From positions 310,001 through 374,000 of the forward strand of contig NZ_SDQC01000002.1 in assembly GCF_004153445.1 (NCBI RefSeq): a stretch of 64,000 nt of DNA, in the 5' to 3' direction. Within the stretch, counting starts at the first letter, position 1. Each line of letters starts with the position of its first letter. Shown piece by piece: positions 1-64,000 of this stretch. Under the pieces are notes generated by a model, which made no database searches, was not told the origin of the DNA, and was given only the letters and a program-made list of their open reading frames with translations. The DNA is from Allopusillimonas soli. GTDB taxonomy: Bacteria; Pseudomonadota; Gammaproteobacteria; Burkholderiales; Burkholderiaceae_B. A program made the translations under genes and the position numbers.

Positions 1-1
1 C

Positions 2-310
2 CAGGTCGACGCCGCAGCGAGTGCGGGTGCCACGGTTGTCGAGCTGCATACCGGGGCTTATGCCGATGCTCGGGATGAGGCCGCTCGCGATGCCGAGCTG
101 GTTCGTTTGCGTGCCGCCATTGCCCGGGGGCTAGGGCACGGCCTGCGCGTCAATGCAGGACACGGCCTGCATTACGACAACGTGGCGCCCATCGTCGCCT
201 TGCCGGGTATCGCTGAACTCAACATCGGGCATGCAATTGTGGCGCGGGCCGTTTTCGATGGCATCGAAAAAGCCGTGCGCGACATGAAAGCCCTGCTGCA
301 CAAAGGATGA
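2..310 (+). CDS. pdxJ: Pyridoxine 5'-phosphate synthase PdxJ, C-terminal part (5' truncated by window edge)
   Basis: The frame is open from base 2 to the TGA at 308-310 and gives about 102 residues. PdxJ condenses 3-amino-2-oxopropyl phosphate with deoxyxylulose 5-phosphate to make pyridoxine 5'-phosphate in the cytoplasm. The visible part carries the family signatures [11 protein letters not shown] near its start, then [15 protein letters not shown] and [16 protein letters not shown], which belong to the C-terminal strands of the TIM barrel. Its stop overlaps the ATGAAGATG at the head of the next gene, so the two are probably co-transcribed. The N-terminal half lies outside the window. Confidence 0.93.
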
Positions 311-312
311 AG

Positions 313-888
313 ATGTCTGCTGAAGCTATTGATTTCCTGTTGTCTCGCCGCTCGGTCAAGTTTGTTCAGGAACCAGGGCCTTCGGGGCCTGAGCTGGCGC
401 GCATCCTGCAGGCGGCCATGTGTGCACCGGATCACGGCCAACTGAGGCCCTGGCGCTTCTCCCTGATACGCGGATCCGCCATCGAGAAGCTGGGCGAAAA
501 GGTGTTCGAGACCATGGCGGCTGCGGGCGTGCAGGTGCCACCCGAGAAATTGGCGGCCAACCGGCGCTGGCTTTCCCAAGTGCCGCTGCTGATTGCCGTT
601 GCGTGCAGACTGGATCACAGCAACGCCAAGATACCGGAGCACGAACGCATGCTTGCCACGGGCGCCGCGGTCACGAACATCCTGAATGCCGCGCATATGC
701 TGGGCTATGCCGCTTTCTGGAGCACCGGTCTGGGTACTTACGTGGACGAGGTGTCGGAAATTCTGGGCTACGACAGCCTGGATTACCGTTTCATGGGCTA
801 TATCGCCGTGGGTACGCCCGCAGCGCCGGTGAAGGCGCCTGAGCGACCCGATTATCACCAGTTCGTCAAGGAGTGGACAGACGACTAG
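313..888 (+). CDS. Nitroreductase family protein, YdjA-like
   Basis: A 191-residue FMN-dependent nitroreductase-fold protein. Features typical of the small YdjA branch are SRRSVKFVQEPGPSG near the N terminus (FMN phosphate contact), APDHGQLRPWRF about residues 35-46, GAAVTNILNAAH, and a C-terminal GYIAVGTP. Family members reduce nitro compounds or quinones with NAD(P)H; the physiological substrate is unknown. Two ATGs are possible: 307, which overlaps the pdxJ stop, and 313. I chose 313 because AAAGG lies six bases before it, while 307 has no spacing to that ribosome site. Co-transcription with pdxJ is likely. Confidence 0.85.
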   Translation: MSAEAIDFLLSRRSVKFVQEPGPSGPELARILQAAMCAPDHGQLRPWRFSLIRGSAIEKLGEKVFETMAAAGVQVPPEKLAANRRWLSQVPLLIAVACRLDHSNAKIPEHERMLATGAAVTNILNAAHMLGYAAFWSTGLGTYVDEVSEILGYDSLDYRFMGYIAVGTPAAPVKAPERPDYHQFVKEWTDD

Positions 889-935
889 CGTCCAGGCAGG
901 CATTTTGCCCGCCATCGGGGAAGGGAGAAGCAGGC

Positions 936-2375
936 ATGAAACAGCTCGAGACAGATGTCGCCATCATCGGCGCCGGCACGGCGGGCCTGTCCGCCTATCG
1001 CGCAGTGAAAAGGGCGGGCATCAGGGCGTTGCTCATCGAAGGCGGCCCCTATGGCACGACCTGCGCGCGCGTCGGATGCATGCCTTCCAAGCTTTTGATC
1101 GCCGCCGCGGATGCCGCTCATGCCGCAAGCCAGGCTGGCGGCTTCGGTGTACATATCGATGGCCGGCTACGCGTGGATGGCGTGCAGGTCATGGCGCGTG
1201 TTCGGAGCGAGCGGGACCGGTTCGTGGGCTTTGTTCTCGACAGCGTGCACGGCATGCCAGAAGATGACAAGCTCAGCGGTCATGCTTGTTTTGTTTCCGA
1301 TAATGTGCTTCAGGTCGACGGCCATACGGAAGTCCACGCTGGTCGCATTGTCATTGCCACCGGATCCGCTCCAAATATACCCGATCCCTTCAAAGGGCTG
1401 GGAGAGCGCGTAATTGTCAACGACGATGTTTTTGCGTGGACGGATCTGCCGGCGCGCGTACTGGTCGTGGGCACAGGAATCATCGGATTGGAGTTGGGCC
1501 AAGCCCTGGCCAGGCTGGGTGTGCGCGTCACGCTGCTCAATCGCAGCGAAGGCGTGGGCGGACTTCGGGATCCTGCGGTGCTGGCCAATGCGCGCGCAGC
1601 CTTTGCTGGCGAACTCGATCTGCAGTTGGGGGCACAAGTTACCGGCGCACGGCTGGCCGATGAGGCGATCGAGGTGCAGTATCGCGACAGCCAGGGCGAG
1701 GAGAAAACGGAGCGGTACGACTATGTGCTGGCAGCGACCGGCCGCCGGCCGAATGTGGCTGGCCTGGGGCTAGAGAAAACAACGGCGCGGCTGGATGAGC
1801 GCGGCATGCCGGCCTACGATGCAGCCACGCTGCAGCTGTGTGGTCTGCCTGTCTTCATCGCGGGGGACGTCAACGGCGCCTCGCCGCTTCTCCATGAGGC
1901 TGCCGACGATGGGCATATTGCAGGCAACAATGCAGCGGCATACCCCGATATCGTGAAAGCGCGGCGGCGCGCGCCGCTATCCATCGTGTTCACCGATCCG
2001 CAGCTTGCGCGGGTGGGCAAGCGGTACGACGCATTGGCGCCGCAGGCCGTGGTGTGTGGCGAGGTCGATTTCGCCAATCAGGGGCGTGCGCGCATCATCC
2101 GCAAGAACCAGGGCCTGCTGCGCGTGTATGCCGACCGAGGAAGCGGCCGCTTCCTCGGGGCGGAAATGGCTGGGCCTGCCATGGAGCACGTCGCGCACTT
2201 GCTGGCCTGGTCGCTGCAGCAAGAATTGACGGTTCAACAGATGCTGGACATGCCGTTCTACCATCCCGTCATTGAAGAGGGAGTGCGTACCGCCCTGCGC
2301 ATGGCGGCAAAGAAACAGATGGAGGCCGAACTGGATTACGTGCGCGAATGCGAACAGGCCGTGAACAGCGAATAG
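936..2375 (+). CDS. Dihydrolipoamide dehydrogenase-like flavoprotein (class I pyridine nucleotide-disulfide oxidoreductase)
   Basis: A 479-residue protein. The order is an FAD-binding VAIIGAGTAGLSAYRA (residues 8-23), the redox-active disulfide C43-ARVG-C48 in TTCARVGCMPSK, a second Rossmann motif VVGTGIIGLELG near residue 173, and a C-terminal dimerisation domain with HPVIEEG supplying the His-Glu pair. It lacks the lipoyl domain carried by the Lpd at 13297, and it sits away from any 2-oxoacid dehydrogenase, so it may reduce another disulfide or a quinone. The in-frame start at 873 was rejected because GGGAAGGGAG lies properly before 936. The downstream gene is convergent. Confidence 0.85.
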   Translation: MKQLETDVAIIGAGTAGLSAYRAVKRAGIRALLIEGGPYGTTCARVGCMPSKLLIAAADAAHAASQAGGFGVHIDGRLRVDGVQVMARVRSERDRFVGFVLDSVHGMPEDDKLSGHACFVSDNVLQVDGHTEVHAGRIVIATGSAPNIPDPFKGLGERVIVNDDVFAWTDLPARVLVVGTGIIGLELGQALARLGVRVTLLNRSEGVGGLRDPAVLANARAAFAGELDLQLGAQVTGARLADEAIEVQYRDSQGEEKTERYDYVLAATGRRPNVAGLGLEKTTARLDERGMPAYDAATLQLCGLPVFIAGDVNGASPLLHEAADDGHIAGNNAAAYPDIVKARRRAPLSIVFTDPQLARVGKRYDALAPQAVVCGEVDFANQGRARIIRKNQGLLRVYADRGSGRFLGAEMAGPAMEHVAHLLAWSLQQELTVQQMLDMPFYHPVIEEGVRTALRMAAKKQMEAELDYVRECEQAVNSE

Positions 2376-2476
2376 CCGTTGCCAAGGTATTATGTTGCGC
2401 CAAGGGCCTGTTTCTTCCCGACAGAAAGCGGTATCGCGTAGGGCGAATCTGGGGCCCGCTCGCGTGCACAGCATGG

Positions 2477-3079
2477 TCAGCCGTCTTGCTCATGCACCAA
2501 AGTGCGTGCCGCATCTGCCAGTACCTGCACGGATTCCGTATCGGGCGCGAGATAGCGCGCATGACCCTCGGCATCGAAAAAATACACGCCGCGGCTATGT
2601 GCCACTTCGTAATTATCCGGGTCGTCGCCTTTGGGTTTTTCTATGCGGTAGGCCACGCGGTATCGGCGCGCCAGATCGGCAATCTGGCTTTCGGTGCCGG
2701 TAAGTCCGATGGCATGGCTGTCGAAGGCATCAACGTAGGCCTGCAGTATATCGGGCGTGTCGCGATGCGGATCCACGCTCACGAACAGGATGCGCACTTT
2801 GCGCGCATCATTGCCCAGCACCTGCATGACTTGGCTGAGCTGAGCCATGGTGGTTGGGCATACATCGGGACAGCTGGCATAGCCGAAAAACATCAGCACG
2901 GTGTCTCCCCGGAAGTCGTCCTGCGTCAATGTCTTGCCGCCGGCGGCCTGCAGCGTGAACTGCAGGTCGGGGAGAAAGCCTCGAATCTTGTGAAGCGAGC
3001 CTGCCGCGCCGGCGATACCGGCATATGACAGCAGAAACGCGGTCATTAGGGGCAGCAGAATGCGATACAGAGTGGCCAT
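2477..3079 (-). CDS. SCO1/SenC family copper chaperone
   Basis: A 200-residue thioredoxin-fold protein. Its N terminus (MATLYRILLPLMTAFLLS then AGIAGAAGS) looks like a signal peptide or signal anchor, which places the domain in the periplasm. The copper-binding CPDVC is present (GYASCPDVCPTTMAQ), as is the distal conserved histidine in YEVAHSRGVYFF. SCO proteins deliver copper to the CuA site of cytochrome c oxidase or act as thiol reductants. The open frame extends far upstream, but the ATG at 3079 leads directly into the signal sequence. It follows prlC by about 60 bases on the same strand and ends tail-to-tail with the flavoprotein gene. Confidence 0.9.
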   Translation of the reverse strand: MATLYRILLPLMTAFLLSYAGIAGAAGSLHKIRGFLPDLQFTLQAAGGKTLTQDDFRGDTVLMFFGYASCPDVCPTTMAQLSQVMQVLGNDARKVRILFVSVDPHRDTPDILQAYVDAFDSHAIGLTGTESQIADLARRYRVAYRIEKPKGDDPDNYEVAHSRGVYFFDAEGHARYLAPDTESVQVLADAARTLVHEQDG

Positions 3080-3141
3080 GAGAAAATCCAGCGAATGTTC
3101 GGTGGGATCGGGGCGCTTGCCGCAGCCTGACCCGCTTTCGA

Positions 3142-5214
3142 TTATAGGTCTTCGCTGGCCGCCAGCCCGCTGTGGCGCAACAGGGCCTGCATGGAGGGCG
3201 CGCGGCCCCGGAAGGCCTCGAAGGAGGCCGCTGCCGGCCTCGCCCCTCCCACGGCAAGGATTTCTTCCAGAAAGCGGCGTCCGGTGGCCGGGTCCAGTGT
3301 GTCGCGTTCGCCATCGCGCTGCGCCGCCGCTTCCTCGAACGCGGCATAGGCATCCGCGGATAGCACTTCTGCCCATTTGTAGCTGTAATAGCCGACGCCG
3401 TATCCGCCTGCGAACAGATGAGAGAAATTATGCGGAAAACGATGCCAGGAAGGCGGAAATAACACAGCGACCTCTTTTCTGACCTGGTTGAGCGTATCGA
3501 GCACCTGGCCGATGGACAATCCGGAATTCTGGCGGTGGATAAGCATGTCGAACAGAGAGAATTCCACCTGGCGCAGCATCTGCATGCCGCTCTGAAAGTT
3601 GCGTGCCGCAAGCAGCTTGTCGAAAAGCGCGCGCGGCAGCGGCTCGCCAGTATCCGCATGCGACGACAAGGTGCGTACGACGGACCACTCCCAGCAGAAG
3701 TTTTCCATGAACTGTGAGGGCAGCTCAATGGCATCCCACTCGACGGCTGAAAATGCGGCGGCCCCGGGCTCGTCAACCTGAGAGAGCAGGGCGTGCAGGG
3801 CATGGCCGCTTTCGTGAAAAAGCGTAATAACATCGTCGTGGGTGAGCAGCGCGGGCTTGCCTTGCTGTGGGGAGGCGAAGTTGCAGGTCAGGTAGGCAAC
3901 GGGCAATTGCAGGCTGCCGGTCGTGGCGCGTCGATTGCGTTCGCTATCCACCCAGGCGCCGCCCTGCTTGCCATCGCGGGCATATAAGTCGATGTACAGG
4001 TAGCCCAGTATATTGCCCTCTGGCGTGGTTACCTCGAGCGCCTGCGCATTTGCATGCCATGTCGGCGCATTGCTGCGGCGCATCCGGACCCCGAACAGCC
4101 GCCATATGACGCCGAACAACCCCTCCAGCACCTGGGGTTCGGTGAAGTACTGGCGCAGCGCATCTTCCGAATAAGCGTAGCGCTCTTCGCGCATGCGCTC
4201 GGAAACGAAGGCTATGTCCCAGGGCTCAAGCGCCGGCATATCAAGGGTATCGTGGGCATAATCCCGCAGCGCATCAAGGTCGCGCACGGCGAATGGTTTC
4301 GCCTGGGCGGCAAGCTGGCGCAGAAAGCCGAGCACCTGCTCCGCATCGTTTGCCATGCGTGTTTCCAGACGTAGCGCGGCATAGCTGTCAAAACCGAGCA
4401 GGGCGGCCTCTTCGGCGCGCAGCGCAAGCAGCTGTTCGATGACTGCGGAATTGTCGAGCTCGGCGGGGCCTTGTTCCGATGCTATGGTGGCATAGGCGCG
4501 ATACATGTCCTGGCGCAACGAGCGGTTGCGCGCGTGTTGCATGACAGGCAGGTAGCAAGGCATCTTGAGCGTCAGCTTCCAGCCAGGCTTGCCTTCGGCG
4601 TCGGCAGCGGCGCGCGCGGCGGCAAGCACATCCTTCGGAATGCCTTCGAGTTGCTGCGCCTCGGTGACAAATAGCGACCATCCGTCGACCGCGTCAAGAA
4701 CGTTCTCGGAGAACTTCTGAGACGCCTGGGCCTGCCGCTCGCAGATGGCGGCATAGCGCTCGCGCGCCTCGCCCCGCAGCTCGACGCCGCTCAGCCGGAA
4801 GTCGCGCAGTGCCAGTTCTATGATGCGCTGGCGCACAGGGCTGAGCGCATCGAAAGCGGCGCTGTCGCGCAGGCGGCGATATTGTGCATACAGGCCCTCA
4901 TGCAGGCCCATCCATGTGGAGAAGTCGGTAACCAGGGGCAGGCATGCGTTGTAGGCGGCACGCAGTTCGGGCGTGTTGACGACTGCGTTCAGGTGTCCTG
5001 CGACGGACCAGGCGCGCCACAGGCGTTCACAGGCGTCTTCGACTGGATCGATGATGCTGTGCCAGTCGGCAGGTAGCGCCGGATCGGCGGCGTATTCGAC
5101 GGCTGCGCGGGCCTGTGCGATAAGGGTGACAAGGGCGGGCTCGATGTGCGTGGGGCGTATGGCGCCGTAGTCCACGAGCTGGCCAATGGGAGCGAGTAGA
5201 GGATTTTGTGACAT
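3142..5214 (-). CDS. prlC: Oligopeptidase A, M3 family zinc metallopeptidase
   Basis: A 690-residue cytoplasmic peptidase, close to the usual 680 residues of PrlC/OpdA. The zinc site HESGH lies near residues 466-470 (TLFHESGHALHALL), followed about 25 residues later by the third ligand region AVEWDAIELPSQFMENF. M3 oligopeptidases degrade short peptides, including cleaved signal peptides. The N terminus (MSQNPLLAPIGQLVDYG) matches the family start. It follows folD on the minus strand with an 80-base gap that shows no clear terminator. Confidence 0.95.
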   Translation of the reverse strand: MSQNPLLAPIGQLVDYGAIRPTHIEPALVTLIAQARAAVEYAADPALPADWHSIIDPVEDACERLWRAWSVAGHLNAVVNTPELRAAYNACLPLVTDFSTWMGLHEGLYAQYRRLRDSAAFDALSPVRQRIIELALRDFRLSGVELRGEARERYAAICERQAQASQKFSENVLDAVDGWSLFVTEAQQLEGIPKDVLAAARAAADAEGKPGWKLTLKMPCYLPVMQHARNRSLRQDMYRAYATIASEQGPAELDNSAVIEQLLALRAEEAALLGFDSYAALRLETRMANDAEQVLGFLRQLAAQAKPFAVRDLDALRDYAHDTLDMPALEPWDIAFVSERMREERYAYSEDALRQYFTEPQVLEGLFGVIWRLFGVRMRRSNAPTWHANAQALEVTTPEGNILGYLYIDLYARDGKQGGAWVDSERNRRATTGSLQLPVAYLTCNFASPQQGKPALLTHDDVITLFHESGHALHALLSQVDEPGAAAFSAVEWDAIELPSQFMENFCWEWSVVRTLSSHADTGEPLPRALFDKLLAARNFQSGMQMLRQVEFSLFDMLIHRQNSGLSIGQVLDTLNQVRKEVAVLFPPSWHRFPHNFSHLFAGGYGVGYYSYKWAEVLSADAYAAFEEAAAQRDGERDTLDPATGRRFLEEILAVGGARPAAASFEAFRGRAPSMQALLRHSGLAASEDL

Positions 5215-5294
5215 GAGGCTTGTTCAATACAGGACGGCGCGCCACTGGCGCATATCCTTGCATGGACAGGCGCCGGCGGCTTTCGTTCCCGGGG

Positions 5295-6158
5295 TCAGGC
5301 TGGCTGAAGGGTGGCGCTGCGTTCGGCGGCTTCCAGCGTGTTTACCAGCAGCATGGCGATGGTCATGGGGCCTACGCCGCCGGGCACAGGCGTGATGGCG
5401 CCGGCCACTAGGCATGCCGATTCGAAATCAACATCGCCTTCCAGCTTGCCCTGGGCGTTGCGGTTGATGCCGACGTCGATGACCACGGCGCCTGGCTTGA
5501 TCATGTCGCCCTTGACGATACCCGGCTTGCCGGTGGCAACAACCAGCACATCGGCCCGGCGTGTGTGCGCGCCCAGATCGCGGGTTTTGGAGTTGCACAG
5601 CGTGACAGTCGCGCCCTTGGCAAGCATCAGCATGGCCATGGGCTTGCCGACGATATTGCTGGCGCCCACCACGACAGCCTCGGCGCCCCATAGATCCACG
5701 TCTTCGGATTCGAGCATCTTCATGATGCCGTAGGGCGTGCAGGGTCTGAATAGCGGCTGGCCGGTCATGAGCAGCCCGGCATTGCTGACATGAAAGCCAT
5801 CTACATCCTTGGCCGCTGCGATGGTCTCAATGACGCGCGCGGCATTCATGTGCGACGGCAGCGGCAACTGCACCAGTATGCCGTGCACAGCATCATCGTC
5901 GTTCAGCGTCCGCACATGGTCCAGAAGCGATGCCTCTGTGATGTCGGCCGCGAGGCGGATGACGCGCGAATGCAGTCCCGCCTTTTCGCAAGCGGCCGCC
6001 TTGTTGCGCACGTAGACCTGGGAAGCGGGATCATCACCCACGAGCACCACGGCAAGACCCGGGACGATGCCAGTCTTCTTCAGGCTTTGGACACGTCCCG
6101 CAACGTCGGCCTTGATGGTTTCCGCCAAGGCCTTTCCATCGATGATGCGAGCGCTCAT
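5295..6158 (-). CDS. folD: Bifunctional methylenetetrahydrofolate dehydrogenase/cyclohydrolase FolD
   Basis: 287 residues, the normal FolD length. It interconverts 5,10-methylene-, methenyl- and 10-formyl-tetrahydrofolate using NADP. Visible motifs are [16 protein letters not shown] with the catalytic lysine, [25 protein letters not shown], the Rossmann segment [14 protein letters not shown], and the C-terminal [16 protein letters not shown] signature. Its ATG at 6158 overlaps the stop of the upstream response-regulator gene by 4 bases, so kinase, regulator and folD appear translationally coupled. Confidence 0.96.
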
Positions 6159-6781
6159 GCGGCACCTTCGGCACGCGCCAGGGCTATCTTCATGAGATCG
6201 GCGACGGTGGTCACTTCCAGTTTCTCCATGATGTTGGCGCGGTGCGCCTCCACAGTCTTGATGCTGATGTTGAGATCGCCTGCGATCTGCTTGTTCAGGC
6301 GTCCGGCAACGATGCGCTCCAGGACCTGTTGCTCGCGCGCCGTGAGCCGGCCAAGCACTGCCTGCTGATTGCGCTGGGCCTGGGCCTGGCTGACACGCTC
6401 GGCGGCCTGTTCGAGCATACGTGCCACGATGTTGCGCAGGTCGGTCTCGTTGAATGGTTTTTCAAGAAAGTCCACCGCGCCTTTCTTCATGGTGGAGACC
6501 GCCATCGGAACGTCGCCGTGGCCGGTGATGAAAACGATGGGAAGCGGCGCCTTGCGCGCGATGAGCTCTTCCTGAAGCTCCAGGCCGCTCATGCCAGGCA
6601 TGCGGACATCGGCGATCAGCACGCCCACCTGTTCGGGCTCGTAGGCATTGAGGAATTCCTCGGCCCCGCTGAAGCTGCGCACCCGGTACCCATTGGCCTC
6701 GAGCAGCCAACGCAGGGAATCGCGCACTGCTTCATCGTCGTCCACGATGAATATGGTGTTGGGCGCTTGAAGTGTAGTCAT
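6155..6781 (-). CDS. FixJ-family two-component response regulator
   Basis: 208 residues. The receiver domain has the acidic pocket VDDDEA, the phospho-acceptor D58 in [11 protein letters not shown] and the conserved lysine K108 in FLEKPFN. A short linker leads to a LuxR-type helix-turn-helix (about 146-200: [15 protein letters not shown], then [19 protein letters not shown]). The start at 6781 overlaps the kinase stop by 4 bases; the longer open frame reading into the kinase gene is an artefact. The cognate kinase is directly upstream. Targets cannot be read from the sequence, although the pair is divergent from the pyruvate dehydrogenase operon. Confidence 0.93.
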
Positions 6782-8577
6782 GCATGCAACTCCTGTGTGT
6801 CTTCTGTCGAGCTGGGCGCTTGAGGCGCGGCGCAGGGCAGGGTGAAACGAAAAATAGTACCCCCTTCGGGGTTCTTGGCGGCCCATAGCCGGCCATGATG
6901 GGACTCGATAATAGTACGGCAGATATTCAGGCCCATGCCGAGTCCTTCGGATTTGGTGCTATAGAAGGGTTCGAAGAGACGTTCGGGATCCTTCAGGCCG
7001 TGACCGCGATCTATAACCGCAATCTCTACCAGCGGGCTCTGGTCGGTGATGACGAGGTGCAAAGTACGGTATTCGCTTTTTTCCATGGCTTCCACGCCAT
7101 TCTTGAGCAGGTTCAATAGTACCTGCTCGATGAGAATGGGATCGGCCATGACATCGGGAATGGCTTCGGGCACATGCAGCGCGATTTCCACCTGCCGCTT
7201 GCGCGCATCGATGTCCGCGAAGCCGACCGCATTTTCTACGATGCGCATGACGTGCACCCGCTGGCGGCGAGGCTCGCTGCGCTTGACGAACTCACGGATG
7301 CGGATAATGATTTTGCCCGCGCGCTCGGCCTGCAGCGCCGCTTTCTCGAGGGCGGACAGCAGGCGCTCGGGATCGGGATTGCCAGCCTTCAGCATGGCCA
7401 CGGCGCCCATGCTGTAGTTGCTGATGGCGGTCAGTGGCTGATTCAGCTCATGCGCCAGTGACGATGCCATTTCCCCCATGGTGGTCAGGCGGCTGGTCAG
7501 CTGGATCTTCTCCTGCTGCACGCGCGAGGCTTCCTCGTGTTGGCGCCTTTCGGTGATGTCGCGGGCAACCTGCAGCCGTACCCGGCGCCCGTCGGTCCAG
7601 GCCAGGATGCGGTGATGCACCTCGAACCAGCGCTGCGCGGAATCCGAGAAAATCTCCACGGTCTCGTCCGTGAAACGGCCCAGACGTCCGCCCAGCAGTT
7701 CGGCGTGCCCATTGGACTGCGCGCCGAAAAAGCGTCGATAAGTGCGATTGGCAAACAGCAGCTCCAATCCGTCGGTGGTGTCGGCGGCAACCGAAATGGC
7801 ATCGTCCAGGCCCTCAAGCACCGTCATGAAACGTTCGTGAGCAGCGGTCAGCGCCTCGCGTATGCGCTTGGGCTCGGTAATGTCGGTCATGGAGGTCATC
7901 CAGCCTATCTGCTGCCCGTTGGGGTCGCGCAGCGGAGACACGTACATGCGCGCGGTAAAGCGCGAGCCGTCGCGGCGCTGGGCTTCCACCTCCAGGCCGC
8001 TGCTGGGCGTGCGGCCTGAAAGCAGCACGTCCAGCGTTTCCTGGTGCTGCGCGTGCCTGCCAGGCACCCAGTAGGGAAACGGTGTGGTCCGTCCTATGAG
8101 ATCGGCCTCGTTCCAGCCTATCATGCGGCAGAATGCGGGATTGACGTAGGCGATGCGTCCATGCATGTCGAAGACGCGCATGCCGGTTGACATGGAGTTT
8201 TCCATGGCGCGTCTGAAGCCGGTTTCAGCGATGAGCGCGGCTTCGGCGCGGGTGCGAAAGCGGGTATAGCGCCATAATGCCAGCAGGCTAAGCACGATCA
8301 GCGCCGAAAGCGCCACCACCACCATGATGAGCCGCTGCTGGCGTGTTTCCTGGTCTATCGTCACGAACATGACGCTGTTATTGTGCAGATGTTGCAACCA
8401 CACGAATACGCCCATCACGCACAGGTACAGCACCAGCACAATGACAGGCGTCAGCCAGTAGAAGCCCCGCCGTGTGTGACGTGCCTGGTCGTAGAAGGTG
8501 GTCGGTATCAGCGACTTTCTGGAATCGGCTGGCATGGAAAAGTGCGGATCGAGTGCGCAAAATAGGCTATTGCGCAT
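6778..8577 (-). CDS. PAS-domain sensor histidine kinase, two membrane segments (FixL/DctB-like)
   Basis: About 599 residues. Two membrane helices near residues 40-61 and 83-102 enclose only about 20 residues, so there is no large periplasmic sensor. Two cytoplasmic PAS domains follow: about 120-235, ending in MTSMTDITEPKRIREAL, and about 245-350, ending in QVARDITERRQ. The H-box is SLAHELNQPLTAISNY (His near 375), then N-box LLNLLKNGVEAME and G-box GLGMGLNICRTIIE. The frame extends to a TTG at 8592; ATGs lie at 8577 and 8535, none with a strong ribosome site, so the start is uncertain. It is the first gene of the kinase-regulator-folD unit. Confidence 0.88.
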   Translation of the reverse strand: MRNSLFCALDPHFSMPADSRKSLIPTTFYDQARHTRRGFYWLTPVIVLVLYLCVMGVFVWLQHLHNNSVMFVTIDQETRQQRLIMVVVALSALIVLSLLALWRYTRFRTRAEAALIAETGFRRAMENSMSTGMRVFDMHGRIAYVNPAFCRMIGWNEADLIGRTTPFPYWVPGRHAQHQETLDVLLSGRTPSSGLEVEAQRRDGSRFTARMYVSPLRDPNGQQIGWMTSMTDITEPKRIREALTAAHERFMTVLEGLDDAISVAADTTDGLELLFANRTYRRFFGAQSNGHAELLGGRLGRFTDETVEIFSDSAQRWFEVHHRILAWTDGRRVRLQVARDITERRQHEEASRVQQEKIQLTSRLTTMGEMASSLAHELNQPLTAISNYSMGAVAMLKAGNPDPERLLSALEKAALQAERAGKIIIRIREFVKRSEPRRQRVHVMRIVENAVGFADIDARKRQVEIALHVPEAIPDVMADPILIEQVLLNLLKNGVEAMEKSEYRTLHLVITDQSPLVEIAVIDRGHGLKDPERLFEPFYSTKSEGLGMGLNICRTIIESHHGRLWAAKNPEGGTIFRFTLPCAAPQAPSSTEDTQELHA

Positions 8578-8644
8578 TTTAGACCGTAACAACGCCTGTA
8601 ATTTTTCATATTATAAAAACCTATATCATAAAATGAAATTTTCC

Positions 8645-8673
8645 TTGAACATATGGCAGCTCTTTCCTAGAAT
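8645..8673 (+). promoter_or_regulatory. Sigma-70-type promoter for the aceE-aceF-lpdA operon
   Basis: TTGAAC at 8645-8650 and TAGAAT at 8668-8673 are separated by exactly 17 bases, close to the consensus. The AceE start is about 120 bases downstream at 8792, preceded by CAGGAG. The surrounding gap (8578-8791) is unusually AT-rich for this window, particularly 8600-8645, and also separates the divergent kinase gene. I see no clear PdhR or FixJ operator. Confidence 0.65.
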
Positions 8674-8791
8674 GGGCATATGTATTCATGGGGACTGGCG
8701 TCGGCATGGCGCGCGGTCCACGTAATTGCCTCGGGCAAGCTATGTGCTGGCGTCTGCGCCGGCCCCCATCATTTGAACAGGAGTTCACTCG

Positions 8792-11500
8792 ATGTCCTCT
8801 CTAGATCAGGCTGTCGCGACAGCCGCCTCCAATGACGAAGACCTGGAAACCCAGGAATGGCTAGAGGCCCTGGAGGCCGTACTGGATCGGGAGGGGCCCG
8901 AGCGGGCTCATTTCCTGCTCGAGCGGCTCATCGACCTGGCGCGGCGTTCCGGCGCGCATATTCCATTCTCGCCTAACACCGCCTATGTGAACACGATTCC
9001 ACCGGGGCTGGAGCCACCGCATCCGGGCAATATCGTACTCGAGGAGCGCATCCGGTCTTATGTGCGCTGGAACGCCATGGCAATGGTCGTCAAGGCCAAT
9101 CGCCACAGCCCGCCGGATGGCGGCGGCCTTGGCGGCCATATTGCGTCCTTCGCCTCGCTGGCGACCATGATAGGCTGCGGCCAGAATCATTTCTGGCATG
9201 CGGAAACCGAGGACCACGGTGGCGATCTCGTTTATTTCCAGGGGCATTCCTCGCCCGGCATGTATGGCCGCGCCTACCTTGAAGGGCGACTCACCGAGGA
9301 GCAACTGGATCATTTCCGCCAGGAGGTCGATGGCAAGGGCCTGCCTTCGTATCCCCATCCCAAGCTCATGCCAGACTTCTGGCAGTTTCCGACCGTTTCC
9401 ATGGGCCTCGGGCCGCTCATGGCCATTTACCAGGCGCGTTTCCTGAAATACCTGCATGCGCGCGGCATTGCCGATACCAGCAAGCGCAAAGTCTGGGTGT
9501 TCTGCGGAGACGGCGAAATGGACGAGCCCGAATCCCTGGGCGCCATCAGCCTGGCTTCCCGCGAGAAGCTCGACAACCTCATCTTTGTCATCAACTGCAA
9601 TCTGCAGCGCCTGGATGGCCCGGTGCGCGGCAATGGCAAGATCATCCAGGAACTGGAAGGCGATTTCCGAGGCAGCGGATGGAACGTGATCAAGCTGATC
9701 TGGGGTGGCTACTGGGATCCGCTGCTGGCGCGCGACAAGGAAGGCATTTTGCGCCGCATCATGGAAGAGTCGGTAGACGGCGAATACCAGGCCTACAAGG
9801 CGCATGACGGCAAGTTTGTGCGCGAGCACTTCTTCGGCAAGCACCCCAAGCTGCTCGAAATGGTCAGCCGTATGAGCGACGATGATGTCTGGCGCTTGAA
9901 TCGCGGAGGCCATGATCCCTACAAGGTCTATGCGGCATTCAAGGCTGCGTCCGACCACGAGGGCCAGCCCACCGTCATCCTGGCCAAGACCATCAAGGGC
10001 TATGGCATGGGCCAGGTCGGCCAGGCGAAAAACCCCACCCACCAGCAGAAGAAGCTGGATATGGACTCGGTGCGAGAGTTCCGCGACCGTTTCAATATCC
10101 CCGTGCCGGACGACAAGCTTGAGGATCTGCCGTATTTCAAGCCGTCTGACGACTCGCCCGAGATGAAATACCTGCATGATCGGCGTGCAGCGCTGGGCGG
10201 CTACCTGCCGCGCCGGCGCCAGAAGGCCGATGAGCACCTGCCGGTGCCGGGCCTCGACGTCTTCAAGGCCGTCCTTGATCCGACCGCGGAAGGCCGTGAG
10301 ATCTCCACCACCCAGGCTTTTGTGCGCGTGCTCAACCAGATTCTGCGCGACAAGACGCTCAGCTCCCGCGTCGTGCCCATATTGTCCGACGAGTCCCGCA
10401 CTTTCGGGATGGAGGGTCTGTTCCGCCAGATCGGCATCTACGCGCCGGAAGGGCAGAAGTATGTACCGGTCGACAAAGACCAGGTGATGTACTACCGTGA
10501 AACGGAAAATGGCCAGTTGCTGCAGGAAGGCATCAACGAGGCGGGCGCGTTCAGTTCGTGGATGGCCGCAGCCACCTCGTACTCAAGCAACAACCGCATC
10601 ATGATTCCGTTCTTTATCTATTACTCCATGTTCGGTTTCCAGCGCGTGGGCGATCTGGCCTGGGCGGCCGGCGACATGCAGTGCCGCGGCTTCCTGCTGG
10701 GCGGCACCGCCGGGCGCACCACGCTCAACGGCGAAGGCCTGCAGCACGAGGACGGCCACAGCCACATACTGTCGGGCGTCATCCCGAATTGCGTGTCCTA
10801 CGATCCCGCATTCGCCCATGAACTCGCCGTCATCGTTCACAATGGCCTGGAGCGCATGGTCCAGAACCAGGAAAATGTCTTCTACTACATCACGGTGATG
10901 AACGAGAACTACGCTCAGCCTGGCCTGAAGGCGGGCGACGAGGAAGGCATCATTCGGGGCATGTACAAGTTCAAGTCGGCCGGCGATGCCAAGCAGCCGC
11001 GGGTCCAGCTTATGGGTTCAGGCACCATTCTGCGCGAGGTCCTGGCCGCCCAGACGCTGCTGCAGAACGACTGGGGCGTTGCCTCCGACGTCTGGAGCGC
11101 CACCAGCTTCACCGAATTGCGCCGTGATGGGCTCGATTGCGAGCGCTACAACATGCTTCATCCTGAGGCCAAGACGCCGCGCGTGCCGTATGTCACCCAG
11201 CAACTGCAGGACAATCCCGGGCCAGTCATCATTTCCACCGACTACATAAAGTCCTACGGCGACCAGATCCGTCCCTTCATGCCCAAGGGCCGCAACCTGC
11301 ATGTCCTTGGAACCGACGGGTTCGGTCGTTCCGACTATCGCGCCAAGCTGCGCGAGCATTTTGAGATCGACCGCCATTTCGTGGTGCTGGCTGCGCTGCG
11401 CAGCCTTGCGGACGAAGGCAAGATGCCGCTTGCCAAGGTGGCGCAGGCCATCAAGCAATATGGCATTAATCCTGAAAAAGCCAATCCGCAGTATGCATAA
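8792..11500 (+). CDS. aceE: Pyruvate dehydrogenase E1 component (homodimeric type)
   Basis: 902 residues, close to the 887 of E. coli AceE. It decarboxylates pyruvate with thiamine diphosphate and reductively acetylates the lipoyl groups of AceF. The N terminus EDLETQEWLEALEAVL is the AceF-docking region. The ThDP/Mg motif GDGEMDEPESLGAI...NCNLQRLDGPV lies near residues 237-270. Later transketolase-type segments include the stretch FGFQRVGDLAWAAGDMQCRG and the C-terminal ADEGKMPLAKVAQAI. The ribosome site CAGGAG fixes the start. aceF follows after 12 bases. Confidence 0.98.
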   Translation: MSSLDQAVATAASNDEDLETQEWLEALEAVLDREGPERAHFLLERLIDLARRSGAHIPFSPNTAYVNTIPPGLEPPHPGNIVLEERIRSYVRWNAMAMVVKANRHSPPDGGGLGGHIASFASLATMIGCGQNHFWHAETEDHGGDLVYFQGHSSPGMYGRAYLEGRLTEEQLDHFRQEVDGKGLPSYPHPKLMPDFWQFPTVSMGLGPLMAIYQARFLKYLHARGIADTSKRKVWVFCGDGEMDEPESLGAISLASREKLDNLIFVINCNLQRLDGPVRGNGKIIQELEGDFRGSGWNVIKLIWGGYWDPLLARDKEGILRRIMEESVDGEYQAYKAHDGKFVREHFFGKHPKLLEMVSRMSDDDVWRLNRGGHDPYKVYAAFKAASDHEGQPTVILAKTIKGYGMGQVGQAKNPTHQQKKLDMDSVREFRDRFNIPVPDDKLEDLPYFKPSDDSPEMKYLHDRRAALGGYLPRRRQKADEHLPVPGLDVFKAVLDPTAEGREISTTQAFVRVLNQILRDKTLSSRVVPILSDESRTFGMEGLFRQIGIYAPEGQKYVPVDKDQVMYYRETENGQLLQEGINEAGAFSSWMAAATSYSSNNRIMIPFFIYYSMFGFQRVGDLAWAAGDMQCRGFLLGGTAGRTTLNGEGLQHEDGHSHILSGVIPNCVSYDPAFAHELAVIVHNGLERMVQNQENVFYYITVMNENYAQPGLKAGDEEGIIRGMYKFKSAGDAKQPRVQLMGSGTILREVLAAQTLLQNDWGVASDVWSATSFTELRRDGLDCERYNMLHPEAKTPRVPYVTQQLQDNPGPVIISTDYIKSYGDQIRPFMPKGRNLHVLGTDGFGRSDYRAKLREHFEIDRHFVVLAALRSLADEGKMPLAKVAQAIKQYGINPEKANPQYA

Positions 11501-11512
11501 GGGGGAAGGGAC

Positions 11513-13288
11513 ATGAGCAACACCACTGAGATTCAGGTGCCGGATATCGGTGATTTCGACGAAGTCGAGGTTATCGAGGTGCTGGTCGCCGAAGGCGATA
11601 CGGTCGAGGCGGAGCAAAGCCTGATCACAGTCGAGTCGGACAAGGCCTCCATGGAAATTCCGGCATCGCAGGGCGGCGTCATCAAATCCCTGAAAGTGAA
11701 GGTGGGCGATAAGGTTCGCCAGGGCTCGGTCATCCTGGAGTTGGAAGCCAGCGCGCCCGCAGAGAGCAAGGGTGAGGCCAAGCAGCCGGAGAAAGAGCCC
11801 GCGCCGGCGCCGGAGGTCAAGAATGCGCCTGTGGACAAGGCACCGCGGGACGGCGACAAGGCCGCCCGACAGGCAGCCAAGCCCGCCGAAGGCACGGCGG
11901 GCGAAGGCAGCGCCGTCACGGTATCGGTGCCCGATATCGGCGATGCCACCGATGTCGATGTCATCGAAATTCTGGTGAAGGTGGGCGATACCGTCGAGGT
12001 AGACCAAAGCCTGATTACGGTCGAATCCGATAAGGCCTCCATGGAGGTACCGTCATCTCACGCAGGCACGGTCACGGCCATCAAGGTCAAACTTGGCGAC
12101 AAAGTCAGCCAAGGCAGCGATATCGTCGAGCTGAAGGCCGCAGGCGATGCCGCGCCGGCCAAGGCCGCCGAATCCTCGGACTCGGCCCCGACCCCGGGAG
12201 AAGCCACGCGAGACGACGTGCCGGCTCAGGAGCAGGAATCATCCCGGCCCTCGTCGCCGCAGCACGCTGCCGTGCTGTCCGGTGGAGATGGCGAGGGCGG
12301 CCTTGCCTCCACACCGCCCGAGCGGCATTCGCCCACCGAGTCGTTTGCACAGGCGGATGTCCCGCTGCGCAATTTGCCGCATGCCTCACCTTCAGTGCGC
12401 AAGTTTGCGCGCGAGCTGGGTGTGGATCTCAAGCTGGTGCGTGGCTCCGGTGCGAAAAATCGAATCACTCAGGACGATGTGCGTCAGTTCGTCAAACGAT
12501 CATTGTCCAACTCAGGCAGCGTGCCGACGGCCCAGGCTGGAGCGGGCGCAGGCGGCCTCAGCGTACTGGGCTGGCCCAAAGTGGATTTCACCAAGTTCGG
12601 CGAGATCGAAACCAAGCCTTTGTCCCGTATCAAGAAAATCTCGGGAGCCAATCTGCACCGCAACTGGGTGATGATTCCCCATGTCACCAATAACGATCGC
12701 GCGGATATCACCGAGCTCGAAGCCTTGCGCAAGACCTTGAACGAAGAAAACAAGAAGTCGGGCATCAAAGTCACCATGCTTGCCTTCATCATCAAGGCCG
12801 TGGTTGCGGCATTGAAGAAATTTCCCGAATTCAACGCCTCCATCGATGGCGACAACCTGGTCCTCAAACAGTACTTCCATATCGGTTTTGCCGCCGATAC
12901 GCCCAATGGCCTTGTCGTGCCTGTTATACGCGATGCCGACAAGAAGGGCGTGCTGGATCTGGCGCAGGAAACGGCCGAACTGGCGGGCCTTGCGCGCGAA
13001 GGCAAACTCTCACCTGGACAGATGCAGGGCGGGTGCTTCTCCATTTCGTCGCTCGGCGGCATAGGGGGCACCTCATTCACACCCATCATCAATGCGCCGG
13101 AAGTGGCAATATTGGGGGTGTCCCGCTCGTCCTTCGAACCTGTCTGGGACGGTTCGGCCTTTGTTCCCAGGCTCATGGTGCCGCTGTCGCTGTCCTATGA
13201 CCATCGCGTCATCGACGGTGCCGCCGCGGCACGCTTCAACGCCTACCTGTGCGGCCTGCTGGCCGACTTCCGCCGTATCGCGCTATAG
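11513..13288 (+). CDS. aceF: Dihydrolipoamide acetyltransferase (E2) with two lipoyl domains
   Basis: 591 residues. Two N-terminal lipoyl domains carry the modified lysine in [10 protein letters not shown] (about residue 43) and [10 protein letters not shown] (about residue 172), joined by Ala/Pro/Lys/Glu-rich flexible linkers. A peripheral-subunit-binding domain follows at about 287-325 ([16 protein letters not shown]), then the trimer-forming catalytic domain with the active-site DHRVIDG near residue 563. It passes acetyl groups from AceE to CoA and forms the core of the complex. RBS GGGGGAAGGGAC precedes the ATG. It has one lipoyl domain fewer than the E. coli enzyme; the third lipoyl domain of this operon is on Lpd. 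Confidence 0.98.
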
Positions 13289-13296
13289 GAGCCGCC

Positions 13297-15105
13297 ATGA
13301 GCATCAAGGAGCTGAATGTACCGGATATCGGCGACTTTGCCGAGGTGGAAGTCATCGAGGTACTGGTCGCCGAAGGCGACACGGTCGAGGCGGAACAAAG
13401 CCTGATCACGGTCGAGTCCGACAAGGCCTCCATGGAAATTCCCGCAGCACAGGGCGGGGTGGTCAAGGAGGTGCTGGTCAAGGTCGGCGACAAGGTTGCC
13501 GAAGGTTCACCCATGGTGCGCCTGGAGGCCACCGAGGAGCAGCCGGCGCCGGCACGGGACGAGCCCGATGCAAGCAAGCAGCCGGCGGAGCGCGACAAGC
13601 AGCCGTCGAAGGCGGCGGATAAGGACCGACCGGCCGCGGGCGATTCCACGCCAGCGCAGGCTCCGGCCGCTGCGGCATTCGAGGGCAGCGCAGACGCGCA
13701 GTGCGATGTCCTGGTGCTGGGCGCAGGCCCTGGCGGTTATTCCGCAGCGTTCCGCGCCGCCGACCTTGGGCTGTCGGTGGTGCTTGTCGAGCGCTACAGC
13801 ACGCTGGGCGGCGTATGCTTGAATGTAGGCTGCATTCCATCCAAGGCGCTTCTGCACACGGCGGCAGTCATGGAAGAGGCGCAGTCATTGGTCAAGCATG
13901 GCATCAGCTTCGAGAAACCCGCCATCGATCTTGATGGCCTGCGTGCTTACAAGGACGGCGTGGTAGGCAAGCTTACCGGCGGCCTCGCGGGCATGGCGAA
14001 GGCTCGCAAGGTCAAGGTGGTGACCGGTGTGGGGGCGTTTGCCGACCCGCATCACCTGACTGTCAAGTCCGCCGACGGCGCAACGCAGACCATCCGGTTT
14101 GCATCGGCCATCATTGCGGCGGGCAGCCAGTCGGTGAAACTGCCATTCCTGCCCGATGATTCGCGCGTCGTCGACTCAACAGGCGCACTGCAGCTGGCAT
14201 CCATTCCCGAAAAAATGCTGGTCATCGGCGGTGGCATCATAGGGCAGGAGATGGGCACTGTCTACTCGGCTCTGGGAACTCGCCTGGATGTGGTCGAGAT
14301 GCAGAATGCCCTCATGCTGGGTGCCGACCGCGACCTGGTCAAAGTATGGGAAAAGATGAACAAAAGACGCTTCGACCGCGTCATGCTCAATACCCGCACT
14401 GTGAACGCCGCGGCGAAAGACGACGGCATCTGGGTCGAGTTCGAGGGAGAGGGCGCGCCTGAAGGGCCTCAGCGCTACGATCTGGTGCTGCAAGCGGTTG
14501 GGCGGGCTCCCAACGGCAAGCGCATAGGCGCGGACAAGGCTGGCATCGCGGTGACGGATCGCGGCTTTATCGACGTTGACACCCAGATGCGCACCAACGT
14601 ATCGCATATCTACGCCATCGGCGATATCGTGGGCCAGCCCATGCTCGCGCACAAGGCTGTGCACGAAGGACACGTTGCCGCAGAAGCCATTGCGGGGCAG
14701 AAAAGCTTCTTCGATGCGCGCGTCATTCCGTCGGTGGCTTACACCGATCCGGAAGTGGCCTGGGTGGGGCTCACCGAAGAGCAGGCGCGTGACCGCGGGA
14801 TCAAGATCGAGAAGGGGCTGTTTCCCTGGGCCGCTTCCGGGCGTGCCATTGCAAACGGCCGGGATGAAGGCTTTACCAAACTGCTGTTCGACGCGGACAC
14901 ACACCGCATCGTCGGCGGCGGCATTGTGGGCACCCACGCCGGAGATCTTATCAGCGAGGTCGTCCTGGCAATTGAAATGGGCGCGGATGCGGTGGATATC
15001 GGCAAGACCATACATCCGCATCCCACCTTGGGCGAGTCCATAGGCATGGCGGCGGAGGTGGCGGAAGGCAGCTGCACCGACATTCCCCCAGCAAGGCGCA
15101 AGTAA
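13297..15105 (+). CDS. lpdA: Dihydrolipoyl dehydrogenase (E3) with an N-terminal lipoyl domain
   Basis: 602 residues, about 125 longer than a standard Lpd because of an N-terminal lipoyl domain (lysine in [10 protein letters not shown] near residue 43) and a charged Ala/Pro linker to about residue 135. The flavoprotein part has [19 protein letters not shown], the redox disulfide [13 protein letters not shown] (near 170-182), an NAD motif [12 protein letters not shown] and the C-terminal [10 protein letters not shown]. It reoxidises dihydrolipoyl groups using NAD. The lipoylated E3 arrangement is known from betaproteobacteria such as Cupriavidus. The ATG at 13297 is chosen over an upstream in-frame start inside aceF because AGGAG precedes it. 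Confidence 0.97.
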
Positions 15106-15180
15106 AGCTCAACCGGGCGCCATATGTGGCAGGTGCTAATATCGGCATCTGCCCCATTTCCATTTCCATCTGCATTCACC

Positions 15181-16608
15181 ATGTCCCTTCCTGTTCCAAG
15201 TGAAGCCGCCAGCCTGCAGGACTGGCTGAGCTACCTTGAGTCCCTGCACCGTGTTTCCATAGACCTTGGCCTGGATCGCATCCGTACTGTGGCACGCCGC
15301 ATCGGCATCACCTTGCCCTGCGTGAAGATTACCGTGGGAGGCACCAATGGCAAAGGTTCCACCTGTGCCATGCTTGAAGCCATACTTCAGGCGGCGGGAT
15401 ACAAAACGGGCCAGTACACATCGCCACATCTCATTTCCTTCAACGAGCGTATCCGTGTCAACGGGGTCAACGCGGGCGATGCGTCCATCATTGCGCAGTT
15501 CCAGCGTATCGAAGCAGGGCGGGGCGATGTTACCCTCAGCTATTTCGAATACACCACCCTGGCTGCGCTCATGCTCTTCGAGCAGGAGGCGGTGGATGTC
15601 GCCATCCTCGAGGTCGGCCTTGGCGGCCGCCTGGATGCCGTCAATCTGATCGACACCGATTGCGCCATCGTCACCAGTGTAGACATCGACCATGCCCAGT
15701 ACCTGGGCAACACACGCGAAAAAATTGGCTGGGAGAAGGCACACATCTTCCGGCCGGGCAAGCCTGCCATCTGCGCGGATCCGGTTCCGCCCTCCAGCAT
15801 TATCGACTATGCCGGCGAGATCGGCGCCGATCTGTGGTTGTTCGGCAAGGACTTCAACTACTCCGGCGACAGGCAGCAATGGGCGTACGGCGGCAGAGCG
15901 CAACGGCGCAACGCGCTGGCCTATCCGGCATTGCGCGGTGCCAACCAGCTGCTCAATGCCAGTGCCGCGCTGGCGGCGCTCGAAGCCTTGCGCCCCAAGC
16001 TCGCCGTGCCGCAGCAGTCTGTGCGCGAAGGGCTGGCGCAGGTGGCGCTGCCCGGTCGGCTGCAGATACTGCCCGGCACGCCGGTGGTCGTGCTCGACGT
16101 CGCTCACAACCCTCACGCTGCGGCGGCGCTCGGCCAGAATCTGGATAACATGGGGCATTTCGCGCGTACTCATGCCGTGATCGGTATGCTGTCCGACAAG
16201 GATATCGACGGCGTCATCGGCAAGTTGGCCAGCCGTGTCGATCACTGGTATTGCGCCTCGCTCGAAGGCCCGCGTGCCACGTCAGGCGAGGCGCTCGCCG
16301 GCCATGTTCGCAGTGTTCTGGCGGCCCGGTCGGCGCTCGTTGCCGCGGATGGCGCCCAGCGGGAGCAAGGCGCAGGCAGCCCGTCCGTGCAAGACGAAAC
16401 ACCGCCCGCTTCCTCATCCCCCGGGGTGCGCGCCCATGCGCCCGCCGCGGTGTCCGCCGATCAGGCCACTGTGTCAAGTTTTGTAAATCCGGTACAGGCC
16501 TTTACTGCGGCGCAAGGCAATGCCTCCGGGAATGATAGAATTCTCGTGTTCGGTTCTTTTGCCACAGTTGGCCCGGTGCTTGACGCGCTGGGCCGTATAG
16601 ATGCTTGA
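15181..16608 (+). CDS. folC: Bifunctional folylpolyglutamate/dihydrofolate synthase FolC
   Basis: 475 residues against about 420-440 in typical FolC. It adds glutamates to folates using ATP. The P-loop GGTNGKGSTCAM is near residues 53-64, followed by TGQYTSPHLISFNERI, LEVGLGGRLDAVNLID and VLDVAHNPHAAAAL. An Ala/Ser/Pro-rich stretch (about residues 382-440, roughly 16324-16500) lies between the conserved GEALAGHVRSVLAA and VQAFTAAQ segments and accounts for the extra length. The start at 15181 is chosen over 15124 because the intervening residues do not resemble the family. The gene follows lpdA by 75 bases with no obvious terminator. Confidence 0.93.
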   Translation: MSLPVPSEAASLQDWLSYLESLHRVSIDLGLDRIRTVARRIGITLPCVKITVGGTNGKGSTCAMLEAILQAAGYKTGQYTSPHLISFNERIRVNGVNAGDASIIAQFQRIEAGRGDVTLSYFEYTTLAALMLFEQEAVDVAILEVGLGGRLDAVNLIDTDCAIVTSVDIDHAQYLGNTREKIGWEKAHIFRPGKPAICADPVPPSSIIDYAGEIGADLWLFGKDFNYSGDRQQWAYGGRAQRRNALAYPALRGANQLLNASAALAALEALRPKLAVPQQSVREGLAQVALPGRLQILPGTPVVVLDVAHNPHAAAALGQNLDNMGHFARTHAVIGMLSDKDIDGVIGKLASRVDHWYCASLEGPRATSGEALAGHVRSVLAARSALVAADGAQREQGAGSPSVQDETPPASSSPGVRAHAPAAVSADQATVSSFVNPVQAFTAAQGNASGNDRILVFGSFATVGPVLDALGRIDA

Positions 16609-16667
16609 CTTTCCAGGCACATCCGGGCTGCCTGGCCGCTGCCCGCATTCAGCATAGGTTTCTGCTC

Positions 16668-17519
16668 ATGGGTCTGTTCTCCCGCAACGAGTCTGCTTCC
16701 CGGCCGGAGCGCCGTCCGGCCTCCCGTTCCGCATTGTCCAGCGAGGCACAGGCCAACGAATTGCGCAGCCGCGCCCGTAGCCGCCTTATCGGCGCCCTGG
16801 TACTGGTTCTGGCTGCGGTGGTCATTGTGCCAATGCTGTTCGATTCACCCACAGAGCCCGAACAGCCTGCCACGCCGGTCGTTGTTCCGTCCATTCAGCC
16901 GCCATCCACCGATCCGGGCTCGCTGGCTGCCAACACACCGGCTGATCAAGGCCAAGTGCCCACACCAGCCCAACCCGATGCCAATTCTGGCATGGTTGAG
17001 CCGGACAGCAATGCCAGCGGGCAAGCGGCGGATGCCGGCGCCACGGAAGACGCTGAGCGCACCGACGATGCAATACAGGCGCCAGAAACCAGCCCCGAGC
17101 CCGCCGCCAAACCCGAACCCAAGCCTGAGCCCAAGCCCAAGCCGGAATCCAAGCCCGAGCCCAAGCCCAAATCTGAGCCCAAGCCGGCAGCCGGCGATAC
17201 GCAACGTACCGACGACGGATCCAGGGCGCTGGCCATACTTCAGGGCAAGGTTCCGCCCAAGCCCGCTGCCTCGGCGCCTGAGCGCGGCAACTATGTGCTG
17301 CAGATCGCCGCGTATTCCACCGAGGCTGATGCACAGTCGCGCCGCGACAAACTGGCCAGCGCTGGGGTAACCAATGCCTACGTGCAGAAAGCCACCTCGC
17401 ACGGCAAGCCGACATATCGTCTGCGCGTGGGGCCATTCCCCACCCATGATGCGGCCCAAGCGGCGCAGGCCAGATTGCGGGCATTGGGCTATGACAACGG
17501 CTTCATATCAAGTCAGTGA
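16668..17519 (+). CDS. SPOR-domain membrane protein (DedD-like)
   Basis: 283 residues: a short basic cytoplasmic N terminus, one membrane helix (about residues 44-64, LIGALVLVLAAVVIVPMLF), a long Pro/Ala/Glu/Lys-rich periplasmic linker with KPEP/KPKP repeats (about 148-182), and a C-terminal SPOR domain of about 75 residues (YVLQIAAYSTEADAQSRRD to LRALGYDNGF). SPOR domains bind denuded septal peptidoglycan, so a role at the division site is likely. The folC-SPOR-cvpA-purF order is common in proteobacteria and parallels folC-dedD-cvpA-purF in E. coli. The stop overlaps the GTG start of cvpA. Confidence 0.9.
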   Translation: MGLFSRNESASRPERRPASRSALSSEAQANELRSRARSRLIGALVLVLAAVVIVPMLFDSPTEPEQPATPVVVPSIQPPSTDPGSLAANTPADQGQVPTPAQPDANSGMVEPDSNASGQAADAGATEDAERTDDAIQAPETSPEPAAKPEPKPEPKPKPESKPEPKPKSEPKPAAGDTQRTDDGSRALAILQGKVPPKPAASAPERGNYVLQIAAYSTEADAQSRRDKLASAGVTNAYVQKATSHGKPTYRLRVGPFPTHDAAQAAQARLRALGYDNGFISSQ

Positions 17520-18004
17520 CCACTTTCGACTATCTCGTCCTGGGCATCCTGGCACTTTCCGCATTTCTCGGATTGCTGCGCGGCCTGGTCAAAGAGGTGC
17601 TGTCATTGCTGGCCTATGTGGTGGCATTCATGGCCGCTATCTGGTGGGGGCCTCGCGCCGCCGAATGGATGGGTGCGTGGCTGGTGAATCCGTTGGTGCG
17701 CGCCGCTGCGGCTTATGGGCTGGTATTCATCGTCGTGCTGCTGCTCGTAGGGCTCGTCAACGTACTACTTGGCACGCTAATCTCCAAAACAGGCCTGACG
17801 CCCGCCGACCACGGCCTGGGCGCCTTGTTCGGCCTGCTTCGCGGCATGGTTTTCGTTCTTGTGCTTGTTGGCCTTGCGGGCTATACCGAACTGCCCAAGG
17901 AGCCGTGGTGGCAGCAGGCTAGGCTGTCGGGGACGGCGGTGCGCGGCATACAACATATCAAGCAGCTTCTTCCGCCGTCGCTGGCGGAGTGGCTGCCTTA
18001 CTAA
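17516..18004 (+). CDS. cvpA: CvpA family membrane protein
   Basis: 162 residues with four predicted membrane helices; the opening TTFDYLVLGILALSAFLGLLRG and the GLLRGMVFVLVLVGLAG segment are typical of CvpA, which is linked to colicin V production and envelope stress resistance. The start is GTG at 17516, overlapping the preceding TGA by 4 bases. It lies immediately before purF, as in E. coli. The biochemical role of the family is unsettled. Confidence 0.92.
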   Translation: MTTFDYLVLGILALSAFLGLLRGLVKEVLSLLAYVVAFMAAIWWGPRAAEWMGAWLVNPLVRAAAAYGLVFIVVLLLVGLVNVLLGTLISKTGLTPADHGLGALFGLLRGMVFVLVLVGLAGYTELPKEPWWQQARLSGTAVRGIQHIKQLLPPSLAEWLPY

Positions 18005-18040
18005 GCAGGCAGATTACATTTACCTTCACAGGAATCCAGC

Positions 18041-19540
18041 ATGTGTGGAATCGTAGGGGTTGCAGGCGCCAGCCCCGTCAACCAATTGATCTATGACAGC
18101 CTGTTGCTGCTGCAGCACAGAGGGCAGGATGCCGCCGGCATCTCGACCTCACATGAGCAGTTCTTCAATATGTACAAGGCGCATGGACTGGTGCGCGACG
18201 TCTTCCGAACCCGCAACATGCGCTCCTTGCCTGGCAACAGCGGGCTTGGCCAGGTGCGCTATCCCACTGCCGGCTCCAGCGACAGTGTCGACGAAGCGCA
18301 GCCGTTTTATGTCAATGCGCCGTTCGGCATCACATTTGTTCATAATGGCAATCTCACCAATTGGCGTGAACTGCGTGAAGCGCTCTTCAAGATCGATCGG
18401 CGTCACATCAACACGAACTCCGACTCGGAGGTTCTGCTCAATGTTTTCGCGCATGAGCTGCAGATGGCATCCAGCGGCGGAACACTGAACGAAGATGCCA
18501 TATTCAAGGCCGTTGCCGCCGTGCATCGGCGCGCTCGCGGCGCATATGCCGTCATTGCCCAGATCGCCAGCTACGGCATTGTGGCCTTTCGGGATCCGCA
18601 TGGCATCAGGCCACTGTGTCTGGGGTCGCGCGAAACCGATGATGGTACGGAATGGATGGTTGCCTCCGAATCTGTCGCCCTGACCGGATGCGGTTACAAC
18701 CTTGTGCGTGACGTTCAGCCCGGCGAGGCCATATTCATCGATATCGACGGTAAGCTTGCCAGCCGCCAGTGTGCTGAGGCGCCTGAGCTCACGCCCTGTG
18801 TCTTTGAGTATGTTTACTTTGCACGCCCCGACTCGGTCATGGACACTGTTTCCATTTATCATGCCCGTCTGCGCATGGGTGAATACCTCGCCGACAATGT
18901 CGCCAAGGCATTGCGTCTGGGGGAGATAGATGTGGTCATGCCCATCCCCGATTCGTCGCGCCCGTCTGCCATGCAGCTGGCATCGCATCTGGGCCTGGAT
19001 TATCGGGAGGGCTTTATCAAGAACCGCTACGTCGGCCGCACCTTCATCATGCCTGGCCAAGCCGTCCGCAAGAAATCCGTGCGCCAGAAGCTCAGTGCCA
19101 TCGACATGGAGTTCAGAGGCAAGAACGTGCTGCTCGTTGACGATTCCATTGTTCGCGGCACCACCAGCCGGGAAATTGTCGATATGGCCCGTGCCGCCGG
19201 TGCGAATAAAGTGTTCTTCGCTTCCGCCGCGCCGCCCGTGCGGTTTCCCAACGTCTACGGTATCGACATGCCCACCCGCAGCGAGCTGATTGCAGTAGGC
19301 AGGGATACCGCCGACATTGCCCGCGAAATCGGCGCCAATGGGCTCGTTTACCAGAACATAGAGGATCTCGAGCAATCCATCCGTGATCTCAATCCGGCTA
19401 TCCGCGGCTTCGAATCATCATGCTTCACGGGTGATTACGTCACGGGCGACATCGACGAGGCTTACCTCCAGCGCCTGGAGCAGACCCGAGGGCACGCTCA
19501 ACCCGCAGGCGAGATGTCAACATCTGAGAAAGACGACTAA
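18041..19540 (+). CDS. purF: Amidophosphoribosyltransferase PurF
   Basis: 499 residues. It makes 5-phosphoribosylamine from PRPP and glutamine, the first step of purine synthesis. The N-terminal nucleophile Cys2 is exposed by methionine removal (MCGIVGV), and the Ntn glutaminase domain continues with [13 protein letters not shown] and VHNGNLTN. The phosphoribosyltransferase domain has the PRPP loop [14 protein letters not shown] near residues 362-375. RBS-like ACAGGAATCC precedes the ATG. A candidate terminator follows at 19552-19587. Confidence 0.97.
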
Positions 19541-19551
19541 TCTTTCCCGCA

Positions 19552-19587
19552 GCGGCCGGCGCCAGACCGGTCGCCCCCTCTTGTTTT
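19552..19587 (+). terminator. Probable rho-independent terminator of purF
   Basis: An 8-bp stem GCGGCCGG / CCGGTCGC with one G-U pair (19552-19559 and 19567-19574) and a 7-base loop, followed by CCCCCTCTTG and TTTTT. It lies in the 50-base gap between the purF stop and the end of the convergent dsbB gene. Confidence 0.5.
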
Positions 19588-19590
19588 TAC

Positions 19591-20100
19591 TCAAGCCGCA
19601 CCCTGCGTTTCGCGCAAGGAAACCAGCAGCGCCACCACGCCAAGCACGCCGGTGGCCACAAACAACCCCATTCCCCAAAGCGAATATTCCACGCCCATCA
19701 ATGCTACCCGCGCATCCGCGCATGTTGCGTAAATGCCGAAGAGCCAGGGCAATGCGGCATCCAATCCCGAGCCGGCAATAAAACGATCCGCGAAGGTCAA
19801 ATCGCAAGAAAACAGATTCGACGCCACGGTGTATTGATACCAGGCCGCCGCCACGCCGCACACGCTCAGCGCCGCCGCCAGCACGGCAGCCAGCCGCAGT
19901 CCCAGGGGGCTGGCGCGCGACAGCCAGATTCCCAGCCAGCACACAACAGCAATCACCAGGAAAACAAGCCGCTGCAACACGCACCATGCACAAGGCATCA
20001 TATCGAAGACATGCTGGGATACTAGCGCAATACCCACCGCCGTTACGCACAGCAGTGCGACCAGATGGAGAAGGGCGGTAGGACGGCGTAACATGCTCAT
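19591..20100 (-). CDS. dsbB: Disulfide bond formation protein B (DsbB)
   Basis: 169 residues with four membrane helices. The two periplasmic redox pairs are present: C37-AW-C40 in MPCAWCVLQR, and C99 with C127 in the second loop (NLFSCDLTF, YATCADARV). DsbB reoxidises DsbA and passes electrons to quinones. The spacing of C99 and C127 agrees with the E. coli enzyme. It lies downstream of glnD on the minus strand with an 80-base gap, and it has its own weak ribosome site (AGAGAATCTC). Confidence 0.93.
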   Translation of the reverse strand: MSMLRRPTALLHLVALLCVTAVGIALVSQHVFDMMPCAWCVLQRLVFLVIAVVCWLGIWLSRASPLGLRLAAVLAAALSVCGVAAAWYQYTVASNLFSCDLTFADRFIAGSGLDAALPWLFGIYATCADARVALMGVEYSLWGMGLFVATGVLGVVALLVSLRETQGAA

Positions 20101-20183
20101 GAGATTCTCTGTTCAGGAAGATTTGACGGTACGGGCACACAAGGCCGTACAAACAGGTATGGACCGCAAGACGGGCGTTGCGT

Positions 20184-22778
20184 TCATCTGGTATCCAGCA
20201 TGGCGAGCAGGTCACGTTCAAAGCGCAACTGCTCGCGCGGGTGGCCAAGGATATCGCCTTCCACAATGAAGATGTCCTCGACCCGATCGCCTAGCGTCAT
20301 GATCTTGGCCATTTTGAGTTCGATGCGGTTGCGCGCGAAAACGCGAGCCATGCCATGCAGCAATCCCGGGCGGTCGGAGGCCGTGACGGAAAGCCGCCAG
20401 GATGCGCTGCGCTCGTCGGGCTGCAGGCTGACATTGGGAACAATCGGGAACACGCGCGCCCGCCGCGATCCGGGGCGCCTGGGCATTGATGCCTCGTTCA
20501 CATCCACGCCGGACTGCTCGTCGCTGATCAGCGCCTGCGCCAGTTCGTGCTCGACCAGCGATGCATTGGAACGATAGTCTTTGTCATGCGCGGGCAGCAG
20601 CACAATAAAGCTGTCCAGTGCCCAGCCGTGCCGCGTCGTATGTACGCGAGCGTCCAGTACGCTCAGCACGCGACGCTCGAAATACCGGCACATGGTTACG
20701 AATAGATCGCGGCGATCCCGCGTGTAAACCATGATCTGCAACGCTTCATTCAGGCCCACGACACGCGCCTTCACCACCGGCTCTTCCGAGGCGACACGAT
20801 AATACAGATGGCGGGTATGCCAGGCAATTTCGCTGGCATCGTGCCGCAAAAAGTAAGCCACATCCAGCTCGCGCCAGAAAGCATCGCGGCTTTCGTCGCG
20901 CAGTCCCATTTTGCGAATTTCGGTCGCGGCGGCCTGCTTGCGCTGCTCCAACACCGTGCTCCGGTCAGGCTGCGGTCCGCCCAGCATGACCAGTGTGAGG
21001 CGATATAAATCCTCGAGCAGCTTGCCTTTCCAGGCATTCCAGACTTTGGGGCTTGTGCCCCGGATATCCGCTACGGTCAGGAGATATAGCGCGGTCAGGC
21101 GCCGTTCGTTGCCCACCACCTGAACAAAATGGCGCACCACGTCGGGATCGCTCAGGTCCCGCTTTTGAGCAACCATGGACATGGTCAGGTGCTGACGCAC
21201 CAGAAACACGAGCAGCTCCTTGTCCCGCCGTTCTATGCCATGGTCATTGCAAAACCGACGCACCTCGCGCGCGCCCAGTTCGGAATGATCCCCACCACGC
21301 CCTTTCGCGATATCGTGGAACAGCGCCGCAACATACAACAGCCAGGGGCTGTCGAAACTGGCCATCAATTGGCTGGCAAACGGGTACTCCTGAGCGTGCT
21401 CGGGCATGGTGAAGCGGCGCAGATTGCGCACGACCATGAGGATATGCTGGTCGACCGTGTAGATATGGAAAAGGTCGTGCTGCATCTGTCCCACGATGCG
21501 CCGGAACACTGGCAGGTAGCGGGGCAGAATGTTCAGCATGGTCATGCGGCGCAGCGCATGCACGATCCCCCGTGGTTGCTGCAGAATCTGAAGAAATTGT
21601 CGCCGGTTGATCGGATTGCGCCGGAATTGCGCATCGATGCGGTGCCGCGCATGCCACATCGCCCGTTGGGTCCGCGCCGTCGTGCCCTCGATTTCCGGGT
21701 GTTCCTGCATGACCAGAAAGGCGCGGAACAACAGCGCCGGATTGCGCTCGAACGCATCCTCGCGATAGGTGCCGAGCCGGCCGCGCACGATGCAGAAATC
21801 GTCGTCGATACGGCGTGTCTGGTCCTCGCCCAGCGGAAACAGGCGCTCCTCCATGCTTTGCATAAGGATGACATTGAGCTGGCTTACCACTCGCGCCGCC
21901 CAGTAATAGCGCTGCATCAGTATTTCGCTGGGCCGGCGGCCACGCGCGGGCTCGAAGCCGTATATCCTGGCCAGGCCGGGCTGCAGGTCAAACAGCACGC
22001 GGTCCTCGCGGCGGCCGGCCAGCAGGTGCAGCTCGATGCGCAGGCGTTTGAATGCCTGTTCGGCGCGCCGCAGGGATCGATACTCCGAAGGCATGAGCCA
22101 ATCGCTGCGCGCGATTTCGCGCCAGCTGCGACCAAGGCCGGCTGCCTGAGCCAGCCACAGCAGGACCTGGAGATCGCGCAACCCGCCGGGCGATTCCTTG
22201 CAGTTGGGCTCCAGAGCGTAAGGCGTGTCCTGATGGCGCGCATGACGCTGCTGCATTTCAGCCCGTTTCGCCTGGAAGAACATCTGCACATCCAGTTGCT
22301 CCTGCATGGTGCTGCGCAGGTGCTTGAATAGATCCTTGCTGCCGGCCAGCCATCTCGCCTCGAGCAGCGCGGTTTCGACCGTGATATCGCTTGCCGCCTC
22401 CTGCTGACAATCGGCCACGGTGCGCACGCTGTGTCCGGGCTCCAGGCCCAGGTCCCACATGGCCGCGATCAGGGCGGCGATACGCGCTGAGTCGTCCTCG
22501 CTTGCCGTGCCTCGCAACAGCACCAGCACGTCGACGTCGGAATAGGGGAAGAGCTCGCCGCGTCCATAGCCACCGACCGCCGCCAGGGTGGCGTGCGCGG
22601 GAAGCGGGTGCAGTTTCACCAGATCGCGTAGCGTCTGATCGGCATTGCGGCGTAGGGAGGTAAGCAGGGTATCGGGGCGCAAGTGTTCGCGAAAGGCTGC
22701 AATGGCGGCCTTTCGGCGGTCGGCGTGCCGTTCGCGCAACGCGTCCAGTGCGGGCGCAATGCTGGCGGCGCGGTGCAT
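20184..22778 (-). CDS. glnD: Bifunctional PII uridylyltransferase/uridylyl-removing enzyme GlnD
   Basis: 864 residues, normal for GlnD. The N-terminal nucleotidyltransferase motif GGYGRGELFPYSDVD sits at residues 69-83. The HD hydrolase motif FHDIAKGRGGDHSELG is near residue 487, and two ACT domains fill the C terminus (LQIMVYTRDRRDLFV; WRLSVTASDRPGLLHGMARV). It uridylylates PII proteins when glutamine is low and reverses this when glutamine is high. The gene starts only 4 bases after the map stop, so map-glnD are probably co-transcribed. Confidence 0.97.
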   Translation of the reverse strand: MHRAASIAPALDALRERHADRRKAAIAAFREHLRPDTLLTSLRRNADQTLRDLVKLHPLPAHATLAAVGGYGRGELFPYSDVDVLVLLRGTASEDDSARIAALIAAMWDLGLEPGHSVRTVADCQQEAASDITVETALLEARWLAGSKDLFKHLRSTMQEQLDVQMFFQAKRAEMQQRHARHQDTPYALEPNCKESPGGLRDLQVLLWLAQAAGLGRSWREIARSDWLMPSEYRSLRRAEQAFKRLRIELHLLAGRREDRVLFDLQPGLARIYGFEPARGRRPSEILMQRYYWAARVVSQLNVILMQSMEERLFPLGEDQTRRIDDDFCIVRGRLGTYREDAFERNPALLFRAFLVMQEHPEIEGTTARTQRAMWHARHRIDAQFRRNPINRRQFLQILQQPRGIVHALRRMTMLNILPRYLPVFRRIVGQMQHDLFHIYTVDQHILMVVRNLRRFTMPEHAQEYPFASQLMASFDSPWLLYVAALFHDIAKGRGGDHSELGAREVRRFCNDHGIERRDKELLVFLVRQHLTMSMVAQKRDLSDPDVVRHFVQVVGNERRLTALYLLTVADIRGTSPKVWNAWKGKLLEDLYRLTLVMLGGPQPDRSTVLEQRKQAAATEIRKMGLRDESRDAFWRELDVAYFLRHDASEIAWHTRHLYYRVASEEPVVKARVVGLNEALQIMVYTRDRRDLFVTMCRYFERRVLSVLDARVHTTRHGWALDSFIVLLPAHDKDYRSNASLVEHELAQALISDEQSGVDVNEASMPRRPGSRRARVFPIVPNVSLQPDERSASWRLSVTASDRPGLLHGMARVFARNRIELKMAKIMTLGDRVEDIFIVEGDILGHPREQLRFERDLLAMLDTR

Positions 22779-22782
22779 GATG

Positions 22783-23589
22783 TCAGGCAGCCTGGATGAA
22801 ATCGGGCGGCGCCTGCATGCCTTCTGAAACCGTCAGGACTTCGTAGCCAGTGTCAGTAACCAGTATGCTGTGCTCCCACTGGGCGGAAAGGCTGTGGTCT
22901 CGGGTAACGACAGTCCAGCCATCGGCCAGTGTGCGTATTTCCTTTCGGCCTGCGTTCAGCATGGGCTCGATGGTGAATATCATGCCGGGCTCGAGCCGTA
23001 CGCCCGTGCCGGGCTTGCCGTAATGAAGAACCTGCGGATCCTGGTGGAACTTGCGTCCGACGCCATGGCCGCAGTACTCGCGCACCACGGAAAATCCTTG
23101 TTTCTCCGCATGCTTCTGGATGGCGTGCCCGACATCGCCAAGCGTGGCGCCCGGACGCACCTGCTGGATGCCCAGCCACATGCAGTCGAATGTGGTGTTG
23201 ACCAAGCGGCGAGCCAGAATGGACGGTTCGCCGATGTAATACATGCGGCTTGTATCCCCAAACCAGCCGTCCTTGATGATGGTGACATCAATGTTCATGA
23301 TGTCGCCGTTCTTGAGCACCTTGTCGCCGGGAATGCCGTGGCAGATGACATGATTGACGGAAGTGCAGATGGACGCGGGGAAGGGGGTGTAGCCCGGTGG
23401 CGCATAGCCCACGGTGGCCGACTTCACACCGAGCACATTGGTCAGGTATTCCATGCATAGCCTGTCCAGTTCGCCGGTGGTAATGCCTGGCTGCACATGG
23501 GGGGTCAGGTAATCAAGAATGGATGCTGCGTCCCGGCAGGCGGCGCGCATTTTTGCCAGGTCGGCGGGATCGGTGACGAGACTGCTCAT
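22783..23589 (-). CDS. map: Type I methionine aminopeptidase
   Basis: 268 residues. It removes initiator methionine from nascent proteins. The pita-bread fold and its five metal ligands can be followed through GDIMNIDVTIIKDGWFGDTSRM (two Asp), YCGHGVGRKFHQDPQV (His), GMIFTIEPMLN (Glu) and SAQWEHSILVTDTG (Glu). It is divergent from rpsB, the usual arrangement in proteobacteria, with glnD downstream. Confidence 0.97.
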   Translation of the reverse strand: MSSLVTDPADLAKMRAACRDAASILDYLTPHVQPGITTGELDRLCMEYLTNVLGVKSATVGYAPPGYTPFPASICTSVNHVICHGIPGDKVLKNGDIMNIDVTIIKDGWFGDTSRMYYIGEPSILARRLVNTTFDCMWLGIQQVRPGATLGDVGHAIQKHAEKQGFSVVREYCGHGVGRKFHQDPQVLHYGKPGTGVRLEPGMIFTIEPMLNAGRKEIRTLADGWTVVTRDHSLSAQWEHSILVTDTGYEVLTVSEGMQAPPDFIQAA

Positions 23590-23797
23590 GACGAATGAAT
23601 ATTTGCCTGAAAAAATGATAGAATTATAGGCTTTCCTGAAGTTTTGCCCTTTGTAAATCGCGTGCCGGGCAACCAGAGGGTGTCCAATTCAGGCCTTGCC
23701 TGTGCCAGGTTGTCGGAGTTCCGATTAACTTGTGCGCATGGCGCAGGCGCTTTGCGGATGCATGTCCCGGCACAAGACCCAACCCTTGGAGAATATC
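23590..23797. promoter_or_regulatory. Divergent map/rpsB intergenic region and rpsB leader
   Basis: A 208-base gap, AT-rich near map (23590-23640) and GC-rich towards rpsB. A possible weak rpsB promoter is TTGCCT (23603-23608) with TATAGG (23625-23630), 16 bases apart. About 165 bases of transcribed leader would then remain, which leaves room for the S2 autoregulatory structures known from gammaproteobacteria. I cannot fold it reliably by eye. The rpsB ribosome site is TTGGAG. Confidence 0.35.
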
Positions 23798-24544
23798 ATG
23801 TCTTTGATGCGTGAAATGCTGGAAGCCGGTGTGCATTTTGGCCACCAGACCCGTTTCTGGAACCCCAAAATGGCCCAGTACATCTTCGGCCAGCGCAACA
23901 AAATCCATATCGTCAACCTCGAGCGTACGGTTGACAAATTCATTGATGCCCAGAAGTTCGTTCGCCAACTGGCTGCGCGCGGAGGCACAATCCTGTTCGT
24001 CGGCACCAAGCGCGCAGCGCGCGAAACCATTGCCGCCGAAGCGGCCCGCTGCGGTATGCCCTATGTCGATAGCCGCTGGCTGGGCGGCATGATGACCAAT
24101 TTCAAGACGGTCAAGACCTCGGTCAAGCGCCTCAAGGAAATGGAAGCCCAGCAGGCCGAAGGCGTCACCGAGTCCATGAGCAAGAAGGAAGCGCTCATGT
24201 TCGAACGCGAGCTGGCCAAGCTTAACAAGTCCATCGGCGGCATCAAGGACATGAACACGCTGCCGGATGCGCTGTTCGTCATCGATGTGGGCTATCACAA
24301 GATCGCCGTCGCCGAGGCCGGCACCCTGGGCATTCCCGTGGTCGGCGTAGTTGATACCAACCATTCCCCCGATGGCGTCGAACACGTCATCCCCGGCAAC
24401 GATGATTCCGCCAAGGCCATCGTTCTTTATGCCCGCGGCATTGCCGATGCGGTACTCGAAGGCCGCGAACAGAACCTGAACGGCCTGGTCGAGGAAATCA
24501 CCGAGGGCGAGGAGTTCGTCGAGGTCGAGGAAGAGCGCGAGTAA
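23798..24544 (+). CDS. rpsB: 30S ribosomal protein S2
   Basis: 248 residues. The start [25 protein letters not shown] and the segments [16 protein letters not shown] and [14 protein letters not shown] are highly conserved S2 signatures. The protein sits between the head and body of the 30S subunit. The ATG at 23798 has TTGGAG in front of it, so an upstream in-frame ATG at 23732 is excluded. tsf follows after 122 bases containing hairpins. Confidence 0.98.
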
Positions 24545-24622
24545 GTTCCGCCCGGCGCCCGGAGGGGCGCTCCTGAGCACGTGCGCCGCTGGCCTGGGGC
24601 GCGGCGCCGTCGCTTCGCACCT

Positions 24623-24648
24623 GCCCCGGCCCGACCGGGGCGTGTTTT
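24623..24648 (+). terminator. Hairpin with U-rich tail between rpsB and tsf (attenuator-like)
   Basis: A perfect 7-bp stem GCCCCGG / CCGGGGC (24623-24629 and 24635-24641) with loop CCCGA is followed by GTGTTTT. It stands 26 bases before the tsf GTG. A second perfect hairpin, GCGCCC-GGAG-GGGCGC (24555-24570), lies just after the rpsB stop. Partial termination would lower tsf expression relative to rpsB. Confidence 0.5.
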
Positions 24649-24666
24649 AGATAATTGGAGAGAATT

Positions 24667-25542
<876 letters not shown>

Positions 25543-25595
25543 GTCAGACTGTGCGGGACATAGCCCGGCGTGGCGTGTCTCGAAAAAAATCCGGG

Positions 25596-25613
25596 CCTGC
25601 GTCATGACGCAGG
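25596..25613. repeat. 18-bp perfect palindrome upstream of pyrH
   Basis: CCTGCGTCATGACGCAGG reads the same on both strands and lies in the 122-base tsf-pyrH gap, 52 bases before the pyrH start. It has no central loop or T-run, so it resembles an operator more than a terminator. No protein can be named for it. Confidence 0.6.
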
Positions 25614-25664
25614 TTCGAGTCTGGCTTACACTTTCGTTGGATTGTTTTCTGGGAAGAACTACCG

Positions 25665-26381
25665 ATGACCTCTCGATCTTATAAGCGCGTCCTGCTCAAA
25701 TTGTCCGGCGAAGCGCTGATGGGCGAAGATGCGTTTGGGATCAACCGTTCCACGATACTGCGCATGACTGAGGAAATTGCCGAGGTCGTGGCGCTCGGCG
25801 TGGAGCTCGCCATCGTCATAGGCGGCGGCAATATTTTCCGGGGCGTTGCGCCGGGCGCGCAGGGCATGGATCGCGCGACGGCCGACTACATGGGCATGAT
25901 GGCCACGGTCATGAATGCGCTTGCACTGCAGGATGCCCTGAAAAACAGAGGCGTCGACGCACGCGTCCAGTCCGCGCTCAATCTTGACCAGGTGGTCGAG
26001 CCTTATATCCGTCCCAAGGCGCTGCGCTACCTCGAGGAAGGCAAGGTTGTCATCTTCGCGGCGGGCACCGGCAACCCGTTCTTCACCACTGATACCGCCG
26101 CCGCGCTGCGGGGCGCCGAGATCGGCGCTGAAATCGTGCTGAAGGCCACAAAGGTGGACGGCATCTACAGCGCCGATCCGAACAAGGATCCTGACGCCAC
26201 GCGTTATGCCCGCATCAGCTTCGACGAGGCTATTGTCCGTAGGCTGGAGGTCATGGATGCGACCGCATTCGCCTTGTGCCGAGACCAGAAACTGCCCATC
26301 AAGGTATTTTCCATCAACAAACCTGGCGCGCTCAAGCGCGCGGTGGCCGGCGAGGACGAAGGCACGCTGGTGCACGTTTAA
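25665..26381 (+). CDS. pyrH: UMP kinase
   Basis: 238 residues, an amino-acid-kinase-fold enzyme that phosphorylates UMP to UDP and is regulated by GTP and UTP. Signatures are [12 protein letters not shown] at the N terminus, IGGGNIFRG near residues 47-55, ARGTGN-type [19 protein letters not shown] near 126-144, and [28 protein letters not shown] precedes the ATG. frr follows after 13 bases. Confidence 0.97.
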
Positions 26382-26394
26382 GAAAGGAAAAGCA

Positions 26395-26955
26395 ATGAGT
26401 CTCATCGAGGTCAGAAAATCGGCTGAAACCCGCATGGGCAAGTCGATCGAGTCGCTCAAATCAGGCCTGGCCAAAATCCGGACCGGGCGCGCCCATGCGG
26501 GCCTGCTGGACCACGTTCTGGTCGAATATTACGGCTCGCCCGTGCCTGTCAGCCAGGTGGCCAATATCAATCTCATCGACGCGCGCACCATCAGCGTGCA
26601 GGTGTGGGAAAAAAGCATGGCCGGCCCAGTGGAAAAAGCCATCCGCGATTCGGACCTGGGGCTCAATCCCATTGCCATGGGCGAGAATATCCGTGTTCCC
26701 ATGCCTGCGCTCACCGAAGAGCGTCGCCGCGACCTGACCAAGGTGGTGCGGACCGAGGGCGAGGATGCCAAGATTGCCATCCGCAATCTGCGTCGCGACG
26801 CCAATGACGCGCTCAAGAAAATGGTCAAGGAAAAAGAAATTTCCGAGGACGACGAGCGCCGCATGCAGGATGACATCCAGAAGCTTACTGATCGGCATGT
26901 CGCCGAAGTCGACAAGCTGGTTTCCCAGAAAGAAGCGGAAATCATGACTGTGTAG
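26395..26955 (+). CDS. frr: Ribosome recycling factor
   Basis: 186 residues, the exact length class of RRF. It splits post-termination ribosomes together with EF-G. The sequence [20 protein letters not shown] begins the long three-helix bundle, followed by [15 protein letters not shown] and [14 protein letters not shown]. The start at 26395 has AAAGGAAAAGCA in front; an open frame reaching back into pyrH is a shadow. Confidence 0.97.
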
Positions 26956-26983
26956 CGTCTGCGCGCCGCCTGTTCCCGAGCCC

Positions 26984-27745
26984 ATGCCAGTCAGTTCCTC
27001 GACTCTCGATATTCCCGAGCATTCCTCCGTGCCTCGCCACTTGGCGATCATCATGGATGGCAATGGACGCTGGGCCACCGATCGTTTTCTTCCGCGCACC
27101 GCGGGTCATATGCGCGGGGTGCAGGCGGTTCGCAGGGTTGTCGAGTCCTGCGGCCGTCGCGGCGTCGAATTCCTCACGCTGTTTGCCTTTAGTTCGGAAA
27201 ACTGGCGCAGGCCGCAGGAAGAAGTATCCCTGCTTATGCGTCTATTCATCCAGACGCTCGAAAAGGAAGTCGGAAAGCTCCAGGAGCAGGGTGTCCGCCT
27301 GCGCATTGTGGGCGACATCGGGCGTTTCGAACCGCGGCTACAGGAACTCATCCGTGACGCAGAGGAAAGTACGGTACACAACAGTACGCTCAATCTCACC
27401 ATTGCCGCAAATTACGGCGGCCGATGGGACATCCTCCAGGCCACGCAACGCCTTCTGGCCCAGCATCCCGAATATGCGGCGCATCCCGAGCGCATCGACG
27501 AGGCCGCACTGGCCGGTTATCTGTCCATGGCCTACGCGCCCGAGCCCGATCTGTTCATTCGCACCGGCGGTGAACAGCGCATTTCCAATTTCCTTATCTG
27601 GCAGCTCGCCTACACCGAGCTTTATTTTTCTCCCGCCTACTGGCCTGATTTCGGCCCCCGGGACATTGACGACGCCTTTGCGTGGTACAAGGACAGAGAG
27701 CGGCGCTTTGGGCGCACAAGCGCCCAACTCGCCGACAAGAACTGA
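26984..27745 (+). CDS. uppS: Undecaprenyl diphosphate synthase
   Basis: 253 residues, a cis-prenyltransferase making the C55 lipid carrier for peptidoglycan and O-antigen. The catalytic Asp25 lies in [10 protein letters not shown]. Other signatures are [20 protein letters not shown] and the C-terminal [20 protein letters not shown]. It is 28 bases downstream of frr and 9 bases before cdsA, in the usual order. Confidence 0.97.
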
Positions 27746-27754
27746 GGAGATCCG

Positions 27755-28618
27755 ATGCTCAAGCAGCGTGTTCTGACGGCAATCGTCCTGCTGGTTGTCC
27801 TGCTGGCGGCGCTGCTTGCGCCGACGCCTTGGCCGCTGGCTGTATTGCTCACGCTCATGGCCGCATGCGCGCTCTGGGAATGGCTCAGGCTCACGCAGCG
27901 CACCGGCAGCCATCTTCCTGCCGGCGTCGCCGCCATCACAGGCATCGTCATGCTGTGCTTTGTGACCGGATGGCTGTCTCAGCCCGCGTCCCCCTGGACC
28001 TGGACGCTTCTCCTTGCCCTCAACGACTGGGCCATCCCTTGCATGGCGCTTGCATGGGTGCTGGGCGCTACAACCCTGGTTGTCCAGGGGCAGGCCACGC
28101 ATGCGGCGCATGGACGCCTGCTCAGTCTTTTCGGCCTCTTGGCAGTGGTGGCTGCATGGGCTGCCCTGCTGCAGCTGTTTCGCATACACGGAGCATGGTT
28201 TCTGGTCACGTTGCTGGCGCTGATCTGGTTCGCGGACATTGCGGCGTATTTCACGGGCCGCGCCTTCGGACGGCGCAAGCTTGCCCCGCGCGTCAGCCCA
28301 GGCAAGACCTGGGAGGGTGCCATAGGCGGTGTTGCCGCCGCCACGCTCTGGGTATCCTTGACCATGATGTGGCCAGGCAGTTTCGGCCATGAGCTCGCCC
28401 AGCACTGGCCAGCCTGGAGCGTGCCGTGCCTTGCGGCCCTGCTCGCTGCGCTGTCCATCGTGGGCGATCTGTTTGAATCCCTGCTCAAGCGCAGGGCGGG
28501 TGTCAAGGACTCCAGCCAGTTGCTGCCCGGGCATGGTGGGGTCTATGATCGCATCGACGCATTGTTGCCAGTGGCACCGGTGGCATTCATGCTGATTACC
28601 GGACATTCCATGTCATGA
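27755..28618 (+). CDS. cdsA: Phosphatidate cytidylyltransferase
   Basis: 287 residues with about eight hydrophobic membrane helices. It makes CDP-diacylglycerol from phosphatidic acid and CTP at the inner membrane. The C-terminal signature is complete: [19 protein letters not shown] followed by [25 protein letters not shown] lies before the ATG. The stop overlaps the dxr ATG by 4 bases. Confidence 0.96.
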
Positions 28619-29814
28619 TTATGCAACAGGTATGTGTGCTGGGCTCAACCGGCTCCATAGGACAAAACACGCTGGATGTCATTGCCAGACATCCTGAGCG
28701 GCTGGCGGTCTACGCGCTCAGCGCGCACAGCCGTATCGAGCGCCTTGCTGCGCAGGCGGCGGCCACGAGCGCCCGGGTCGTCGTAGTGGCCGACGACGGC
28801 GCCCGCCAGCGATTCCTGAATGCCTGGCCGGGTGGCGCGATGCCTGAAATCCGTGTCGGCGCCCAGGCGCTGGCCGACACTGCGGCCGACCCGGAGGTCA
28901 CTTCCGTCATGGCGGCTATCGTGGGTGCTGCCGGCCTGCCTTCTGCGCTGGCGGCTGCGCGGGCCGGAAAGCGTGTGCTGCTGGCCAACAAGGAAGCACT
29001 GGTGGCTGCGGGTGGCCTCTTTATGCGCACCGTCCGAGAGTGCGGCGCCGAACTGCTTCCCATAGACAGCGAGCACAATGCCATTTTCCAGTGCATGCCG
29101 CACGGAGGCAGGGCACAGGCGCCCACCCAGCCCGCACCAGGCGTGCGGCGCCTGCTCCTGACGGCGTCGGGGGGGCCTTTTCGCGCCATGGCACGCGAAC
29201 AGCTGGACCATGTAACCCCCGACCAGGCATGCGCGCATCCCAATTGGCGCATGGGCCGGAAGATTTCCGTGGACTCGGCAACCATGCTCAACAAGGGGCT
29301 GGAGGTCATCGAAGCGCATTGGCTCTTTGCCATGCCTGAAGAGCGCATACAGGTGGTGGTGCATCCTCAGAGTATGGTGCATTCCATGGTCGAGTACGAG
29401 GACGGATCCGTACTGGCCCAGCTTGGACAGCCGGACATGCGCACACCCATCGCTTACGCGCTGGGCTTTCCGGAGCGCATAGATAGCGGGGTGGGGTTGT
29501 TCGATCTCGCCGCCATGGGCCGGCTGGACTTCGAACTGCCCGATCTGGAGCGCTTTCCCTGCCTGCGTCTGTCCTTCGAGGCCTTGCGTGCCGGGCAGGC
29601 CGCCTGCGTTGCGCTGAATGCCGCGAACGAGGTCGCTGTAGACCGGTTTCTCAAGCATCAAATTGGCTATACTCGTATCGCCTGTATCATAGAGTCCTGC
29701 CTGGAGCGGATGTCTGCAAAGGCCATGCCAAGGCCAGATACACTGGACGAGGTTCTGGACCTCGACGCGCAGGCCCGCGGCCTGGCCAGCGAGCTTTGCA
29801 TATCCGGATCCTGA
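28615..29814 (+). CDS. dxr: 1-deoxy-D-xylulose 5-phosphate reductoisomerase
   Basis: 399 residues. It converts DXP to 2-C-methyl-erythritol 4-phosphate with NADPH, the committed step of the MEP isoprenoid pathway. The NADPH motif [13 protein letters not shown] is at the N terminus. Metal and substrate segments are [22 protein letters not shown] and the run [20 protein letters not shown]. Its product pathway supplies precursors to UppS, encoded two genes upstream. Confidence 0.97.
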
Positions 29815-29836
29815 CCGGCCGTTATTCTCGAGCGCC

Positions 29837-31174
29837 ATGCTGTATACACTTATTGCTTTCGCGGTCGCCCTGGGTGTGCTGATCACATTCCATGAGTTGG
29901 GCCATTATTGGGTTGCACGCCGATGCGGTGTGCGCGTCCTGCGCTTTTCCATCGGTTTTGGCAAAGTGCTTATGCGCCGCGTTGACAGGCAAGGCACCGA
30001 ATGGGCCTTGTCCGCCATACCGCTGGGCGGGTATGTGAAGATGCTCGACGATGCGCCAGCGGACGCTTCGGCCGCCCAGGCGGCATCTGCCTTCAACAAC
30101 AAGCCGCTGGCGCAGCGCAGCGCCATCGTCCTCGCCGGCCCCATGGCCAATCTCCTTTTGGCGGCTATTCTTTACAGCCTGTTGAATTTTGCGGGAACGC
30201 GCGAACCCGCGGCCATACTGGCTTCGCCACCGGCCGGCACCGCCGCCGCGCAGGCGGGGCTCACCGAAGGCGACCGCATCACAGGCGTCGGCGGCCACGC
30301 CGTTCAGTCCTGGAGTCAGGTGCGCTGGCAGCTGCTCGACGTGCTGTCAAGCGGTGGGCAAGTCACGCTCGATGTCGAGTCATCAGCTGGCAACGAGCGC
30401 GAGCGTACGCTCGTCGTGCCACCCGCCGCATCCCAATCGCCTGAAGACGCCGATCCCATGGTGCAGGCGGGCCTGAGGCTGGCTGCGCCGCGGCCGCTGA
30501 TCACCCAGGTCTTGCCCGATGGCGCTGGCGCGCAGTCTGGCCTTCGGAAGGGAGACATCATCGTGGCTGCGGGCAATTTGCAGACGCCCGATGCCAATGC
30601 GCTGGTGCGCGAAATCCAGGCCCACCCCGGGCAGACCCTGCCTCTGACGCTCATGCGCGACGGCACGGCCCTTACGCTGCGCATCACGCCTCAAAGGGAA
30701 ACCGCGAGCGATGGACGTGACATCGGACGCATCGGCGTCGTGCTCGGGCCTGATTTTCCCATGGTTACGGTACGCTACGGTTTGTTCGAGAGCGTGACAC
30801 GAGGTGTCAGCCGCACTGTGGATACGGTCTGGTATTCGCTCAAGATGATGGGGCGCATGGTCGTGGGCGACGTGTCGCTGCGTAATGTCAGTGGCCCGGT
30901 CACCATCGCGGACTATGCCGGGCAGACTGCGCGCATGGGGTTCGCCGCTTACATAGGGTTTCTGGCACTGATCAGCGTAAGCATAGGCGTGTTAAATTTG
31001 CTACCCATCCCCATGCTTGATGGCGGCCACCTTATGTATTACTTATTTGAAGCCGTACGCGGTAAACCCGTGCCCGAAAGCTGGTTCGAAAACGGCCAGC
31101 GAGTGGGGCTGGGTCTGCTTGCGGCCCTGATGGGATTGGCGTTTTTCAATGATTTTTCGCGCCTTTTCAGTTGA
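29837..31174 (+). CDS. rseP: RseP-type site-2 intramembrane protease
   Basis: 445 residues. The zinc motif H19-E-L-G-H23 (ITFHELGHYWVARR) is in the first membrane helix, two PDZ domains lie in the periplasmic part (about 105-190 and 200-290), and the second active-site motif LLPIPMLDGGHLMYYL is near the C terminus. RseP cleaves RseA to release sigma-E and clears signal peptides. Its position immediately before bamA is conserved and fits envelope-stress control. Confidence 0.95.
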   Translation: MLYTLIAFAVALGVLITFHELGHYWVARRCGVRVLRFSIGFGKVLMRRVDRQGTEWALSAIPLGGYVKMLDDAPADASAAQAASAFNNKPLAQRSAIVLAGPMANLLLAAILYSLLNFAGTREPAAILASPPAGTAAAQAGLTEGDRITGVGGHAVQSWSQVRWQLLDVLSSGGQVTLDVESSAGNERERTLVVPPAASQSPEDADPMVQAGLRLAAPRPLITQVLPDGAGAQSGLRKGDIIVAAGNLQTPDANALVREIQAHPGQTLPLTLMRDGTALTLRITPQRETASDGRDIGRIGVVLGPDFPMVTVRYGLFESVTRGVSRTVDTVWYSLKMMGRMVVGDVSLRNVSGPVTIADYAGQTARMGFAAYIGFLALISVSIGVLNLLPIPMLDGGHLMYYLFEAVRGKPVPESWFENGQRVGLGLLAALMGLAFFNDFSRLFS

Positions 31175-31192
31175 TGCTTTCTAACTTACAAT
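31164..31192 (+). promoter_or_regulatory. Possible promoter before bamA
   Basis: TTTTCA (31164-31169) and TACAAT (31187-31192) are 17 bases apart and end 31 bases before the bamA ATG. The -10 is good and the -35 is weak. It overlaps the rseP 3' end. No sigma-E-type GAACTT box is visible. Confidence 0.3.
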
Positions 31193-31223
31193 CTTCCACC
31201 ATTTAGTCCAAGGACCGTCCAGG

Positions 31224-33563
31224 ATGTCGTTTAGCCGGAAAACCCCTTTCCTCAGGCGCGGTTTGCCCGCCTTGCTGGTGGCGCTGTGTCTTCCAGCGCT
31301 GGCCCATGCATTCACGCCATTTGTGGTGCGTGACATCAAGGTAAATGGCATACAGCGAGTGGATGCCGGCACCGTGTTCAGCTACCTTCCCGTGAAAGTG
31401 GGCGAAGAGTTCACTGAAGCCGAAGCCAGCGAGGCTATCCAGCGTCTTTATGCCACCGGCTTCTTCAGCGACGTCCGCATCGACACCGCCAACGATGTGC
31501 TGGTGGTTACAGTCCAAGAACGCCCCACCATCGCGTCGGTCAGCTTCAACGGCATGCGCGAGTTCGACGTCAAGGGCATCACGCAGTCGCTCAAGCAGGT
31601 TGGCTTCGGCGAGGGCAGGGTGTTCGACCGCTCCATGCTGGAACGCGCGCGTTTCGAGATCGAACAGCAATATCTTTCCAAGGGCAAGTACGGCGTCGAG
31701 ATCAACCCCATCATCACGCCGCTGCCCCGCAATCGGGTTGGCGTCAGCTTCGAGATATTCGAAGGCGAGCGCGCCCACATCAGTGAGATCGATGTCGTTG
31801 GGAACAAGGCCTTTTCCGATGACGACCTGCGCGATGCAATGGACTTGACCACGTCCGGCATGATGACGTGGTACACCGGAACCGACAAGTATTCGCGCGA
31901 GAAGCTCGAGGGCGATGTCGAGCGCCTGCGATCCTTCTACCTGGATCGCGGCTATCTTGAATACTCTGCCGAAGCGCCCCAAGTCACGATTTCTCCTGAC
32001 CGCGAACACATCTTTATCACCTACACCGTGCATGAGGGCGAGCCCTACAAGGTGCGCAGCGTAAAGCTGGCCGGCAATCTGCTGGGGCTCGACAAGAACA
32101 TCCGGGATCTGATTGCCGTCAAGGCAGGGGAAACATTCTCGGCGGCCAAGACCAATGAAACGGCCAAGGCGATCACTGAATATCTGGGTACGCTGGGGTA
32201 TGCCTTCGCCAACGTCAATCCCAACCCGGTGCTGGACCGCGACAATCACGAAACCGACTTGACCTTCTACGTCGACCCTGGCAAGCGCGTTTATGTGCGG
32301 CGTATCCAGATCGGCGGCAACACGCGCACGCGGGACGAAGTCATCCGGCGGGAAATGCGCCAGCAGGAAGCGGCATGGTACGACGGCAACGCTATCAAGA
32401 ATTCTCGTGACCGCATCGACCGCCTGGGTTACTTCAACGAGGTCAATGTGTCGTCGGAGCCGGTGCCAGGCTCGACCGACCAGATCGATATCAACGTCGA
32501 TGTCAAGGAAAAGCCCACGGGCCTGATCAACCTGGGGGTGGGCTATGGCTCCACGGACGGCGTGATTCTGTCCGCCGGCATCAGCCAGGACAACATTTTT
32601 GGCAGCGGCAACACCCTTTCGCTGAACGTGAACACCAGCGAATACAACCGCGCGCTTGTGCTGTCGCATACTGACCCATACTGGACCAAGGACGGCATCA
32701 GCAAGACCACGTCGCTGTATTATCGCCGCACCACACCCTATGACAGCGACCGCGGCATCGGCGACTACCGCGTCACGTCATACGGCGGTGGCTTCAATTT
32801 CGGTGTGCCCATCTCCGAGAATGATCGCATTTTCGCCGGCGTCAGCTACGAGCACAACAAGCTGTCGGACCTGAGCGCCAACTACACGCCGCAGGCTTAT
32901 CATGACTTTGTCGATCAGTACGGCGAATCCACGAACTCCCTGATCTTCAACCTGGGCTGGTCCAAGGATACGCGCGACAGTGCGCTGGCACCCACCGAGG
33001 GCAGTTATACGCGTCTGTCGGCCGATTACTCCATACTCGACCTTGAGTACTACATGCTCAGCGCGCAGCAGCAGTATTATCTGCCTCTGGGCCGCGCCTT
33101 CACGCTGGCGTTCAATGGCGCCGTCGACTGGGGCCGCTCGTACAGCGACAAGGACTTCCCGGTCATCAAGAACGTCTATGGCGGCGGCATCGGCTCCGTA
33201 CGCGGCTACGAGGGCGCGTCGCTGGGCGGGCGCGATACCAAGACGGATGATTATCTGGGTGGTGCGCGGCGCGTATACGGCAACATGCAGCTTTATCTGC
33301 CTTTCCCGGGTGCCACGCGCGACCGCACCTTGCGCTGGTTCATCTTTGCCGATGCCGGGAAGGTCGATAATCCGCAGGGCGAATGCGCGAGGGGCCGCAA
33401 CAACTATGCAGAAGATCCATGCGGCTGGAAGTATGCGGCCGGTGTGGGCCTGTCGTGGCAGTCTCCGCTGGGGCCCCTGCAGCTTTCATGGGGCCGCGCT
33501 CTCAACGCCAAGGAAGGGGACGACAAGCAGGCGTTCCAGTTCCAGATTGGCACCGGTTTTTGA
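31224..33563 (+). CDS. bamA: Outer membrane protein assembly factor BamA
   Basis: 779 residues. A signal peptide (about residues 1-29, ending ALAHA-FTPF) is followed by five POTRA domains (about 30-430) and a 16-strand Omp85 barrel. Barrel signatures include SVRGYEGASLGGRD (the VRGF/Y-type lid-lock motif near residue 655) and the terminal aromatic GTGF. BamA folds beta-barrel proteins into the outer membrane. AAGGA stands 9 bases before the ATG. Its partner chaperone gene skp/ompH follows. Confidence 0.97.
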   Translation: MSFSRKTPFLRRGLPALLVALCLPALAHAFTPFVVRDIKVNGIQRVDAGTVFSYLPVKVGEEFTEAEASEAIQRLYATGFFSDVRIDTANDVLVVTVQERPTIASVSFNGMREFDVKGITQSLKQVGFGEGRVFDRSMLERARFEIEQQYLSKGKYGVEINPIITPLPRNRVGVSFEIFEGERAHISEIDVVGNKAFSDDDLRDAMDLTTSGMMTWYTGTDKYSREKLEGDVERLRSFYLDRGYLEYSAEAPQVTISPDREHIFITYTVHEGEPYKVRSVKLAGNLLGLDKNIRDLIAVKAGETFSAAKTNETAKAITEYLGTLGYAFANVNPNPVLDRDNHETDLTFYVDPGKRVYVRRIQIGGNTRTRDEVIRREMRQQEAAWYDGNAIKNSRDRIDRLGYFNEVNVSSEPVPGSTDQIDINVDVKEKPTGLINLGVGYGSTDGVILSAGISQDNIFGSGNTLSLNVNTSEYNRALVLSHTDPYWTKDGISKTTSLYYRRTTPYDSDRGIGDYRVTSYGGGFNFGVPISENDRIFAGVSYEHNKLSDLSANYTPQAYHDFVDQYGESTNSLIFNLGWSKDTRDSALAPTEGSYTRLSADYSILDLEYYMLSAQQQYYLPLGRAFTLAFNGAVDWGRSYSDKDFPVIKNVYGGGIGSVRGYEGASLGGRDTKTDDYLGGARRVYGNMQLYLPFPGATRDRTLRWFIFADAGKVDNPQGECARGRNNYAEDPCGWKYAAGVGLSWQSPLGPLQLSWGRALNAKEGDDKQAFQFQIGTGF

Positions 33564-33625
33564 TGCTGGCTATTTAATGGCACAATAAACGTTTTATCTC
33601 TGCTATTTTGCAAGGTAGATTTTTC

Positions 33626-34180
33626 ATGAAGTCTCAATTCGCTTTAAAAGTTTCCTCCACCATTCAAGGCCTTGCCCGTGGCAACCGTGCCCTCGTGCTG
33701 GCAGCGGTGCTGGGGCTAGGTGCCGCCATCGCAACGCCGGTACAGGCGCAGGGCACCAAGATCGGCTTTGTGAGCACAGAACGCATTCTGCGCGACTCCA
33801 AGCCGGCCAAGGCCGCGCAAGCCAAGATCGAAGCCGAGTTCAAGGGCCGAGACCAGGAGTTGCAGAATCTGGCCAACAAGCTGCGCAGCCAGGCCCAAAA
33901 ATTCGACAAGGACGCACCGGTATTGTCCGAATCCGACCGCATCAAGCGTCAACGCCAACTGGCCGAACTCGATTCCGACTTGCAGCGCAAGCGTCGTGAG
34001 TTCCAGGAAGACTTCAATCGCCGTCGCAACGAAGAGTTCTCGCACATTGTCGAGAAAGCGGATGCCGCCATCAAGAAGATTGCGGAGCAACAAGGTTACG
34101 ACCTTATCATCCAGGATGCCGTCACGGTCAGCCCGCGCGTGGATATTACCGACCAGGTCATGAAGGCGCTGGGCGGCTAA
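33626..34180 (+). CDS. OmpH/Skp family periplasmic chaperone
   Basis: 184 residues. The signal peptide ends at about residue 40 (ATPVQA-QGTK). The mature protein begins with the family strand KIGFVSTERILRDSKPAKAA and continues as a long charged coiled coil (about 65-150), the tentacles of Skp, ending in YDLIIQDAVTVSPRVDITDQV. Skp holds unfolded outer-membrane proteins for BamA. An in-frame ATG at 33608 lacks a ribosome site, whereas AAGGT stands before 33626. Confidence 0.94.
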   Translation: MKSQFALKVSSTIQGLARGNRALVLAAVLGLGAAIATPVQAQGTKIGFVSTERILRDSKPAKAAQAKIEAEFKGRDQELQNLANKLRSQAQKFDKDAPVLSESDRIKRQRQLAELDSDLQRKRREFQEDFNRRRNEEFSHIVEKADAAIKKIAEQQGYDLIIQDAVTVSPRVDITDQVMKALGG

Positions 34181-34186
34181 GCGGTC

Positions 34187-35281
34187 ATGCCAGTATTGCT
34201 AGCGCCCGAGCAGGCGCCGACTTTGCAAACGCTGCTGGCCAACGCCAATATCCTGGGCCTCGACTGCAGGCCGCTAGAAACCGACAACGAGCCCAGTCCC
34301 CGCATTCGGGGGCTGGGCTCGTTGCTTTCCGCCGGCCCCGAGGAGATTTCCTTCCTCGCCAATCCGCGGCTCAGCCATCAGCTGTCTTCCTGCAGGGCGG
34401 CGGCCGTCATCATGACCGAAGCTGATCGGCAGCGCCATGCCGTAGCCGATGCACCTTACAAAGTGGTGCTGTGCCCGGAACCTTATCTCATGTACGCCCT
34501 GCTAGCTCAGTGGTTTGATCAGCACCGGCTGGAAGGTCTTGCTGCCGGCATTCATCCCAGCGCCACTATCGCGCCCGATGCGCAAGTTGCCCCAGATGTG
34601 TCCGTGGGCCCGCATTGTGTCGTTGAATCGGGCGTGCGGATTGGCGCTGGCACGCGACTTGGGCCCGGCTGCATTATCGGTGCGGGCTCGACATTGGGCC
34701 GGGACTGCTTATTGCATGCGCGCGTCACGCTTTATCACGGCGTGAGTGTGGGCGATCGGGCTATTTTGCACGCCGGGTGCGTCCTGGGCGCCGACGGCTT
34801 CGGCTTTGCTCCCGATCCGCGCAGCGGGTCCGGTGCCTGGACTAAAATCGCACAGATTGGCGGCGTGCAACTGGGCGACGACGTCGAGATCGGCGCGAAC
34901 ACGACAGTGGACCGCGGTGCGATCGAAAACACGATAATTGGCGATGGCGTCAAGCTTGACAATCAAATCATGATCGCTCACAACGTCAAGATAGGAGAGC
35001 ATACCGCCATTGCGGCCTGTGTTGGCGTTGCCGGCTCGACCATTATCGGAAAGCGTTGCACAATTGGCGGTGCCGCCATGCTGTCGGGCCATCTGGTGCT
35101 TGGCGACGATGTCCATGTTTCGGGCGGCACGGCCATTACATCCAGCGTTTCCGAGCCGGGACGCTATACCGGCGTCTATCCGTTTGCGGCCCATCGCGAC
35201 TGGCAACACAATGCTGCTGTCATCAGCCAACTGGCGCAACTGCGGCGCCGGGTCAGAGCAACTGAAAAAAACAACTCTTGA
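34187..35281 (+). CDS. lpxD: UDP-3-O-acylglucosamine N-acyltransferase LpxD
   Basis: 364 residues against about 340 in E. coli. It N-acylates UDP-3-O-acyl-glucosamine in lipid A synthesis. An N-terminal uridine-binding domain ([17 protein letters not shown]) leads to a left-handed beta-helix of hexapeptide repeats (about 125-300), with the catalytic-histidine region [17 protein letters not shown], and a C-terminal helix. An unusually strong inverted repeat sits inside the reading frame at codons 33-46 (34285-34324), listed separately. It starts 6 bases after skp and is read towards fabZ. Confidence 0.95.
34285..34324. repeat. Near-perfect inverted repeat inside lpxD (18-bp stem, 4-base loop)
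   Basis: The left arm (34285-34302, starting CAACGAGCCCAG) pairs with the right arm (34307-34324, ending CTGGGCTCGTTG) over 18 positions. The only exception is a G-U wobble (T34297/G34312). The loop is CATT. Because of the symmetry both strands can encode almost the same peptide, NEPSPR[I/M]RGLGS. No T-run follows, so it is not a normal terminator. Confidence 0.85.
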
Positions 35282-35351
35282 AACCCCTTCCAGGCACTGG
35301 AAAGACTACAGCGCATCACCCCCGGTGATGCAAACAAGCAGGAATCATAAG

Positions 35352-35804
35352 ATGGAACTCGACATCAGACAAATCATGGACCGCCTCCCGCATCGATATC
35401 CGATGCTGCTGGTCGACCGGGTACTGGAAATGGTGCCTGGCAAGCGCGTGGTCGCTATCAAGAATGTCTCCATGAACGAGCCTTTCTTCACTGGGCACTT
35501 TCCTCATCACCCAGTCATGCCTGGCGTGCTGATCATCGAAGCGCTGGCTCAGGCCGCCGCGCTGTTTTCCTTTGAGGACGATAGCGAAGTCAATCCGTCC
35601 GACAAGAAGATTGCCTACTACCTGGTTGGCGTGGACGGGGCGCGTTTCCGCCGCCCCGTTGTCCCGGGCGACCAACTGCGGCTGGAAGTCTCGGCCGACC
35701 GCATCAGCCGTTCGATCTGTAAGTACACGGCGCAGGCGACCGTGGATGGCCAGGTTGCGGCCGAGGCCAAGCTGATGTGTGCAATACGTGTGCTGGAATC
35801 GTGA
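35352..35804 (+). CDS. fabZ: 3-hydroxyacyl-[ACP] dehydratase FabZ
   Basis: 150 residues, a hot-dog-fold dehydratase of fatty acid elongation. The catalytic His lies in [14 protein letters not shown] and the catalytic Glu in [14 protein letters not shown]. It competes with LpxA for 3-hydroxyacyl-ACP, which explains the conserved lpxD-fabZ-lpxA order. The true start is 35352, with [20 protein letters not shown]; the longer open frame reaches back into lpxD. Its stop is 2 bases from the lpxA ATG. Confidence 0.97.
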
Positions 35805-35806
35805 CA

Positions 35807-36601
35807 ATGCCTGATCTCATTCATCCCACCGCCATTGTGGCGCCTGGCGCGAAAGTCGCCGACGACGTCAGTATCGGCGCTTACAGCATCGTGGGCGAAC
35901 ATGTGTCGCTGGGTGCCGGCACAGTGGTGGGACCCCATTGCGTTATTGACGGGCATACCACCGTAGGCGCCAATAATCATTTCTATCGCTTTTGCTCCAT
36001 TGGCGGCATGCCGCAGGACAAGAAATACAGCGGCGAGCCCACGCGGCTGGAAATCGGCGACGGCAACACAGTGCGCGAGTATGTCACCATCAACACGGGT
36101 ACCGCGCAAGATGTTGGCGTCACCCGCCTGGGCGATGACAACTGGATCATGGCCTACGTACACATCGCCCACGATTGCCAGGTGGGCAGCCACACCATAT
36201 TGGCCAACGGCGTACAGCTCGCCGGCCACATTCATATCGGCGATTGGGCCATCATAGGCGGCCTATCCGCAATCCATCAGTTTGTACGCATCGGCGCCCA
36301 TACCATGGTGGGCGGCACCAGCTCCATTCGGCAGGACATCCCGCCCTATCTCATGGGAGCAGGCGACCCCTTCCGGCCGGTCGGCATCAACTCCGAGGGT
36401 CTTGGGCGGCGCGGTTATGCGCCCGAAGCCATTTCGGCGCTCAAGGAGGCCTACAAGCTCTTGTATCGACGCAACCTGAAGGTCGAGGATGCCGTGGCGG
36501 CTATGCGTACGCTCATGCAAGAGCGGCCGGAAAGCCGTGACGCGGTTGCGCTTATGGTGGACTTTCTGGCCGAGTCCTCCAGAGGCATTGCACGATCATG
36601 A
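35807..36601 (+). CDS. lpxA: UDP-N-acetylglucosamine acyltransferase LpxA
   Basis: 264 residues, the normal length. It transfers a 3-hydroxyacyl chain to UDP-GlcNAc, the first step of lipid A synthesis. The hexapeptide left-handed beta-helix runs from IHPTAIVAPGAKVADDV to about residue 190, with the catalytic histidine in YVHIAHDCQVGSHTI and the substrate region SIGGMPQDKKYSGE. The C-terminal helical domain has NSEGLGRRGYAPEAISAL. It overlaps lpxB by 4 bases. Confidence 0.97.
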   Translation: MPDLIHPTAIVAPGAKVADDVSIGAYSIVGEHVSLGAGTVVGPHCVIDGHTTVGANNHFYRFCSIGGMPQDKKYSGEPTRLEIGDGNTVREYVTINTGTAQDVGVTRLGDDNWIMAYVHIAHDCQVGSHTILANGVQLAGHIHIGDWAIIGGLSAIHQFVRIGAHTMVGGTSSIRQDIPPYLMGAGDPFRPVGINSEGLGRRGYAPEAISALKEAYKLLYRRNLKVEDAVAAMRTLMQERPESRDAVALMVDFLAESSRGIARS

Positions 36602-37842
36602 ATCCGCGCATCGGCATGGTGGCGGGCGAACCATCCGGAGACCTGCTTGCCGCCAGGGTCATACAGGGCATCCGGAAGGGTGCGCCCGGCAGCGTGTGCG
36701 AAGGTATAGGCGGACCGGGCATGGAGCGGGCCGGATTCAAGGCCTGGCATCCCATGGACGCCCTGACGGTGTTTGGCTATGTGGATGCCATTAAGCGCCT
36801 GCCAGGTCTCTTGAGCACCTACCTGAACGTCAAGCGGCGCTGGCTTGGCGATAGGCCGGACGTCTTTGTAGGCATCGATGCACCAGACTTCAACCTGCGC
36901 TTGGAGCATCAGTTGAAGCAGGCTGGCGTTCCCACCGTGCATTTCGTGGGGCCTTCGATTTGGGCCTGGCGCTACGAGCGTATTCATAAGATCCGCGCCG
37001 CCGTCTCCCACATGCTGGTGCTTTTCCCCTTCGAAGAAGAGATATACCGCAAGGAAGGCGTGCCGGTGACCTATGTGGGTCATCCGCTCGCCAGCGTCAT
37101 CCCGATCGAACCCGATCAGGCGGCTGCGCGCAACTGGCTGGGTGTGGATCAGGATGCGCGCGTCCTGGCCATCCTGCCTGGCAGTCGCCGTTCTGAAATC
37201 CGGCTGCTCGCGCCTCGTTTTCTGCAGGCCGCCCGCATACTGGCCCAGCAAGACCCCGAACTTCAGTTCCTCGTGCCCATGGTCAACGGTCGGCGTAGGG
37301 CGGAATTCGAAGCCATACTTCGTCAGCATCCGCTGCGCAATTGCCGAATTATCGACCGTCAGGCCGGGCCGGCCGGCGCCTCGGGGCAACCTGACGCAGC
37401 CGACGCGGATGCGGCTGATGCGGCTCATGCCGATCGCGGCGCCCGCCCACCGGCCTGGAATGTCATGGAGGCAGCCGACGCCGTGCTGGCAGCCAGCGGC
37501 ACAGCGACGCTGGAGGCCGCGCTGTTCAAGCGGCCCATGGTTATTTCCTACGTGTTATCGGGCGCTATGCGCCGCATCATGGCATGGAAATCGGGCCAGT
37601 CGCGCCCCTATGTGCCATGGGTGGGGCTGCCCAATGTGCTGGCCCGCGATTTTGTCGTACCGGAGCTGCTCCAGGATGATGCAACTCCGCAGAAGCTCGC
37701 CGAGGCAAGTTGGCGAGCACTCAGCGATCATGCCTATGCGGCGCAGGTTGGCGAGCGTTTTCGTATCATGCACGAATCCCTTCAGCGCGATACGCCGGCC
37801 CTGGCTGCCCAGGCCATTCTTGCCGAGGCCGGACGTGGCTAG
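36598..37842 (+). CDS. lpxB: Lipid-A-disaccharide synthase LpxB
   Basis: 414 residues against about 380 in E. coli. It joins 2,3-diacylglucosamine 1-phosphate to UDP-diacylglucosamine. Signatures are [48 protein letters not shown] and the donor-site [18 protein letters not shown]. An extra Ala/Asp-rich segment of about 25-30 residues (near 37366-37455, containing [12 protein letters not shown]) separates the conserved parts. It overlaps lpxA and the proposed rnhB start. Confidence 0.95.
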
Positions 37843-38458
37843 ACGCGCGGCATCCGCCCAGCCCAGCCTGTTTGGTGCCCTGGCAACACCCATGCAACGC
37901 ATCGCAGGCATTGACGAGGCGGGCAGAGGGCCACTGGCGGGGCCAGTGTACGCCGCCGCCGTGATTCTGGATCCGGGCCGCCGTATTCGCGGGCTGGACG
38001 ACTCCAAGAAGCTCACGGCTGAGCGCCGCGAAGAGCTTGCGGCCAAAATACGCGAACGGGCGCTTGCCTGGTGTATAGCCAGCGCATCCGTCCAGGAAAT
38101 CGACAGCCTGAATATTTTGCAGGCAGCTATGCTGGCGATGCGGCGCGCCTGCGAGGGGCTGGCCGTCATACCCGACAAGGCCCTGATAGACGGCAATACC
38201 TTGCCGCGCGGGTTGGCCTGCCTGGCTGAACCGGTCGTCGGCGGCGACGCCACCGTCAAGGCGATTTCCGCCGCATCCATTCTGGCCAAGACCGCGCGGG
38301 ACGCCTATTGTCTTGAAATGCATGCCAGCTATCCCGATTATGGCTTCGATCAACACAAGGGCTATGGCACTTCCCTGCATCTGCAGCGGCTGGCCCTGCA
38401 CGGGCCGTGTCCGGCACACAGGCGCAGCTTCGCGCCCGTGCGGCTGCTGATCGCATGA
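37835..38458 (+). CDS. rnhB: Ribonuclease HII
   Basis: 207 residues from a GTG at 37835. The enzyme cuts RNA in RNA-DNA hybrids, including single ribonucleotides. Catalytic acidic residues lie in [32 protein letters not shown], and KALIDGN. GAGG six bases before the GTG supports this start, which overlaps lpxB by 8 bases; the alternative is ATG 37892, giving 188 residues. The stop overlaps the next ATG by 4 bases. lpxB-rnhB adjacency is common. Confidence 0.93.
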
Positions 38459-39255
38459 AATACATCAGTTCGCGAGACAACGCGCTCTACAAGCAACTCT
38501 TGCGCCTGGCCAGCGGCAGGCCTAGCCGGGATGCCGCAAACCTTGTGTTGCTGGAGGGCTTGAATCTGTGCCAGGCGTGGCTGCAGCACCATGGCGCCCC
38601 GGTCAGGGCGGTGTTTGACGCCGAACGCCTGGACCGCGGCGGCCCGCTGCGCGCACTTGCCGAGGCGGTGGGCGACGCAGCCAGCATCGCCTGCGAACCG
38701 CGATTGGCGCGGGGCTTGTCCCAAGTCGAAAGCGGGCAGGGTATCTACTTCATGGTCGAGGCTCCTCGACCTGACCTGCCCGAGTATATCGATCATAACT
38801 GTCTGTGGCTGGATCGCATCCAGGATCCAGGTAATGTCGGCACGCTATTGCGTACCGCGGCGGCGGCTGGTATTCGTCATGCCTATTTGTCTACGGGCAC
38901 GTGTGCCGCCTGGTCACCCAAGGTTTTGCGTAGTGCCCAGGGCGCGCACTTTGCCATGACGCTGCACGAGCAGGTGGATTTGGCTGCGGCCCACGAGCGC
39001 CTGACCGTGCCGCTGGCTGCCACGCTGCTTGAGGGTGGCGAACCGCTGTTCGATGTGCCATTGCCCGAGCGCTGTGCCTGGCTGATGGGCAACGAAGGGC
39101 AGGGCGCCAGCCCCGAGCTGGCTGCCCTGGCGCAACTGCGCGTATATGTACCCCAGGCGCCGTACGTCGAGTCGCTGAACGTTGCCGCGGCCGCAGCGAT
39201 TTGTCTGTTCGAACAGCGTCGGCGCTGGCTGGGCCGTGCAGTGCAAGCTCAATAG
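38455..39255 (+). CDS. SpoU/TrmH-family RNA 2'-O-methyltransferase
   Basis: 266 residues. The N-terminal substrate-binding domain ([20 protein letters not shown], then [12 protein letters not shown]) and the SPOUT trefoil-knot domain ([56 protein letters not shown]) are both present. Such enzymes methylate rRNA or tRNA ribose; the target here is not decided by sequence. Its ATG overlaps the rnhB stop. It ends tail-to-tail with ppsR, overlapping by 7 bases. Confidence 0.92.
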
Positions 39256-40091
39256 ATACGACGGTTCAGGCCGACTTCCTCAAGCACTTTGGTGGAGATC
39301 TCCTCGATGGATTTGGTCGTCGTGGAGACGCAGGGAATATTTTTCATGCGCATGAGGCGCTCGGCCTCGGCCACTTCAAAGCGACATTGCTTCAGGGAGG
39401 CATATTCGCTGTTCGGCCGCCGCTCGTTGCGCACCTCGGCCAGGCGTTCGGGTTGTATGGACAGGCCAAACAGCTTCTTGCGGTAAGGGGCCAGCGCCTT
39501 GGGCAGCGAGCCGCGCTGGAAATCTTCCGGAATCAACGGAAAGTTGGCCGCCTTGACTGCGTATTGCATGGCCAGGTACAGACTGGTGGGTGTCTTGCCG
39601 CAACGCGAAACACCAACCAGAATGACATCGGCCTGCTCGAGGCCATGGATGAATTGGCCGTCGTCATGGGCGAGGCTGAAGTTGATGGCTTCGATGCGCG
39701 CGTGATACTGCTTGGACAGCCCCCCCATATGGGAGCGGCCGACCGAATGATTGGATTTGGTGCCGAGCGCGGCCTCGATATGGCGTACAAAAGTACCAAA
39801 CAGATCGAGAAAGGTGCAGTTGGCAGCGCGGATTTTGTCGGCGCTGGCGGGATTGACCAGCGTGCTAAAGACCAGAGGCCGCTCGTTTTGTTCGGTGGCA
39901 CAGCGATTGATGCGTTCCGCGGCAGCCTCAGCCTTGTCGGGGCTATCGATGAAAGGAATTCGGATAACCTCGAAATGAATCTGCTCGAACTGCGACAGTA
40001 CGGAGTTGCTGAATGTTTCCGCCGTGATGCCGGTGCTGTCGGAGACAACGAAAACAGTGCGTTCAAGGAGGTTTTCGGACATGGTTGCCAT
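39249..40091 (-). CDS. ppsR: PEP synthase regulatory protein (bifunctional kinase/pyrophosphorylase)
   Basis: 280 residues, matching the DUF299 family. It inactivates PEP synthase by ADP-dependent threonine phosphorylation and reactivates it by phosphorolysis. The family start TVFVVSDSTGITAETFSNS and the P-loop VLVGVSRCGKTPTSLYLAMQ (about 147-166) are clear. The chosen ATG is 40091; 40082 is possible, and a TTG at 40130 is unlikely. It is divergent from its target gene ppsA, the usual arrangement. Confidence 0.94.
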   Translation of the reverse strand: MATMSENLLERTVFVVSDSTGITAETFSNSVLSQFEQIHFEVIRIPFIDSPDKAEAAAERINRCATEQNERPLVFSTLVNPASADKIRAANCTFLDLFGTFVRHIEAALGTKSNHSVGRSHMGGLSKQYHARIEAINFSLAHDDGQFIHGLEQADVILVGVSRCGKTPTSLYLAMQYAVKAANFPLIPEDFQRGSLPKALAPYRKKLFGLSIQPERLAEVRNERRPNSEYASLKQCRFEVAEAERLMRMKNIPCVSTTTKSIEEISTKVLEEVGLNRRIY

Positions 40092-40167
40092 GCGAGCGCG
40101 ATATGCGCCCAGAAACGGTACAATCGCCAAAGATTAACACAGGTCACCGAGCCAGCAGGCAAGGCTG

Positions 40168-40227
40168 GTTTGCTTAGTGCAGGGTGCGGCCGCACGTATG
40201 CGGAGGAGCGTCGTGCGCTAAGCAAAC
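40168..40227. repeat. Inverted repeat in the ppsR-ppsA intergenic region
   Basis: GTTTGCTTAGTGC (40168-40180) and GCGCTAAGCAAAC (40215-40227) are complementary at 12 of 13 positions and enclose 34 GC-rich bases that include TGCGGCCGCA. The repeat ends 31 bases before the ppsA ATG and about 77 bases from the ppsR start. It could be an RNA leader structure or paired operator half-sites. Confidence 0.65.
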
Positions 40228-40258
40228 ACGCTTTCTTATATTGTCAAAGGTGACTTTT

Positions 40259-42622
40259 ATGTCTTATGTAGTGCCATTCGAGCAGCTCCGCATGACGGAT
40301 GTGGACTCGGTAGGAGGTAAAAACGCATCACTTGGTGAAATGATCAGCCAGCTGTCCGAGGCGGGGGTACGCGTCCCGGGTGGCTTTGCGACCACAGCGC
40401 AGGCTTTCCGCGATTTTCTCAAGTCGACGGGGCTGGACGAGCGCATTGCCGCTCGCCTCGAAACGCTGAATTCCGAAGATGTTCGCGAATTGGCCAATGC
40501 TGGGGCAGAGATCCGTCAATGGATCGTGGATACGCCGCTGCCTGCCGAGTTCGAGCAGGCGATACGCGCGTCCTTTGCCGAGCTTGACGCGGACGGCAAG
40601 GGCAGTTTTGCCGTGCGCTCCTCCGCCACGGCCGAAGATCTCCCCGACGCCTCTTTTGCCGGCCAACAGGAAACCTTCCTGAACGTGGTCGGCATCGATG
40701 ATGTGCTCGACAAGATCAAGCAGGTGTTTGCTTCGCTCTACAACGACCGGGCGATATCCTACCGGGTCCACAAGGGCTACGCGCACGCCGAAGTCGCGCT
40801 TTCCGCCGGCATCCAGCGCATGGTGCGCTCCGATTGCGGCAGCGCGGGCGTCATGTTCACTTTGGACACGGAGTCGGGCTTCTCCGACGTGGTGTTCATC
40901 ACATCTTCCTATGGCCTGGGCGAGACCGTCGTGCAAGGCGCCGTCAATCCAGACGAGTTCTACGTCTTCAAGCCGACCTTGGCTTCGGGCCACTATCCCA
41001 TTGTGAGCCGCCGCATCGGATCCAAGCTCATCAAGATGGAGTTCGACCCCGAACGCGCTTCCGGTCACGCTGTGCGCACCGTGGATGTTCCTGTTTCCGA
41101 ACGCAACCGTTACTCGCTCAGCGACGACGAAGTCATCGAGCTGGCCCGTTACGCGGTCATTATCGAAAAGCATTATCAACGCCCCATGGATATTGAGTGG
41201 GGGCGCGACGGTATCGATGGCAAACTGTACATTCTGCAGGCGCGGCCCGAAACCGTGAAGTCCCAACACGGCAGCAACGACATCCAGGAACGTTACCGCC
41301 TGAAGGCTACGGGCGATATCCTCGTCACTGGTCGCGCCATCGGCCAGAAAATCGGCTCCGGCCGCGTCAGAGTCGTGGCCGATGTGTCCGAAATGGACAC
41401 GGTCCAGGCGGGTGATGTGTTGGTCACCGACATGACGGACCCCAATTGGGAACCGGTCATGAAGCTGGCCTCGGCCATTGTCACCAATCGTGGCGGACGC
41501 ACCTGCCACGCTGCCATTATCGCCCGTGAACTCGGTATTCCCGCCGTGGTTGGTTGCGCCAATGCTACCGATGTGCTCGGCAGCGGCCGCGAGGTTACGG
41601 TGTCGTGCGCCGAGGGCGACGAGGGGCGCATCTACGACGGCCTTATCGAAACGGAAATCGAAGAGGTGCATTGGGGAGAAATGCCCAAGATCGGCGTAAA
41701 GATCATGATGAATGTGGGCAACCCGCAACTCGCATTCGATTTTTCCCAGATTCCCAACGAAGGGGTTGGCCTGGCGCGCCTCGAGTTCATCATCAACAAC
41801 AACATCAATGTGCACCCCAAGGCGGTGCTCGACTATCCCAATGTCGATGGCGAACTCAAGCTGGCCGTCGAATCGGCGGCCCGAGGCTATGCCAGCCCGC
41901 GCGCCTTTTTCGTCGAAAAACTTGCGGAAGGCGTGGCCACGCTGGCGGCGGCCTTCTATCCCAAGCCCGTCATTGTGCGTCTTTCCGATTTCAAGTCCAA
42001 CGAGTATCGTAAATTGGTCGGCGGCTCGCGCTACGAGCCTGAGGAAGAAAACCCCATGTTGGGCTTCCGCGGCGCATCGCGCTACATTTCCGAAGACTTT
42101 GAGGCGTGTTTTCGCATGGAATGCGAGGCGCTCAAGAAAGTGCGCGACGATATGGGCCTGACCAACGTCGAAATCATGGTGCCCTTTGTCAGGACACTGT
42201 CTCAGGCGGAGCGCGTCGTTAGTCTCCTGGCGCGCCATGGCCTTGCCCGCGGCGAGAATGGCCTGAAGCTGGTCATGATGTGCGAGGTGCCCTCCAATGC
42301 CATTCTGGCCGAGCAGTTCCTTGAGTATTTTGATGGCTTCTCCATCGGCTCAAACGACATGACCCAGCTCACGCTGGGCCTGGACCGCGATTCCGGCATG
42401 GAGTTGCTGGCTGCCGACTTTGACGAGCGCGACGAGGCGGTGCAGTTCATGCTGCGCCGTGCCATCCAGGCCTGCCTGAAGGCTGGAAAGTATGTAGGCA
42501 TATGCGGCCAGGGCCCCAGCGACCATCCAGATTTGGCGCAGTGGCTGCGAGATGAGGGCATCCTCTCCATGTCCCTGAATCCGGACACTGTCGTCGATAC
42601 CTGGCAGCGTCTGGCCGAATAG
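40259..42622 (+). CDS. ppsA: Phosphoenolpyruvate synthase
   Basis: 787 residues, close to the 792 of E. coli PpsA. It makes PEP from pyruvate and ATP, releasing AMP and phosphate. The N-terminal ATP-grasp domain opens with [16 protein letters not shown]. The swivelling phosphohistidine domain has [20 protein letters not shown] near residue 414. The C-terminal TIM barrel has [21 protein letters not shown] and the CGQGPSDHP catalytic-cysteine segment. AAAGGTGAC before the ATG fixes the start. It is regulated by the divergent ppsR product. Confidence 0.97.
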
Positions 42623-42682
42623 CCGCTGGACGCCGGCGTGCCATGGCGAGCCGGCGCTGGCGATTTATACCAGGCTTCCGTT

Positions 42683-42716
42683 AATATGGGCTGGGCTTTC
42701 AAACCCAGCCCATATT
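42683..42716. repeat. Perfect 13-bp inverted repeat between ppsA and ndh
   Basis: AATATGGGCTGGG (42683-42695) and CCCAGCCCATATT (42704-42716) are exactly complementary around an 8-base loop CTTTCAAA. It ends 19 bases before the ndh ATG. It may terminate ppsA, but only CAATTC follows instead of a T-run, so an ndh leader hairpin or operator is equally possible. Confidence 0.75.
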
Positions 42717-42735
42717 CAATTCTGGAAGGTGTGCT

Positions 42736-44046
42736 ATGAATGATCGGGCGCTTCATAAAATCGTCATTGTCGGGGGTGGCGCAGGCGGCCTGGAGTTGGC
42801 GGCAAAACTCGGCCGCCAGTTCGGGCCGGCGCATGTCACGCTCATTGACCAGTCCGACAGCCACATCTGGAAGCCCTCCCTGCATGAAGTCGCTGCGGGG
42901 ACGCTGGACATCCATCGCGAAGACCTGTCCTATTTCATGCTGGCGCGCGATTGTGGCTTCACCTTCGTGCTGGGGGAAATGAAGGGCCTGGATCGCCAGG
43001 GTCGCACGGTGCAACTCAAGGCTGTGCACGACGACCACGGGAACCCGGTGCTTCCCGACAGATCTGTACCCTACGACACCCTGGTGCTGGCGATAGGCAG
43101 CAAGTCCAATTTCTTCGGCACGCCGGGCGCGGACGAGCATGCCATCGCCCTGGATTCCACCGCCCAGGCGGAGCGCTTTCGCCTGCGGCTTCTGCATGAA
43201 TTCGTCACGCTCAACCGGCGCAAGGCCCAGGCGGACGATGGCGTGCTGGACATTGCCATCGTGGGCGGAGGCGCCACAGGCGTCGAACTGGCCGCTGAGT
43301 TGGTGGAAGCCTGCGCCAGCCTGGTGTTCTATGGCTTGAATGCACTCGATCCGCGGCGCGATATCCGCATTACCCTGCTGGAGGGTGCCCCACGCATTCT
43401 GTCAGCCCTCCCAGAGAAGATGTCAGCGACCGCGCAACGACTGCTTGAGGAGCGCGGTATCCGGATTCATACGTCGGTCAAGGTGACGCGTGTGAACGAA
43501 CGCTCGCTGCTTGACAGCGACGGGCGCGAGTATCCCGCTGACCTGTGCGTGTGGGCTGCCGGTATCGAGGCGCCTGCCATGCTGGCAACGCTGGGCCTGG
43601 AAACCAGCCGCAATCATCAAGTTGTGGTCGATGGCAGACTGCAGACAACCGATTCATCGATTTTTGCCATGGGGGACTGCGCTCATGCGCCATGGGCGGG
43701 CGAGGACAGGCCGCTGCCGGCCCGGGCGCAGGTTGCCCATCAGCAGGCCACTTATCTGAAGGCCATACTGGCGTCCAGGATTCGCGGAGAATGCGCGCCA
43801 GCGCAGCCATTTCGTTTCCGGGATTACGGATCGTTGGTGTCAGTGGGCCACACGCGCGGCGTAGGAAGCCTCATGGGCGTGCTGTCGGGCAAGAGCTGGT
43901 TCGTGGAAGGCCTGCTGGCCAGGCTCATGTACATGAGCCTGCACCTCATGCATCACCGCGCGGTGCTCGGCACAATGCGCACGGCCGCTCTGGCGCTGGG
44001 ACGGCTGCTCATGAAGCGTGGTGCGCCGCGAGTCAAGCTGCATTGA
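42736..44046 (+). CDS. ndh: Type II NADH dehydrogenase (NDH-2)
   Basis: 436 residues. This single-subunit, non-proton-pumping enzyme passes electrons from NADH to quinone. The FAD motif VIVGGGAGGLELAAKLG is at the N terminus, the NADH motif IAIVGGGATGVELAAELVE is near residue 173, and FAMGDCAHAPWAG marks the C-terminal FAD site. The C-terminal amphipathic or hydrophobic stretch (LLARLMYMSLHLMHHRAVLG) is the membrane anchor. GGAAGGT precedes the ATG. It can feed the bd oxidase encoded near 61-63 kb. Confidence 0.93.
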   Translation: MNDRALHKIVIVGGGAGGLELAAKLGRQFGPAHVTLIDQSDSHIWKPSLHEVAAGTLDIHREDLSYFMLARDCGFTFVLGEMKGLDRQGRTVQLKAVHDDHGNPVLPDRSVPYDTLVLAIGSKSNFFGTPGADEHAIALDSTAQAERFRLRLLHEFVTLNRRKAQADDGVLDIAIVGGGATGVELAAELVEACASLVFYGLNALDPRRDIRITLLEGAPRILSALPEKMSATAQRLLEERGIRIHTSVKVTRVNERSLLDSDGREYPADLCVWAAGIEAPAMLATLGLETSRNHQVVVDGRLQTTDSSIFAMGDCAHAPWAGEDRPLPARAQVAHQQATYLKAILASRIRGECAPAQPFRFRDYGSLVSVGHTRGVGSLMGVLSGKSWFVEGLLARLMYMSLHLMHHRAVLGTMRTAALALGRLLMKRGAPRVKLH

Positions 44047-44068
44047 TTTCATCGACAGGAGACACACT

Positions 44069-45670
44069 ATGCTGGCCGGCAACATGATGCAGGAACCCTT
44101 GCTGATTTCTTCAATACTGTCGCACGCCGTGCAAACCAGCCCGGACCAGTGCATTGTCACGGCGTTGGATGGCGGTGAATACCATGAATACGACTACACT
44201 CAGTTCAACGGGCGAGTGCGACAGCTGGCACAGGCCCTGCTGCGCCGCGGTATCGCACCTGGCGATCGCGTTGCCACGCTGGCCTGGAATACGTATCGCC
44301 ATCTGGAAATCTACTATGCGGTATCCGGCATTGCTGCGGTCTGCCACACCGTTAACCCTCGGCTATATCCGGAGCAGATTGCCTTTATCATTAACGACGC
44401 CAAGGATCGCATTGTGTTTGTCGACACGCATTTTCGCGATCTTGTCGAGCGTCTGAGGCCGCAGTGCCCTTGCGTGGAAGAATGGGTATGGTTGGAGAAG
44501 GGCGACGAGACGGCGCTGACGGCGCCCTTCAGCCGGTATGACGCCTGGCTGGCCGAAGATGATCCCACGTTCGACTGGCCTGTTTTCGATGAAAACACGG
44601 CCGCTGGCCTTTGCTACACGTCTGGCACCACTGGCAATCCCAAAGGCGCGCTCTATTCGCACCGGTCAACGATTCTGCACGCTTGGGCCATCTGCCATCC
44701 GGACGGCCTGAATGTCTCCTGCAGGGATGTTGTCCTGCCTGTCGTGCCCATGTTTCATGTCAATGCCTGGGGGCTGCCCTACGCCAGCCTGTTATCGGGC
44801 GCAAAGCTGGCGTTGCCGGGCGCGAACCTCAGGGGTGAGGCTGTGTACGCCCTGTGCGAACACGCAGGCGTTACCATGTCTGCAGGCGTACCGACTGTAT
44901 GGCAGGGCGTGCTTGACCATGTCACGCAGAACAGACTACGCTTCAGCACGCTTCGGCGCCTCGTCATCGGCGGTTCCGCATGCCCTGCGCACATGATCAA
45001 GGCCTATGCGGAGGCAGACGTCAAGGTAAGCCATGCATGGGGCATGACTGAGGTATCGCCCGTCGGCACGGTATGCACACTGTTGCCCGAACACGATAAC
45101 CTGCCCGAGGCGAAGAAGCTCGCCATTCTTGCCACACAGGGCCGGCCCTTGTTCGGCGTGCAAATCAAGGTTACGGATGACGAGGGCCATTGCCTGCCCT
45201 GGGACGGGCAGACAGCGGGCAATCTGATGATACGGGGCAATTGGGTAATCGAGCGCTACTACAACAAGCCCGATACGGCACTGGACGGAGGATGGTTTGC
45301 CACGGGCGACGTAGCCAGTGTGGACGGCAATGGCTATGTGCGCATCACCGACCGCAGCAAGGACGTCATCAAGTCGGGCGGGGAATGGATTTCGTCCATT
45401 GCCATGGAAAACATCGCCATGGAGCATCCCGCTGTTCAGATCGCAGCCTGCATCGCGCGCAAAGATGAAAAATGGGGCGAACGCCCGATGCTTGCCGTAG
45501 TGCTGCGCCAGGGTATGCAGGCTACCGAGCAAGACATCCTGGATCTGTATCGGGATCGCGTGGAACGCTGGGCCGCGCCCGATAGCGTGTTTTTTATCGA
45601 AGAAATGCCGCTGACCGCCACAGGCAAGATACAAAAATCAGAACTGCGTAAACGATATCCGATGTCCTGA
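44069..45670 (+). CDS. Medium/long-chain acyl-CoA ligase (AMP-binding family, DmdB/AlkK-like)
   Basis: 533 residues. Adenylation motifs are complete: A3 YTSGTTGNPKGALYSHRS, A5 SHAWGMTEVSP, A7 GWFATGDVAS, A8 RITDRSKDVIKSGGEWISS and the catalytic lysine in TGKIQKSELRK. It activates a carboxylic acid through an acyl-adenylate to the CoA thioester. The sequence pattern resembles AlkK and methylthiopropionyl-CoA ligases, but the chain length is not decided. CAGGAGACAC supports the start at 44069 over 44018. It follows ndh by 22 bases. Confidence 0.88.
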   Translation: MLAGNMMQEPLLISSILSHAVQTSPDQCIVTALDGGEYHEYDYTQFNGRVRQLAQALLRRGIAPGDRVATLAWNTYRHLEIYYAVSGIAAVCHTVNPRLYPEQIAFIINDAKDRIVFVDTHFRDLVERLRPQCPCVEEWVWLEKGDETALTAPFSRYDAWLAEDDPTFDWPVFDENTAAGLCYTSGTTGNPKGALYSHRSTILHAWAICHPDGLNVSCRDVVLPVVPMFHVNAWGLPYASLLSGAKLALPGANLRGEAVYALCEHAGVTMSAGVPTVWQGVLDHVTQNRLRFSTLRRLVIGGSACPAHMIKAYAEADVKVSHAWGMTEVSPVGTVCTLLPEHDNLPEAKKLAILATQGRPLFGVQIKVTDDEGHCLPWDGQTAGNLMIRGNWVIERYYNKPDTALDGGWFATGDVASVDGNGYVRITDRSKDVIKSGGEWISSIAMENIAMEHPAVQIAACIARKDEKWGERPMLAVVLRQGMQATEQDILDLYRDRVERWAAPDSVFFIEEMPLTATGKIQKSELRKRYPMS

Positions 45671-45757
45671 CGGGGCAGCGCTGTTGCGTTACCATGAACC
45701 CATACTATCCCCGGCCAGTTCGCCGTTTGAAACTGCCGGGGCCTACGGAGATTGTTC

Positions 45758-46513
45758 ATGACCTATCATGCGCAACTGGGCTCACCCCTCGGGCGCATAC
45801 TACTTTGTGCCGATGGCGCCCATCTTACCGGGCTGTATTTCGTCGGCCAGAAGGATTGCCCGGCGATAGCGGGGCTTGCGCCCGTGCAGCATAAAACCGC
45901 CAGTCCGGCTTCCGGCACACTGGACGGACGCCCCATACGACTATTCAAGGCGTACAGGTCGCACGCCTGCGGCGATCTCTTCAGCGCCGCCAATCTTGCG
46001 CGTACGGAAGGCGATCCTGCACAACAGCAGAGGAAAGGGCAGGCATCCAGCCTGTGCGATGCACAGGAAGAGCAAAGCAATGCCCATACCGATGCAAATT
46101 CCGGCGCGGACGATGACGAAGCGTATGCGCTGCGGTCGCTGCAGCCGGGCACACCACCCGATGTCATGGCGATATTTTTGCGCACTCGTGACGAGCTTGC
46201 GGAATACTTCGACGGTACGCGCCAGATGTTTTCGGTGCCGCTGCTGCTGGAAGGCAGCGCCTTCCAGAAAAAAGTCTGGCGCGCGCTGCTCGACATACCT
46301 TACGGTGAATACGTGTCGTACGGCGACATTGCGGTGGCGGTGGGTATGCAGCGCAAGCATGCCCGGCCGGTGGGTACAGCGGTGGGCCAGAATCCCATCA
46401 CCATTATCGTGCCTTGCCATAGGGTACTGGCCGGTTCTGGCCGCCTGAATGGCTATACCGGAGGCCTGGATCGCAAGCTTGCGCTCTTGCAGCGCGAGGG
46501 ATTCGATCTACAT
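45758..46513 (+). CDS. ogt: Methylated-DNA-[protein]-cysteine S-methyltransferase with a long internal insertion
   Basis: About 251 residues, against about 170 for E. coli Ogt. The C-terminal domain is complete: FQKKVWRALLDIPYGEYVSYGDIA, the helix-turn-helix with the Arg finger (ARPVGTAVGQNPI) and the acceptor cysteine in IIVPCHRVLAGSGRLNGYTGG. The N-terminal strand domain (YHAQLGSPLGRILLCADG, LTGLYFVGQKD) is separated from it by about 75 hydrophilic residues (about 45-120) rich in Gln, Ser, Asp and Ala. The enzyme repairs O6-methylguanine by suicide transfer. GGAG before ATG 45758 decides the start. It is convergent with smpB, with almost no gap. Confidence 0.88.
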
Positions 46514-46521
46514 TGAGGGAA

Positions 46522-46980
46522 TCAACGGCGATTTCGCGTATCGTGCTTCATGTAGCGCTCTTTCTCGCGCTGCCAGTCTTTCTCGCGAGCCGAATCCCGC
46601 TTGTCATGCAGCTTTTTGCCACGGCCAAGGCCAAAATCCAGTTTGACGCGGCCATTGCGGTAATGCAGATTGAGAGGCACCAGGGTGTAGCCGCGCTGTT
46701 CCACCTTGCCAATCAGCTTGCTGATCTCATCCGCCTTGAGCAGCAATTTGCGCGTACGGGTTGCATTGGGGTGAATGTGCGTGGAGGCGGTGGGCAACGG
46801 GCTGATATGCATGCCGATTATCCAGAGCTCGCCATCGCGCACGATGACATAACTTTCCTTGAGCTGCACATGTCCGGCGCGTATGGCCTTGACCTCCCAG
46901 CCCTCAAGGACGAGACCCGCCTCGAAGCGGTCTTCGATGAAATAATCGTGCGTGGCCTTGCGGTTATCGACAATGCTCAT
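46522..46980 (-). CDS. smpB: SsrA-binding protein SmpB
   Basis: 152 residues. It binds tmRNA and brings it to stalled ribosomes. Family segments are [51 protein letters not shown]-type [15 protein letters not shown], and [17 protein letters not shown] leading to the basic C-terminal tail [19 protein letters not shown]. The tmRNA gene itself is not in this window. It is divergent from ratA, as in many proteobacteria. Confidence 0.97.
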
Positions 46981-47038
46981 GAATCAGTAACGGCCATAGA
47001 GGCTAAAATCCATACATTCTATCCAACAACAAGGCTCA

Positions 47039-47473
47039 ATGCATAAAGTTCAACGCTCCGTTCTGGTTCCACATACGCGTGCCCAAATGTTCGACCTGGT
47101 GGCCGACGTCGAAAAGTACCCGGAATTCATGCCGTGGTGCGGCGGCACCCAAGTGCACAAGCACGATGAGCACGGCATGGAAGCCTCCATTACCATCAGC
47201 ATTGCTGGAATAAGGCAAACCTTTACCACTCGCAACGCGCACGATTATCCCTCGCAGATTACCTTCACGCTGGTCAACGGCCCGTTTTCCAGCCTCACCG
47301 GCACCTGGCAGTTCATCGAATTGTCTCCCGATGCCTGTAAGGTGGCCTATACCATGGAATACGAATTCTCCAGCCGTGCGCTAGAGGCGGTGGTGGGCCC
47401 TGTTTTCAACCGTATTGCCACCAGCTTCATCGATTCCTTCACGCAGCGCGCGCAAGATCTCCATGGAGAATAG
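47039..47473 (+). CDS. ratA: RatA/Coq10-family START-domain protein
   Basis: 144 residues of the START/SRPBCC fold, with the family opening VQRSVLVPHTRAQMFDLVADVEKYPEFMPW and a hydrophobic C-terminal helix. In E. coli RatA was described as binding 50S subunits, whereas the homologue Coq10 binds ubiquinone; either role is possible here. It is divergent from smpB and overlaps rnfH by 11 bases, the conserved smpB-ratA-rnfH arrangement. Confidence 0.9.
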   Translation: MHKVQRSVLVPHTRAQMFDLVADVEKYPEFMPWCGGTQVHKHDEHGMEASITISIAGIRQTFTTRNAHDYPSQITFTLVNGPFSSLTGTWQFIELSPDACKVAYTMEYEFSSRALEAVVGPVFNRIATSFIDSFTQRAQDLHGE

Positions 47474-47774
47474 GCCGGACATCCAGGTATCGGTCGTCTA
47501 CGCACAGAAGACGGGTGAGGTGTGGCGCGCGCGGCTTGTCCTGCCGTCCGGGACCACATTACTTGAGGCTGTCAGGGCCAGCGGATTCGAAAAGGCATTT
47601 CCGGCCTATGACCTGAACGCGCTTCAGGCAGGCGTGTTCGGCCTGGCGCGCCCGGCCGATGCCCCATTGCGCGACGGCGATCGGGTTGAAATCTATCGCC
47701 CGTTGGCGTTCGACCCCATGGAGTCGCGGCGGCGGCGCGCCCTGCATCGGGCAAAGCTGTCCCCGAAGCGCTGA
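47463..47774 (+). CDS. rnfH: RnfH family ubiquitin-like protein
   Basis: 103 residues with a beta-grasp fold (IQVSVVYAQKTGEVWRARLV, GTTLLEAVRASGF, VFGLARPADAPLRDGDRVEIYRPL) and a basic tail ending RRRRALHRAKLSPKR. RatA/RnfH were once proposed as a toxin-antitoxin pair; evidence for that is weak, and RnfH is now thought of as an accessory protein of unknown role. The ATG at 47463 lies within ratA. Confidence 0.88.
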   Translation: MENRPDIQVSVVYAQKTGEVWRARLVLPSGTTLLEAVRASGFEKAFPAYDLNALQAGVFGLARPADAPLRDGDRVEIYRPLAFDPMESRRRRALHRAKLSPKR

Positions 47775-47825
47775 TTGTCGCGCAGATGACATCGTTGCGG
47801 CGCCGGTAGCGGTAAGGTAATACCC

Positions 47826-47853
47826 ACCCCTGGTGCGCGGGGTTATCTATAAT
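47826..47853 (+). promoter_or_regulatory. -10 element with adjacent inverted repeat before the valine catabolic genes
   Basis: A perfect TATAAT (47848-47853) lies 48 bases before the acyl-CoA dehydrogenase ATG. No -35 consensus exists at the right distance. In its place is ACCCC-N8-GGGGT (47826-47843), a 5+5 inverted repeat that could bind a regulator. Confidence 0.4.
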
Positions 47854-47901
47854 CGAATCGCCGAGGTGGTGATCCCGCCTGGCAACAAGGAGACACATCA
47901 C

Positions 47902-49056
47902 ATGGATATGCGCCTTAGCGACGAGCAACAGGCTTTTGCCCAGGCGGCGCGCGATTTCGCACTCGGTGAGTTCGAACCGAACGCCGCGCGCTGGGACGAA
48001 GAAAGCATTTTTCCGCGTGAAAGCTTCGCCCGCGCCGGCGAACTGGGCTTTTGCGCTATTTATGCGCCGGAATCCATAGGCGGCCTGGGCTTGCCGCGCC
48101 TGGACGCAACGCTGGTATTCGAGGAAATGGCCGCTGTGGATCCCTCCACGACCGCATTTCTGACCATACACAACATGGCCACATGGATGATAGGCTCCTG
48201 GGCCACGGAAGCGGTGCGCGAGGCATGGGGGCCTGCGCTTGCCGCGGGTGAGAAGCTGGCTTCTTATTGCCTCACTGAGCCTGGTGCTGGGTCGGACGCC
48301 GGATCGCTGATTACGCGCGCCGAGAAGCGCGGGGCAGGCTATGTGCTCAATGGCGCGAAGGCCTTTATTTCAGGCGCCGGAGACACCGACGTGCTGGTTG
48401 TCATGGCGCGCACGGGAGAGCCCGGCCCGAAGGGGGTATCGGCATTTGTGGTGCCTGCCGACGCACCGGGCATCACCTATGGCCGAAAAGAAATGAAAAT
48501 GGGCTGGAACAGTCAGTCCACGCGGCCCATCGTATTCGAGAACGTGGAGGTGCCGGCCCAGAATCTACTTGGCCGGGAAGGTGAGGGCTTCAAATTCGCC
48601 ATGAAGGGTCTGGATGGCGGCCGCATCAATATTGCAACGTGCTCAGTTGGCGCGGCACAGGGCGCCTGCGATACCGCACGGCGCTACATGAGCGAGCGCA
48701 AACAGTTCGGGCACGCATTGACGGAATTTCAGGCTCTGCAATTCAAGCTGGCGGACATGGTTACCCATATTGTCGCATCGCGCCAGATGGTGCGCCTGGC
48801 CGCTTCCCGCCTGGACGAGGGCGATTCCCAGGCATCCAGCTATTGCGCCATGGCCAAGCGCCTCGCCACCGACCTGTGCTTCCAGGTTTGCCTGGATGCG
48901 CAGCAGCTGCACGGTGGTTATGGCTATCTCAAGGATTACCCGCTCGAGCGTCTGGTCCGGGATACGCGCGTACATCAGATTCTCGAAGGAACAAATGAAA
49001 TCATGCGCGTGATCATCGCGCGGCAATTAATCGAAAAAGGAGCCGATCTCCGATGA
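47902..49056 (+). CDS. Acyl-CoA dehydrogenase, probably isobutyryl-CoA dehydrogenase
   Basis: 384 residues of the FAD-dependent acyl-CoA dehydrogenase family. Signatures are CLTEPGAGSDAGSLITRA, the FAD-binding middle domain, DGGRINIATCSVGAAQGA, and the C-terminal QLHGGYGYLKDYPLERLVRD with the catalytic glutamate in ILEGTNEIMRVI. It oxidises an acyl-CoA to the 2-enoyl-CoA and passes electrons to ETF. The following hydroxyisobutyryl-CoA hydrolase and MmsB genes suggest isobutyryl-CoA (valine breakdown) as substrate; that is inference from context. AAGGAG precedes ATG 47902. It overlaps the next gene by 4 bases. Confidence 0.9.
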   Translation: MDMRLSDEQQAFAQAARDFALGEFEPNAARWDEESIFPRESFARAGELGFCAIYAPESIGGLGLPRLDATLVFEEMAAVDPSTTAFLTIHNMATWMIGSWATEAVREAWGPALAAGEKLASYCLTEPGAGSDAGSLITRAEKRGAGYVLNGAKAFISGAGDTDVLVVMARTGEPGPKGVSAFVVPADAPGITYGRKEMKMGWNSQSTRPIVFENVEVPAQNLLGREGEGFKFAMKGLDGGRINIATCSVGAAQGACDTARRYMSERKQFGHALTEFQALQFKLADMVTHIVASRQMVRLAASRLDEGDSQASSYCAMAKRLATDLCFQVCLDAQQLHGGYGYLKDYPLERLVRDTRVHQILEGTNEIMRVIIARQLIEKGADLR

Positions 49057-50192
49057 CATCGTCCGTGCTGTTCCGGGAGCTGGATGCGGCGGGAGGCCGC
49101 AAAATTGCCATCGCCACACTCAATGCGCCCAAGAGCCTAAACAGCCTGACCACGGACATGTGTCGGGCGTTGGCTGCCCAGTTGTCCCGCTGGGAGGCTG
49201 ACGAAGCCATTGCGCTTGTCGTGCTGGATGCCGAGGGCGGCAAGGCGTTTTGTGCGGGGGGAGACCTACAAGGTATTTACCAGGGCATGCTGGCCAACCA
49301 GAGCGGCAGCGCCTGGGACAACCCCCATGCGCGCGAGTTCTTTGATGTCGAATACAGGCTCGACTATCAGATTCACACCTACCCCAAGCCCATTCTTTGC
49401 TGGGGCAGCGGTATTGTTATGGGCGGCGGGGTTGGCCTGTTCATGGGCGCCAGTCATCGGGTCGTCAGCGAAACCACGCGCTTTGCCATGCCCGAGGTAT
49501 CCATTGGCCTGTTTCCGGACGTCGGCGGCACCTGGATGTTGTCCCGTCTGCCAGGCGGGATAGGCGTATTCCTGGCACTGACGGCTGCCCAACTGGGCGC
49601 GCACGATTGTCTGCGCCTCGGACTCGCAGACTACAGGGTGGAAACCAGCGCTTGGGATACATTGCTGGCGCGCCTGCTGGCGACGGCGTGGTTCCCGGAC
49701 GTGACCGCAAATCACGCGCAATTGCGCCGCCTTCTGCTGGACTTCGAACCTGAAACGCCTGCTCCACAGGGGCCGCTGGACAAGCATTTTGATCTCATTC
49801 GCAGGCTGTGCGATGGCTGGGATTTCAATGCTATTCACGCGCGCATCGCCGAACTTGCGAATCACGAAGATCCCTGGTTGCAACGGGCCGCGCGTACGCT
49901 TCTGGCGGGATCGCCCGGGTCTGCCCGTCTGAGCGTCACGCTACTGCAGCGCGTTCGCCTGATGTCGCTCGCGGATGTCTTTCGCGAAGAATATATCGTG
50001 TCATTGCAGTGCGGCGTTCAGGGCGACCTTCAGGAAGGCATTCGCGCCCTTATTGTCGACAAGGACAAAAAGCCTAAATGGCATCCGGCCACGCCTGGCG
50101 AGGCAACCGAGACATGGGTGCAGCGCTTTTTCCAGGCACCCTGGCCAGCAGATATGACGCATCCACTCGCTGACTTGGGGCAGGGCGCATAA
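49053..50192 (+). CDS. 3-hydroxyisobutyryl-CoA hydrolase (crotonase superfamily)
   Basis: 379 residues, longer than typical enoyl-CoA hydratases and matching the HIBCH subfamily. The oxyanion-hole segments KAFCAGGDLQGIYQG and GSGIVMGGGVGLFMGASHRV are present, with the catalytic-Glu region RFAMPEVSIGLFPDVGGTWMLSRLPG. The C-terminal extension contains DVFREEYIVSLQC and ends with an ALIVDKDKKPKW segment, both typical of HIBCH. It hydrolyses 3-hydroxyisobutyryl-CoA to the free acid, which MmsB then oxidises. The ATG overlaps the dehydrogenase stop. Confidence 0.88.
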   Translation: MTSSVLFRELDAAGGRKIAIATLNAPKSLNSLTTDMCRALAAQLSRWEADEAIALVVLDAEGGKAFCAGGDLQGIYQGMLANQSGSAWDNPHAREFFDVEYRLDYQIHTYPKPILCWGSGIVMGGGVGLFMGASHRVVSETTRFAMPEVSIGLFPDVGGTWMLSRLPGGIGVFLALTAAQLGAHDCLRLGLADYRVETSAWDTLLARLLATAWFPDVTANHAQLRRLLLDFEPETPAPQGPLDKHFDLIRRLCDGWDFNAIHARIAELANHEDPWLQRAARTLLAGSPGSARLSVTLLQRVRLMSLADVFREEYIVSLQCGVQGDLQEGIRALIVDKDKKPKWHPATPGEATETWVQRFFQAPWPADMTHPLADLGQGA

Positions 50193-50292
50193 CACGATCA
50201 TCTAAGTATCCACTGCGGAGCCAGCCGATCCTGCGTATCGCGGGGCGGCCGCCATCCGAAGCAGAGCCAACTTCAAACCAAGGAGACAATGT

Positions 50293-51177
50293 ATGAGCCG
50301 TATTGCATTCATCGGGCTGGGTCATATGGGCGCGCCCATGGCAATGAACCTGGTCAAGGCGGGATATGATTTGGTCGTCTACGACCTTGTGCCCGCCGCC
50401 GTCAAGACCTTGACTGACGCCGGCGCCCAGGCGGCCGAATCGGCCGGCAAGGCTGTTCAGGGCGCCGATACCGTGATCTCGATGCTGCCCGCGAGCAAAC
50501 ATGTGGAGGGCCTATACCTGGGCGATGAAGGCCTGCTGCAGGATATCGCCAAGGGCACGCTGGTGCTGGAGTGCAGCACGATCGCGGCGGAATCGGCGCG
50601 CAAGGTTGCCCAGGCAGCCGCCCAGCGTGGTATACGCATGATCGATGCGCCGGTTTCAGGCGGCACGGGCGGGGCAGTGGCTGGAACCTTGACGTTTATT
50701 GTGGGCGGGGAGGCGGCCGACCTGGAGGCAGCACGGCCTTATCTGGAGAAGATGGGCAAGAATATTTTTCACGCCGGCGGCGCGGGCGCCGGACAGGTTG
50801 CCAAAATCTGCAACAACATGCTGCTCGGCGTACTCATGGCTGGCACGGCGGAAGCGCTCGCCCTGGGCGTCGCAAACGGCCTGGATGCCCAAGTCCTGTC
50901 CGACATCATCGCCAAGAGCTCGGGGCGCAATTGGGCAACCGAACTCTACAATCCCTGGCCGGGCGTGATGGACCATGCGCCGGCTTCCAATGACTATGCG
51001 GGCGGTTTCGGCGTGGATCTGATGCTGAAGGACCTCGGCCTTGCGGCGGAGTCTGCCCTGAACGTACGCGCCACCGTTCCCCTGGGCGAGTTGGCGCGCA
51101 ATCTGTACTCGCTTCACAGCGCCCAAGGGAACGGCGGCCTGGATTTCTCCAGCATTCTCAAACTGTATCGGCGTTAG
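50293..51177 (+). CDS. mmsB: 3-hydroxyisobutyrate dehydrogenase
   Basis: 294 residues. The NAD-binding opening SRIAFIGLGHMGAPMAMNL, the substrate motif DAPVSGGTGGAVAGTLTFIV, the catalytic lysine in GAGQVAKICNNMLLG (about residue 171) and the C-terminal MLKDLGLAAESA segment define the beta-hydroxyacid dehydrogenase family. It oxidises 3-hydroxyisobutyrate to methylmalonate semialdehyde. The 100-base gap before it holds CAAGGAGACA as ribosome site. It overlaps the convergent ygfZ by 4 bases. Confidence 0.93.
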   Translation: MSRIAFIGLGHMGAPMAMNLVKAGYDLVVYDLVPAAVKTLTDAGAQAAESAGKAVQGADTVISMLPASKHVEGLYLGDEGLLQDIAKGTLVLECSTIAAESARKVAQAAAQRGIRMIDAPVSGGTGGAVAGTLTFIVGGEAADLEAARPYLEKMGKNIFHAGGAGAGQVAKICNNMLLGVLMAGTAEALALGVANGLDAQVLSDIIAKSSGRNWATELYNPWPGVMDHAPASNDYAGGFGVDLMLKDLGLAAESALNVRATVPLGELARNLYSLHSAQGNGGLDFSSILKLYRR

Positions 51178-52100
51178 TCGGCATCAACGCCATCGGGAAG
51201 CGCCACGTCCTGGATGGCCGGGCCCTCCGGCCCGTCCAGACGAAAATCGGCCTCGCCTAGGTCGGCGAGCCGCACTTCCATCAGCACATGGATGGTGTCA
51301 CCGGCCATGCTGGTGTTGACGATACGCCCGCATGGCGTGTCGGGGTGGCGTGCGTCATAGGTGTCGGAGCCGGGGTCGGTTCCGGCGTGGCTGGCGGCTT
51401 GCCGGACGACGCCATATGCCATGCGCCGCTTGACCGCGCCCCGGTAGTGCGCGCGAGCCACCACCTCCTGGCCTGGATAACAGCCTTTGGTGAAGTTTAC
51501 GCCCCCGATCAAGTCTAGATTCAGCGTCTGCGGAATGAACATATCCTGCGTTGCAGCCTGCACCCAGGGCAGGCCGGCGGCAATATCGGCTGCCTGCCAG
51601 GCGGCTGCTTGCTCGGCCGAAGTGGCCGGGGGCGTATCGGATGGCTGTTCCAGCCCCAGGCGTGGTACCCGCCACCAGCGAACCTTGCCGGCGCTGGCCG
51701 ACGGCGTTGCAATATCCACGAAATCGTCAGAGACCGTTACCGACCAGGGTTCCGTACCGGCGCCCTCGTTCCCGTCGGACAGGCGGCCCAACACAGCCAC
51801 AGGCTCCACCCGCAGCCTCACTTTTGCACGCAATACAAACATGGACAGGCGCCTGACGAATGTCTCGGCCAGATCGGATCTCAGCATGGCCCTCAGACAT
51901 GCGCCTTCCTTCCAGAAAACCAGGGTGGCCAGCACGCGGCCCTTGGCGGTGCAATAGGCAGCCAACCGCGCCTGGCCCTGCTGAAGGCCTTCGACGTCCT
52001 GAGTGAGCTGGCCGTGCAGAAATGAAACGGCATCCTCGCCGCTGATCTCAATGACGGCCAGTTCGGGCAGATGTATGCAAGAAATAAGGGAATTATTCAT
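51174..52100 (-). CDS. ygfZ: YgfZ/GcvT-family folate-dependent Fe-S cluster repair protein
   Basis: 308 residues. The diagnostic motif FTKGCYPGQEVVARAHYRG is present, with the conserved cysteine. The N-terminal ISGEDAVSFLHGQLTQDVEGL resembles aminomethyltransferases. YgfZ helps maintain certain Fe-S enzymes such as MiaB. Compared with E. coli YgfZ it has a Gly/Asp-rich stretch after the KGCY motif (HAGTDPGSDTYDARH). It is divergent from mltG. Confidence 0.9.
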   Translation of the reverse strand: MNNSLISCIHLPELAVIEISGEDAVSFLHGQLTQDVEGLQQGQARLAAYCTAKGRVLATLVFWKEGACLRAMLRSDLAETFVRRLSMFVLRAKVRLRVEPVAVLGRLSDGNEGAGTEPWSVTVSDDFVDIATPSASAGKVRWWRVPRLGLEQPSDTPPATSAEQAAAWQAADIAAGLPWVQAATQDMFIPQTLNLDLIGGVNFTKGCYPGQEVVARAHYRGAVKRRMAYGVVRQAASHAGTDPGSDTYDARHPDTPCGRIVNTSMAGDTIHVLMEVRLADLGEADFRLDGPEGPAIQDVALPDGVDAD

Positions 52101-52123
52101 GAAAAACAGGGTCGGATTCGACG

Positions 52124-52153
52124 ATGAAAGATGTATCGGTATTCCTCTATGAT
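52124..52153 (+). promoter_or_regulatory. Possible promoter before mltG
   Basis: ATGAAA (52124-52129) and TATGAT (52148-52153) are 18 bases apart, 42 bases before the mltG start. The -10 matches the consensus at 5 of 6 positions; the -35 is weak. Confidence 0.3.
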
Positions 52154-52194
52154 AACGGGCCTGCGCGCGCTGCGTGGGCTACACTTCAAGGCTG

Positions 52195-53202
52195 ATGAAA
52201 AAATTCAAGAAATTCTCCCTCCTGACCCTGCTGATCCTGTCGCTTGCGGGCTTGTTTGCCTGTGCCGGCGCCTGGTATTGGACCGAGCGTCCGGTTGCCA
52301 TGGATGGCGAGCGCATCGATTATCTGGTAGAAGCCGGCAACGGGCCAGCAGACATTGCGCGTGTCATGAACGAGGCCGGTATTCATATCCACACTCGCGG
52401 ATTTTCACTGTTGGCCCGGCTGAGCGGCCAGGATAAGCAGCTTAAGGCAGGCGCCTACGAGGCGCGCCGCGGCGACACGCCAGTCACACTCCTGCAGCGC
52501 ATGGCAAACGGCGACATGACGCAGTCGCGGCTTACGTTTGTGGAGGGCTGGACATACAAACGTATACGGCAGGCGCTGCGCGACTCGCCTGATGTCCGCC
52601 AGACGCTGGACGGCATCAGCGACGCAGCGCTGCTCAAACGCCTTGGATCGAACGCCAGCAGCCCCGAGGGTCTGTTCTATCCCGATACCTACGTATTCAC
52701 GCCGGGCACCACTGATTTCGATATTCTGCGCAGGGCCTATCATGCGGGCCAGGACCTGCTCGCCCGTGCCTGGAGCGAGCGTGAACCCGGCCTGCCGCTT
52801 GCCTCGCCCTACGATGCGCTGGTGCTGGCTTCCATCGTCGAAAAAGAAACCGGCAACAAGGCCGACCGTACCAAGGTTGCAGGGGTATTCATCAACCGCC
52901 TACGCAGCGGCATGCCACTCCAGACGGATCCCACCGTCATTTATGGGCTGGGCAGCGACTATTCCGGCCGGCTGCGCAAGAAGGATTTGGCGGCGGACAC
53001 GCCCTGGAATACATACACCCGCAGCGGGCTCCCGCCCACGCCCATTGCCTCGCCCGGCCGTGCCTCGCTGCTGGCCGTTCTGCACCCCGACAGCCATGGC
53101 TACTACTATTTTGTGGCGCGCGGCGACGGCACCAGCGAATTTTCCACCAATCTGGCCGCGCACAACCGTGCCGTATCGAAATTCATTCTGGGACGCAACT
53201 GA
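52195..53202 (+). CDS. mltG: Endolytic murein transglycosylase MltG
   Basis: 335 residues. One N-terminal membrane helix (about residues 7-28) anchors a periplasmic YceG domain. The active-site segment LASIVEKETGNKADR places glutamates at residues 216 and 218, and INRLRSGMPLQTDPTVIYGLG follows. MltG cuts nascent glycan strands and is thought to set their length. The start MKKFKKFSLLTLL at 52195 has AAGG in front; an upstream in-frame GTG at 52174 is less likely. The mltG-tmk-holB-tatD order is widely conserved. Confidence 0.95.
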   Translation: MKKFKKFSLLTLLILSLAGLFACAGAWYWTERPVAMDGERIDYLVEAGNGPADIARVMNEAGIHIHTRGFSLLARLSGQDKQLKAGAYEARRGDTPVTLLQRMANGDMTQSRLTFVEGWTYKRIRQALRDSPDVRQTLDGISDAALLKRLGSNASSPEGLFYPDTYVFTPGTTDFDILRRAYHAGQDLLARAWSEREPGLPLASPYDALVLASIVEKETGNKADRTKVAGVFINRLRSGMPLQTDPTVIYGLGSDYSGRLRKKDLAADTPWNTYTRSGLPPTPIASPGRASLLAVLHPDSHGYYYFVARGDGTSEFSTNLAAHNRAVSKFILGRN

Positions 53203-53205
53203 ATC

Positions 53206-53856
53206 ATGGAACCGCAGCGCGGATGCTTTATCACTCTTGAAGGCCTTGATGGCGCCGGCAAAAGCACGCATGTGCAATGGCTGGTCGAGCACCTGCGCGC
53301 CAGCGGCCGGCAAGTTTTGTCCACTCGGGAGCCAGGCGGCACAGCGCTGGGCGAGCAGCTGCGCGACATCCTGCTGCATACGCCTATGGAAGTCCATACC
53401 GAAACGCTGCTGATGTTCGCGGCACGCAGCGAACATACGCGCACAGTCATTTTGCCCGCCTTGCGCCAGGGCATCTGGGTCGTCTGCGATCGCTACACCG
53501 ATGCAAGCTATGCTTATCAAGGCGGCGGCCGCGGCCTGGGCGCGGCGGCAATCCAGCAACTGGAGCTGTGGGCGCTGGAGGGGCTGGCACCGGACCGCAG
53601 CTGGCTGTTTGACGTACCCCTGGATGTGGCGCGCCAGCGCCTGTCCGCGGCCCGGGAGCCCGACCGTTTCGAGCGGCAGGGTGCGGCCTTCTTCGAGCGC
53701 ACCCGCCAGGCCTACCTTGTTCGCGCCGCCGAGCAACCTGAGCGCCTGCGCATTATCGATTCCACGCAAACCATAGACGACATACGTGGGCAACTCGCGT
53801 CCGAACTCAACGCACTAATTGCTGCCTGGACGGGGCAGCATGCATCGACGCCATGA
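53206..53856 (+). CDS. tmk: Thymidylate kinase
   Basis: 216 residues. The P-loop FITLEGLDGAGKST is near residues 6-19, followed by STREPGGTALGEQLRD and the DRYTDASYAYQGGGRGLG substrate segment. It phosphorylates dTMP to dTDP. It begins 3 bases after the mltG stop and overlaps holB by 4 bases. Confidence 0.97.
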   Translation: MEPQRGCFITLEGLDGAGKSTHVQWLVEHLRASGRQVLSTREPGGTALGEQLRDILLHTPMEVHTETLLMFAARSEHTRTVILPALRQGIWVVCDRYTDASYAYQGGGRGLGAAAIQQLELWALEGLAPDRSWLFDVPLDVARQRLSAAREPDRFERQGAAFFERTRQAYLVRAAEQPERLRIIDSTQTIDDIRGQLASELNALIAAWTGQHASTP

Positions 53857-54893
53857 ACTCGCTGCCGCAATTCCTGCCCTGGCATGCCGATACAGCACGG
53901 ATGTGGCTTGCGCAGCGCGAGCGCTTTGCTCATGCCTGGCTCGTCCATGGCTTGCCTGGCATCGGAAAGCGTGCATTTGCACAAGCCGCTGCCGCCAGCC
54001 TGCTTTGCGAGCAGCCCGAACAAGGCCTGGCTTGCGGGCGATGCGCTGCCTGCCGCTGGGTGGCGGGCGGCAATCACCCCGATCTGCGGCGCATACGCCC
54101 CGACGCCGTGGCGCATGAAGAAGGCGACCTTGGCGACGAAGACGCTGGCGCCGCCAAGAAAACGCCTTCGCGCGACATCAGAGTAGAGCAGTTGCGCGAA
54201 TTGAGTAATTGGTTCAATACGGCTACGCATCGAGGCGGATGGCGGGTTGCGGTCATTTACCCGGCTCGGGCGATGAATCTCGTTACAGCCAACGCCTTGC
54301 TCAAAGTGCTGGAAGAGCCTCCCGAGCATACCGTCTTTCTGCTTGTCGCCGACGCGCCCGATCGCCTTCTGCCCACGCTGGTGTCACGCTGCCGTCGTTT
54401 GCCCCTACCGGTGCCGGGCCGCGAGGCCAGCCTGGCATGGTTGGCGGCGCAAGACATTCCCGATGCTGATCTATGGCTGGCCGCCGCTGGCGGCGCACCG
54501 CTGCTGGCGCGCGACCTGGCCCGAAAAGGAGGCACGCCTTGTCCCGACTGGCTGGGAGGCCTGATCACAACGCTTGCCCGCGACGGAACGGCCGATATTG
54601 GACAATGGGCGGATCAGCTCGAAAAAGAGCCCGCGGAAGCCTGGATCGACGCCTTGCAGCGCGTATTCGTGGACCTGTCGCTACAGGCATCCGGCGCGCC
54701 GCTGCGATATTTTCCCGCATTGTCCAAGCCGCTAGGCCGTCTTGGCGAACGCGCATCGCGCAAGCACATTGCCCAGACCGCACAATGGCTTTGCCAGCAG
54801 CGTGCTGTGGCAAGCCATCCTCTCAATTCACGCCTTCTTGTGCATACCGCATTGCAGCGCGTCGTGCTGGCATGCGCCGCCGTCTCGCCGTGA
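53853..54893 (+). CDS. holB: DNA polymerase III subunit delta'
   Basis: 346 residues. It is the stator subunit of the clamp loader. The N-terminal AAA-type domain has WLVHGLPGIGKRAFAQAAA and a zinc module with cysteines in LLCEQPEQGLACGRCAAC. The sensor region NALLKVLEEPPEHTVFLLV and the sensor-1 arginine region LVSRCRRLPL follow. An Ala/Glu/Asp-rich loop near residues 86-106 is longer than in E. coli HolB. It overlaps tmk by 4 bases and precedes tatD by 24. Confidence 0.93.
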   Translation: MNSLPQFLPWHADTARMWLAQRERFAHAWLVHGLPGIGKRAFAQAAAASLLCEQPEQGLACGRCAACRWVAGGNHPDLRRIRPDAVAHEEGDLGDEDAGAAKKTPSRDIRVEQLRELSNWFNTATHRGGWRVAVIYPARAMNLVTANALLKVLEEPPEHTVFLLVADAPDRLLPTLVSRCRRLPLPVPGREASLAWLAAQDIPDADLWLAAAGGAPLLARDLARKGGTPCPDWLGGLITTLARDGTADIGQWADQLEKEPAEAWIDALQRVFVDLSLQASGAPLRYFPALSKPLGRLGERASRKHIAQTAQWLCQQRAVASHPLNSRLLVHTALQRVVLACAAVSP

Positions 54894-54917
54894 CCTGTTT
54901 TATTTTTTAATTAAATC

Positions 54918-55688
54918 ATGTACATAGACTCGCATTGCCATCTCAATTTCCCGGATCTGGCCGGAAACCTGCCCGATATTCTTGCGCGCATGACGCAAAA
55001 TCAGGTCAGCCATGCCTTGGTCGTCAGCGTCAATATGCCTGACTGGCCAGGACTCATGTCGCTCGTCGAAGGCCAGGAAAGACTATACGCGTCGGTGGGT
55101 GTGCACCCCGACTACGAGGATACGCCGGAGCCTTCGGTCGACGACCTAATCGAAAAAGGAAAGCATCCCAAGGTCATTGCGCTGGGTGAGACTGGCCTGG
55201 ATTATTTTCGTTTGTCGGAACCGCTTGAATGGCAGCGCGAACGTTTTCGCACCCATATACGCGCTAGCCGTAAAAGCGGGTTGCCACTTATCATCCACAC
55301 GCGGGCGGCCAGTGAAGACACGCTGCGCATCATGAAAGAAGAGGGCGCAGATGAAGCAGGGGGCGTCATGCATTGCTTCACTGAATCCTGGGAAGTGGCC
55401 CAGGCTGCCATGGATCTTAACTTCTATATATCCCTCTCGGGCATTGTGACTTTCAAGAAAGCAGAGCAGGTTCAGGACGTGGCGCGAAAAGTGCCATTAA
55501 ACAGGCTACTGATAGAAACCGATTCCCCCTATCTGGCGCCCGTGCCTTACCGCGGAAAAACCAATGATCCCTCATTGGTCATGCACGTTGCCGAGAAAAT
55601 TGCCGATCTGCGTGGTATTAGCGCTGCAGAGATTGGGCAGGCGACGACACACAATTTTTATAGATTATTCAATAAGATAGACAATTAA
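54918..55688 (+). CDS. TatD-family metal-dependent hydrolase (YcfH-like)
   Basis: 256 residues of the amidohydrolase TIM barrel. Metal ligands lie in IDSHCHLNF (His6, His8), ALGETGLDYF (Glu), LIIHTRAA (His), MHCFTES (His) and LLIETDSPYLAP (Asp). TatD proteins are DNases and possibly D-aminoacyl-tRNA or peptide-acting hydrolases; the precise role is uncertain. Its position after holB is the standard one. The A/T-rich codons at its 3' end lead into a very AT-rich gap. Confidence 0.93.
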   Translation: MYIDSHCHLNFPDLAGNLPDILARMTQNQVSHALVVSVNMPDWPGLMSLVEGQERLYASVGVHPDYEDTPEPSVDDLIEKGKHPKVIALGETGLDYFRLSEPLEWQRERFRTHIRASRKSGLPLIIHTRAASEDTLRIMKEEGADEAGGVMHCFTESWEVAQAAMDLNFYISLSGIVTFKKAEQVQDVARKVPLNRLLIETDSPYLAPVPYRGKTNDPSLVMHVAEKIADLRGISAAEIGQATTHNFYRLFNKIDN

Positions 55689-55815
55689 ATTAATCTAAAA
55701 TATTTAAAGTAATTTATTTAAATTTAAATATTAAATAATTTATATTGAAAGTTTAATACGAAGATTTTTATTTAAATGTTTTGTATAGAATATCTATCTA
55801 ATCCATTGTTTTTTT
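55689..55815. other. Extremely AT-rich intergenic region upstream of the ankyrin gene
   Basis: By eye only about 15 of 127 bases are G or C, and only 2 of the first 52, in an otherwise GC-rich chromosome. It contains a perfect 14-bp palindrome ATTTAAATTTAAAT (55716-55729), a TTGAAA (55745-55750) and a TATAGAAT (55784-55791). A promoter for the ankyrin gene is likely within it, though no -35/-10 pair has ideal spacing. Such DNA is a typical target for H-NS-like silencers. Confidence 0.7.
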
Positions 55816-56742
55816 ATGAAAAAATATCTAAATAGACCATCTTGGCTTGGCCTGCGCTGGCTTGTTGGCTTGCTGGCTTTTTGCTTCAGTGCCGCGGCAG
55901 CAGCGGCAAATCCGCCTGATTGGTGGATCGACATCGCCAACGACAGGGCATCCAATGTGCAGGCCGAACTGGCCCGGGGGGCCGATCCCAACGAACTCAG
56001 CCCAAAAGGCAATCCGGCGCTGATGCAGGCGATACGGGATGGCGCATGGAAGGTCTACGATGTGCTGTTGGCCGACCGTCGCACCATCCTCAATGCCATC
56101 AATACCCATAAAGAAACCGCCTTGATGTATCTTGCCGTCATTGGCGATACGCAGCGGGCACAGGATTTGATTCGGCGCGGCGCGCTGGTCAACCGCCTGG
56201 GATGGACGCCTTTGCAGTACGCCGCCTCCAAGGGCCATCTCGACACAGTGAAAATGCTGATTTCGCAAGGCGCCATGGTCAATGCGCCTGCGCCGGACGG
56301 CACCACTGCCTTGATGATGGCCGCGTTTTCCGGAAGCGAGGAGGTTGTTCAGTATCTCCTGGACCAAGGCGCGGACGTCACCACACAAAATCTGCAGCAA
56401 TTGGACGCCGCCGATTGGGCGCGCTCGAACAACAAGACATCACTGGCCGATAAGCTGGATCAGTTGACCAAGCGGGTACTGGCCCAGCGCGCACAGCGGC
56501 GCGGGACGGCGCAAGGCGCCGCTGCGGGCGGCCCTGTAGTCACTCACGAAGATGCCAGCCACCAGGGGGGCGCATGGCTGAACGGACAGACGCCGGATGG
56601 GTCGGCATCCGAGGGCAGACAAAACCAAGGCGCCGAGGCGCCTCCCACGCGATCCACGCAGGATCGGGAGCCGGCGCGAACCGACTCCTCGACGTCCAAG
56701 TATTTCGATCTGGATCGTTTCAACACCGCGCCGTCGAATTGA
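55816..56742 (+). CDS. Exported ankyrin-repeat protein
   Basis: 308 residues. A cleavable signal peptide is likely (about 1-36: basic start, then LVGLLAFCFSAAAAAANPP). Ankyrin repeats run from about residue 40 to 225, for example RLGWTPLQYAASKGHLDTVK, DGTTALMMAAFSGSEEVVQY and a divergent NTHKETALMYLAVIGD. The C-terminal 80 residues are hydrophilic and low in complexity. Ankyrins mediate protein binding; the partner is unknown, and a periplasmic location is inferred. Codon usage looks like that of neighbouring genes in spite of the AT-rich region in front. It ends convergent with the lipoprotein gene. Confidence 0.85.
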   Translation: MKKYLNRPSWLGLRWLVGLLAFCFSAAAAAANPPDWWIDIANDRASNVQAELARGADPNELSPKGNPALMQAIRDGAWKVYDVLLADRRTILNAINTHKETALMYLAVIGDTQRAQDLIRRGALVNRLGWTPLQYAASKGHLDTVKMLISQGAMVNAPAPDGTTALMMAAFSGSEEVVQYLLDQGADVTTQNLQQLDAADWARSNNKTSLADKLDQLTKRVLAQRAQRRGTAQGAAAGGPVVTHEDASHQGGAWLNGQTPDGSASEGRQNQGAEAPPTRSTQDREPARTDSSTSKYFDLDRFNTAPSN

Positions 56743-56755
56743 GGCGGCCAGGCGA

Positions 56756-56783
56756 GCCCGCCTCATGCGGGCCGTCTGACGGC
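56756..56783. terminator. Overlapping hairpins between the ankyrin and lipoprotein genes
   Basis: GCCCGC-CTCAT-GCGGGC (56756-56772) and GCCGTC-T-GACGGC (56771-56783) lie in the 41-base gap between the two convergent genes. A bidirectional terminator is plausible, but no T-run follows on either strand. Confidence 0.35.
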
Positions 56784-57593
56784 TCAGGCGGGTAGGAACG
56801 CCGGCTTCAGTATTCCGCCCAAGGCCGAATAAGGAATGACGAGTTCTGGCTGCCCTGACGCATAAGGTGCTATCTCGTAGGCGTTATATTTCACGACCAG
56901 CCCGCTATCGGTGAAGCCGAAGTTTTCGCTTTCCTGGAACGGCCACATTCGCTGATAGGCCTGCGGGTCGTTCTGGACGGCGGGGTTGCCGATGAGCCAG
57001 CGCTGATAGGCCTGCTTCAGTGCTTGAATGTAGGCGGAACGCTTGCCCGGCAGCAGAATGTCCTGGAGATTCAGGGCACGGCCTGATCGATTGTCCCAGT
57101 TAATGAATTGTGTGGCCGGTATGCCATGTGCCATACCGGTCATATATTGCCAGGTATCGAGCTCCACGACGGTCAGGCTGTTATTCCGGTAGCGCGCCTT
57201 GGCGACCATCTGCGTCTCATCACGCGGACCAGCTGTTTTCCAGAAATACTGCTCGTACTCGGCAATGGTGGAATAGGGAGGCGTCGTGCTGGCACCAATG
57301 CCTGTCATGTAGGCCAACCCTCTGTCAACAAGCTCCGTTAGGCGGGGAACGCCCGGGAACACAACGGAGTCCACGGTAAGCTTGGGGCATTCGCCGTCGC
57401 AGCCCGGTTTGGCATGCGTCCATTTGACGGGCTGTGTGAACAGACCCTCGCGCTGTGATTCCTGCCCGACCTGGGCAGGAATCCGGGAAATATTCGACGA
57501 GCCTGCGCAGGCAGACAGTACCATGCAGGCAGCCAGCGGAAGCAGCAGCATGCGTGCGGCACGACCTGTTTCATCCATGTGGCGAAAATCCAT
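56784..57593 (-). CDS. RsiV-like lipoprotein (DUF3298 family)
   Basis: 269 residues. A lipoprotein signal peptide with lipobox L26-S-A-C29 (LLPLAACMVLSACAGSS) predicts membrane anchoring in the periplasm. The rest resembles the DUF4163/DUF3298 module found in RsiV and YiaD-neighbour proteins: TGMAHGIPATQFINWDNRSG, LNLQDILLPGKR, and a C-terminal YEIAPYASGQPELVIPYSAL. The domain binds lysozyme in Bacillus RsiV; whether that applies here is unknown. GGAG seven bases before ATG 57593 decides the start. No sigma factor gene is adjacent. Confidence 0.78.
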   Translation of the reverse strand: MDFRHMDETGRAARMLLLPLAACMVLSACAGSSNISRIPAQVGQESQREGLFTQPVKWTHAKPGCDGECPKLTVDSVVFPGVPRLTELVDRGLAYMTGIGASTTPPYSTIAEYEQYFWKTAGPRDETQMVAKARYRNNSLTVVELDTWQYMTGMAHGIPATQFINWDNRSGRALNLQDILLPGKRSAYIQALKQAYQRWLIGNPAVQNDPQAYQRMWPFQESENFGFTDSGLVVKYNAYEIAPYASGQPELVIPYSALGGILKPAFLPA

Positions 57594-57687
57594 CAATACA
57601 CTCCGTTTGCGTCCATTGAAAAGTAGCTGGGAGAAACTCGGCTAACATGTTAGTTTCACGGCAACACCATAGCAGACGCCCTTAAAC

Positions 57688-58032
57688 ATGACCAAAATTT
57701 ATCACAACCCGCGTTGCGGCACGTCCCGTACCGTGCTGCAGACCCTGCGCGATCGCGGCATCGAACCGGAAATCATCGAGTACCTGAAAACGCCGCTGGC
57801 GGTTCCCGAGTTGAAGGCACTGATTCAGGCAGCGGGCTTGTCCGTGCGCGAAGCAGTGCGCAGCAAGGAGCCGGTCTACCAGGAACTTGCCCTGGACAAT
57901 CCGGCTCTTTCCGACGATCAGATCCTCCAGGCGATGGCTGACAACCCCATTCTGCTCAACCGACCATTTGTCACCGCTGACAAGGGCACAAGGCTGTGCA
58001 GGCCCGCCGAGGTTGTGCAGGAAATCCTCTGA
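57688..58032 (+). CDS. arsC: Glutaredoxin-coupled arsenate reductase (ArsC family)
   Basis: 114 residues. The catalytic Cys10 lies in YHNPRCGTSRTVLQ, and the arginines that bind arsenate appear in REAVRSKEPVYQEL, ILLNRPFV and GTRLCRPAEVVQEIL, the full E. coli-type pattern. It reduces arsenate to arsenite using glutathione and glutaredoxin. No arsR, arsB or acr3 gene is near, so it is an orphan chromosomal copy, and related housekeeping proteins (YfgD-like) share this fold. It precedes an EamA transporter by 36 bases. Confidence 0.85.
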   Translation: MTKIYHNPRCGTSRTVLQTLRDRGIEPEIIEYLKTPLAVPELKALIQAAGLSVREAVRSKEPVYQELALDNPALSDDQILQAMADNPILLNRPFVTADKGTRLCRPAEVVQEIL

Positions 58033-58068
58033 CCGTCTCCGAACAGCCAGCGTGATCTCTAACCGATC

Positions 58069-58938
58069 ATGAGCGCCGAAGCCTTCACACTGGTTGTGAT
58101 CGCCGCGGCGCTGCATGCGTCGTGGAATCTGCTCTCAAAATACGCCGCCGCGCCGGCGGGTCACTTTGTTTTCGCCTATCGGCTGCTTTCTACGCTGTTT
58201 TACGCACCCTGGGTCATCTATGTGCTGGTGGCGGACGGCATGCAGTGGAGTCTGGCCGCCATTCTGTTCATCGCGCTGTCCAGCCTGCTGCATCTGGGTT
58301 ATTGCCTGTGCCTGCAGTGGGGCTATCATGCCGCTGACCTTTCGGTTGTCTATCCCGTGGGGCGAGGCACAGGCCCATTGTTGTCCAGCCTCGCCGCGTT
58401 TGTCCTGCTGGGCGAAGAGCCTTCGGCACATGGTGTTGCCGGTATATTGTGCATTGTTGGCGGCATATTGCTCATTGCATCCGGTGGAGATCTTCGGCGT
58501 TTCGCCACACCCAGGGCCTGGGCCGGCGTGCGCTGGGGCCTGCTTATCGGTTTGTTTATTGCCGCCTACACAGTGGCCGATGCATACAGCGTCAAGACGC
58601 TGCATGTGGTGCCTGTCATCCTCGACTGGCTCTCCGCCTTCGGCAACGCGCTGCTCATGGCGCCGCACGCCTGGATCCGGCGCCATACCCTGATGCGAGA
58701 CATGCGGGGCAAATGGCGGTACGCGGTGGCGGTTGGGGTGTTGTCTCCCCTGGCCTATATCCTGGTGCTCTACGCCTATCAACTGGGCGGGAAGGTCAGC
58801 TTGATCGCTCCCCTGCGCGAAATGTCGCTCATGCTAGCCACCGTGGCCGGATTCTTCCTGCTCAAGGAAAAAATATCGTTTGCGCGCCTGGCTGGCTGCG
58901 CAATCATTGTCGCGGGCGTCATTCTGCTGTCAGTCTGA
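58069..58938 (+). CDS. EamA/DMT-family membrane transporter
   Basis: 289 residues with about ten hydrophobic helices arranged as two EamA repeats (AALHASWNLLSKYAAAP in the first; VADAYSVKTLHVVPVILDW in the second, ending EKISFARLAGCAIIVAGVIL). Members export amino acids, metabolites or drugs. The substrate cannot be inferred. It shares direction with arsC, which might hint at co-expression. Confidence 0.87.
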   Translation: MSAEAFTLVVIAAALHASWNLLSKYAAAPAGHFVFAYRLLSTLFYAPWVIYVLVADGMQWSLAAILFIALSSLLHLGYCLCLQWGYHAADLSVVYPVGRGTGPLLSSLAAFVLLGEEPSAHGVAGILCIVGGILLIASGGDLRRFATPRAWAGVRWGLLIGLFIAAYTVADAYSVKTLHVVPVILDWLSAFGNALLMAPHAWIRRHTLMRDMRGKWRYAVAVGVLSPLAYILVLYAYQLGGKVSLIAPLREMSLMLATVAGFFLLKEKISFARLAGCAIIVAGVILLSV

Positions 58939-58956
58939 TTGATATGATAGTAGAAT

Positions 58957-58994
58957 TATCCGGAAATGGAGTATAAAATATCCATAATCGGAGA
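58957..58994. promoter_or_regulatory. Candidate operator of the Xre/RES toxin-antitoxin pair
   Basis: An imperfect inverted repeat, TATCCGGAAATGGA (58957-58970) and TCCATAATCGGAGA (58981-58994), pairs at 10 of 14 positions; the blocks TATCCG and ATGGA are conserved. The 10-base centre GTATAAAATA contains a -10-like TATAAAAT (58972-58979). The repeat ends 5 bases before the antitoxin ATG. Binding here would block transcription, as in autoregulated toxin-antitoxin operons. Confidence 0.5.
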
Positions 58995-58999
58995 AAACC

Positions 59000-59437
59000 A
59001 TGAGCCTTGCCTACGCCTATCCTGCCAGCCGGTTCGAACCGGCCGTCGTGCCCGACTTGAACGACCGGGGCATACGCGAACAGCTATCCGCCTCCGCAAT
59101 CAAAGGGTTCTTCAGGCTCGCGCAGGCTTGGAAATTGCGCGACGAGGACGCATGCACACTTTTGGGCGGTCTTTCCAGCAGCGCTTATTACGAGTGGAAG
59201 AAGAAGCCCGCAAAGGTGCTCGAGGTGGATCGCATCACGCGCATTTCCTATCTATTGGGCATTTACAAGGCGCTGCACATCCTGTACGGCGACGACCTTG
59301 CCGACAACTGGGTATCCATGCCCAATACCAATCTGCTGTTCGGCGGCAAGACGCCATTGTCCTACATGCTGTCCGGTGGCCTGCCAGCCATGCAGATACT
59401 CAGGCAACTGCTCGATGCCCGTCGCGGCGGGGTATAA
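59000..59437 (+). CDS. Xre/MbcA/ParS-type antitoxin (DUF2384)
   Basis: 145 residues. An N-terminal Xre-like helical domain (LSASAIKGFFRLAQAWKL, DEDACTLLGGLSSSAYYEWKK) is followed by the DUF2384 toxin-binding domain (ITRISYLLGIYKALHILYG, NTNLLFGGKTPLSYMLSGG, ILRQLLDARRG). It neutralises the RES toxin encoded next and likely represses the operon. CGGAGAAAACC precedes the ATG. Only one base separates its stop from the toxin ATG. Confidence 0.92.
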   Translation: MSLAYAYPASRFEPAVVPDLNDRGIREQLSASAIKGFFRLAQAWKLRDEDACTLLGGLSSSAYYEWKKKPAKVLEVDRITRISYLLGIYKALHILYGDDLADNWVSMPNTNLLFGGKTPLSYMLSGGLPAMQILRQLLDARRGGV

Positions 59438-59438
59438 C

Positions 59439-60167
59439 ATGCGAGAGCCGCCACGCACGGCGCTGCGTCAGGCCGACACCTGCCGCCTGCTGCCATCCCG
59501 TTTCGTGGACCAGGAAGACTCCGTCCTGGCTGCCTTGGCCGAAAACGATGCGGTTCTGCACGACATTTTTGCGCTGGACAATGCCACGAATACGCGTCTT
59601 GCGGCAGGACGGGGTGCCTTGCCCGGCATAGGGGTGGACGAGCTGGTTTACGGCGTGCCCAATTTCCGCATTATCAACGCGGCCTATACCTACCCCAGGC
59701 CCGAGGGCAGCCGGTTCAACGACGGCCAGCGCGGGGCCTGGTATTGCGCCTTCGACACCGAAACCGCGCTCGCGGAGATCGTCTTTCACAAAACCGTCGA
59801 ATACGCGGAAATCGACCATTTTCACGATTGCGTTCGGTATCAGCTATTGCTGGCCGACTTCAGCGGCACCTTTCACGATATCCGCAGTGCGCGCGGCTAT
59901 TCGCGCTGTCTGGATCCGAACAGTTACATCGCCTCCCAGACGCTTGCTGTCTCGTTGCTTGAGCAAGGATCCATGGGCATCCTTTATCCCAGCGTTCGCA
60001 GAGAGGGTGGCACCAATCTGGCCTGCTTCCGGCCTGCTCTGGTGGGGAATGTCCGCCGCGATGCCATCTACGAATTGCGCTGGGATGGCCAGCCGACGCC
60101 GCACATCAAAATGCTGAAGACTTCCCGTCGCCGTGCCGCCAAGCGGCAGACTCATACGTCCCAGTAG
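59439..60167 (+). CDS. RES-domain toxin (NAD-degrading)
   Basis: 242 residues. The RES fold is visible from RIINAAYTYPRPEGSRFNDG (conserved Arg) through AWYCAFDTETALAEIVFHK (conserved Glu) to LAVSLLEQGSMGILYPSVRREGG (conserved Ser region). RES toxins such as MbcT deplete NAD+ by phosphorolysis or hydrolysis. The first 60 or so residues form an N-terminal extension (DQEDSVLAALAENDAVLHDI). The start at 59439 follows the antitoxin stop by one base, the usual order. Its last 16 bases overlap the convergent PRC-barrel gene. Confidence 0.92.
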   Translation: MREPPRTALRQADTCRLLPSRFVDQEDSVLAALAENDAVLHDIFALDNATNTRLAAGRGALPGIGVDELVYGVPNFRIINAAYTYPRPEGSRFNDGQRGAWYCAFDTETALAEIVFHKTVEYAEIDHFHDCVRYQLLLADFSGTFHDIRSARGYSRCLDPNSYIASQTLAVSLLEQGSMGILYPSVRREGGTNLACFRPALVGNVRRDAIYELRWDGQPTPHIKMLKTSRRRAAKRQTHTSQ

Positions 60168-60931
60168 CCGGGACGGCGATAGTGCTCATGCAGGCGCTTT
60201 TCGTAATCCCGATCCACGGCCTGATCTCCGGCATACTCGGGGCTGTTCTTGATTTGCTCCTGCGTGAGGCCAGTCTGCACCCTTGAGTCTGTCCAGTCCA
60301 CACGCTCCACCCAGTCGGTAGACAGCAACACATGCTTGCCACCGGGCCACCAGTTGCGGGTATCCACGAGCAGGTAGCGCACAACCCAAGCCTCGTCATC
60401 AAAAATGAAATCCTCGACATGCCCGACGTCGCCGTCGGTGCCCGCGATGTGATAGCCGCTGACAGCTGCGCTGCTTCGCAGATGCACGTCTTCTTCGTTG
60501 CCGGCGGGCCGCGCCGCAGATTCCTGCTGCGCATCCGGAGGCGGCACGGATGCAGACTCTGGCAAAGGCAGGACGGGGTAGCCACCCGCGCCCCACAGAT
60601 AGGGGCCCGTCCAGTAATTGTCATAACCGTAATACGTTGAAAACTCGCTTTCGAGCTGGCGGGATACAGGCTTGTCGGTGTCAATGTCGGGGCTGTTCTT
60701 CACCTGCTCGCTAGTCAGGGATACGCGAATGCGCTCCCCGTCCTCGTCTATGCCTTGAATTGCGTAGGGAGAAATCAGAACCGAGCGTCCCATCAGCCAC
60801 GGCCCGGTTGCCACGACCAGATAGCGTACGCCCCATTGTTCGTCGTCGAAGTAGACCTCCCTGACGCGTCCAAGCTCATCGTCTGTCGCCTGAATCGCAT
60901 AGCCCTTTATTGTGTTTACATTGCGCAGCAT
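60152..60931 (-). CDS. Protein with two PRC-barrel domains
   Basis: 259 residues built from an internal duplication. Repeat 1 (about 1-95) has GYAIQATDDELGRVREVYFDDEQWGVRYLVV and ends SEQVKNSPDIDTDKPV. Repeat 2 (about 155-250) has GYHIAGTDGDVGHVEDFIFDDEAWVVRYLLV and ends QEQIKNSPEYAGDQAV. A Pro/Gly/Tyr-rich linker joins them. PRC barrels occur in photosynthetic reaction centres and RimM; this stress-associated soluble type has no defined function. AAGGAG six bases before the ATG fixes the start. It is divergent from the bd oxidase genes. Confidence 0.87.
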   Translation of the reverse strand: MLRNVNTIKGYAIQATDDELGRVREVYFDDEQWGVRYLVVATGPWLMGRSVLISPYAIQGIDEDGERIRVSLTSEQVKNSPDIDTDKPVSRQLESEFSTYYGYDNYWTGPYLWGAGGYPVLPLPESASVPPPDAQQESAARPAGNEEDVHLRSSAAVSGYHIAGTDGDVGHVEDFIFDDEAWVVRYLLVDTRNWWPGGKHVLLSTDWVERVDWTDSRVQTGLTQEQIKNSPEYAGDQAVDRDYEKRLHEHYRRPGYWDV

Positions 60932-60948
60932 GGGAGGCTCCTTGTGTG

Positions 60949-60978
60949 TTGAGTTTCCAGTTACAGAGCAAATACCAT
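60949..60978 (+). promoter_or_regulatory. Possible promoter of the bd oxidase operon
   Basis: TTGAGT (60949-60954) and TACCAT (60973-60978) are 18 bases apart, about 120 bases before the CioA start. A perfect 14-bp palindrome AGCGCATATGCGCT (61003-61016) lies just downstream. No TTGAT-N4-ATCAA (FNR) box is visible. Confidence 0.3.
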
Positions 60979-61097
60979 GCCTGCTCTCCCGCTAGGCAGT
61001 GAAGCGCATATGCGCTACAGTCGGAACTGCGCCGTGGCGATGCAAGCTTGCGATTTCCCGAAGCCATGCGCACCCATTGCCTCGAAGGAGCTTGCGG

Positions 61098-62573
61098 ATG
61101 CTCGATGCGTTGATGCTGTCCCGGATTCAGTTTGGCTTCACCATTGGGTTTCACATCATATTTCCCGCCGTCACCATCGGGCTTGCCAGCTATCTGGTGG
61201 TGCTTGAAGCCTGCTGGCTGAAGACCCAGCGCCAGGTATACCGCGAGCTCTATCATTTCTGGCTCAGGATTTTTGCCGTCAATTTCGGCATGGGCGTGGT
61301 CTCCGGCTTGGTCATGGCTTATCAGTTCGGCACCAACTGGAGCCGATTTTCCGATTTCGCGGGCGGCATCACAGGGCCCTTGCTGGCCTATGAGGTGCTG
61401 ACGGCATTCTTCCTGGAGGCAGGCTTTCTCGGCGTTATGCTCTTCGGCTGGCGCAAGGTAGGGCCGGGCCTGCACTTTTTCTCCACCTTCATGGTTGCCG
61501 CCGGCACACTCATGTCGGCAACATGGATACTAGCCTCCAATAGCTGGATGCAAACGCCCGCCGGCTACGCCATCATCGATCATCAGGCCGTGCCGATCGA
61601 CTGGCTAGCGGTCATCTTCAACCCTTCCTTTCCATACCGGCTCGTGCACATGAGCCTTGCCGCATTCCTCGCGACTGCGCTGATAGTCGGCGCCTGTGCA
61701 GCCTGGCATCTGCTGCGCGGCACTGACAATCCCTGTGTGCGCAAAATGTTGTCCATGGCCATGTGGATGCTGCTGATCGTTGCCCCCATACAGGCTTTCG
61801 TCGGCGATCTGCATGGCCTGAATACGCTTGAGCACCAACCGGCCAAGATTGCCGCAATCGAAGGACACTGGGAAAACACGCCAGGGGAAGGCGTGCCACT
61901 GACGCTATTCGGATGGCCCGACATGGAGGCGGAGAAAACCCGCTTTGCCGTCGAGGTCCCGCACTTGGGCAGCCTGATTCTCACGCACAGCTGGAAGGGA
62001 CAATTCCCTGGTCTCAAATCGTTTCCACCGCAAGATAGGCCTTATTCACCCATGGTTTTCTGGAGCTTCCGAATCATGGTCGGGCTGGGGCTGCTGATGA
62101 TCGCGCTTGGCCTGTGGGGCACGTGGGCGCGCTGGCGGGGGAGGTTGTTTGACGCCAAGATGCTGCTGCGAGCCGCCTGCTGGATGGGGCCGGCGGGGTT
62201 GGTGGCGCTCATTGCCGGATGGATTACCACGGAAGTCGGACGCCAGCCCTGGATTGTCTACGGCCTGCTGCGGACAGCCGAGGCAGTCACGCCAAACACG
62301 ACGGCCGAAGTCGCCGTGACGCTGCTGCTGTTCGTGATCGTATATTTCGTCGTGTTCGGCGCAGGCATAGTCTACATGCTGCATCTCATGCAGGCAGGCC
62401 CCGGTCCCCACAGTATCCCGCCCTCGGCAAGCGGCGATGGCGAGGAGCGCCGGCCGGCGCGCCCATTGTCCGCTGCGCCCGACAACCTGGCGCCGGACAA
62501 TGCCGCGCTCGATGGGCGGCCGGGTCCCGGGCCAGCCGATCCGACGTCTGGCCCGGACATGAGGACGAGGTGA
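61098..62573 (+). CDS. cioA: Cytochrome bd-type quinol oxidase subunit I (cyanide-insensitive CioA-like)
   Basis: 491 residues with about nine membrane helices. Heme ligand His19 lies in FGFTIGFHIIFPA and His184 in YRLVHMSLAAF; the quinol-binding loop is short (GLNTLEHQPAKIAAIEGHW to WSFRIMVGLG), which marks the Cio type. It oxidises ubiquinol and reduces oxygen with hemes b558, b595 and d. The last 55 residues form a Pro/Ala/Asp-rich tail after the final helix that is unusual. AGGAG seven bases before ATG 61098 decides the start; the frame is open further upstream. It ends 5 bases before cioB. Confidence 0.93.
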   Translation: MLDALMLSRIQFGFTIGFHIIFPAVTIGLASYLVVLEACWLKTQRQVYRELYHFWLRIFAVNFGMGVVSGLVMAYQFGTNWSRFSDFAGGITGPLLAYEVLTAFFLEAGFLGVMLFGWRKVGPGLHFFSTFMVAAGTLMSATWILASNSWMQTPAGYAIIDHQAVPIDWLAVIFNPSFPYRLVHMSLAAFLATALIVGACAAWHLLRGTDNPCVRKMLSMAMWMLLIVAPIQAFVGDLHGLNTLEHQPAKIAAIEGHWENTPGEGVPLTLFGWPDMEAEKTRFAVEVPHLGSLILTHSWKGQFPGLKSFPPQDRPYSPMVFWSFRIMVGLGLLMIALGLWGTWARWRGRLFDAKMLLRAACWMGPAGLVALIAGWITTEVGRQPWIVYGLLRTAEAVTPNTTAEVAVTLLLFVIVYFVVFGAGIVYMLHLMQAGPGPHSIPPSASGDGEERRPARPLSAAPDNLAPDNAALDGRPGPGPADPTSGPDMRTR

Positions 62574-62578
62574 ACACC

Positions 62579-63586
62579 ATGGGTATCGATCTTGCACTGA
62601 TCTGGGCTGTCATCATTCTCTTTGGTATTCTCATGTATGTGGTGATGGACGGCTTTGACTTGGGAATCGGTATTCTTTTTCCCTTCTTCGGAGACCGTCA
62701 TGACCGTGACGTCATGATGAACACAGTGGCGCCCGTCTGGGATGGCAATGAAACCTGGCTGGTATTGGGCGGGGCGGGCCTACTGGCAGCATTTCCGCTG
62801 GCCTATGCCGTAATTCTGGACGCTTTCATGATGCCGCTCATTCTCATGCTGCTTGGCCTTATTTTCCGCGGCGTAGCCTTCGAATTTCGCTTCAAGGCCA
62901 GTGAGGCGCGGCGACATTGGTGGGACAAGGCATTTATTTTCGGATCATTTTGTGCCACTTTCTTCCAAGGCGTGACGTTGGGCGGCTTCATTCACGGCGT
63001 CCCGGTGGCTAACCGGGTATATGCCGGCGGGGCGCTGGACTGGTTCTCTCCGTTCTCAGTGTTTTGCGGCCTGGGACTGGTGGCCGCCTATGCCTTGCTG
63101 GGCTGCACCTGGCTCATCCTGAAAACGCATGGCGGGCTTCAGGAGCGCATGCGGGTGCTGGCCAAGCCTCTGACGTGGCTGCTTCTGGCCGTCATTATGG
63201 TCATCAGCGTCTGGACGCCGCTGACTCATCCGGCCATCGCCGCACGGTGGTTCAGCTTCCCCAATCTGTTATGGTTTGCGCCCGTGCCTGTTCTTGTGCT
63301 GCTGGTCACATGGCTGCTGCTGCGCTCGCTGACCGGCGCACCGCACGCTGGGCCCTTTCTTCTGACGCTGGCCCTGGTTTTCCTGGGCTACAGCGGTCTG
63401 GGCATCAGTGTCTGGCCGTATATCGTGCCGCCCGGCATCACGATCTGGCAGGCCGCCGGGCCGGCGCAAAGCCAGGGCTTCGCATTGGTGGGCGCCTTGG
63501 TCATCATCCCGTTCATCCTGATGTATACGGCCTGGTCTTACTACGTATTCCGCGGCAAGGTTACACAGGAAGATGGATACCACTGA
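62579..63586 (+). CDS. cioB: Cytochrome bd-type quinol oxidase subunit II
   Basis: 335 residues with about eight membrane helices. The family opening is LIWAVIILFGILMYVVMDGFDLGIGILFPF, followed by VAPVWDGNETWLVLGGAGLLAAFP and FRGVAFEFRFK. It pairs with subunit I to form the oxidase. GAGG before ATG 62579 fixes the start. Its last 14 bases overlap the small third subunit. Confidence 0.95.
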   Translation: MGIDLALIWAVIILFGILMYVVMDGFDLGIGILFPFFGDRHDRDVMMNTVAPVWDGNETWLVLGGAGLLAAFPLAYAVILDAFMMPLILMLLGLIFRGVAFEFRFKASEARRHWWDKAFIFGSFCATFFQGVTLGGFIHGVPVANRVYAGGALDWFSPFSVFCGLGLVAAYALLGCTWLILKTHGGLQERMRVLAKPLTWLLLAVIMVISVWTPLTHPAIAARWFSFPNLLWFAPVPVLVLLVTWLLLRSLTGAPHAGPFLLTLALVFLGYSGLGISVWPYIVPPGITIWQAAGPAQSQGFALVGALVIIPFILMYTAWSYYVFRGKVTQEDGYH

Positions 63587-63725
63587 AAAAAACACCGGCG
63601 GGCGCCGTCCGTGGCTGCGCCGCCTGGCCTGGCTGGCCATCATCTGGACCGCCAGTGTCGCCGCCTTGGGCGTTTTTTCCTATCTGCTGCGTCTATTCAT
63701 GAACGCTGCGGGGCTGCACAGCTGA
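63573..63725 (+). CDS. Small membrane subunit of the bd oxidase (DUF2474, CydX-like)
   Basis: A 50-residue frame: a basic start (MDTTEKNTGGRRPWLRRL), then one hydrophobic helix (AWLAIIWTASVAALGVFSYL) and a short tail. CACAGGAAG precedes the ATG. Its place immediately after subunit II, with a 14-base overlap, and its composition match the DUF2474 proteins that accompany Cio-type oxidases, analogous to CydX, which stabilises the heme sites. Confidence 0.85.
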   Translation: MDTTEKNTGGRRPWLRRLAWLAIIWTASVAALGVFSYLLRLFMNAAGLHS

Positions 63726-63733
63726 TGGCGGGC

Positions 63734-63764
63734 TTGACCTTCCTACGATGGTAAGCTTTACATT
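63734..63764 (+). promoter_or_regulatory. MerR-family (CueR-like) copper promoter/operator
   Basis: TTGACC (63734-63739) and TACATT (63759-63764) are separated by 19 bases, the long spacer typical of MerR-activated promoters. The spacer region holds an imperfect dyad (ACCTTCC at 63737-63743 against GTAAGCT), resembling the CueR box ACCTTCC-N7-GGAAGGT. It stands 36 bases before the copper ATPase ATG. The regulator gene is not in the window. Confidence 0.75.
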
Positions 63765-63800
63765 GTGCTTGTCATTCGTTAATCAAGCACGAGATTCGCC

Positions 63801-64000
63801 ATGAGCTCACATTCTCTTTCTCCATCCGGTGGCCCGGCCGCTGGTACGGGCCGTACGGATATCCGGCCGAAAGGCTCACCGGGCGGGGGATCCTACGACT
63901 TATCTGTCACCGGCATGAGCTGCGCCTCCTGCGTAGGGAGAGTGGAGCGCGCGCTTGCCGCGGTACCCGGCGTAACCTCCGCTTCGGTCAACCTGGCAAC
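63801..64000 (+). CDS. copA: Copper-exporting P-type ATPase, N-terminal part (3' truncated by window edge)
   Basis: The first 66 residues are visible. A hydrophilic Ser/Gly/Pro-rich start of about 33 residues leads to a heavy-metal-associated domain with the copper-binding GMSCASC motif in [21 protein letters not shown]. CopA pumps Cu(I) from the cytoplasm. The CueR-type promoter directly upstream supports copper, rather than another metal, as the substrate. The catalytic domains lie outside the window. Confidence 0.85.

Follow-up and report, generated by a model that had tools for sequence, protein, structure and literature searches.

The two arms of a long palindrome inside the lpxD gene of Allopusillimonas soli are kept by a constraint on Watson-Crick pairing, which is revealed by covariation among related sequences. 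Because the arms are matched by silent changes in many relatives, this stretch of lpxD seems to carry a second, nucleotide-level signal besides the protein that it encodes. The hairpin is located in a contiguous stretch of 64,000 nucleotides, called "the window" here, in which the following features are relevant.

31224 to 33563, plus strand: open reading frame (ORF) of the next gene upstream of skp, which we take to be bamA, the name given in a first-pass annotation of the window
33626 to 34180, plus strand: skp, encoding an OmpH-like chaperone (Pfam OmpH)
34187 to 35281, plus strand: lpxD, 364 codons (Pfam LpxD and Hexapep)
34285 to 34302, plus strand: 5' arm of the hairpin, from the last base of codon 33 to codon 39
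34303 to 34306, plus strand: hairpin loop, CATT
34307 to 34324, plus strand: 3' arm of the hairpin, on the conserved codons RGLGSL, followed by CTTTCCGC

The hairpin (34285 to 34324) occupies nucleotides 99 to 138 of lpxD. Its 18-nt arms are 94% complementary. They form 17 Watson-Crick pairs and one G-U pair, as the first-pass annotation had described. The same annotation judged such symmetry to be unlikely by chance, and folding calculations bear this out. The predicted minimum free energy of positions 34265 to 34344 is -49.4 kcal/mol, compared with -30.7 ± 3.6 kcal/mol for 200 dinucleotide-preserving shuffles (z = -5.2), none of which matched the native value. When synonymous codons are shuffled instead, which leaves both the protein and the codon usage of lpxD unchanged, the value for 40 shuffles is -27.8 kcal/mol. 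The resulting z of -4.66 is the lowest among 55 stretches of lpxD analyzed in this manner.

The element is also exceptional on larger scales. By a hairpin score of our own, it reaches 17, which is the top value in the window; the runner-up scores 13, and the best hairpins in six Markov-simulated windows score at most 13. It is the second strongest hairpin in 434 kb of sequence sampled from the same genome, a total that includes 10 kb twice, since part of the sampled sequence overlaps the window. The one hairpin that exceeds it in this sample has 26-nt arms and resides in no ORF of at least 120 amino acids (L215:4747-4804).

An intrinsic terminator is ruled out, because no U-tract or T-run lies behind the stem. 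The sequence CTTTCCGC is found there instead, and the stem is not among the terminator-like sites. A search of Rfam with positions 33500 to 35500 yielded 11 weak matches, none of which reached its gathering score.

The start of lpxD is separated by 6 nt from the end of skp. The skp start at 33626 (MKSQ...) is our own reading, and the mechanical ORF begins at 33608. LpxD has 364 amino acids here, compared with 341 in 3eh0_A (E. coli LpxD), in line with the remark in the first-pass annotation that it is about 20 residues longer than the E. coli protein. Alignment of the two begins at residue 39 here and residue 24 there, which implies about 15 extra residues ahead of the conserved domain. The general length of LpxD, including its long N-terminus, is common to the family alignment. 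The Pfam LpxD domain starts at residue 38, and the variable segment that precedes it contains the 5' arm. The N-terminal segment tolerates length changes, given that LpxD of one Bordetella entry (L177) carries some 20 additional residues immediately before the hairpin codons.

The two strands of the hairpin encode nearly identical 13-residue peptides, as had been noticed earlier, because third codon positions pair with third codon positions. For the same reason, a silent change in one arm can be compensated by a silent change in the other. This property makes covariation at synonymous sites informative, and the alignment of LpxD and its DNA from relatives, a check that the first-pass annotation had recommended, does reveal that the arms covary at such sites in one register.

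The comparison drew on 148 entries, including the window. Two entries (L201 and L055) were left out because our rule did not recognize their start. Merging of entries with identical first 300 nt left 123, and one of these (L042) was dropped because the rule placed its start too late. The result was a collection of 122 distinct LpxD N-termini. A near set of 51 sequences was defined by an LpxD identity threshold of 67.8% and excludes L145 and L149, which belong to the same genus as a Bordetella record; this set was chosen after the rows had been inspected. The register was anchored on the conserved RG(L/I)G codons, and the five third-third pairs were counted.

In the near set, 165 of these third-third pairs are Watson-Crick pairs, compared with 104.6 expected from column composition. 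The excess is also present in a dereplicated near set (n = 31; 95 observed and 62.0 expected), and it has the same sign in 78 sequences dereplicated from all 122 (174 observed and 129.1 expected). A scan of 701 registers across lpxD places the hairpin register at z = 9.06 (164 pairs and 103.6 expected), whereas the runner-up reaches 3.16. Control registers were taken from neighboring genes, namely 487 from the C-terminal part of bamA, 347 from skp and 275 from fabZ (about 1,100). The largest excess among them is 23.3 pairs, compared with 60.4 at the hairpin.

The signal persists when shared ancestry is taken into account. A tree of the 51 near sequences and 12 chosen others was built from sequence that excludes the first 180 nt of lpxD, and pair models were fitted on the 51 near sequences. 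Both these models and the parsimony counts refer to one gene-region tree, consider third positions alone and take their neutral expectation from column frequencies. With cognate partners, the pair model gives 2dlnL values of 56.8 at a fixed rate and 41.2 at a free rate, whereas wrong partners give 2.7 and 5.0, with the opposite sign. Changes from one Watson-Crick pair to another on the same branch number 12 at cognate pairs and 2.0 at non-cognate pairs. When all 18 pairs are considered, 20 co-changes resulting in a Watson-Crick pair are distributed over 19 branches, 18 of which carry one each. For example, the sister loci L102 and L022 differ by A-T versus G-C at one pair. Changes of amino acids are also accommodated: L146 and L177, which are placed in one genus, have VP opposite GT in place of EP opposite GS, with pairing intact.

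At the 17 positions, the arms of the same sequence form 11.06 pairs on average, compared with 9.44 for arms taken from two species, and a sequence's own 3' arm is better than every other sequence's 3' arm in only 7 of the 51. In 29 sequences with intact stems, synonymous diversity is lowered at codon columns 39, 42, 45, 47 and 48; it is not lowered at columns 40, 43, 44 and 46.

The hairpin is old and is shared within the Alcaligenaceae, both by their Allopusillimonas/Pusillimonas part and by some other genera. At least 11 of the 17 Watson-Crick pairs are kept in 29 of the 51 near sequences and fewer in the remaining 22. The first-pass annotation would have abandoned its proposal if the repeat were single-copy and the same codons in relatives were unpaired, with even RNA coverage across the repeat. 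The repeat is indeed single-copy, but these 29 relatives retain pairing. Among 71 other family members, six keep at least 11 pairs (L146, L148, L151, L165, L168 and L177) and 65 fall below. Folding that is more stable than that of codon shuffles, with z below -2, is found in 19 of the 51 near and 13 of the 71 other sequences. For sequences with at least 68% identity, the mean z is -1.68 at the hairpin, compared with at most -0.91 elsewhere in lpxD when stretches overlapping the hairpin are set aside. Sequences of 60-68% identity show little or no folding excess; their mean z at the hairpin is -0.98, which is no lower than that at one other place.

Strong stems of more than one form have evolved at this site in lpxD. 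One-position shifts of the best register occur in L101, L106 and L103 (z = -3.65, -2.72 and -4.33, respectively), with a tie in L103, and the inner part of the stem in L007 is displaced by one base (z = -5.80). In four mutually similar family members that lack the hairpin register (L196, L197, L198 and L200), the conserved 3' part pairs with a 5' arm further upstream (z = -3.3 to -4.7), and this stem is possibly a replacement of the lpxD hairpin. A second strong stem follows the first in these four sequences; the energies there are -41.6 to -45.5 kcal/mol. At this site of lpxD, three further sequences (L174, L176 and L179) have a palindrome with nine perfect base pairs (9 bp), CGCAGACCC-CATGC-GGGTCTGCG, which uses another register. 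Its folding is unexceptional relative to codon shuffles (z = -0.9 to -1.0).

Genomes of other families were taken from the upper part of a list of matches (113 of 120 genomes matched). The hairpin register is found in none of the 20 genomes so chosen, which have at most 10 of the 18 Watson-Crick pairs, and some of them have other, unrelated stems at this place. An element characteristic of the whole order is ruled out by this result. The hairpin thus characterizes part of one family, and it is not essential to lpxD. One of the family entries, a metagenome bin labeled Bordetella parapertussis (L046), encodes an LpxD that is approximately the same as that of the uncultured Alcaligenaceae bins L043 and L054 and only 54% identical to the LpxD of the window. 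The species label therefore looks doubtful.

Two simple origins of the palindrome can be set aside with considerable confidence. Its presence in frame, with almost the same peptide on both strands, brings to mind the palindromic elements of Rickettsia, which reside in frame within protein genes, and the first-pass annotation had raised the idea of a small element accepted in this manner. However, LpxD of relatives aligns across the hairpin codons without any gap specific to this genome. The search for further genomic copies that had been suggested returned only the site itself on both strands, and the arm sequences differ among species while the register stays the same. The lpxD hairpin thus differs from the Rickettsia elements in that it is not inserted, has no further copies in the genome searched and has no shared arm sequence. 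An element of the Rickettsia type is rejected on the grounds that relatives lack a gap and the genome lacks several copies, and insertion of any small palindromic element is hardly credible. It is also very improbable that the palindrome is a by-product of protein sequence and codon bias. The G-rich conserved 3' arm and the proline-rich 5' arm do pair partly for free, as the 9.44 of 17 pairs formed between species demonstrates, but this explanation is contradicted by the codon-preserving shuffles and by synonymous covariation with its register and tree controls.

Dar and Sorek (2018, PMC5927463) described stems that shield an upstream gene from 3'-to-5' decay in operons with differential decay. 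Of 26 such stems in E. coli, 17 are embedded in the downstream coding sequence, at a mean distance of 107 ± 56 nt into it; these stems have no U-tract behind them and show better conserved wobble positions (PMC5927463). The lpxD hairpin resembles these stems in its excess stability, its position about 100 nt inside the downstream gene, the lack of a U-tract and the covariation of its wobble positions, yet 22 of the 51 near relatives keep fewer than 11 of the 17 pairs. Unlike the stems of Dar and Sorek, it was found by covariation, carries a signature of Watson-Crick pairs only and is known from sequence alone. Neither skp nor lpxD is named in the main text of PMC5927463, and among the matches listed from the open-license literature none concerns a hairpin in lpxD by its title. 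In the E. coli gal operon, the galE hairpin, an 8-bp stem, blocks exonucleases and sets the end of the galE mRNA (PMC11925234). This stem shares with the lpxD hairpin a 4-nt loop and a location at a gene junction in an operon, but it has 8 bp and a function demonstrated by mutants, whereas the lpxD hairpin has 18 bp and a presumptive function.

Because the stem is located at nucleotides 99 to 138, lacks a U-tract and has covarying wobble positions, we propose that it protects the (bamA-)skp message. By analogy with these stems, we tentatively favor the view that the lpxD hairpin acts as a 3' protective stem for (bamA-)skp mRNA. An endonuclease would cut the polycistronic mRNA in its lpx part, and 3'-to-5' exonucleases would then run back until the stem, some 100 nt inside lpxD, halts them. 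This would leave a stable message for (bamA-)skp, while lpxD and the genes behind it would decay. The matching of the two arms may be aided by template switching during replication. Of the ideas in the first-pass annotation, a split in expression between bamA-skp and the lpx genes suits the data best: the arms covary at synonymous sites, and the position and the lack of a U-tract agree with the E. coli stems, although the role in such a split is presumed from this likeness. Protective stems in downstream coding sequences are a known class, of which the lpxD hairpin would be a new example.

Several results do not sit easily with protection. In the tree-aware fit, the cost of a G-U pair is 1.12, that of A-C is 1.38 and that of other mismatches is 0.96, with no significant difference between G-U and A-C. 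Setting G-U at no cost loses 11.1 lnL units, and a cost of 0.3 loses 6.0 units. G-U is thus penalized like other mismatches, unlike in ordinary RNA stems. An alternative cause of this penalty is possible, namely that a very stable stem is selected and G-U is already too costly. Counts at the leaves of the tree, where at least 10 other pairs are intact, give 13 G-U pairs versus 26.9 expected and 4 A-C pairs versus 18.3 expected. This lean toward G-U was considered as proof of selection on the sense RNA and was rejected, because the tree-aware fit shows no difference. Moreover, single changes that break a Watson-Crick pair are not depleted at cognate pairs relative to non-cognate ones (to G-U, 15 versus 11.5; to A-C, 5 versus 3.75; to other combinations, 37 versus 28.75), although these are raw counts and cognate pairs spend a longer time paired. 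Also unfavorable to a protective role are the synonymous diversity of the arms, lowered only at some codons, the preference for a sequence's own arm in only 7 of 51, the 65 of 71 other family members with fewer than 11 pairs in addition to the 22 near ones, and the sequences of 60-68% identity with little or no folding excess.

Penalties that are symmetric between the strands are what template-switch copying between the arms would give. The hairpin might then be a long-lived quasi-palindrome without function, in which template switching copies the other arm after a mutation, so that the arms undergo concerted evolution as DNA in a linker that tolerates amino-acid changes. We consider this somewhat unlikely. 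Template switching between the arms of quasipalindromes is known in E. coli (PMC7202029), and the process is also known in yeast coding genes (PMC8604942); it has been proposed both to create and to maintain RNA hairpins (PMC8794818). Like the quasipalindromes in these reports, the lpxD hairpin has a short spacer and arms that change together, amino-acid changes included. G-U and A-C are treated alike, as homogenization of the arms irrespective of strand would predict, and the absence of depletion among single pair-breaking changes is in keeping with copying. Once the local rate is left free, moreover, a model of copying does as well as one of selection (416.59 versus 416.06). At the rate of other third positions, however, the copying model is worse than selection by 13 lnL units. 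Pairing that persists across genera, changes mostly of one pair at a time and a substitution rate that is not raised all set the lpxD hairpin apart from the quasipalindromes described (PMC7202029, PMC8794818, PMC8604942). Indeed, changes are not clustered in blocks, as 18 of 19 branches carry a single pair, though copying of single mutations would look alike. The rate factor is below 1 in free-rate fits, and no comparable covariation appears in the approximately 1,100 other registers of neighboring genes.

It is rather doubtful that the arms remain complementary across genera mainly by strand-symmetric template-switch copying, with the inverted repeat dictating both silent and amino-acid changes and with little or no RNA function. 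Both processes may act, such that copying supplies matched changes and selection keeps them. A different role at the RNA level would also suit a stem that is long and stable and lies early in the coding sequence: the stem could be cleaved by RNase III, make ribosomes pause early in lpxD or slow the translation of lpxD. We regard such a role as improbable, given that place and form fit the protective class as well or better.

The hairpin marks a site at which a conserved gene of lipid A synthesis seems to carry a second, nucleotide-level signal, and the covariation is strong enough to be put to direct tests. If the hairpin is a protective stem, it would indicate how these bacteria separate outer-membrane assembly factors from lipid A enzymes although one transcript encodes both. 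If template switching is responsible, the hairpin would offer a clear example from nature of how a mutational mechanism can mimic selection on RNA structure, and it would serve as a warning for covariation screens in coding sequence.

The window also contains a perfect 13-bp inverted repeat with an 8-nt loop at positions 42683 to 42716, between ORFs that end at 42622 and start at 42736. A 331-aa minus-strand ORF that extends across this repeat has no Pfam match, and the repeat is probably an ordinary intergenic hairpin.
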